A stretch of 27,416 nucleotides of DNA, from positions 1 to 27,416 of IMG/VR virus record IMGVR_UViG_3300020582_000031. One strand, written 5' to 3'. Shown here piece by piece: positions 1 through 27,416 of the stretch (position 1 is the stretch's first letter; every line of letters starts with the position of its first letter). The position numbers and the translations under genes are program-made. The stretch is from a virus. The notes beneath the pieces were generated by a model. That model was given only the letters and a program-made list of their open reading frames with translations, was not told the DNA's origin and did not search any database.

Positions 1-343
1 GAGCAAAAGAAGCTCCAGACCCTCCCCCTCCCCCGGCCCCCATGCATATAACCCTAGTGAGCACAGGAGACCCTGCGGGCTTAGTCCAGGTACCTGACGA
101 TAAAAAAGTCTGGACGTCTACTAATCCGGTCGGGCCTGTAGTACCCATTGCTCCAGTAGCTCCGGTTGCCCCCGTAGTACCTGTAGCTCCTACAGAACCC
201 GTTGCCCCAGTTGCTCCGGTTACTCCAACAGGTCCAGCCGCGCCAGTAGCCCCTGTCGCACCCGCGGATCCAGTAGCGCCTGTGGCCCCGGTAAGTCCTA
301 CGAAGCCGCCTTGTGTACCACTGCCTTCAACTGGGTTACTCAT
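1..343 (-). CDS. Collagen-like tail fibre / glycine-rich virion protein (3' end cut by window)
   Basis: The frame opens with ATG directly after the TAG stop of the upstream gene (TAGATG) and runs off the left edge without a stop. Residues 16-72 are 19 uninterrupted Gly-X-Y triplets, mostly GAT, with GPT, GSA and GTT among them. Then comes [15 protein letters not shown] and a run of glycines ([10 protein letters not shown]). A Gly-X-Y shaft followed by an SGTWTKPAG...GGGGGSG tail is typical of phage tail fibre or appendage proteins, where the collagen-like part trimerises and the glycine-rich part forms the distal tip. It is the last visible gene of the late operon, consistent with a host-contact protein. 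The plus strand shows a mirror-image PVAP-repeat frame here, which I take to be an artefact. The exact attachment point on the virion is unknown. Confidence 0.8.
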
Positions 344-973
344 CTAAGTTAAACCACTCTGGATCACGAGCATTTTAGCGACGCCATTTCCAGAATTTGT
401 TAGTAACCTGACCGCCCGTACAGGAGATATTAGAGTACCGTTATTGTTAGCAGTTTGTGCCGTTAGAGTAGTAAAGTTAATCCAGTTGAAAGGCCCAGGA
501 GCACCCCCAAAAATATCGTCGAAAGTGTATTGTACAGTGTAATTAACTGTGCCAGTCACTTCCACAGCAATCGACACGTTGAAGTTAGTTATGTACTGAT
601 CCAGGGGTACTTCAGTAGAAGCTCCAATCTGCAGCGTGTCCACAGTAACGTTTGTGCCTACCGCCGCACTTACCGCAATTTGCGTTACAGTGCGGTAGTT
701 CAGCGTAGTCTGTACAGTATTAGCATTAGGACCCGCAATCGTCTGCGAAATCACGCGCCCCTGATCGTCTGTACCTGTGATCGTGAAATTGACCGCAGAT
801 AGGTTACCCGCAGAAGTAACCCCAAGAACCTGCTGTGAAGCCAGTGTCGCAACGCCCCCCGAGGCTAGCGAGCCGTTGATGACGAGGTTTCCTGCGCCCG
901 CGGTAGTTTGGGCAGCGCAAATAGCGGCAACAGCCGCCGCAGCCAGTGTGCGCGTTTGTGTAATGGGGCGCAT
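344..973 (-). CDS. Putative virion structural protein, 209 aa
   Basis: The ATG is preceded by GAGGTAGATC, a good ribosome binding site. The protein is rich in Thr, Val, Asn and Ala and looks all-beta, with alternating hydrophobic strands. The N-terminal stretch TLAAAAVAAICAAQ resembles a signal peptide, but it continues into AGAGNLVINGSLA, a pattern I associate with non-secreted phage structural proteins, so secretion is not claimed. The gene sits between the duplicated 264-residue proteins and the fibre gene, and its stop touches the fibre start, which suggests translational coupling. A head- or tail-surface role is inferred from position and composition. I do not recognise a named family. 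Confidence 0.7.
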   Translation of the reverse strand: MRPITQTRTLAAAAVAAICAAQTTAGAGNLVINGSLASGGVATLASQQVLGVTSAGNLSAVNFTITGTDDQGRVISQTIAGPNANTVQTTLNYRTVTQIAVSAAVGTNVTVDTLQIGASTEVPLDQYITNFNVSIAVEVTGTVNYTVQYTFDDIFGGAPGPFNWINFTTLTAQTANNNGTLISPVRAVRLLTNSGNGVAKMLVIQSGLT

Positions 974-981
974 GATCTACC

Positions 982-1776
982 TCAGAAGGGTGGAGTAACG
1001 TTAATATTAGTGCGATCCTTGGAGAAGTAGAAAAGATCAGCAGTCAACGTACGCGCCGCAGCTGTCGAGGCGTTTACCGCAATCGTTTGCACCAATCCAG
1101 TCGAGCCTGGAAATGCAGGTATGGGCGCAATTTCTCCGCGGGCGGGGGCGATCACTGCTGGAACTAACGAAGTAGGCGCAGTAGTAGCTTCGAAAATAAC
1201 TCTACCGTTAGGGGCAATGTTGTAAACCTCACCATCATGGTAAAACGCTAGCTGGTAAAGCTGCCCCGCGATAATCTGCACCCCCAAGTCTACCGTCTGT
1301 ACGGTACCTGCCGTTGCAACGTTACCTTTTATCTCCCCTGTAGTCACGTCTGTAGTAAACCAAATACCGTCTGTAATGCTACCTCCCGAGAAAGGAGTAG
1401 CTGTCGCGTTCACCATACCTGCGATACTGTTACCCAGTAAACTATCCAGCTTACCAATGAACTTAAACCAACTTCGAAACCCAGGTACTAAAACGTAATC
1501 GGCCAAGTCTTTCTGCAATGAACCAAAAGTACTTGCGGCAGCTACTACAGTGAGTAGCCCGCTATCCCCTGCAATTCTAGCCGCCGTAGCGCCTGTACCG
1601 GATAAGGTAAACCCCCCCGCAGTAGTTGCAGTAGCTGGGCCGGCATAGTCGAAAAAATCATTCAGGTATTCGATGAGCTTACTCGTGCGGTCTAGGGCAT
1701 AGATATCCGAGAAAATTGCGGTATCCCGTGAATCCGTAGCGCCGGGATAAAACCGTGTAACTTGTGTATCAAACAT
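982..1776 (-). CDS. Virion-type protein, 264 aa, downstream copy of a tandem pair
   Basis: The start has a clear AGGAGCG site six bases upstream. This protein is the same length as the gene immediately before it in the transcript and shares its landmarks in the same order: MFD at the start, a TRD-type turn, GGFTLSG near residue 55, SLQK near 90, TPF-GG-TDG-WF near 130, PNG near 190, PARG near 212, STAAAR near 240, KDR and a terminal TPPF. The two are diverged paralogues. The beta-rich, low-charge composition fits a capsid decoration or head-fibre protein, or a phage structural protein of carbohydrate-binding or lectin-like type. That is inference, since no catalytic motif is visible. Confidence 0.75.
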   Translation of the reverse strand: MFDTQVTRFYPGATDSRDTAIFSDIYALDRTSKLIEYLNDFFDYAGPATATTAGGFTLSGTGATAARIAGDSGLLTVVAAASTFGSLQKDLADYVLVPGFRSWFKFIGKLDSLLGNSIAGMVNATATPFSGGSITDGIWFTTDVTTGEIKGNVATAGTVQTVDLGVQIIAGQLYQLAFYHDGEVYNIAPNGRVIFEATTAPTSLVPAVIAPARGEIAPIPAFPGSTGLVQTIAVNASTAAARTLTADLFYFSKDRTNINVTPPF

Positions 1777-1786
1777 AAAAACGCTC

Positions 1787-2581
1787 CTAGAAAGGGGGTG
1801 TCTGAGTGAAGTTAACGCGGTCTTTTAAGCCGTACCAATAATCCACTTGAAGAGCCCGGGCTGCTGCGGTTGAGGGGCTAACCCCCGACAAAAATGCCAA
1901 TAGAGCAGCGCTAGGGAAATTAGCGGGAGCAGGGATAGAGCCCCGTGCAGGGCCTGTTAACCCCGACGCAAGCCCAAAGGGTGGAGGGGCACACTCCCAT
2001 ACGATTACCCCATTTGGCTGGTGCTGCGAATACAGCGCACCGTCCCAATACGCCCCTAGGGTAGCAAAGTTACCCCCTATTAAACTAACCCCACACGCCA
2101 CGGTAGTGACTACTCCACCTGTCGCAACATTGAAGCTAAGTGCTCCGGTGTTAGTAGAGGAGAACCACCATCCATCCGTCAACTGCCCTCCAGTAAATGG
2201 AGTACCTGTTACATTGGTAAGTCCCGCTAATACAAGGCCGAGAACATTGTCAACTGAGATCAGCTGGCGGAAAAAGGTACGTAGCCCAGCCCTGACCATA
2301 AAGTGGCCTTGCTTCTGTAACGACGTAGGAGTGGAAGCTGCAGCGTTGATGCTAATTACACCCCCGTCTACGTTTGGCTGCGTAACAGTAGACCCAGCTC
2401 CTGATAAGGTAAAGCCGCCGACCGTTGGGGTAGCAACTGCAGTAGGACCGAAATAGTCGTCAAAATCTTGAAAGTAATTGTGATTCTTAGTCCAATCATC
2501 TACGGGTTGGTCAGAGAACAACTCACTATCGCGAGTATTGTTACCCCCGAAAATGTAACGACTAATTTCAATATCGAACAT
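1787..2581 (-). CDS. Virion-type protein, 264 aa, upstream copy of a tandem pair
   Basis: The ATG follows a GAGAG site. Length and ordered motifs match the next gene: MFD, GGFTLSG, SLQK, GTPFTGGQLTDGWWF, PNG, GPARG, STAAAR, KDR and a C-terminal TPPF. The N-terminal 50 residues and the central loop differ most, while the C-terminal third is best kept. Tandem duplication followed by divergence is the simplest history. Equal lengths and conserved ends suggest both copies fold the same way and may form mixed or alternative surface oligomers. The specific function is unknown. The gene lies between the small 96-residue virion-type protein and its paralogue in the late operon. Confidence 0.75.
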   Translation of the reverse strand: MFDIEISRYIFGGNNTRDSELFSDQPVDDWTKNHNYFQDFDDYFGPTAVATPTVGGFTLSGAGSTVTQPNVDGGVISINAAASTPTSLQKQGHFMVRAGLRTFFRQLISVDNVLGLVLAGLTNVTGTPFTGGQLTDGWWFSSTNTGALSFNVATGGVVTTVACGVSLIGGNFATLGAYWDGALYSQHQPNGVIVWECAPPPFGLASGLTGPARGSIPAPANFPSAALLAFLSGVSPSTAAARALQVDYWYGLKDRVNFTQTPPF

Positions 2582-2590
2582 GTAATACTC

Positions 2591-2881
2591 TCATGGGGTA
2601 TGGAATTCCATAAACAACACTGTGCCGTTAGGGCCAACGCCTATAGCCCATACGGCGTCTTGTGTCGGTATGTCGTAATTTATACCCCCGTTATTGGTAC
2701 CAAATGGGGGGTAACCAGTAGCCGCACCGCCCGAAGAATCCGCAATATAAATGGGGACGCTGCTGGAAAGGGTTAACTTAGAGCGGTTGGCGTTAGTTGG
2801 GCGAATCTGTACTGCAGCCGACGACGTTACCGCAACTTGACCCGTCGATATTGCAGCGGAGGTGTCGGTAATCGACGCCAT
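2591..2881 (-). CDS. Small putative head/virion protein, 96 aa
   Basis: This Ser/Thr/Ala-rich protein is predicted mostly beta. It begins MASITDTSAAISTGQVAV and carries VQIRPTNANRSKLTLSSSVPIYI in the middle, a strand-rich pattern common in small phage head-decoration or completion proteins. It is the first gene after the major capsid gene and is separated from it by a 134-base spacer that folds into a long-stemmed RNA. AGGTGA lies just before the start. The assignment as structural rests on its position and composition only. Confidence 0.65.
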   Translation of the reverse strand: MASITDTSAAISTGQVAVTSSAAVQIRPTNANRSKLTLSSSVPIYIADSSGGAATGYPPFGTNNGGINYDIPTQDAVWAIGVGPNGTVLFMEFHTP

Positions 2882-2898
2882 GAGTCACCTAAGGAGAA

Positions 2899-2972
2899 GC
2901 GCCCCGCAGACGACGTAGGTTCTCAGTACGGGGACGAATCCGTACGGAGGCTGTACGCGGAATGCGGGGCGC
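2899..2972 (-). promoter_or_regulatory. Structured RNA element between capsid gene and the next gene
   Basis: A perfect 10-base inverted repeat, GCGCCCCGCA at 2899-2908 and TGCGGGGCGC at 2963-2972, closes a 54-base interior. The interior holds a second stem, GTACGG (2926-2931) with CCGTAC (2940-2945). No U-run follows on the minus strand, so it is not a standard Rho-independent terminator. The 3' arm ends about 10 bases before the ribosome binding site of the 96-residue gene. It could tune expression of downstream genes relative to the capsid, act as a processing or stability element, or be a leaky terminator. Confidence 0.55.
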
Positions 2973-3015
2973 CTCAACACTGAACTACCTAATAGGTTAG
3001 CTTACAGAAGCAAGT

Positions 3016-3936
3016 TCATAACCCGGCTGTGCCAAACACACATCTTGGGTCCGTAAAGTTAGGAATGTAGCGCTCAGTCGCCTTATAGCGCATGGAATCG
3101 GTCTCGAAGTCACCCTCCATGCTCTTCTCCAGGGTACGACGCATTGCGAGCTTCAGCCCCTGACGCACGTCTGTCTGCACAAACCAAGCAGTCTGCGACG
3201 TGAGGCGCGAGATGTTAGCCTGCCCCTTCGGCAAGAGACCCAACGACTTGATGGGGTTCACATCGTTGTTTGCGGTCCCTGCACGTAGGACACTCTTCAA
3301 GAGCACCTCACCTTGCATCACGTTCGAAGGCGACGTGATCAGCTGAAGCGGGGTCAGCCTAATACGCTTGCCGTTATTATCCACGGCATTGCGTATCTGG
3401 ATGAGCATCTGCTCCAACGAAGTCTGGGACAATGCTGCAGCCGTAGTGAGCTGGTTGCTAAAGGACCCGGCAGGAGGCGCCAAGGGGTGGTTCGGCGCAA
3501 TCAGCGCGACACCATCCCCCCCAGGGAAAGCTGCGTTGAACCCGTTGTTGAGCACATTCGCACAGAGAACTTCTTTCGTCTCGACTAACGACTGCGCCAA
3601 GTGCTCGGCGAAAATAGTGCCGATCTTGATGTGATCGCCGTCTTCGACCAGTACCTTGGTCAGCGCAAAAGCCAACCCGAAGACTGCATACAGGTAGCGC
3701 TGGATGTAGAGCACTCCGCCCGACTGGTATGTGACCGGGGTGCCATCTGGCAACGCGGGCGCTGCGCCCATCCCGAAGAGCACCGGCTCCTCGTGATAAT
3801 TACGAGGGGTGCCGCGGAACTCGCGGAAGATGAGCTTCCACTCATCCGCACGCTGATCGTAAATGCCGTCGAAAGTCTCGTTGAGGATGGGCTCAACGAC
3901 TGAGCGGAAGTCTGTACTCCGCATTGGAAGTGCCAT
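3016..3936 (-). CDS. Major capsid protein (HK97-fold type)
   Basis: The 306-residue protein has the size and layout of a phage major head protein. It has an N-terminal segment of helix and strand, a long alpha-rich central part (about 90-130 and 165-190), TPLQLITSPSNVMQGEVLL near 200, and a C-terminal LTSQTAWFVQTD...LKLAMRR core strand set ending YIPNFTDPRCVFGTAGL. The pattern resembles Mu-type and related major head subunits. It has the strongest ribosome binding site of the region (AGGAGATTTACT before ATG), as expected for the most abundant virion protein. It lies downstream of the scaffold candidate in the portal-scaffold-capsid order usual for tailed phages. Confidence 0.85.
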   Translation of the reverse strand: MALPMRSTDFRSVVEPILNETFDGIYDQRADEWKLIFREFRGTPRNYHEEPVLFGMGAAPALPDGTPVTYQSGGVLYIQRYLYAVFGLAFALTKVLVEDGDHIKIGTIFAEHLAQSLVETKEVLCANVLNNGFNAAFPGGDGVALIAPNHPLAPPAGSFSNQLTTAAALSQTSLEQMLIQIRNAVDNNGKRIRLTPLQLITSPSNVMQGEVLLKSVLRAGTANNDVNPIKSLGLLPKGQANISRLTSQTAWFVQTDVRQGLKLAMRRTLEKSMEGDFETDSMRYKATERYIPNFTDPRCVFGTAGL

Positions 3937-3969
3937 AGTAAATCTCCTGTGGCGTTAAGTTGCGGAGTG

Positions 3970-4656
3970 TTAGTAAGCGACGCCCGGCAGAGGTAGATCT
4001 TGGTGAAGCGCAATCTCGACAATTACCTGAGTAAATGCATCTCCAGGGTTATTATCAATCTGCTGCGCGAACCCGACTATGCGTAGTTGGTTTAACGTCG
4101 TAGGCTGGTTTAGAGTGTTACTCATGTTTGCAGTGGTCGTATCCAGTGCAACCGTAGAGAACCCCGTCGTAGCATTACCGTTAGCCGACCCGTTCGCAGT
4201 AAACGACGCAAGGGTACCCATCGATGGCACCGTCGCCGTTGGGGTTGCGGCCACTGGGCCGTTCGCTTGAATCTGGTAACGGATACGCGGGTCGCGCGTA
4301 ATCCAGGCAACTGTCTGCGAGCCTGCGAAGGGCACAGTACCGGCAGGCCAGAAATTGGACACCGTACGGCGCCCCGTGGCCAACGTAAATTCAACCCCTT
4401 GGAAGGAGCCGAGTAGCTTATTGGCCAGTGTTGGAGTGACAGCTGACGCGCCCTGAGCCGCAATCAACACGATATTCGACGTAGGAGTGACCGTGTCGAT
4501 ACCGATAGGCGAATTCAGAAAAATGTTGTTGGCGTAGCCGCTCGCGATGGTATACCCACCTAGAGGCTGACCCCCGCCAGAACCAAACGCCGGACGAACT
4601 ATTCCGGATTCGTGAGCCACGGGCGCAAGCCCGTACGGAGCAAATACAAGTGACAC
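3970..4656 (-). CDS. Putative capsid-associated (cement/decoration) protein, 228 aa
   Basis: This starts at GTG with a GAGG site upstream. The protein is beta-rich and begins MSLVFAPYGLAPVAHESG. A central block FAGSQTVAWITRDPRIRYQIQANGP is followed by an Ala/Thr/Asn-rich stretch and NNPGDAFTQVIVEIALHQ. I associate this arrangement with virion proteins encoded next to the capsid gene in many tailed phages. It sits immediately upstream of the major capsid gene, separated by 33 bases containing the capsid ribosome binding site. A decoration or cement role is inferred from position. Confidence 0.65.
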   Translation of the reverse strand: MSLVFAPYGLAPVAHESGIVRPAFGSGGGQPLGGYTIASGYANNIFLNSPIGIDTVTPTSNIVLIAAQGASAVTPTLANKLLGSFQGVEFTLATGRRTVSNFWPAGTVPFAGSQTVAWITRDPRIRYQIQANGPVAATPTATVPSMGTLASFTANGSANGNATTGFSTVALDTTTANMSNTLNQPTTLNQLRIVGFAQQIDNNPGDAFTQVIVEIALHQDLPLPGVAY

Positions 4657-4688
4657 GGTAGGAGCCTCACAGATGAGAAAGTCATCCG

Positions 4689-5264
4689 CTAGCCCTCCAT
4701 CTCTGTTTCACAGAAGTTGGGGGCTTCGCGGGCCTGTCCCAGCTCCTCAATGCCTGCCTCTACTACCGGAGCCCGCATCTTGCCGCCCCGTTTTGCGGAC
4801 TGCGCCGCTACTTCCCCAGCTTCGAAGGCGCTATTGTAAATAGCTTCTTCATTTCGAGCTGGCTCGTGGTGGTGCAACGTCTCCATGTACAACTGGTACT
4901 CGTGGAGAGTAATCTTCATCCCGACCATTTCACGCCACGTGATCACACCCGGGAAATCCCCCGTGCGCTGGTCCGTGTACGTGAACTCAGGGACTTCCTC
5001 CCGCTTGATGTACGAGTAACCCAGCTGCTCGCGCCCTTGCGGAGTATCGTTTGGATGCGTCGTAGAAACCCAACATACATGGTACCCAGGTATGTGGGGG
5101 ATGTTAGGCAAAGAAGACTGGAAATTTGCACGTTTCAACAACTCAACGCGCTCTTCATCAGTCAGCTGCCTACGCTCGGTAATCGCCCGATCTTTCATCG
5201 CGCGATCTTCCCGGCCCGGAGCATCCTTCCGAATCCGCTTAATCGACTGTCTAGGGTTGGCCAT
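4689..5264 (-). CDS. Hypothetical morphogenesis-region protein, 191 aa
   Basis: The N-terminal 50 residues are highly basic and charged, resembling an RNA/DNA-binding or disordered tail (SIKRIRKDAPGREDRAMKDR). The middle is compact, with aromatic residues (IPGYHVCWVSTTHPNDTPQG, QLGYSYIKREEVPEFTY). The end is acidic and Ala-rich. It lies between the scaffold candidate and the decoration-like gene in the head operon, and the 13-base gap to the scaffold implies co-expression. It may be an assembly factor or minor head component. I do not recognise the family. Confidence 0.65.
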   Translation of the reverse strand: MANPRQSIKRIRKDAPGREDRAMKDRAITERRQLTDEERVELLKRANFQSSLPNIPHIPGYHVCWVSTTHPNDTPQGREQLGYSYIKREEVPEFTYTDQRTGDFPGVITWREMVGMKITLHEYQLYMETLHHHEPARNEEAIYNSAFEAGEVAAQSAKRGGKMRAPVVEAGIEELGQAREAPNFCETEMEG

Positions 5265-5276
5265 GGGGGTGTCTCG

Positions 5277-6335
5277 TTATCTCGGACGCCTGCCAGCGGC
5301 CCGGTCATAATTCTGGTAGTACTTCAGTGCGCGATTTCTCGCGACTTCATCGTCCCACTTACCTGCTTCGATAAGAGCCTGCTTGCGCTCCTCATCGATG
5401 AAAACTTCACCTTTACGCAGAGGGCGCTCCCGACCCGCCACTTTGATAGTGGGGCCAGATGGCTTGCGCGCAGGTGCGTTGCCGTTCGCTCGCCGCGCGG
5501 GGCGGCGCGCCTCCTCATCTTCTTCGTCCTCATCGTCCGGGCCGCGCTCACGGGACTCGTAACGGTCAGGGAGGCGCTTAGCGACGCGACGGTCGACTTC
5601 GTCCCAGTACTCGCGGGTCCGCGGAGAAAACCGACGCTCGCGTGCTACCTGCTGCTCCACCGCATGTGCGATAGCCGAGTCTTCATCGCGAAGCTGGGGA
5701 TCAAACCACGTGTTCTGACGCATCCAGCCGCTCGCCTGCGCAGCAATCTCAGGATCCATACCGAAGGGCTGTGTCTGCTGCGTGCGCCGCTCCTGCGCGC
5801 CCCTTACGGTCTGGTTCTTAGTGTACTGGAGCTGCTGTAAACCCCGCTGGAGCTGCTCGCGGACGCGCGTCGCCTCAATCTCGGCTTCAGGGTCGTTATT
5901 GCGGCGCGCCTGGACGTAAAGCGACTCCGCCTCACGAATATCGTTCTCGGCCTGCTGGATGCGCCCGTCAATGGTAAGCACATCAGTCTGGGTCTGCCTA
6001 GACTCAAGCGCCGTAAGGTCTCGACGACGCTCCGCTTCAAGCTGCTCTGCGCGTGCTCGGTAGAAATCGCGCTCGCGTACCGCCGCGTCGTAGCGCTCAC
6101 GTCGCTTCCTGCGCTTCTTCTGCTCACGAGTCAGCCCGCGCTCATCAGCCCCTTCTGGTTCTTCCTCGGCGTGCCCTGTGCGCTCATCCCCCGCAGCGCG
6201 CGGCTCGTCTTCCTTGTCCTCATAGGAATACCCTTGATCGAGGTCTTCTTCCTCGCGCGTAGCGCCCGTCGAGGCTTCGTCCTCAACGCCCGGCCCTACA
6301 GGGATGATTTTTTCTTCGGTGTCTTTGTCTGCCAT
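5277..6335 (-). CDS. Probable capsid scaffolding protein
   Basis: The 352-residue protein is extremely charged. Residues 1-75 are acidic and disordered, 75-180 form a long Arg/Glu/Gln/Ala-rich helical stretch that looks coiled-coil (RERDFYRARAEQLEAERRRD), and the C-terminal third is basic with LKYYQNYDRAAGRRPR at the end. An acidic, helical, low-aromatic protein with a basic tail, encoded between portal and capsid, matches the usual phage scaffold in composition and place. Scaffold C-terminal basic helices typically bind the capsid inner face. No protease motif is visible. The call rests on composition and order rather than a recognised signature. Confidence 0.65.
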   Translation of the reverse strand: MADKDTEEKIIPVGPGVEDEASTGATREEEDLDQGYSYEDKEDEPRAAGDERTGHAEEEPEGADERGLTREQKKRRKRRERYDAAVRERDFYRARAEQLEAERRRDLTALESRQTQTDVLTIDGRIQQAENDIREAESLYVQARRNNDPEAEIEATRVREQLQRGLQQLQYTKNQTVRGAQERRTQQTQPFGMDPEIAAQASGWMRQNTWFDPQLRDEDSAIAHAVEQQVARERRFSPRTREYWDEVDRRVAKRLPDRYESRERGPDDEDEEDEEARRPARRANGNAPARKPSGPTIKVAGRERPLRKGEVFIDEERKQALIEAGKWDDEVARNRALKYYQNYDRAAGRRPR

Positions 6336-6390
6336 TGTGTAGCTGGGCGCGGGTCGTCATCACGACGAGCCGGACCACCTTCTGTCGTCC

Positions 6391-6909
6391 TCAGATGTAC
6401 GCCACCATATCAAGCACCTTGTCGTCGGGGATGCGCCCCTTCATGACGAGGTCATCAAACAACACGAACAGAGCCTTGCCGTCTTCACTACCGGGTACAT
6501 CGACCCACCAGCGGTCGCCGCCGTACTTGGGCACGCGCACGAAATCACCGATCGTGCACCATTGGCCTTCTGGCCACGGCTTGAGCGTCTCGCGATTGCA
6601 GAATGCGACTGGACCCATTCGGATCACCTTCGCAACCTGCATGTTCCAGAGGTCCGTCTCGCGCGACTCCTCGGGCAAGTAAATACCCCCCTTAGTCCGC
6701 GTGCGGGGCGTCCGGATCTGCACCAGAACATCCGTACCGAACGGAATGAGTCCCGGGTCCGCCGTCGGAAAGGCCTGCTCCAGAGAATCGTAGGCGATGG
6801 ATGACTTGGCGAACTTCGCCACTGCGAGGTGTTCCAGCTTTTCAAGCGGGACCTCTCGCGAAGTGGTTTTCAGCTTTCGCGCAGCTTCAACTTCATCTCG
6901 ATACGCCAA
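6391..6909 (-). CDS. GroES-like phage co-chaperonin
   Basis: This probably caps a GroEL-type chaperonin to help fold virion proteins such as the capsid. After an N-terminal extension of about 55 residues, residues 56-98 read PFGTDVLVQIRTP, then TKGGIYLPE, then QVAKVIRMGP. This matches the GroES order of first beta strand, mobile loop with GGI-hydrophobic, and the EV-x-AVG strand. Residues 113-128 (PEGQWCTIGDFVRVPK) correspond to the GroES KVGD-V-F segment, and the end (LFDDLVMKG...LDMVAYI) resembles the GroES C-terminal strand. The start is TTG, supported by a strong GGAGG site and a touching TAG stop of the previous gene. At 172 residues it is longer than bacterial GroES (about 97) and nearer phage co-chaperonins. 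Placement between portal and scaffold fits a capsid-folding job. Confidence 0.75.
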   Translation of the reverse strand: MAYRDEVEAARKLKTTSREVPLEKLEHLAVAKFAKSSIAYDSLEQAFPTADPGLIPFGTDVLVQIRTPRTRTKGGIYLPEESRETDLWNMQVAKVIRMGPVAFCNRETLKPWPEGQWCTIGDFVRVPKYGGDRWWVDVPGSEDGKALFVLFDDLVMKGRIPDDKVLDMVAYI

Positions 6910-7098
6910 CTATTCGTCCTCCGCAGGGTCTTTCAACAATCGATTCAACGTTTCCTCTGCGAGCCGCAAACCCTCAAGTCGCCCTGTCGCACGACCAAAC
7001 CCGAAAGCTGTTTTGTCTTCCGGGTTGGTCAAGCTGGACTCGGCAACCTGGCTGCGAAGCGTCGCGAGTTCACCGATAAACCGATCTAATACAGACAT
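6910..7098 (-). CDS. Small helical protein, 62 aa
   Basis: This short, mostly helical protein contains FGFGRATGRLEGLRLAEETLNRLL. Its stop TAG directly precedes the TTG start of the GroES-like gene, and its last codons contain that gene's GGAGG site, so the two are translationally linked. Both ends are consistent with a real gene, although its own ribosome binding site is weak. Its function is unknown. A minor assembly role is possible from position. Confidence 0.6.
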   Translation of the reverse strand: MSVLDRFIGELATLRSQVAESSLTNPEDKTAFGFGRATGRLEGLRLAEETLNRLLKDPAEDE

Positions 7099-7130
7099 AA
7101 CGCTAGGGCTTTGGCGGAAAAAGTCAAGCC

Positions 7131-7505
7131 CTAGATGCGGTTACGCGTGCTGCCCGTACCGCGCGGCGCGTCGCTGCCCGAGCTATGGTCTCCGCCGCCG
7201 TCCGTCTCAATGTCAGTCGTATGCGTATGGTACAGCTCCTCGGGGGTATTTTTCCCTTGGTTTACAAGGGTATGCACGCTATTACCCTTGTGCCCACTGT
7301 GTTCACTACTCCCGGGGGAAGTGTAATGTTCATGCGGACCCTTGTGCCCATGCTTACCGTGCCCGTGGTGCTGGTTCTCGTGCTTCATCGACGTATGTCC
7401 TCCGCTTGAATGATGCACGGAGCCGCCTTTTGCGTACCCGTCTACGTGCCCAGTCTGCGCCAATTCTTGGTGCTTATTGACCGGCCCACCGTACTTATCC
7501 GCCAT
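7131..7505 (-). CDS. Histidine/glycine-rich protein, 124 aa
   Basis: About 19 of 124 residues are histidine, concentrated between residues 30 and 75 (KHENQHHGHGKHGHKGPHEH). Gly and Ser fill most of the rest and there is little hydrophobic core, so it is probably disordered unless it binds metal. The ATG has a GAGG site. His-rich segments typically bind divalent metals such as Zn, Ni or Cu. In a phage late operon this could be a metal-binding tail or head component or an assembly protein. I know of no matching named family, and the role is open. Confidence 0.65.
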   Translation of the reverse strand: MADKYGGPVNKHQELAQTGHVDGYAKGGSVHHSSGGHTSMKHENQHHGHGKHGHKGPHEHYTSPGSSEHSGHKGNSVHTLVNQGKNTPEELYHTHTTDIETDGGGDHSSGSDAPRGTGSTRNRI

Positions 7506-7556
7506 GGCAAACCTCGCGTGCGTAGTATGTCCCGCACGCGAGCGTAGCCGTTCCGC

Positions 7557-7763
7557 TTACTTAAAGCTACCCCCCAGCACATGACGCGCAGCCCACATTG
7601 CGGCCTGCTGCATGTTGGTAGCTGCTAACGATAACTCGCGACTCGTGCCTATCTTACTGCACAAGGTACAGAAGTCAGCTTCCACCGCTTGCAGCTCTTT
7701 CAGGTAAAGCTGCTGCTCTTGCGACAACGGCGCTCCTTGGTTGTAAGCTTTTTCATCCCTCAC
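7557..7763 (-). CDS. Acb2/Tad1-hairpin-like small protein (candidate anti-CBASS/anti-Thoeris sponge)
   Basis: The 68-residue protein is two helices joined by a short turn: LSQEQQLYLKELQAVEADF, then SRELSLAATNMQQAAMWAARHV. The second helix carries the spaced pattern R-E-x-S-L-A-x-T-x-x-Q-x-A-x-M-W-A, which I recognise from the Acb2/Tad1 helical hairpin family. Those proteins oligomerise and bind cyclic nucleotides made by host CBASS or Thoeris systems, blocking defence. The start is GTG and overlaps the previous stop (GTGA), so translation is coupled to the upstream gene. At 68 residues it is somewhat shorter than the T4 and Pseudomonas phage Acb2 proteins as I recall them. The family call is from motif memory. 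Alternatively it is an unrelated helical hairpin. Confidence 0.55.
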   Translation of the reverse strand: MRDEKAYNQGAPLSQEQQLYLKELQAVEADFCTLCSKIGTSRELSLAATNMQQAAMWAARHVLGGSFK

Positions 7764-8125
7764 AACTTTATCCCTACCGCCGTCTTGATTCGCGCGCCGA
7801 TCTTTTCAACCCACTTCACCACCCCACTATGCTCCGCATTGCGGCTGTAAGGCGCAATCGCGTGCACAACGTTTTCCAGCTCTATGAGACGTGCTTCTAG
7901 CAAAGCGATAGCGGTAGGCACCGTAATGTCTTCCGCCGCAGTGGGCGTTGACCCCACAGGGACAGCACCCGGTTTCCACCACCCAGAAGACGGATGCTCT
8001 ACAGGCGGCGTTACCGCGTTTTGCGTCCCCGCAGCTTGCATTCCAACATTGTGTAGCCCTGCGGGGTCAGTATGTGGAGGCGCAGTATTCTGTGCACTAG
8101 CTGCTGTCTTTACTTCATCAGTCAT
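7760..8125 (-). CDS. Hypothetical late-operon protein, 121 aa
   Basis: I chose the ATG at 8125 because it has AAGGA seven bases upstream. An in-frame ATG at 8185, overlapping the portal stop as TAATG, would add 20 residues and is possible through coupling. The first 70 residues are Ala/Pro/Thr/His-rich and probably disordered. Residues 70-100 form a helix (PTAIALLEARLIELENVVHAI) of coiled-coil type, then a short amphipathic C-terminus. It could be a small minor head protein. No family is recognised. Confidence 0.6.
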   Translation of the reverse strand: MTDEVKTAASAQNTAPPHTDPAGLHNVGMQAAGTQNAVTPPVEHPSSGWWKPGAVPVGSTPTAAEDITVPTAIALLEARLIELENVVHAIAPYSRNAEHSGVVKWVEKIGARIKTAVGIKL

Positions 8126-8184
8126 ATTCAATTCCTTAAGTAGTATGTTAGAAACATGTTTAGACACGTTTACATGAATGGCCA

Positions 8185-10755
8185 TTATTCAGTACCCCCA
8201 CCGCGCTCTTCCATACCCGTGCCAGTCGACAGGTTAGTAGAGTGGCCAGTCTCAATCTTTGCCGCGGAAATCTCCAGCGCAGTTTGATTATCGCGATTGG
8301 TAGTATCCGTCTTCTCAGCAAGTTCTGCCTGAGTACGCTGGTCTTCTCCTTGCTGCTCGATAATAGTCTGCTGCATCTTGGCTTGCGCATCGGATTGCGA
8401 TTTCTGCTGGTCTTGTTGCCCTTTAGCCTGGATAGCCTGCACCTTACCTTGGTTGTTCTTATCCGCAACGGCGAGCGCGGTCTGCCCCGGATCTTGCGGT
8501 TGTGGGGGCATGAATTTCTGCATCATTGCCTGTGCCTGTTGGATAACGCCAGGTATCTTTGAGAGCACCTGCTTAGCGCTATCCATCACATGATGTGAAG
8601 CTTCTGCAAGTGTTTGGTCCATTTCCCGTGCAGTCTCGGGGTCGCGAAACTGCGTAAGTTTACCTAGGTCTTCACCGGCAGCTTCGGACCCTATGCGCAC
8701 CGTCTCCGACAGGTACCAATACGCAATGTGCTCCACCAGATGTTGCAAACAAGCTGAAATAAACTTCGGCGCAATGATCGGCAAGAACCCAAAGAAAGGG
8801 CTCGTCATATAATCGAGGTGCACTTGAATGTGCGCTAAGTGGTCTTGCTCAGGGAATGCCACGACCGGGCGCCCGAGGGTCATTGCGACGTTCTCGTTGA
8901 TCGCATTCAGCTCTTGCGGCTCGGGTACCGGTAACAGCAAGTCTACTGCGTTAGGTATCTTCGTCCGCTCAAGTATTAGCGTTTCGACTTTACGAGCGTC
9001 GTAAAGCTCCGGGTGCAAGTCAGCGCGTTGCTGAATAATTTGGAGCTGCGCGAAGCGTTGAATATCGCTGAAAACTTGGGGGTCGGAAACAGGGACCACA
9101 TCGACGGGACCTTCGTAGTCAGCCCGGTATGCGAGCATCTCCCCCGTGTCATCAAGTATTTCCTCATCCGTGATATACATGCGATTGATGCGGTGTAGAA
9201 CCCCGATCAATCGATCCATCGCAGTATGGAGCCTCATGTGGATTGCGGAAAGCACCTTGAGCCCTTGCTCAATGAGCGCGAGCGTCGTCCCCACCGGCAT
9301 GTTGGGCGAGCCGTCTTCCGAGAGGTTCTCGAAAGTCGTACGCACCAAAGACTCCCCTTGATCCGTGCACCAGCCGAGCAACTGGTACAGCACTGCCGGC
9401 GTCGGATTGAAAGGTACCGCCATGAGGATTTTACGGATATCTTGGTCCCCGAGCGCTCCGCCCTCAATCTCGGTAACGCCACACACGTTAAGGTTCAGCG
9501 TCTGCCCCGGAGCCCCCGCCCCCTTGAGCCGCAACAGGGTGGGTAGTGCATTGATGAGGGCACTATCCAGCAAAGCCCGCAGTGCGCCTGTACTGGCCCC
9601 AGAAAGCGAGCCTGCGTAATGGATGAGCCCCACCGACTGCGCGCCGCGCCACGGTAGGCACTCGAAGTCGATTAGCCAACATAGGTTCTCGCACTGCTTA
9701 TCCTCAGGCTCCCAGTTGCGCACGGCGCGCAGACACTCACGATTGAGCGGGTCTATCTCTACGAGGTACGGCTTAGGGCCTACGCGATCTACCGCAGCCT
9801 CCGAATCCCGTTGGTCGCCCGCCACCCGCAAGCGGTCCGTGTCTTCCAGTTCCGCGAGCACTTCCACAACGTAGATACGGCGCAAGCCGTCCTCATTGGA
9901 CGATGCGTTACCTTTCTTGCCCTCGATCGCGTCCGACGCCTGTTCCGCCTTAGTCTTATCAGGTACCTGAGACGACGTTGTGAGCGGTACTCGTACGTAG
10001 TACCCCTGGCGTATGCGTGATTCCAACTCGTGTTGGGTAATGGAGTCAAGAAGCGTGCGTCGCTCTGCGGTGTAAAAGTCCGATGCAGCCTCAGGGATAA
10101 TGACTTGGTCAATGGGCCAGAACGTCGGTACCGGGCGTCGCTTATCGCCATCGTACACGAGGCGCATGTACTGCGAACCGGCAGGGAGCTGCTGAGAAAG
10201 GAGCTTTTCCAGCTGCGAACGGAATTCAGGCATTTGCTTGCGGAACTGCCAATTCATGTGCGCCGTTTTACGTTTCGCTTTCTCGACTCGGTCAGGTGTC
10301 GGCTCCCCAGGCATCCAATCCTTCACCGGACCGTTGGGGGGCATCAGCTCCCCGATCGTGTGCGACTGGTAATACAGCGTCGCCTTACCCAACATGGGAT
10401 GCGTCGCCTTAGAAGCGCCGTCGAAAGCAGGGGCAGAAACGGTTTCCCCAGCAAGCCCCATGCGCTTGAGCCCCTCCTCGTACTGCTCGTCGCGTTCGGA
10501 GCGGGATTTCTTATCGTACTCGATCCGCTCCATTAGCTCCGTTACGAACGTCGAAAGCTGCGTCTGATCCAACTCCGGTACTAGGTTACGGAAGTGGTCA
10601 CTTTCGTCCGCGGTAGGCTCGTCTTCATCATCTTCAGTCTGAATAATGGCGCCGCCATCATCCGTATCCGTAACCCCCGGAGCAGACTGATTAGGCTCTC
10701 CATCTGAAGGATATTCTGCAGCTTCGTTATCGTCGTTTTCGTCATCGAGCGCCAT
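8185..10755 (-). CDS. Portal protein
   Basis: This 856-residue protein follows the large terminase and precedes the head genes, the canonical portal position. The N-terminal 55 residues are very acidic. The core has LVPELDQTQLSTFVTELMERIEYD, a DGASKATHPMLGKATLYYQS segment, and long helical and beta regions resembling large podovirus-type portals. The C-terminal 150 residues are Gln-rich helix (QQAQAMMQKFMPPQPQDPG onward), like a barrel or tail extension. Portals form dodecameric rings at one capsid vertex through which the terminase pumps DNA. Its start overlaps the stop of the small membrane protein gene (TAATG). Size and context make the call firm, although I could not align it to a named family. 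Confidence 0.85.
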   Translation of the reverse strand: MALDDENDDNEAAEYPSDGEPNQSAPGVTDTDDGGAIIQTEDDEDEPTADESDHFRNLVPELDQTQLSTFVTELMERIEYDKKSRSERDEQYEEGLKRMGLAGETVSAPAFDGASKATHPMLGKATLYYQSHTIGELMPPNGPVKDWMPGEPTPDRVEKAKRKTAHMNWQFRKQMPEFRSQLEKLLSQQLPAGSQYMRLVYDGDKRRPVPTFWPIDQVIIPEAASDFYTAERRTLLDSITQHELESRIRQGYYVRVPLTTSSQVPDKTKAEQASDAIEGKKGNASSNEDGLRRIYVVEVLAELEDTDRLRVAGDQRDSEAAVDRVGPKPYLVEIDPLNRECLRAVRNWEPEDKQCENLCWLIDFECLPWRGAQSVGLIHYAGSLSGASTGALRALLDSALINALPTLLRLKGAGAPGQTLNLNVCGVTEIEGGALGDQDIRKILMAVPFNPTPAVLYQLLGWCTDQGESLVRTTFENLSEDGSPNMPVGTTLALIEQGLKVLSAIHMRLHTAMDRLIGVLHRINRMYITDEEILDDTGEMLAYRADYEGPVDVVPVSDPQVFSDIQRFAQLQIIQQRADLHPELYDARKVETLILERTKIPNAVDLLLPVPEPQELNAINENVAMTLGRPVVAFPEQDHLAHIQVHLDYMTSPFFGFLPIIAPKFISACLQHLVEHIAYWYLSETVRIGSEAAGEDLGKLTQFRDPETAREMDQTLAEASHHVMDSAKQVLSKIPGVIQQAQAMMQKFMPPQPQDPGQTALAVADKNNQGKVQAIQAKGQQDQQKSQSDAQAKMQQTIIEQQGEDQRTQAELAEKTDTTNRDNQTALEISAAKIETGHSTNLSTGTGMEERGGGTE

Positions 10756-10967
10756 TAGTCTTTATCCTCAAGAGACGGGTTGGCCCAATCCAAGCCCTGC
10801 TTTTTAGCCAAAATACTAACAATAATATTCACAGCGTGCAGCCCGTTACGCGTACGGTGCACAGCCTTACGTAATAGCCGTATTTCATACGTCAACATCC
10901 CCCAAACAATCATCAGCAATCCGCCAATGACTGCAAGCAGTACGCTGACAAAGCTATCTACGTTCAC
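10755..10967 (-). CDS. Small single-pass membrane protein, 70 aa
   Basis: It has a GTG start two bases after the terminase stop. Residues 6-28 are a hydrophobic helix (FVSVLLAVIGGLLMIVWGML), followed by a basic segment (RLLRKAVHRTRNG) and a second amphipathic helix with an acidic end. One membrane segment with a positively charged flank predicts the C-terminus in the cytoplasm. Small one-helix proteins of this type between terminase and portal are sometimes holin-like or spanin-like, but no endolysin is nearby, so lysis is not claimed. Confidence 0.6.
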   Translation of the reverse strand: MNVDSFVSVLLAVIGGLLMIVWGMLTYEIRLLRKAVHRTRNGLHAVNIIVSILAKKQGLDWANPSLEDKD

Positions 10968-10969
10968 GT

Positions 10970-13675
10970 TTACCCATCGTACGGGTTGCTCCGCCGTTGT
11001 TGTTTCAGTCTCTCTGACGCTGCCACGATCGCCCTAACCGGGTCCGTGCGCACTGTCAAGCGAATATTGAACTTTCGCATGAAGAAAAGCAAAGCTTGGG
11101 TGCAATTGTGCACCGTTCCGCCCGTCGTAACGTAGCTTTCGTCTTCTTCGACCGAAAGGTTATAGACGTCAAAACCCCTGAACCCGCCCTCTACCCTCTC
11201 ATTCTTCTCAACCCAATAAGCCGCACCTTCCGGACGCCAGCACGCTGTACCTGCATAGCGAGGGGTAGCTTGATAGCTGAGTACCCAAGCGTCCAAGCAC
11301 TGAGACGTCTTACCGTTTATTGTTCGCACACCTGCCGATTTGGAAAGGTTAATGTACGCAGAAATCCCTAACCTAGTAAGCAACACTCGCACCCCCCAAA
11401 GAGCTACCAAGGAAGTAGATGTAATTGAGGTAGTCTGAGTGCTTTTCGTAACATGCCCGTCACCGTGGGCATAACCTTCAATGAATCCGCGCACAAAATC
11501 TTCCGGCGCGTCGTACACCCACCCCGGCACGGCTTTGTTCTCTGCCAGGTATCCAAGTGTCTCAAACACCGCAGCTAGCGGCACACTACCCACGTTAGCG
11601 CGCCAGTGGGTACCCTCATTACTAATCAATACATCCCGTACCCCGAACTGCCCCTTGAGTACTCTCGCGCATGTTTTTATAGCCGCCTCGTCACATGCCC
11701 AATTGATGGAGTTTTTCACGCCTCGCCGACTAGTTACGCAACCCTCAGCCATAAACAATCCGAACACAAACCCCGTCTCCGAGGTAAGCGGTATGTGACG
11801 AAAGACTTCCTTAGCCCTGCTATGCTCCAATCTAACTACACTATCTGATACCTGTAGATCAGGACGGGGACAAAACTGCAACACATCGATAGACACCCGC
11901 ACTGCTTCCGGTACATAGCGAGGCAGCATAATCGCATCGTGTTTTGAAGACATCGGACACTGTACCCCTTTACCGTTGCGGTTTAAGGTGTACATAGAGC
12001 GCGGGCGTATTTCAGCAACCGGCTTGAAATGTGGCTCACCCGCTTCTCGGTACGCCGCGTCTTGGTATCGCACACTACTTACCCACGCGGGGTGGTTTCC
12101 GGTAATCGAGATTTCATCCAAGGTCTTCGCTTTGAAACGGTACACATGAGGTGAAATACGCTGCATTGTCTTAGTGACCGGACGCCACCTGCCTTTGTGC
12201 GTGAGCACCAAGTCACCTACCTGGATTGTTGAGATAGCTCGTGGCCCTGTAGGCGTTAAGATGCGCGTCTCAGCCGTCACGCAAGTATCTAAAAGGTCGT
12301 CGTGCACCAAGGACCCCTCGCCGACGTAAGTGCAGAGCTGCCCTATGACCCCCTCTGCCCAGTCTCGCGGCTGTCCAGGGCGTTTTAGGGACTCCACAGC
12401 CCATATCCGACCGTGGGCGAACATCGGAGAGACTGCATGGAGCTTCGAGAGCTTGTCCATGTCGGTCGGAAACCCTTGTGCGAAGACTTCCTCGTTAGCG
12501 AGTACCTGGATGAGCGACTTCCCGGAGCCGGTATCCTCAATCAGCAGGAGGTCGACCGGGCGCCCCGTATGTGCAGGTCGCGCCGTTTTGGAAATCAATG
12601 CGGGGCGTAGGAGGGGCTCCTTGTGGTCGCCGTACGTCAAGGAGCGTTCCATCTTTACGCGACGAATGAGTGCAGGGAAGCCCAAGTACTCCTCCCACGC
12701 ATCCAACAACATGATGTGCTCCCGACGCTCGTATTCGAACAAGCCCCACACGGTACACGCTGTTGGGTCACCTGTTTGCTCTTTCTTGTTCCACGTCTCT
12801 TCCGTGAAGGCGGTATCGAGAGACATTACAACAAAGCGAAACTTCGGGAGTGGCTTACCTGCAGGCCACAGGCGGATATCAGACCGCTTAACGAAACCGG
12901 CCTCTTCGGGGTCGATAATCTCCCCAAACACCTCCTGCCTACCGATAACCGTCCCGCTATATTTTGCTATGTTTTCGTATACAACATTCGATAGGTTTTC
13001 AGCGTTCTCATAAGTACTCCCTGATATTAACACTGACCTCTTAAGCGCTATTAACATGCGCACGAACGGTTTAGGTTTAGGCGTACTAGTCCAGAAAACC
13101 TGCGGATGAGTCCCTAAGCGTAGACCGAATATCAAGTTGTCCCAAGCGCGCTCACCGTATCGCCAAGACGCTATTTCATCGGCCCAAAAACGCGCACACT
13201 GGCGCCCGCGCAACCTTTCAGGCTCTTGTGCGGATAGCCCCTGAATGCGCGCTCCATTCCATAAAATGATCTCTGGGGGGGATTTAGTGGCGGCTTTTAT
13301 TAACCCCGGCGGTATTATCGGGTATGATTGTTTTGTTGTAGGATCAACATAACTACCGTGCAATCCAGCCGGGCCATAGAAACAGGTATTTATTAAATCT
13401 TCGTGAGTAGGAGCCACTACAAAGTTATAACTATTAGGGTCCCGCGATGCTTTACCAAAAATCCATTTAGCCCCGCTTAACGTCTTGCCAAATCCTCTAC
13501 CTGACTTAATACCGAAGAAGTCCCAATCGTCCGTTTGTGGAATCTGTTTGACCCGCGCAATACTACGCCATAGCAACTCTGCGTGCAGAAATTGCAGATC
13601 TTCGTCGGTTAAAATAGCTAGCGATTGCCGCAACGTGCCGGGGTTACTAAAATCGATAAGTTCAACTGCGCCCAT
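10970..13675 (-). CDS. terL: Terminase large subunit, intein-containing precursor
   Basis: This is the packaging ATPase/nuclease. It has a Walker A-like GRGFGKT (residues 59-65), Walker B FWADE (163-167), TSTPKP coupling motif (196-201), and nuclease acidic residues at SLDTAF (D287), IEDTG (E380/D381) and HDD (D459, D460). Residues 465-857 are an intein. The exteins (464 + 44 residues) join to give VHDDLLDT-CTQALLFF, a normal terminase C-terminus, and a 508-residue protein of usual length. The ribosome binding site is weak, and the upstream gene is a homing endonuclease ending two bases before ATG, so expression may depend on coupling. The intein interrupts the third catalytic motif of the nuclease, so unspliced protein should lack nuclease activity. 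Confidence 0.93.
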   Translation of the reverse strand: MGAVELIDFSNPGTLRQSLAILTDEDLQFLHAELLWRSIARVKQIPQTDDWDFFGIKSGRGFGKTLSGAKWIFGKASRDPNSYNFVVAPTHEDLINTCFYGPAGLHGSYVDPTTKQSYPIIPPGLIKAATKSPPEIILWNGARIQGLSAQEPERLRGRQCARFWADEIASWRYGERAWDNLIFGLRLGTHPQVFWTSTPKPKPFVRMLIALKRSVLISGSTYENAENLSNVVYENIAKYSGTVIGRQEVFGEIIDPEEAGFVKRSDIRLWPAGKPLPKFRFVVMSLDTAFTEETWNKKEQTGDPTACTVWGLFEYERREHIMLLDAWEEYLGFPALIRRVKMERSLTYGDHKEPLLRPALISKTARPAHTGRPVDLLLIEDTGSGKSLIQVLANEEVFAQGFPTDMDKLSKLHAVSPMFAHGRIWAVESLKRPGQPRDWAEGVIGQLCTYVGEGSLVHDDLLDTCVTAETRILTPTGPRAISTIQVGDLVLTHKGRWRPVTKTMQRISPHVYRFKAKTLDEISITGNHPAWVSSVRYQDAAYREAGEPHFKPVAEIRPRSMYTLNRNGKGVQCPMSSKHDAIMLPRYVPEAVRVSIDVLQFCPRPDLQVSDSVVRLEHSRAKEVFRHIPLTSETGFVFGLFMAEGCVTSRRGVKNSINWACDEAAIKTCARVLKGQFGVRDVLISNEGTHWRANVGSVPLAAVFETLGYLAENKAVPGWVYDAPEDFVRGFIEGYAHGDGHVTKSTQTTSITSTSLVALWGVRVLLTRLGISAYINLSKSAGVRTINGKTSQCLDAWVLSYQATPRYAGTACWRPEGAAYWVEKNERVEGGFRGFDVYNLSVEEDESYVTTGGTVHNCTQALLFFMRKFNIRLTVRTDPVRAIVAASERLKQQRRSNPYDG
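11105..12283 (-). other. Intein with LAGLIDADG-type homing endonuclease inside terL
   Basis: The 393-residue intein runs from Cys465 to Asn857, with Cys858 as the +1 extein residue. The N-terminal splicing block is CVTAETRILTPTG with VGDLVLTHKGRW. Block B is TGNHPAW (GNHP, residues 526-529). Block F is FDVYNLSVEEDESYVT and the C-terminal block is TVHN-C, giving canonical Cys...His-Asn/Cys chemistry. Between them are two dodecapeptide motifs, FVFGLFMAEG near 636-645 and FIEGYAHGDG near 731-740, as in two-motif LAGLIDADG endonucleases. The second contains the acidic D739. All key splicing residues are present, so splicing and homing both look intact. Confidence 0.92.
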
Positions 13676-13677
13676 GT

Positions 13678-14445
13678 CTAAGCAGTTAGTTTATTAACAG
13701 CCCTAGCTCTATGCACAGCACTTATAGCCAGTCTATGGGACAACGACTTAGGCTTTCGTGCCCACTCCAATAAAGTTAAGCGGGTCTTCTCGGGGGCTTT
13801 CCTACCTTGCAATGCTTGAGACAATTTAGCGCGTTGCGCAGTGCTTTTTGGCCGTCCTTTCCAATACGCCCTACTGGCTTCCACAGAAGGTCGGTGACCT
13901 ACACTACGCAACGTTGCTGCTCGCTTTAACTTAGTCTCCAGCGACTGCTTACGCCCTGTTAACTTACTAGATATCTTCGCCCGAGTGGCTGCGGATAGTT
14001 TTCTACCCGTAAGCGCCGCAGCTATTTTGGCACGATGCTCGGGTGTCTTTTTATACGCTTTCATCGCACAAGAAGTCCTAGCGCGCAACTCGGGGTCTTT
14101 TTGGCGTTCTGTGTGGATCTCAGCCATAACGCGCCGAGTCTTACGAGCATGTTTAAGCCCCACTAAGCCATCACCGCCATTAGTCAAGTTGTACCCGTAG
14201 GGCGCACGGGTGTTTAGTTTCTTAATGTATTTTTGTTCTAATAGCTTAGCTGTTTTGACATTAGTGCAACGACACAGAGTGCTATAGGTAAACCCCCCCT
14301 CACCATACTTACGTATAGCGTTATATAACGCCCCCGAACGCCCTGTCAGGGCATTACGGCAGTGTGTACTGAATCTGTCGGCTCTGGAAGTTACCCCTAC
14401 GTACCTCTTACCGTTAACCGAGCAAGTAATAACGTACACCTGCAT
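13678..14445 (-). CDS. GIY-YIG homing endonuclease with NUMOD3-type repeats
   Basis: I start at ATG 14445, which gives MQVYVITCSVNGKRYVGVTS. The upstream TTG at 14466 would add seven residues inside the previous gene. VYVI...KRYVGVTS is the GIY-YIG motif with the following Arg/Phe-x-His region (ADRFSTHC), and NLTNGGDG closes the nuclease domain near residue 90. Residues 95-250 are basic and repeat an AKI-x-x-x-L-x-GRK pattern three to four times, like NUMOD3 DNA-binding modules of homing endonucleases. Free-standing enzymes of this type cut an intronless or empty cognate site in competing phages. The gene sits directly in front of terL and ends two bases before it. Codon use includes more A/T than its neighbours, consistent with acquisition. 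Confidence 0.9.
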   Translation of the reverse strand: MQVYVITCSVNGKRYVGVTSRADRFSTHCRNALTGRSGALYNAIRKYGEGGFTYSTLCRCTNVKTAKLLEQKYIKKLNTRAPYGYNLTNGGDGLVGLKHARKTRRVMAEIHTERQKDPELRARTSCAMKAYKKTPEHRAKIAAALTGRKLSAATRAKISSKLTGRKQSLETKLKRAATLRSVGHRPSVEASRAYWKGRPKSTAQRAKLSQALQGRKAPEKTRLTLLEWARKPKSLSHRLAISAVHRARAVNKLTA

Positions 14446-14449
14446 AACA

Positions 14450-14695
14450 TCAACCCAAAAAGGCAATAATGGCTTTAGCCTTGGCGATATCCGAGGCGCG
14501 AGCTTCAGCAGTGTGCCCTTTCTGTATACGATTCAACACGTGACCCAACTTCTGGAGAAACGGCTCCGTATTTTTCTCAAGTGCTACGTCACACAAAGAC
14601 GAAATAGTGCAATCGGTCTCGTGTGTGAAGACTGACGCGGTTGCAACATCGACCGCGCGAGCTACTGCATACGCGAAGGTCTGTGAAAAGCTCAC
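14450..14695 (-). CDS. Hypothetical protein, 81 aa
   Basis: The GTG start overlaps the previous stop, so it is coupled to the upstream gene. The protein is helical, with the N-terminal half Ala/Val/Thr-rich and the C-terminal half basic (VLNRIQKGHTAEARASDIAKAKAIIAFLG). It is the last accessory gene before the homing endonuclease. The function is unknown. Its codons near the stop overlap the alternative endonuclease start, suggesting the endonuclease gene was inserted just behind it. Confidence 0.55.
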   Translation of the reverse strand: MSFSQTFAYAVARAVDVATASVFTHETDCTISSLCDVALEKNTEPFLQKLGHVLNRIQKGHTAEARASDIAKAKAIIAFLG

Positions 14696-14964
14696 TTCGG
14701 CTTCTCCGGGTAATCCGTGAACCGCATACGTACCAAGCCTTTTCCGGTCGGGTGTGGGAACATGCGCACGATGACGTACTTCGACCCCTGCAGACGTTTC
14801 AGTAACTTCTCGTCATCGTCTTCTGGCCAAATGTGTGTATCGTATAAGTTATCATGTTGGTCGTATGGCTTAGAGGGACCAATCTCCCACTCTATTCCAT
14901 GACGCTGCGCAAATGCTACCCACTCTTCAGGCGTCTTCACGGCACTGACCGCTATCCGGATCAC
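14692..14964 (-). CDS. Hypothetical protein, 90 aa
   Basis: It has a GTG start overlapping the upstream gene's end by 38 bases. The protein mixes acidic residues and aromatics (EWVAFAQRHGIEWEIG, DTHIWPEDDDEKLLKRL) and ends with a strand pair (KYVIVRMFPHP, GLVRMRFTDY), so it looks like a small alpha/beta fold. I recognise no catalytic motif. It is co-transcribed with the other small genes between the terminase subunits. Confidence 0.55.
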   Translation of the reverse strand: MIRIAVSAVKTPEEWVAFAQRHGIEWEIGPSKPYDQHDNLYDTHIWPEDDDEKLLKRLQGSKYVIVRMFPHPTGKGLVRMRFTDYPEKPK

Positions 14965-15154
14965 CGTCGCTGCCTACTGTACTGCTCCCTACTAACGCGT
15001 CGACTTCTTGTGCTACCTGTGCAATAGAAAGTTCCAACGCGCGAATCCCCCCTAGCGGTACAGGCGTTACCAACTTAAACCTACGCAGTTTATGCGCACT
15101 CTGCTCCATGGACTCAATCATGTCAGGGATAATCGTCTCTAAGTTAGGCATCAT
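14927..15154 (-). CDS. Hypothetical protein, 75 aa
   Basis: There are two adjacent ATG codons at the start with GAGGTGA just upstream. The protein is helical with a central LRRFKLVTPVPLGGIRALELSIAQVAQEVDALV segment in two parts, and an acidic, glycine-containing tail. It overlaps the previous gene's stop by four bases. The family and function are unknown. Confidence 0.5.
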   Translation of the reverse strand: MMPNLETIIPDMIESMEQSAHKLRRFKLVTPVPLGGIRALELSIAQVAQEVDALVGSSTVGSDGDPDSGQCREDA

Positions 15155-15729
15155 TTCACCTCAGTGTTGTGTTCAGTTACTTTACGTAGTTTGGCGTTAT
15201 CTTCAAGAAGCGCTGCGAGCTGCATTGTCATGCGCGACATGGCTTCCGTCATCTGAGCATTCTGCTTGAGCACCTCGTCCAAGCGTTCGCCCAGCTTCTT
15301 ATTCTGCTCCATTAGCTCTGTGAGCTTGCCTGAGTCGACATGAGTGGCGTTCGGCAGCCCGAGGGTACCTTGGGGCCTGGGTACCGGGCGTCGCTCCTCG
15401 ATCACGTAAGGGGCTTTAGAATTCGCCCACTCCGCACGTCGGGCCATCTCACCCTCGGACAGGTTCAAAGCGCGATACGGGGCTTTTGCGGACGGATTGC
15501 AGGCTAGGCACTGCACCCACCCCCAGCGCATCAATCGGGAAGCGCCGACGCCCCCAGGACCGTACAGAGGGGCGCCATTCTTGCCCCCGCCCGAGGCTAC
15601 CGCTCCGGGGGTCATACCGCTTTGACATTCTGGATTACGGCAGTTACTAGACTGCTTCCTAGCTGTAGTCTGTGGAGCAGTACCCCGCCTCGCGGCAAGG
15701 TCGCCTAGACTAATGCTCTTATCCGTCAC
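15151..15729 (-). CDS. Zinc-binding plus coiled-coil protein, 192 aa
   Basis: I chose GTG at 15729, with a TTTGGAG site. A TTG at 15753 would add eight residues. Paired cysteines at about residues 30/35 (CRNPEC) and 74/77 (CLAC) are spaced like a zinc ribbon or treble clef. Residues 137-187 are a long heptad-type helix (ELMEQNKKLGERLDEVLKQ) that should dimerise or trimerise. A zinc module linked to a coiled coil suggests a nucleic-acid or protein adaptor. Its place between the terminase genes could mean a packaging accessory, which is inference. Confidence 0.6.
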   Translation of the reverse strand: MTDKSISLGDLAARRGTAPQTTARKQSSNCRNPECQSGMTPGAVASGGGKNGAPLYGPGGVGASRLMRWGWVQCLACNPSAKAPYRALNLSEGEMARRAEWANSKAPYVIEERRPVPRPQGTLGLPNATHVDSGKLTELMEQNKKLGERLDEVLKQNAQMTEAMSRMTMQLAALLEDNAKLRKVTEHNTEVK

Positions 15730-15874
15730 GACGCATAACTCCAAATAGCCCAACTATCATAAGCCCGTTTGGGCGTATTACCTACCCCAACTGTACTAAA
15801 TACAATTTTACGGCAATGTAGTACTTGGAAATATGCACACCACCAATAGCCCCACTGAAACCAAATGCGCGGCT

Positions 15875-16252
15875 TCACGGCATCGTGCTCCCAACTCTCT
15901 TATCGTTAGCTTCCAACACCCATTCCGACTCGTCCAACAACGGGCACTCCACAATATTAACGTGGGGCGCGAAAGGGTTTGACTTGACATGCGCAATAAT
16001 CCCGTGCACCACATTGCGCGCTTGAAAAAGTCGAATGGTATGCACGTACAAGTTATAAATGAAGGATGGCCCTACACCCCGCGCAGCCATTTCCAGGGAC
16101 ATCTTGTTGAGCGTGAAGTACGTAGACTGGCCACGAAGGTCTTTCAACTCGTCGTACTCGATACGCTCTTCGTACAGATCGAACGCACGCTTCGACCGCG
16201 CCCGCTCTGCGAGCTGGTCATCAAGAGGGTATATGCCGTTACGCCTAGTCAT
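15875..16252 (-). CDS. Hypothetical protein, 125 aa
   Basis: The ATG lies within the end of the upstream zinc-knuckle gene (eight-base overlap). The protein is charged at the N-terminus (LAERARSKRAFDLYEERIEYDELKDLRG), with a mixed alpha/beta C-terminal half. No motif is recognised. A 145-base gap follows it, holding a small GCCC-AAAC-GGGC hairpin at 15772-15783 and no obvious gene. Confidence 0.55.
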   Translation of the reverse strand: MTRRNGIYPLDDQLAERARSKRAFDLYEERIEYDELKDLRGQSTYFTLNKMSLEMAARGVGPSFIYNLYVHTIRLFQARNVVHGIIAHVKSNPFAPHVNIVECPLLDESEWVLEANDKRVGSTMP

Positions 16253-16490
16253 CGTGCACGGACGTATGACAACTAGCTAAAGCGTCAAACGCGTCGAAGC
16301 TACCTGAATTACTTTGGGCACAATCCGCACATAAAACCTTGCCGTTCCACTCTACCCAAGGCTGCATGCATTCGTTATTAAACGCGTGGACCATTTGCGC
16401 ACAGTGCCCACACAGAACGGTCTTATGCGCCCAGGGGTGCTCTTCGGGTAAGCAGTCAGCGTCAAAATTATGCACAACAGGTTCGCTCAT
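16245..16490 (-). CDS. Zinc-knuckle protein, 81 aa
   Basis: The start ATG overlaps the stop of the previous gene (TGATG). Two CxxC pairs (CGHC and CADC, about residues 27-30 and 54-57) are separated by 23 residues, a four-cysteine zinc-binding arrangement with a WNGKVLCADCAQ loop like LIM/ribbon-type knuckles. The rest is acidic. It may bind protein or nucleic acid, and the target is unknown. It is one of several small Cys-pair proteins in this phage. Confidence 0.6.
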   Translation of the reverse strand: MSEPVVHNFDADCLPEEHPWAHKTVLCGHCAQMVHAFNNECMQPWVEWNGKVLCADCAQSNSGSFDAFDALASCHTSVHDD

Positions 16491-16681
16491 CAATGCAACT
16501 TCTCTCTAGCGCAGTCCTCAACGACTAGCGCTACTACACGACCTTGCACCAGCTGTTCACCGCACGTATCGCATGTTGTCGAGCCTTCCGGGAATACTTT
16601 ACCCTCTTGTGGACACGAAGCGCGCTCACGTTTTACGCGGGCAATCTTATTATTCAACTTGGCGCGCCCCTTGCGATTCAT
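16490..16681 (-). CDS. Small basic zinc-binding-like protein, 63 aa
   Basis: It opens with a basic helix (RKGRAKLNNKIARVKRER), then SCPQEGKVFPEGSTTCDTCG. Cysteines at 23, 37 and 40, with one more near the C-terminus, could bind zinc. The GAGAG site lies before the ATG. Basic helix plus knuckle suggests RNA or DNA binding, but the function is unknown. Its stop overlaps the start of the next zinc-knuckle gene. Confidence 0.5.
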   Translation of the reverse strand: MNRKGRAKLNNKIARVKRERASCPQEGKVFPEGSTTCDTCGEQLVQGRVVALVVEDCAREKLH

Positions 16682-17049
16682 AACGGTATCTCTCTGCGCT
16701 CCAGCTTTTCAACTATCTGTAGCGCATTCAATTCAGGGTGTGCAAGGCAATACGCGTCGACTTTTTCTAAGCGACTACATACTTCGTCTGTAAACGCAGC
16801 AGACAACCGCGGCCCGTATTTCTTATCGAACAAGTAAGTTATTTCCGTGTACCCATTCGGGTTCATCTCTCTAACAATAAACGCGCACTCCATATCCTCT
16901 ACAGAGCAGTCTGGCAATGGAGCATACTTCAACACCACTTGAGTAAGGTGGTTACGTAGTAACTCCTGCCAACGTGGATCGCCGTCATTCGGTATCTCAA
17001 CTACCTGATATTCTTGCCGCAGTCTCACGGACATCCCAACGCGTGCCAT
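16678..17049 (-). CDS. Hypothetical protein, 123 aa
   Basis: I chose the ATG at 17049 (GGAG nine bases upstream). A GTG at 17070 would add seven residues and a deeper overlap with the upstream gene. The protein begins MARVGMSVRLRQEYQVVEIP and is alpha/beta, with a helical end (LNALQIVEKLERREI). No family is recognised. Confidence 0.55.
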   Translation of the reverse strand: MARVGMSVRLRQEYQVVEIPNDGDPRWQELLRNHLTQVVLKYAPLPDCSVEDMECAFIVREMNPNGYTEITYLFDKKYGPRLSAAFTDEVCSRLEKVDAYCLAHPELNALQIVEKLERREIPL

Positions 17050-17234
17050 TGGTGCCACTCCGAAGTACACCAGGGGCGATCTCCCAATGTAGGGGCAGGT
17101 AACCTATTGGTTTTGTACGCCCACCTAATAAACTTCACCACCGCAACTACGTGTCGCACGCGGATGACTGCGCGACGTTGGCGCTTACCCAACTTTGGGC
17201 CTTTGCGGGGTGCTTCCCTGAATACAGGGTGCAT
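17025..17234 (-). CDS. Small basic protein, 69 aa
   Basis: The ATG overlaps the stop of the gp49-like gene (TAATG). The protein is strongly basic (RKGPKLGKRQRRAVIRVRHVV) and tryptophan-containing at the end. It overlaps the next gene by 25 bases, so it is less certain than its neighbours. It may bind nucleic acid by charge alone. Confidence 0.4.
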   Translation of the reverse strand: MHPVFREAPRKGPKLGKRQRRAVIRVRHVVAVVKFIRWAYKTNRLPAPTLGDRPWCTSEWHQWHALGCP

Positions 17235-17599
17235 TACGAGTCTCCAAAGTCACCGCCCCCACTGGAGCGGTTAATAGCGTCTCGGTGCAAGCGCTCTTTC
17301 AGCAAGTAGCCTTCCAACATCTGCGCCTTGCGAATAGCGTCTTCCTTCGCAAGCTTACGCCCCACTTCTGCGTTGAAACTGGCGCGGCTCACGCACACCG
17401 CTTCCCCGGTCACCGTGAAGCCGTTCTTTAATACCAACACACACAGGGTAAGACGCTCCAATTCAGCCTCTACGCCCTCGATGTAAGCAGGCCCGATCAC
17501 ATCCGTACCTATCTGGTCCCCTGTCGTATAACACTCAAGCGCTATCAGTTGCTCGACGTGTACTATTTCAACTTTCGGCGCCGTGCCTTCTTCAGTCAT
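17234..17599 (-). CDS. Phage gp49/gp66-like small protein, 121 aa
   Basis: Start ATG 17599 is chosen for its AAAGGACGAAC site. A GTG at 17626 lies in the hairpin region and is less likely. The segment LTLCVLVLKNGFTVTGEA, followed by FNAEVGRKLAKEDAIRKAQMLEGYLLKERL, matches my memory of the Phage_gp49_66 family: NGF-VTGES, E-GRK-A-E-A-K-W-LEGYLL. The family is widespread in phages and its role is undetermined. A 7-bp hairpin lies in its leader. Confidence 0.65.
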   Translation of the reverse strand: MTEEGTAPKVEIVHVEQLIALECYTTGDQIGTDVIGPAYIEGVEAELERLTLCVLVLKNGFTVTGEAVCVSRASFNAEVGRKLAKEDAIRKAQMLEGYLLKERLHRDAINRSSGGGDFGDS

Positions 17600-17616
17600 G
17601 TTCGTCCTTTGACTGA

Positions 17617-17638
17617 GCGACGCCACTAACAGCGTCGC
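17617..17638 (-). promoter_or_regulatory. Leader hairpin upstream of the gp49-like gene
   Basis: GCGACGC (17617-17623) and GCGTCGC (17632-17638) form a perfect 7-bp stem with an 8-base loop. On the minus strand it ends about 10 bases before AAAGGACG, the ribosome binding site. No U-run follows, so it is more likely a translation or stability element than a terminator. Confidence 0.45.
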
Positions 17639-17706
17639 CAGTATTCTCTACAGGTCTTGTTGCAAGCTTGTTTTTAGCTCGGTCAACGCAGCGAGTGCCT
17701 TCGCGA

Positions 17707-18075
17707 TCAGGTTAACTCGATAGGCTGCCCGAGCTTCGGAGGGACCACGGTATCCACCACGGCCGTAATGAGGGGGGAGAAATCACCCTCGGCGCCGTTC
17801 GCATCCATGATCGTGAACGAGAAGTCGTAGGAGCCATTCGCAATGTTCTGCGGCAGCTCTGACGAAATCGGGTCATCGTAGTACGCAACCCCGTTGACGG
17901 TCTTCACAGTCAATGACGGGATAAGCCCCGCCACGATGCGGCCATTCGGCGCTACGGGCGTATAGGCCGGCGTCATCGGGGTAGGTCCATAGTAGACCAC
18001 CAAGCTGCACGTCGTCGCAGGTGCAGGGCTAGGGACGGGTACGCCGAAATCCTTCAGAGGGACGGGTTTTGACAA
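17707..18075 (-). CDS. Ig/fibronectin-like single-domain protein, 122 aa
   Basis: It has a TTG start backed by a strong AAAGGAGA site. The protein is Pro/Thr/Val-rich and beta, with ANGRIVAGLIPSLTV, an NGSYDFSFTIMDANGAEGDFSP segment typical of Ig or fibronectin-type strands E-F, and VVDTVVPPKLGQPI. It has no signal peptide. It follows a secreted fibronectin-like gene by 11 bases, and both may act as a pair on surfaces. It could also be a virion adhesion module. Confidence 0.55.
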   Translation of the reverse strand: MSKPVPLKDFGVPVPSPAPATTCSLVVYYGPTPMTPAYTPVAPNGRIVAGLIPSLTVKTVNGVAYYDDPISSELPQNIANGSYDFSFTIMDANGAEGDFSPLITAVVDTVVPPKLGQPIELT

Positions 18076-18086
18076 GAGACTCTCCT

Positions 18087-18446
18087 TTAGTTGAGCTGAG
18101 TCGGTTTAGAAAGCGTAGGTTTTGGGGTGCCCGAAGCAAAGACTGCCGGGGACAAAAGATTGGCCGAGTTGATCGAGAAAGCGCGCACGCACACGGGGTT
18201 CAACCCCGTAGGATAGATCCATGCGGCCGTGGCCGTCATTGCGACGTTAATACCGGCTTGGTACGTGCCAAACGAGCCATCCGCATTGCACGAACCCCAT
18301 TCGATACGGTAGCCTGTTAGATCCGTTAGCGGTGTGCCGTCGGTGTTCTGCGTTGGCGGCGTCCAGGTAACGTGCATCTTGGCTGCGTAAGCGGGAGCAG
18401 TCGACACCGCTAATACGCAGAGTAGAAAGAAAGCAAAGTGTTTCAT
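18087..18446 (-). CDS. Secreted fibronectin type III-like protein, 119 aa
   Basis: It begins MKHFAFFLLCVLAVSTAPAYA, a textbook signal peptide with an AYA-A cleavage site near residue 21. The mature part is one beta domain: MHVTWTPPTQNTDGTPL, LTGYRIEWGSC, a middle strand (AWIYPTG) and CVRAFSINSANLLSP, matching the fibronectin type III pattern of W, Y-x-I/V-x-W and a late aromatic strand. Two cysteines (about 53 and 81) may form a disulphide, fitting export to the periplasm. AAAGGACACT precedes the ATG. A phage-encoded exported Fn3 protein could alter the host surface, for example by superinfection exclusion or adhesion, but that is inference. Confidence 0.7.
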   Translation of the reverse strand: MKHFAFFLLCVLAVSTAPAYAAKMHVTWTPPTQNTDGTPLTDLTGYRIEWGSCNADGSFGTYQAGINVAMTATAAWIYPTGLNPVCVRAFSINSANLLSPAVFASGTPKPTLSKPTQLN

Positions 18447-18454
18447 AGTGTCCT

Positions 18455-19183
18455 TTAACGAATAATCCCTAAGCCGCCTGGGGCGCGCTCAGGAGCTGCG
18501 CCTTGCTCTTCCGGAGGGTGTTCTGAGCTAAGCCCATACAACTTTATAGGTAGCTCTTCGTAATTACCCCCACACAACGCGCGATCGAACGTGGCCCCTA
18601 TCTGCCCCTGCGGGCGCTTGACGCGTACCTGATTAGTGCCGTTGGCCACAACGCCGTTATCTATAATCCACTGCAATAGAAAGCCTTCCATCCAGACGTC
18701 GTTAAGGCAGTAATCCACAACCTTGCCGCGCTTGCCTTGCTGCCACCACACCGGCGCCAATGCGCCATTACCTGTCTTAGCGATACCGAGAGTCGCTTTG
18801 CACACTGCATCCAGACCCCAACCGCCGTGCGTCTTGTAGTAGAACTTGTCTGGGTCCAAGCCTAGGGCAAACCAGATCTCCTCCAGGATATCGTAATGCG
18901 GGCCACATACCGTAACGTCAACATCGTGTGTCGCGAGTAGGGGTATATCAAAGCGCTTCGTATTGAATCCAGCAGTATACTTACCGTGGAGGTATTCAGC
19001 CAGCGAGTTAAAGTCTTCCTTGAGAAAGCAACGCGAGAGGTGTGTAGTAATGTCATAGGTGCAAACAACGCTAACTCCCATGCCTTCGAAATCACGCCAA
19101 CCCCCACAGTACTCAATACCTTCGATCGGGGTTTCGTCACGCCCGAGTATCGCTTTCTCAATTTCTACATCGATGATAATCAT
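18455..19183 (-). CDS. DnaQ-like (DEDD-type) 3'-5' exonuclease-fold protein
   Basis: This RNase H-like nuclease fold has the expected motif order. Motif I is IIIDVEIEKAI (D5, E7), motif II is GFNTKRFDIPLL (F78, D79), and motif III is VVDYCLNDV (Y158, D162) in the DEDDy spacing. A central WGLDAVCKATLG helix lies between motifs II and III, as in DnaQ-family enzymes. At 242 residues it is a free-standing exonuclease domain. The last 30 residues are Pro/Glu/Gly-rich and probably flexible. It could trim or proofread DNA during replication or recombination. All four acidic positions appear present. Confidence 0.75.
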   Translation of the reverse strand: MIIIDVEIEKAILGRDETPIEGIEYCGGWRDFEGMGVSVVCTYDITTHLSRCFLKEDFNSLAEYLHGKYTAGFNTKRFDIPLLATHDVDVTVCGPHYDILEEIWFALGLDPDKFYYKTHGGWGLDAVCKATLGIAKTGNGALAPVWWQQGKRGKVVDYCLNDVWMEGFLLQWIIDNGVVANGTNQVRVKRPQGQIGATFDRALCGGNYEELPIKLYGLSSEHPPEEQGAAPERAPGGLGIIR

Positions 19184-19395
19184 GCTATCAACCCCACTCC
19201 AATAGCTTTAGGGCTCCACCGGGCTACCCGCCACTGTGGAGGTTTATAAGTCGGCTCACGTCCAATGCGAATGAACCCAAACGGAATATGTATTTCAATG
19301 TTAGGTAGAGATAGGCAAACGTGTATACCTAGCTGTAGGCAATCCCACCCCATAAACCAAAAATACGCTGTAAAGCGCATAACTTGCGGCGTCAC
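19180..19395 (-). CDS. Hypothetical small protein, 71 aa
   Basis: It has a GTG start with AGGAG nearby, and its stop overlaps the exonuclease start. It is rich in aromatics and isoleucine (FTAYFWFMGWDCLQLG, IEIHIPFGFIRIG), so it is a compact beta or membrane-associated small protein. The function is unknown. Confidence 0.5.
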   Translation of the reverse strand: MTPQVMRFTAYFWFMGWDCLQLGIHVCLSLPNIEIHIPFGFIRIGREPTYKPPQWRVARWSPKAIGVGLIA

Positions 19396-19595
19396 CCTAC
19401 AGGCTCCTTGGGCATATTCAACCTATCGACTTCGTCGGCCAAAGCACGCAGTGCCAATGCGGAGTGCCCAAACCTGCCCCGAGGTTTATAAGTCCACTCC
19501 CCTTCCCCATTTAGCCAAAAATCCCCTGTTCGATGGCAATCCGCAACGAACAAGGCTAGCTGCTCTGTAACCATCGCTCCAAGTACGGGTTTCAT
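19392..19595 (-). CDS. Hypothetical small protein, 67 aa
   Basis: Its ends overlap both neighbours by four bases, typical of this tightly packed cluster. It contains ADCHRTGDFWLNGEGEWTYKPRG, then a helix (HSALALRALADEVDRLN). It is probably a soluble alpha/beta protein. No family is recognised. Confidence 0.5.
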   Translation of the reverse strand: MKPVLGAMVTEQLALFVADCHRTGDFWLNGEGEWTYKPRGRFGHSALALRALADEVDRLNMPKEPVG

Positions 19596-19864
19596 GAAGT
19601 TTTATGCAGCGGCGCTAGGGAAGCGCGGCCTTCCGCTACGCCCTCCGCATGGGACGCTTTAGCGGTCGACGCGACAAGCGCATCCTTCATACTGTTAGTG
19701 GCTATCTCTATCTTACTAACGTTACTAATAGTTGAATCCAACTTACGCCCATTGCGTGAAGAGATAATAATCCCGATGGAGCCAGCTACCGCACTCAGCA
19801 TAGAAGCGCCGGCAGATAACAACAAGGCTCCTTCGGTGACAGTCATAGGTACTTCAGAGCCCAT
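19592..19864 (-). CDS. Small membrane protein with coiled tail, 90 aa
   Basis: An ATG at 19864 or, six codons in, at 19846 could start it. Residues 10-35 are a hydrophobic helix (ALLLSAGASMLSAVAGSIGIII), then a coiled-coil-like segment (LDSTISNVSKIEIATNSMKDAL) and a glycine-rich end. One membrane helix with a long soluble tail fits a holin-like, spanin-like or membrane-anchored accessory protein. No lysis enzyme is adjacent to support lysis. Confidence 0.5.
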   Translation of the reverse strand: MGSEVPMTVTEGALLLSAGASMLSAVAGSIGIIISSRNGRKLDSTISNVSKIEIATNSMKDALVASTAKASHAEGVAEGRASLAPLHKTS

Positions 19865-20058
19865 TTGAGCGCGTTCTCAATCGACTTGTCATTAACGTGG
19901 TCCCACGTGGAAACGTCCTTAAGCAGTGCGGGCTCAACCTCAGCACGGATACCTGGAGGAATACTCGGCGCAATAGCTGGATCCACGAACGCGCGCTTCA
20001 TTGCTGCGCGAAAGGCAAGAAATGCAGGGGACACTACGCGTTGCTTCGCATTGGTCAC
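19843..20058 (-). CDS. Hypothetical small protein, 71 aa
   Basis: It has a GTG start with GAGG six bases upstream. It is a helical protein containing AFRAAMKRAFVDPAI and IPPGIRAEVEPALLKDVSTWD. The latter resembles IPTNVRAELSPGALDAILRE in the next gene upstream, suggesting a shared short module. The function is unknown. Confidence 0.5.
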   Translation of the reverse strand: MTNAKQRVVSPAFLAFRAAMKRAFVDPAIAPSIPPGIRAEVEPALLKDVSTWDHVNDKSIENALKWALKYL

Positions 20059-20351
20059 GCGCGCCTCGGCTTATTGGCGGGACTGAATCGCATCACAACA
20101 TCGTTTGCCGGCGGAGGGTCGTCCCACAACTCTTCCCTCAGTATGGCGTCTAACGCGCCTGGGGACAGCTCGGCACGAACGTTAGTGGGGATACGCGCAA
20201 GGAACCGACGATACGCACGTCGATATTGGTAGCGTAACCATTTAGCGCGTAGCGCATCGTGTGCCATCACACCCGCAATGGCGCCGGCGCTGCCTAGGCA
20301 AATACCTGCGATCACTCCCAACCCGAAACTAACTAGCGTTGTGTTATTCAC
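20055..20351 (-). CDS. Small membrane protein, 98 aa
   Basis: It has a GTG start. Residues 6-30 are glycine-rich and hydrophobic (VSFGLGVIAGICLGSAGAIAGVM), forming one membrane helix, followed by a strongly basic segment (RYQYRRAYRRFLARIP), so the tail should be cytoplasmic. The end carries the RAELSPGALDAIL motif shared with the following gene. No family is recognised. Confidence 0.5.
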   Translation of the reverse strand: MNNTTLVSFGLGVIAGICLGSAGAIAGVMAHDALRAKWLRYQYRRAYRRFLARIPTNVRAELSPGALDAILREELWDDPPPANDVVMRFSPANKPRRA

Positions 20352-20548
20352 GTAGTCAACCTTGAATTGCGCATGCCGTCATCGTCCATGCGTTGCTGCG
20401 CGCACCAATCTTCGTAGCAGTAGGCAAGGGCCTTAGTCAACCAACTAGTACGCCCCCAATGGTCCTCACGGACACGCTGTAAAGCGCCTGGTCCATAGTG
20501 TGCAATATCGTGAATGCCAAGTATCACTGCGCCGTCTTCAACGTTCAC
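20348..20548 (-). CDS. Hypothetical small protein, 66 aa
   Basis: It has a GTG start with GGAGGACGAAC upstream, overlapping the end of the small terminase by 11 bases. It contains HDIAHYGPGALQRVREDHWG, then TKALAYCYEDWCAQQ. It is helical with several His, Trp and Asp residues, but no clear catalytic site. The function is unknown. Confidence 0.45.
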   Translation of the reverse strand: MNVEDGAVILGIHDIAHYGPGALQRVREDHWGRTSWLTKALAYCYEDWCAQQRMDDDGMRNSRLTT

Positions 20549-21143
20549 GCGGTTCGTCCTCCACGTCGGGTTTCGTCTTACCGTCCACCTTAGGCTGCAC
20601 TAACTTGCACAGCGCATCGATGAGCGCATTGCGCTCTTCCACCTTCACGTTGAGCCCATCAGGCGTACGCAAGTCAACCTCGCTCTTATCGCCATACACG
20701 TGACGCAGCACCTTGCTCGCCGTCCACTTTCTCGAGTCGATACGCAGCCGTGAGCGCTCAAAGCCTTCGCGGTTGAAGACTAAGCCGCCCGTCGATCGCT
20801 GGATGTAATCATTCGCCGCGTTGTCCGCAATCGTGATGATCTCATCCGTCATGTACTCGCAGCATTGCCTGCGCGCGGTCTCATAGCGCCGTCCGAAGTC
20901 CGGGTAGTCACGCTCCCACCGCTTGAGCACGCCCCAGGTGGGCATAGTCGGGTCGCGACATATTTCCGTAGCGGTCACGCCGTTCGCCATGCGCTCCAGG
21001 AGGCGTTCACCCAATTGGGGGGTGTACTGCGTCGGGCGCTTCGGCGGGGTGTCCTGTACGGGCTTACCGTCGCTTTTGGGCGGTTTTTTGCGCGTTACCT
21101 TGGTGGGACCTCGTTTGAGCCTCTTGACCTTACGTGCGGGCAA
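20538..21143 (-). CDS. terS: Terminase small subunit
   Basis: It has a TTG start, since a stop lies a few codons upstream and the next ATG would remove the N-terminal DNA-binding region. After 35 very basic residues, YTPQLGERLLERMANGVTATEICRD and MPTWGVLKRWERDYPDFGRRYETAR form a helix-turn-helix domain typical of small terminases. DEIITIADNAANDYIQ and RLRIDSRKWTASKVLRHVYGDKSEV complete the usual central oligomerisation and C-terminal portal-contact pattern. The small terminase recognises the packaging site and loads the large subunit. It is separated from terL by about 6.9 kb, unusual for phages. Confidence 0.85.
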   Translation of the reverse strand: MPARKVKRLKRGPTKVTRKKPPKSDGKPVQDTPPKRPTQYTPQLGERLLERMANGVTATEICRDPTMPTWGVLKRWERDYPDFGRRYETARRQCCEYMTDEIITIADNAANDYIQRSTGGLVFNREGFERSRLRIDSRKWTASKVLRHVYGDKSEVDLRTPDGLNVKVEERNALIDALCKLVQPKVDGKTKPDVEDEPRER

Positions 21144-21211
21144 TGCGTTCGTCTCACGTCAAACGTGCCGGAAGGTACCAGAAGCTCAAGCTTTTGCAAA
21201 TATGGCGAAGA

Positions 21212-21289
21212 GGCGGTGCTCTCCCTCTGAGCTACGCTGTGCATGGGGTAACCCTAGCAGCGGCCGGATTCGAACCGGCGACCTCCGCC
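21212..21289 (-). tRNA. Circularly permuted tRNA-like element (3' half precedes 5' half)
   Basis: Read on the minus strand, the first part (21289-21255) is GGCGG, AGGTC, then a T-arm GCCGG-TTCGAAT-CCGGC, then CGCTGCT and discriminator-like A. A 13-base linker follows (GGGTTACCCCATG). The second part (21241-21212) is CACAGCG, TA, D-stem GCTC with loop AGAGGGA and GAGC, A, then CCGCC. The anticodon stem CCGCC/GGCGG is 5/5 paired, the acceptor pairs 5/7, and both arms have canonical loop sequences. So a complete cloverleaf exists, but with halves swapped and the break in the anticodon loop. No anticodon can be assigned and no CCA is encoded. No intact tRNA half lies on the outer sides. It may be a processed permuted tRNA, a two-piece tRNA, or a relic of a tandem tRNA pair. 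Confidence 0.65.
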
Positions 21290-21302
21290 AAGGACAGTAT
21301 AC

Positions 21303-21340
21303 AAAAAAACGCCCGCAGCCGGGTTGAGGCAGTGCGGGCG
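21303..21340 (-). terminator. Rho-independent terminator between early operon and terS region
   Basis: On the minus strand an 8-bp GC-rich stem (CGCCCGCA/TGCGGGCG, plus-strand arms 21310-21317 and 21333-21340) with a 15-base loop is followed directly by seven T. This is a strong intrinsic terminator for leftward transcription. It ends the small-gene operon whose last gene stops at 21422 and lies just before the tRNA-like element. Genes further left therefore need their own promoter or antitermination. Confidence 0.85.
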
Positions 21341-21363
21341 AGAACGTATGGACGAACGTGAAG

Positions 21364-21389
21364 CGCCCGAGGGAGTGTCGAACCGGGCG
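21364..21389 (-). promoter_or_regulatory. Second hairpin upstream of the terminator
   Basis: CGCCCG (21364-21369) pairs with CGGGCG (21384-21389), with a 14-base loop. A short GGGA-TTAT-TCCC hairpin lies at 21393-21404. They stand between the stop codon at 21422 and the terminator and could aid termination or form a 3' stability structure. There is no T-run of their own. Confidence 0.45.
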
Positions 21390-21421
21390 TGACGGGATTA
21401 TTCCCTATCGAGGTTGAGGTG

Positions 21422-21604
21422 TCAAACTACCCAGTTAGTGAACAAGCCGCGGGAGCGCAGCCAAAGCAATAACTGGCGCGAGGCTTCCTCGTCCGACACC
21501 CGCAACGGGCTGTCCTTGACCCGATAACGTGTAAACCATCTTTTCAAACACGCTTTACACCCCCCTTGACCTAACGGGCGTTTATGTATAGCGCATTTTT
21601 TCAT
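21422..21604 (-). CDS. Small zinc-knuckle protein, 60 aa
   Basis: It is the last gene before the terminator, and its ATG overlaps the previous stop (ATGA). Cys4, His7, Cys16 and Cys19 (CAIH and CKAC) form a probable CCHC-like zinc site, followed by a basic helix (LKRWFTRYRVK) and an amphipathic end. A small nucleic-acid-binding or protein-adaptor role is likely by composition. The function is unknown. Confidence 0.55.
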   Translation of the reverse strand: MKKCAIHKRPLGQGGCKACLKRWFTRYRVKDSPLRVSDEEASRQLLLWLRSRGLFTNWVV

Positions 21605-21783
21605 AAAAAAACCGTTACTGTTCTAAAGCAAGTTGGACAATTAATACTCAAAAAGTCGCCGTCCCGCCGGTCAGTAGTCATATTCGCCTCCTTGCGCTTG
21701 AATGCAAACTCGCATTCGCAATCACGACAAGTCACCTGAAACACCCTCTCTGCGGGCTCGATACCGGGTTTGATTATTTTCAT
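21601..21783 (-). CDS. Small zinc-ribbon protein, 60 aa
   Basis: AAGGT precedes the ATG. CRDC (Cys19, Cys22, with another Cys at 24) and CPTC (Cys49, Cys52) are two pairs separated by 26 residues, a typical zinc ribbon. The middle is basic and flexible (FKRKEANMTTDRRDGD). It probably binds nucleic acid or protein. No catalytic part is visible. Confidence 0.55.
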   Translation of the reverse strand: MKIIKPGIEPAERVFQVTCRDCECEFAFKRKEANMTTDRRDGDFLSINCPTCFRTVTVFL

Positions 21784-21986
21784 ATTGTTACCTTTTTGGG
21801 TTTACGTTGATACACCTGCACGCCCATACCTTTACGGCGCCACTTCCGCCGCGTTAGCACCTTAACCCAGCGGCGGGCGAGCGCCGGGTGCGTAATCTCA
21901 ATGGAGTAATCTTCGCCGCTCACGGAATGGCCCATTATCGTCACTGAGCCGCCCGCACCGTGAACGAACATCTTCTGTCGATTCAC
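21780..21986 (-). CDS. Hypothetical small protein, 68 aa
   Basis: I chose GTG at 21986, one base after the stop of the LuxR-like gene, with AGAGG upstream. A longer frame to 22061 would overlap that gene heavily. The protein reads VNRQKMFVHGAGGSVTIMGH, then a strand and a very basic C-terminus (RRWVKVLTRRKWRRKGMG). It is a possible nucleic-acid-binding protein with no family recognised. Confidence 0.45.
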   Translation of the reverse strand: MNRQKMFVHGAGGSVTIMGHSVSGEDYSIEITHPALARRWVKVLTRRKWRRKGMGVQVYQRKPKKVTI

Positions 21987-21987
21987 G

Positions 21988-22212
21988 TTAACGCCTCTTC
22001 GTTTGAAGCGTGCTGGCCCACTGTACCAACTGCACCGCATTGTGGGTACCCGATATTTCACGCAGCGCGTCCCGGTGACAGCCCACGGTATTAGGCGCGA
22101 TCCCCAGCAGTTCTGCGATCTTCTTGGTTGAGTACCCCTGGCACACGAGCTTCAGGACCTCCAGTCGACGCGGCGTCAGGCGCATCACAGAAGGCTTAGG
22201 CAAGGCCTTCAC
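21988..22212 (-). CDS. LuxR/NarL-type helix-turn-helix regulator, 74 aa
   Basis: The whole protein is one DNA-binding domain: LTPRRLEVLKLVCQGYSTKKIAELLGIAPNTVGCHRDALRE. This matches the LuxR/NarL pattern L-T-x-R-E-x-E-V-L, G-x-S-x-K-x-I-A and S/T-x-x-T-V-x-x-H, except that the scaffold helix uses GCH instead of KxH. There is no sensor domain. It has a GTG start with GGAG, coupled to the upstream stop (GTGA). It could be a phage transcription switch or act on host genes, and its binding site is not identified. Confidence 0.75.
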   Translation of the reverse strand: MKALPKPSVMRLTPRRLEVLKLVCQGYSTKKIAELLGIAPNTVGCHRDALREISGTHNAVQLVQWASTLQTKRR

Positions 22213-22568
22213 GCTTTGCGCTCCTTGAGGGCGTGGAGCAGATCAAAAACCTCCCCTACAGCCCCTACCTGGCCCCTGACGCGGTCCATGTGGTCTCGGT
22301 GAGCTTCGTACCCGACCTTGCTCACCAACAGCGCTTCACAATCCGCAATCGCTTTGCGTAAGTCGCCGTGATACTGGAAGTACAGCTGCAGCACGCAAGC
22401 GCACGGGGTATCTCGTAACTCTTTGGGCATACTATTTCGCACGACGGCCCAAAAGCTGCTCAACCCTCCAGCGAACTGCTCGTGTTGGTTGGCGTCACTC
22501 CTCGATAGGAGCAGCATCAGGCTTGAGACCACGGAATAGTCAGCATCGTATCTATTATCGGCTTTCAT
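22209..22568 (-). CDS. Hypothetical protein, 119 aa
   Basis: It has a strong AGGACGAAC leader before the ATG. It is an all-helical protein with SSLMLLLSRSDANQHEQFAGGLSSFW, a Cys pair (CACVLQLYFQYHGD) and a final helix (GEVFDLLHALKERKA). It overlaps the LuxR-like gene by four bases, so it is co-translated with it. The function is unknown. Confidence 0.55.
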   Translation of the reverse strand: MKADNRYDADYSVVSSLMLLLSRSDANQHEQFAGGLSSFWAVVRNSMPKELRDTPCACVLQLYFQYHGDLRKAIADCEALLVSKVGYEAHRDHMDRVRGQVGAVGEVFDLLHALKERKA

Positions 22569-22644
22569 GTTCGTCCTATTAGCATTAGTTAAAACTCAAT
22601 CGTCACCTGCACCTTACTCCCTTAATAGGTATTTGTACATAGTG

Positions 22645-22983
22645 TTAGGTTTTAGGTGCTAGTAGGTTGTCGACGACTTCGTCTAGCTGCTTACTGTGAT
22701 ACTTAACAACCCAACCCGAGACAGTATCTTGCTCCACTACAGACAGCTCCGCCCTGGGCGCACGCAGCTTGCTATAGCGCTCCGCATCCTGCTTTAGCGA
22801 GTTAATGTAGTAGCTACATCCATAGCGAGTTAATGTAGTAGCTACATCCATAGCGCGACGATCGTTTTCTTTAGTGCATACGAGACATGGTGTTTTACGC
22901 GCATCCTTCATAGAACCATAGCCTAATGCGGTTTCTCCTACGCCATGCTTGGGACAAATATAAAATAACGGTGGTTTATTCAT
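22645..22983 (-). CDS. Zinc-knuckle protein altered by a 28-bp duplication, 112 aa
   Basis: Cys10, His13, Cys33 and Cys36 form a CxxH...CxxC zinc site like the protein at 21422. The middle of the gene contains two tandem copies of a 28-base unit. Because 28 is not a multiple of three, the copies are read in different frames, as AMDVATTLTR then YGCSYYINSL. Removing one copy would stop the frame at CGC-TAA after the first, near residue 54. So the long C-terminal half depends on the duplication, and this is a recent rearrangement or a fused gene. The function is unknown. Confidence 0.6.
   Translation of the reverse strand: MNKPPLFYICPKHGVGETALGYGSMKDARKTPCLVCTKENDRRAMDVATTLTRYGCSYYINSLKQDAERYSKLRAPRAELSVVEQDTVSGWVVKYHSKQLDEVVDNLLAPKT
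22797..22852. repeat. Tandem direct repeat, two identical 28-bp units
   Basis: Units at 22797-22824 and 22825-22852 are identical over 28 bases, with three more matching bases beyond. Each contains the inverted pair ATGTAG/CTACAT around TAG, so the repeat could also be a protein-binding site. It lies inside a coding region and shifts its frame. Confidence 0.9.
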
Positions 22984-23037
22984 GTTGGTTTCATCCTATT
23001 ATCGTTAATACACATAGCGGTTTATGTATATAGTCAT

Positions 23038-23430
23038 CTACCAGAGAAGTCTCCAAGGCTCCCGCACACAATCGACCGGCCGTTGAAGTCTACCCTGTTT
23101 GCGTAAGGTAGCTCTTACCGGCGTTAAACTGCCCCACCCTATACCGGCTTTAATCGCCTCCCGACACATCTCTGCGCTGCGCATCTGATTACCGTATTCC
23201 TGCATCGTAGAAAGAAACCACTGTTCTACCTCAATAACCCTGGCGGTTCTACGTAGCGGCTTTGGAGTTATTTCCTCTTGTACTTCGGGGTTAAGCAAAA
23301 ATTGGCGTATAGCGGTTCGTATAAGCTTTGAACGCGTCATACGCCGTTTAGTGGCCAGCTTATCCAGCTTCGCTATTAATCCCCGTGGAGCCCCGAAAAG
23401 TACATTTATTTTTCTTTTGGTTTTCATCAT
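23038..23430 (-). CDS. Ribbon-helix-helix DNA-binding protein, 130 aa
   Basis: Start ATG 23430 is chosen because of GAGGG upstream. A much longer frame upstream reads through the repeat region and looks non-coding. Residues 1-50, KRKINVLFGAPRGLIAKLDKL then MTRSKLIRTAIRQFLL, form a beta strand and two helices of Arc/CopG type, with basic residues on the strand for DNA contact. The C-terminal 60 residues form a second helical region. RHH proteins bind as dimers to short inverted or direct repeats. The CGATCA array lies immediately upstream, so it is a likely self-repressor, ori regulator or initiator partner. Confidence 0.75.
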   Translation of the reverse strand: MMKTKRKINVLFGAPRGLIAKLDKLATKRRMTRSKLIRTAIRQFLLNPEVQEEITPKPLRRTARVIEVEQWFLSTMQEYGNQMRSAEMCREAIKAGIGWGSLTPVRATLRKQGRLQRPVDCVREPWRLLW

Positions 23431-23463
23431 CTTACCCTCGCGCGCATGTATGCACACCCTAAA

Positions 23464-23638
23464 TGATCGTTTGAATGGTTTTAATATATAAAAAATAGTA
23501 TTCCACCATCGATCACATATAGAACGGTGGTATGATCGTTGGTGAGTATATATGCTTTTACCAGCGATCACACCAACGATCAATATGTGATTGATGGTGA
23601 AATACGGTAAATACAGCATAAACCCCTTCCAACGATCA
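23464..23638. repeat. Array of CGATCA/TGATCG sites, candidate operator or replication origin
   Basis: Six copies of the hexamer CGATCA or its complement TGATCG lie in 175 bases, at 23465-ish, 23510, 23533, 23565, 23577 and 23633, most inside AACGATCA-like 8-mers. A diverged TGATTGATGG copy lies near 23589. An AT-rich stretch (23479-23500) lies among them. It sits between the replication gene and an RHH regulator, as iterons or operators would. A TATACT-type -10 on the minus strand (23545-23550) abuts one site. Confidence 0.6.
23498..23605. repeat. Large nested inverted repeat, cruciform-like
   Basis: Outer arms 23498-23520 and 23583-23605 match inverted over 21 of 23 bases (core CACCATC-ATCACATAT). 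Inner arms TGATCGTTGGTG (23533-23544) and CACCAACGATCA (23571-23582) are a perfect 12-bp match. The right inner and outer arms are contiguous, while the left pair is separated by 12 bases. Such a palindrome can extrude a cruciform and is typical of origins or multi-dimer binding sites. Confidence 0.75.
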
Positions 23639-23639
23639 C

Positions 23640-25547
23640 CTACGTAGGTATACGTGAGGCGTCTTCATCTTCTTCAGGTAACGCCCACCTAAACGAGTTC
23701 TTACCTGCTTTTAGCTTTATTACTTTCAATTCAGCAGCCGCCCGGGTCAAAGTTATCCCTCGAATACCCGCATCTTCGGCTTGTTTATGTATTTCCCAGT
23801 TATTAACTGAGCCTTTGGACAGAAGCTTTTTCAAGAATTTAACCGCGATTGCAATCTTGGAGCCCTCGCCTTCCGTGCCTTCGGCTTCCGCGAGAATCGA
23901 CTGCGGGCTACCCTCTAACCTTCTACCCCACGCGATGCGTGTCAACTCGGTCTTCGTCTCCTCCTCAAATGTATATTCATACCCGACCCCACGCCCTCGG
24001 CCTTGCGTCTTCTCGCAAAAGAACACCCAGCGGTTGGGCACCTTGTCGTCTCCCGCATCGATCGCACCTACCATCAATGACAATCGAGGAGCCTGCGTCC
24101 ACGCACCGCTTCCCGTAACGCGCTCGCCTGGAGTCTTCCCCTTACTGCCCTTGTTAACGTGATGAATACCCAACACAGCGGCCTTGTGCTTCCTGCCGAG
24201 CGCAATGAGGGAGTCCAGCCCCTTGCGTACTTCCGCAGCGGAGTTTGAATCCCGTTGCACAACCGAAATAGCGGGGTCGATGATGACGAGCGAAACCTCC
24301 CCCAGCTGCGCACAGGCCCGGCTCAGCTTCTCCATGTCGACCGCAGGGTTGAAAGCGCGCTTCTTGCCTTTCTCATCTACTTCATCGACAAAATACACTC
24401 GTGTTTGATCAGCTCCTGCAAACCTCAATCGAGGCTTTACCGTATCTCCCAAATCATCCTCACCCGTCCAGAGAATGACGTTGCCACGCCGGCACCGCGT
24501 ACCATCGGGCCACGCACCCCCTGTAGAAACCACTTTGGCCATTTCAAGCGTCAAGGTCGACTTCAGCGAGCCGCCAGCTCCCGACAACAAATGCAGCTTA
24601 TTGCGCGCAAGGAACCCCTTCCACAACCAATCGACACGCTCCTCCGGTACATCCGCCGCACTCAACAACTCCACTTTAGCTTCGTCCGCCTGACGCTTCT
24701 CCTGCTCTTCCGTCAATACGTTATTTTTCTTACGTGCAATGTAGAGAACCTTGTCCTTACCGTCCGTGTGTTGGTACGGGGGCTCGCAATGCTCCAAGTC
24801 ATATTGCAACAGCGCTTGTCCTATCTCGCGAGTGGATAAGCCCATTTTGCGATAGTGATATGCCCGCGCGCTCAACGCATCGTTTCTCCCCCCCTCTTTG
24901 AACTTGCGCGCATCGCGACTCTCGACTTCCAGGGCAATCCCCCCTTCCTGGCTGTTCGGCGCCCGACCTCCCGCCAGCTTTTTACATAACTCCGATAACC
25001 ATCCCGGTAACTCACCCAGCTCTCCGAATGCCTCACCCCCATGGGCGGGCCACCACACGACATACCCCCCCTCTCCCCGCACATCGATGGTGTCAGAGCT
25101 TTTACTGATCCGAATTCCGGACCCCTCTGGATATTGGTACAGCAGGTGCTTACCGCGGCGCGTGCAGTGCATGCGGAACGTCCCAAGCTTCGCCCGATGC
25201 CTCTGGAACCAGTCGCCACTCTTGGGGTCGCAATCGATGGCCACCAAACCGCTTACCGAGCCTGTAGGTACCCCTATGAGGGCTTGGGGGTACCTACGCC
25301 ACCACCTGGCCACGATCTCGGCGTCCTGGGTCGCCTCCTTGAAGCCTGTCTTGGTAAGTGGTGACTTACTGACCCCGTCACAGGGGAACACGGGGTAGTC
25401 CCGAGCCACTGCGAGCGCGGTCCGGATTTCGGGGGTGAGCGCAATAGGCTCCCCGTGACCATTGGCACCATTGCCGGCGCCGTTCCTCTTGACTTTTCGA
25501 ACGAGGGTAGATTGACGACCGATGCGCTCGTCGGTTAACTTGGCCAT
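23640..25547 (-). CDS. Primase-polymerase / RepA-type helicase replication protein
   Basis: I start at ATG 25547 (MAKLTDERIGRQ). A GTG at 25598 would add 17 residues with little support. Residues 51-165 are a prim-pol domain: DYPVFPCDG, KSPLTKTGFKEAT, PTGSVSGLVAIDCD (catalytic DxD-type, about 104-107) and DVRGEGGYVV. Residues about 300-520 are a RecA-fold ATPase: Walker A LLSGAGGSLKST (about 320-331), WTGEDD, Walker B VSLVIIDP (about 418-425) and GIHHVNKG, as in RSF1010 RepA-like helicases. A C-terminal winged-helix-like segment follows. The 635-residue fusion makes primers and unwinds DNA. It ends at the repeat array, which may be its origin. It is probably the only replication protein in this window. 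Confidence 0.88.
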   Translation of the reverse strand: MAKLTDERIGRQSTLVRKVKRNGAGNGANGHGEPIALTPEIRTALAVARDYPVFPCDGVSKSPLTKTGFKEATQDAEIVARWWRRYPQALIGVPTGSVSGLVAIDCDPKSGDWFQRHRAKLGTFRMHCTRRGKHLLYQYPEGSGIRISKSSDTIDVRGEGGYVVWWPAHGGEAFGELGELPGWLSELCKKLAGGRAPNSQEGGIALEVESRDARKFKEGGRNDALSARAYHYRKMGLSTREIGQALLQYDLEHCEPPYQHTDGKDKVLYIARKKNNVLTEEQEKRQADEAKVELLSAADVPEERVDWLWKGFLARNKLHLLSGAGGSLKSTLTLEMAKVVSTGGAWPDGTRCRRGNVILWTGEDDLGDTVKPRLRFAGADQTRVYFVDEVDEKGKKRAFNPAVDMEKLSRACAQLGEVSLVIIDPAISVVQRDSNSAAEVRKGLDSLIALGRKHKAAVLGIHHVNKGSKGKTPGERVTGSGAWTQAPRLSLMVGAIDAGDDKVPNRWVFFCEKTQGRGRGVGYEYTFEEETKTELTRIAWGRRLEGSPQSILAEAEGTEGEGSKIAIAVKFLKKLLSKGSVNNWEIHKQAEDAGIRGITLTRAAAELKVIKLKAGKNSFRWALPEEDEDASRIPT

Positions 25548-25815
25548 GTGTGAGTTTTCTCGTGCGTGATAGGGACCCCGCCTGTTTCGAGGCAGCACCA
25601 GGAGTGGGCGGGTCGTCCTTTTTTGAATTGTGAAAGTCTGGTGACGCTAGCCCCCGCGAAGCTTAGCCGTCAAGCCTTCTTCCGCCGCAGCGTGGAATCC
25701 TCAGGCAGTTGGTGGAAGGCAGCCCATTAGCAACCTAACTTCAAACACTTATCGGGCCAAAAGCAAGTCACTGCACACTTCCACACATGCGGTTTTGAGA
25801 GTCTTGCAGGCTTTC
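25548..25815. other. Gene-free spacer upstream of the primase gene
   Basis: In 268 bases I see no convincing gene on either strand. On the minus strand there is an AAAAAAGGACGACC Shine-Dalgarno-like run near 25620 with no start codon at useful distance, a CCCGCC/GGCGGG inverted pair (about 25577-25612), and a TTGACG hexamer without a matching -10. It may hold the primase leader, a small RNA or a binding site. None can be supported. Confidence 0.4.
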
Positions 25816-26001
25816 TTAACGAGTTTTGCGGGCACTAGCTTCCCTACACGCATCGTCTAAGTGCGCCACCAACACTTTGAACATGCGCTCATCGAGCGCA
25901 AACGCGGCAAACGACTTGATCGCTTCCGAGTATTTGGGGCGCGAGGGGTCTAATAGCTCACGCACGAGCTTAGCGTAGCCTGGGATACGTCGTACGGTCA
26001 T
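25816..26001 (-). CDS. Hypothetical small protein, 61 aa
   Basis: The ATG overlaps the previous stop by four bases. It is a helical protein with YAKLVRELLDPSRPKYSEAI, then FAAFALDERMFKVLVAHLDDAC. No motif is recognised. It is likely an early-expressed accessory protein, since it lies in the leftward operon that starts at the helix-turn-helix gene. Confidence 0.5.
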   Translation of the reverse strand: MTVRRIPGYAKLVRELLDPSRPKYSEAIKSFAAFALDERMFKVLVAHLDDACREASARKTR

Positions 26002-26204
26002 ACGTTATCCAGAGGGTCTAGTTTGCGAATCCGCCTAGAGACTTCTTTGGCACGCTCCACTATGCGCAAGTCGAAGCATTGTACTGACTGTGGATCAGAT
26101 TCCCACTCCGCAATAACTAAACGGAGTATGGCTAGGGCTTCACGTCGTAAAGTCCATACTTCCTCCATTTCCCGCTGCGCTTTTTCAGTTAGTTGAGGTC
26201 TCAT
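25998..26204 (-). CDS. Hypothetical helical protein, 68 aa
   Basis: AAGGT lies before the ATG. The protein is almost entirely charged helix (KAQREMEEVWTLRREALAIL and RIVERAKEVSRRIRKLDP), probably a coiled coil or helical hairpin. It is coupled to the following gene. The function is unknown. Confidence 0.5.
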   Translation of the reverse strand: MRPQLTEKAQREMEEVWTLRREALAILRLVIAEWESDPQSVQCFDLRIVERAKEVSRRIRKLDPLDNV

Positions 26205-26320
26205 AGTGTTACCTTCCTAATTTTCGGTAGGTAGGGAGAATTGCGTGCAAAAGCATTCATGGCCCAATCGGGAAGGGGTGGCGTCTTGCGGGAATTCGCC
26301 CCAACGCCCAAAAGTGGGGT

Positions 26321-26521
26321 TCATAGGGGCTTGATCTCCTCGACTCGCCGTAACCCCAGCTTTTCCAAAAGCTTTTCGCTCGGCGTTGCATGGTCACCTG
26401 TACGCAGTCTCCACAGATAGACGCGGCTGATACCTAAGTCCATTGCCGCCTCTTTCAGCGTGCGGCGTTGGGCGATGTATTTCTCGATCTGCCGCTGTAG
26501 CGGCGTAAGTGACTGTTTCAT
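26321..26521 (-). CDS. Cro/CI-like helix-turn-helix regulator, 66 aa
   Basis: The segment LTPLQRQIEKYIAQRRTLKEAAMDLGISRVYLWRLRTGDHATPSEKLLEKLGL, read in parts, has the helix-turn-helix pattern: KEAAMDLGIS (recognition turn) then RVYLWRLRTG. It has the size of a stand-alone Cro-like repressor and no other domain. It is transcribed leftward from a promoter overlapping the rightward one, the classic set-up for a switch. It probably binds the 109-base region between the divergent genes. Confidence 0.75.
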   Translation of the reverse strand: MKQSLTPLQRQIEKYIAQRRTLKEAAMDLGISRVYLWRLRTGDHATPSEKLLEKLGLRRVEEIKPL

Positions 26522-26541
26522 ATTTAGGTAACCCTAGCACA

Positions 26542-26592
26542 GTATCCGATGCAAAAAAAGGTTGCACAACGGTGAAACACTAGAGTAAGCTC
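26542..26592. promoter_or_regulatory. Divergent overlapping promoters at the control region
   Basis: Rightward: TTGCAC (26563-26568), 18-base spacer, TAAGCT (26587-26592). Leftward: TTGTGC (plus 26565-26570), 17-base spacer, GATACT (plus 26542-26547). The two -35 boxes overlap at GTTGCACAAC, itself nearly symmetrical, so one bound protein or polymerase would exclude the other. A leftward HTH gene and a rightward operon start on either side. Confidence 0.55.
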
Positions 26593-26629
26593 TCGCACAT
26601 CGAACAACGCACTAAACGGGAGACGATAA

Positions 26630-26794
26630 TGGACAAGCAGTTGAAGAGGGAATTGGCCAAGTTGGATAAAAAATTCCGTGCAGGGTTACTAAACATGCTG
26701 GAATGGCAGACCCTGAAGGATGAAGCCTTCACAGCCGCGCGTCTTCGTGAACAGAGTCTCGCAAAGACAATCCTCGCAACAGGGCCGCTTTGAG
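26630..26794 (+). CDS. Small rightward protein, 54 aa
   Basis: It is too short for common cut-offs but has a good GGGAG site and the divergent promoter just upstream. The protein is helical and amphipathic (MDKQLKRELAKLDKKF, LLNMLEWQTLKDEAFTAARL). It is the first gene of the rightward operon, like the small early or host-takeover proteins of other phages. No family is recognised. Confidence 0.6.
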
Positions 26795-26859
26795 TTCATC
26801 GCCGTAGCGTCAGACCAGAGCGCTATACGATGCACTTAGTCAACCCGCAGGAGAATAAA

Positions 26860-27416
<557 letters not shown>

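Follow-up and report, generated by a model that had tools for sequence, protein, structure and literature searches.

A 27,416-base linear phage sequence, analysed whole and here called the window, carries on its minus strand (21289-21204, or 21290-21203 with the closing-stem ends) an element in which the 3' half of a tRNA (GGCGG, AGGTC, a perfect T-arm and CGCTG) lies upstream of a 5' half (CAGCG, TA, a perfect D-arm and CCGCC). Tentatively, we read it as a Y-RNA-like tRNA mimic without a known partner, lying in the leader of the late genes. The parts, their pairing and their order are directly observed (Table 1): every piece that the earlier note had listed, including the linker GGG-TTA-CCC and the outer TTTTGT and GCAAAA, is present on the minus strand, and joining the halves in swapped order pairs the anticodon stem 5/5 and the acceptor 5/7, as that note had stated. 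Both halves end at the anticodon loop. We infer that the element folds as transcribed into a tRNA elbow, without splicing, and decodes nothing. Such a YrlA-like topology is the simpler one, as the permuted order would itself be the finished product, with nothing cut or joined.

Table 1 Features of the element and its surroundings, in window coordinates
Feature	Position	Strand	Basis or remark
Promoter-like site TTGACA-17-AATAAT	21397..21425	-	11/12 consensus matches; about 0.3 per region in shuffles
Intrinsic-terminator-like hairpin GCCCGCA...TGCGGGC-G-TTTTTTT, seven T at end	21303..21339	-	Read from sequence
Outer stem, 5' strand UUUUUGUA	21300..21307	-	Pairing probability; overlaps terminator T-run
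Outer stem, 3' strand UGCAAAAG	21191..21198	-	Pairing probability
UGGCGGAG, beginning of 3' tRNA half	21283..21290	-	Folding; partner CUUCGCCA (favoured), or CCGCC for GGCGG (tRNA-like)
CUUCGCCA, favoured closing-stem 3' strand	21203..21210	-	Folding
GGCGG	21289-21285	-	Sequence
AGGTC	21284-21280	-	Sequence
T-arm GCCGG-TTCGAAT-CCGGC, perfect	21279-21263	-	Sequence; identical in L001
CGCTGCT, then A	21262-21256, then 21255	-	Sequence
Acceptor-like arm CGCTG / CAGCG, 5 bp, with 18-base closing linker containing GGG-TTA-CCC	21235..21262	-	Sequence and folding
Linker GGG-TTA-CCC	21254-21246	-	Sequence
CACAGCG, then TA	21241-21235, then 21234-21233	-	Sequence
D-arm GCTC-AGAGGGA-GAGC	21218..21232	-	Sequence; A14, G15, G18, G19 and A21 retained
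CCGCC, possible 5' strand of anticodon stem	21212..21216	-	TCGCT in L001, G-U pairing still possible
Terminase small subunit gene (terS), first downstream gene	20538..21143	-	phrog_1482, E 1.7e-32

The complementarity of the halves exceeds what separate tRNAs give. When the 3' half of one tRNA was set against the 5' half of another among 1,050 phage tRNAs from the fetched loci, the five inner pairs of the acceptor and the complete five-pair anticodon stem formed together in a fraction of 0.00078 of random pairs and in 1/610 adjacent pairs, which indicates that the two halves of the element belong together. Fusion of two unrelated tRNAs is thus ruled out at about 0.001, and the description of the element as tRNA-derived, permuted and a single self-complementary unit holds. 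The other origin suggested in the earlier note, a decayed tandem tRNA pair, can stand only if one and the same tRNA was present twice or the unit is a relic, and falls for an unrelated pair.

The anticodon stem proposed from the sequence can pair, but CUUCGCC (21210-21204) is the preferred partner of GGCGGAG: the pairing probability of UGGCGGAG with CUUCGCCA is 0.81-1.0 across the window and its relative L001, against about 0 for the tRNA-like GGCGG / CCGCC. The outer stem of UUUUUGUA with UGCAAAAG reaches 0.87 in both sequences, and the T-stem and D-stem reach 0.99 and 0.99 in the window and 0.99 and 0.82 in L001. The acceptor-like stem has a probability of 0.42 in the window and 0.03 in L001 and is partly disrupted in the minimum free energy (MFE) folds. 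The fold as a whole has an unremarkable energy (z -0.9 and -1.6); the end duplex has a z of about -2.3 against shuffles and is equalled in strength in 13% of genomic controls. A Y-like closing stem formed by the paired ends is plausible from these predictions.

The element is shared by one relative only, the near-identical phage contig L001 (61,976 bases), where the permuted order that the earlier note had proposed to look for is kept, together with the terminator hairpin and the T-arm; the promoter-like -10 there reads AATACT. Within the element the two sequences differ by four substitutions and one indel, the latter in the D-loop, all of them at positions that the MFE fold of the window itself leaves unpaired (substitutions, p 0.017). 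The T-arm, D-stem and elbow residues are identical. Divergence is 5/87 in the element versus 14/769 in the rest of the aligned stretch (p 0.036); the difference from other intergenic bases is not significant (p 0.14). In L002, whose TerS is 61% identical, the terS leader parts GGTACCTTC are kept and the tRNA-like element is absent. Viral contigs searched with TerS, the primase and exact patterns, and genome contigs searched with TerS, yielded only L001, L002 and distant terminases.

On the minus strand the order is promoter-like site, terminator-like hairpin, element and terS, which starts at 21143; the terminator scan omits the hairpin because of its loop limit of 8. The element thus probably lies in the late leader, ahead of the late genes, with an intrinsic terminator upstream and terS downstream. 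A leader with a promoter followed by a terminator is the arrangement of lambdoid late operons, and by analogy terS may be under a lambdoid-like leader control. The phage encodes TerS, an intein-bearing TerL, a portal protein and a primase, and over the half that matched, its TerL shares 48% identity with those of Caulobacter phages RW, RLK, KcrB and GB2A. The TerL gene (10970-13675, minus strand) contains an intein with Hint and LAGLIDADG domains, and a GIY-YIG/NUMOD3 endonuclease gene lies directly upstream (13678-14466, minus strand). Elsewhere in the window, an inverted repeat with 46-base arms, 85% complementary (23498-23605), lies at the beginning of a ribbon-helix-helix regulator gene (23038-23619, minus strand) and holds repeated TGATCGTTGGTG, possibly operator sites.

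As a decoding tRNA the element is defective. ARAGORN finds no tRNA in the window, the RF00005 covariance model finds none in the 27,416-base record or in the 61,976-base L001, and the window has no match to the tmRNA model RF00023. The bases preceding GGCGG are CTGTCCTT in the window (CTGTCTTT in L001) and give an anticodon loop of 8 bases, or one of 7 bases in which position 33 is G; the join closest to a normal loop is the 8-base CUGUCCUU. Rejoining therefore fails to produce a full cloverleaf that has U33 and an anticodon loop of 7 bases, whereas other phage elements do give one when rejoined, and the acceptor of the element pairs 5/7 in the window (1-72 and 2-71 mismatched) and 6/7 in L001. 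The element encodes no CCA and contains no intron or splicing motif, and the analysis turned up no splicing machinery. RtcB, considered as the ligase partner, is absent from all 22 records with permuted or insert-type elements and from L001. A split at 28/29, as in other phages, was rejected since no 29-31 strand or loop fits, and a permuted group I intron-exon origin was rejected because a search of the window up to E 5 gave no RF00028 match; ten related loci have no RF00028 match at the gathering score. Group I-like cores were read by eye only in the anticodon-loop inserts of L060 and L094. In L143 a normal tRNA-Asp reads CCGCC-CTGTCAC-GGCGG-AGGTC; compared with it, the window 3' half, CTGTC-CTT-GGCGG-AGGTC, has one extra base and lacks purine 37. 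From this resemblance the 3' half may descend from tRNA-Asp, and in its present form it is unable to decode. By BLAST the rejoined sequence matches tRNA-Asp genes of phages best, at 81-84%, although the hand-chosen join contributes to this outcome. Scoring the rejoined halves with a covariance model, as the earlier note had suggested, does not discriminate: a model of the permuted order, that for YrlA, scores ordinary tandem tRNAs at up to 40.8 bits, and ARAGORN was discarded as a test of the rejoined sequence because it accepts most joins at every locus.

The closest known architecture is that of YrlA, which consists of a terminal stem and a tRNA-like domain (PMC8394870). The Rfam consensus of YrlA (RF02553) has the order T-arm, acceptor-like arm and D-arm, which the window element shares, and among Rfam families the window matches RF02553 best, full length at 33.3 bits (E 0.0009), with 32.0 bits for the L001 element. 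Both scores are less than half of the gathering score of 69 bits, so neither element is a member by score, and the middle YrlA stem is mispaired in the alignment of the window element. Moreover, 25/25 phage records with ordinary tandem tRNA arrays match RF02553, at up to 40.8 bits, which means that the score reports merely a 3' tRNA half followed by a 5' half; at 33 bits, inside this control range, it was rejected as proof of YrlA. For annotation this matters, as a YrlA score of about 33 bits cannot separate a tRNA mimic from tandem tRNAs, and sub-threshold RF02553 (Rfam 15) matches in tRNA-rich phages are untrustworthy. The likeness that remains is structural: T-arm, closed acceptor arm and D-arm, with the ends predicted to pair as a closing stem with an internal loop, and the anticodon arm absent. 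The window element differs from YrlA in its low score, in a U-A-rich outer stem and in that neither a Ro60 gene nor the Ro-type stem motif was found. No Ro60 (TROVE) gene is present in the 27,416-base record or the 61,976-base relative, both of which may be incomplete, and neither the window nor L001 has the motif GG(T/A)TA(Y) that precedes the 3' half in 7/9 Ro60-linked records.

A scan for a T-arm followed by a D-arm identified many other phages with real permuted tRNA-like units, most of which, when rejoined, give a perfect anticodon arm in which the break follows position 28. A TROVE protein is encoded in 9/22 records (permuted or insert-type) and directly adjoins the element in several; in L027, for example, the element at 3312-3378 is followed by a full Ro60 (TROVE and vWA, 3452-5071) whose frame opens 74 bases past it. 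Permuted RNAs with an anticodon arm occur in the Ro60-encoding records L027, L018, L049, L051, L054, L107 and L122. Their acceptor is often closed by 2-6 bases (GAAA in L107 and L122), and several of them therefore resemble Y RNAs that carry an anticodon arm, already complete as mimics, rather than tRNA precursors. Our literature search returned no paper on phage permuted tRNAs or on Ro60-linked permuted RNAs with an anticodon arm. The window element resembles the Ro60-adjacent RNAs (L027, L049, L107 and L122) in having the 3' half first and the acceptor closed by a short loop, but has none of their complete anticodon arm, 6-7/7 acceptor, GG(T/A)TA motif and Ro60 neighbour. By the tests made here it belongs neither with the Ro60-type Y RNAs nor with the elements that bear an anticodon arm. 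Hairpin inserts of 43-69 bases, all at 28/29 in the anticodon stem, were also seen in non-permuted tRNA genes of L103 (around 3110, minus strand), L109 (around 12944, plus strand) and L062 (around 305, minus strand); the genes of L103 and L109 lie in Ro60-encoding records. Among records without Ro60, a CAGCAA motif precedes the 3' half, with a 7-bp outer helix, in L014, L081, L096, L110 and L062, and a TTATTTCT motif does so in L017 and L094; these elements, permuted or insert-type, are possibly bound by other proteins.

Several explanations compete for these observations. A permuted or two-piece tRNA-Asp-GUC, cut and joined into a decoding tRNA, would account for the permuted halves, the 5/5 anticodon stem and the CUGUC at the loop position. 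It is very improbable given the 8-base loop with C or U at 37, the failing acceptor pairs, the missing CCA, intron, splicing motif and (in the relative) RtcB, and the lack of any further tRNA in the window phage or L001; maturation into a tRNA, as the earlier note had it, and with it a permuted tRNA awaiting splicing, is not supported. The circularly permuted tRNA genes of algae and archaea (PMC3978253) share the order of the two halves but are cut at a bulge-helix-bulge and ligated, whereas the window element lacks a valid anticodon loop and its acceptor is defective. The two-piece (permuted) tmRNA of some bacteria has a similar permuted acceptor arm, with the linker removed or looped; it has a tag frame but no canonical D-arm, and the RF00023 search gave nothing here. 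A true YrlA Y RNA that binds Ro60 from the host or elsewhere is improbable. Its shared domain order, its full-length if weak RF02553 match and the direct adjacency of permuted tRNA-like RNAs to Ro60 in other phages speak for it; TROVE and the GG(T/A)TA(Y) motif are missing from record and relative, and the sub-threshold score lies in the plain tandem-tRNA range with a mispaired middle stem.

More serious, if still doubtful, is that the element is non-functional and kept by chance, a relic left either by one tRNA, possibly Asp-GUC, that was duplicated in tandem or by an earlier RNA of permuted or Y-like kind. Its occurrence in only two near-identical contigs, its absence upstream of the L002 terS, its faster divergence than the flanks, the 5/7 acceptor and the resemblance to tRNA-Asp, of the 3' half to the L143 loop and of the rejoined sequence as matched above, all fit a relic. 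Yet the T-arm, D-stem and elbow residues are unaltered while loops have changed, and with unrelated tRNAs excluded a relic requires the same tRNA twice and both breaks at the anticodon loop. Random decay would not favour such breaks, which argues for the tRNA mimic, as do the full-length best match to YrlA (below cut-off and not specific) together with the stem complementarity, the closing and outer stems in both sequences with intact elbow residues and changes at unpaired positions, and the promoter-like site and terminator upstream with terS downstream. Against the mimic stand the restriction to two near-identical sequences, the ordinary fold energy and the controls that equal the closing duplex, the disrupted acceptor-like stem, and a faster divergence such as relaxed constraint would give.

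Read as a mimic, the element is built in the order T-arm, closed acceptor arm and D-arm, and a closing stem from its two ends would take the place of the anticodon arm. It would be transcribed when late transcription reads through the terminator ahead of terS, and no structured RNA would precede it in the read-through transcript. There its elbow could be shown to enzymes that bind or process tRNA, or the element could protect the late mRNA at its 5' end. In its most specific form, a Ro60-independent Y-like mimic heading the late transcript, whose folded elbow recruits or decoys tRNA-binding enzymes and so controls or protects the late mRNA, this scheme is unlikely to be right in every part. 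If functional, the element would be a YrlA-style tRNA mimic apart from Ro60, usable by a phage late leader, and would extend the permuted tRNA layouts of phages to finished mimics that need no processing.
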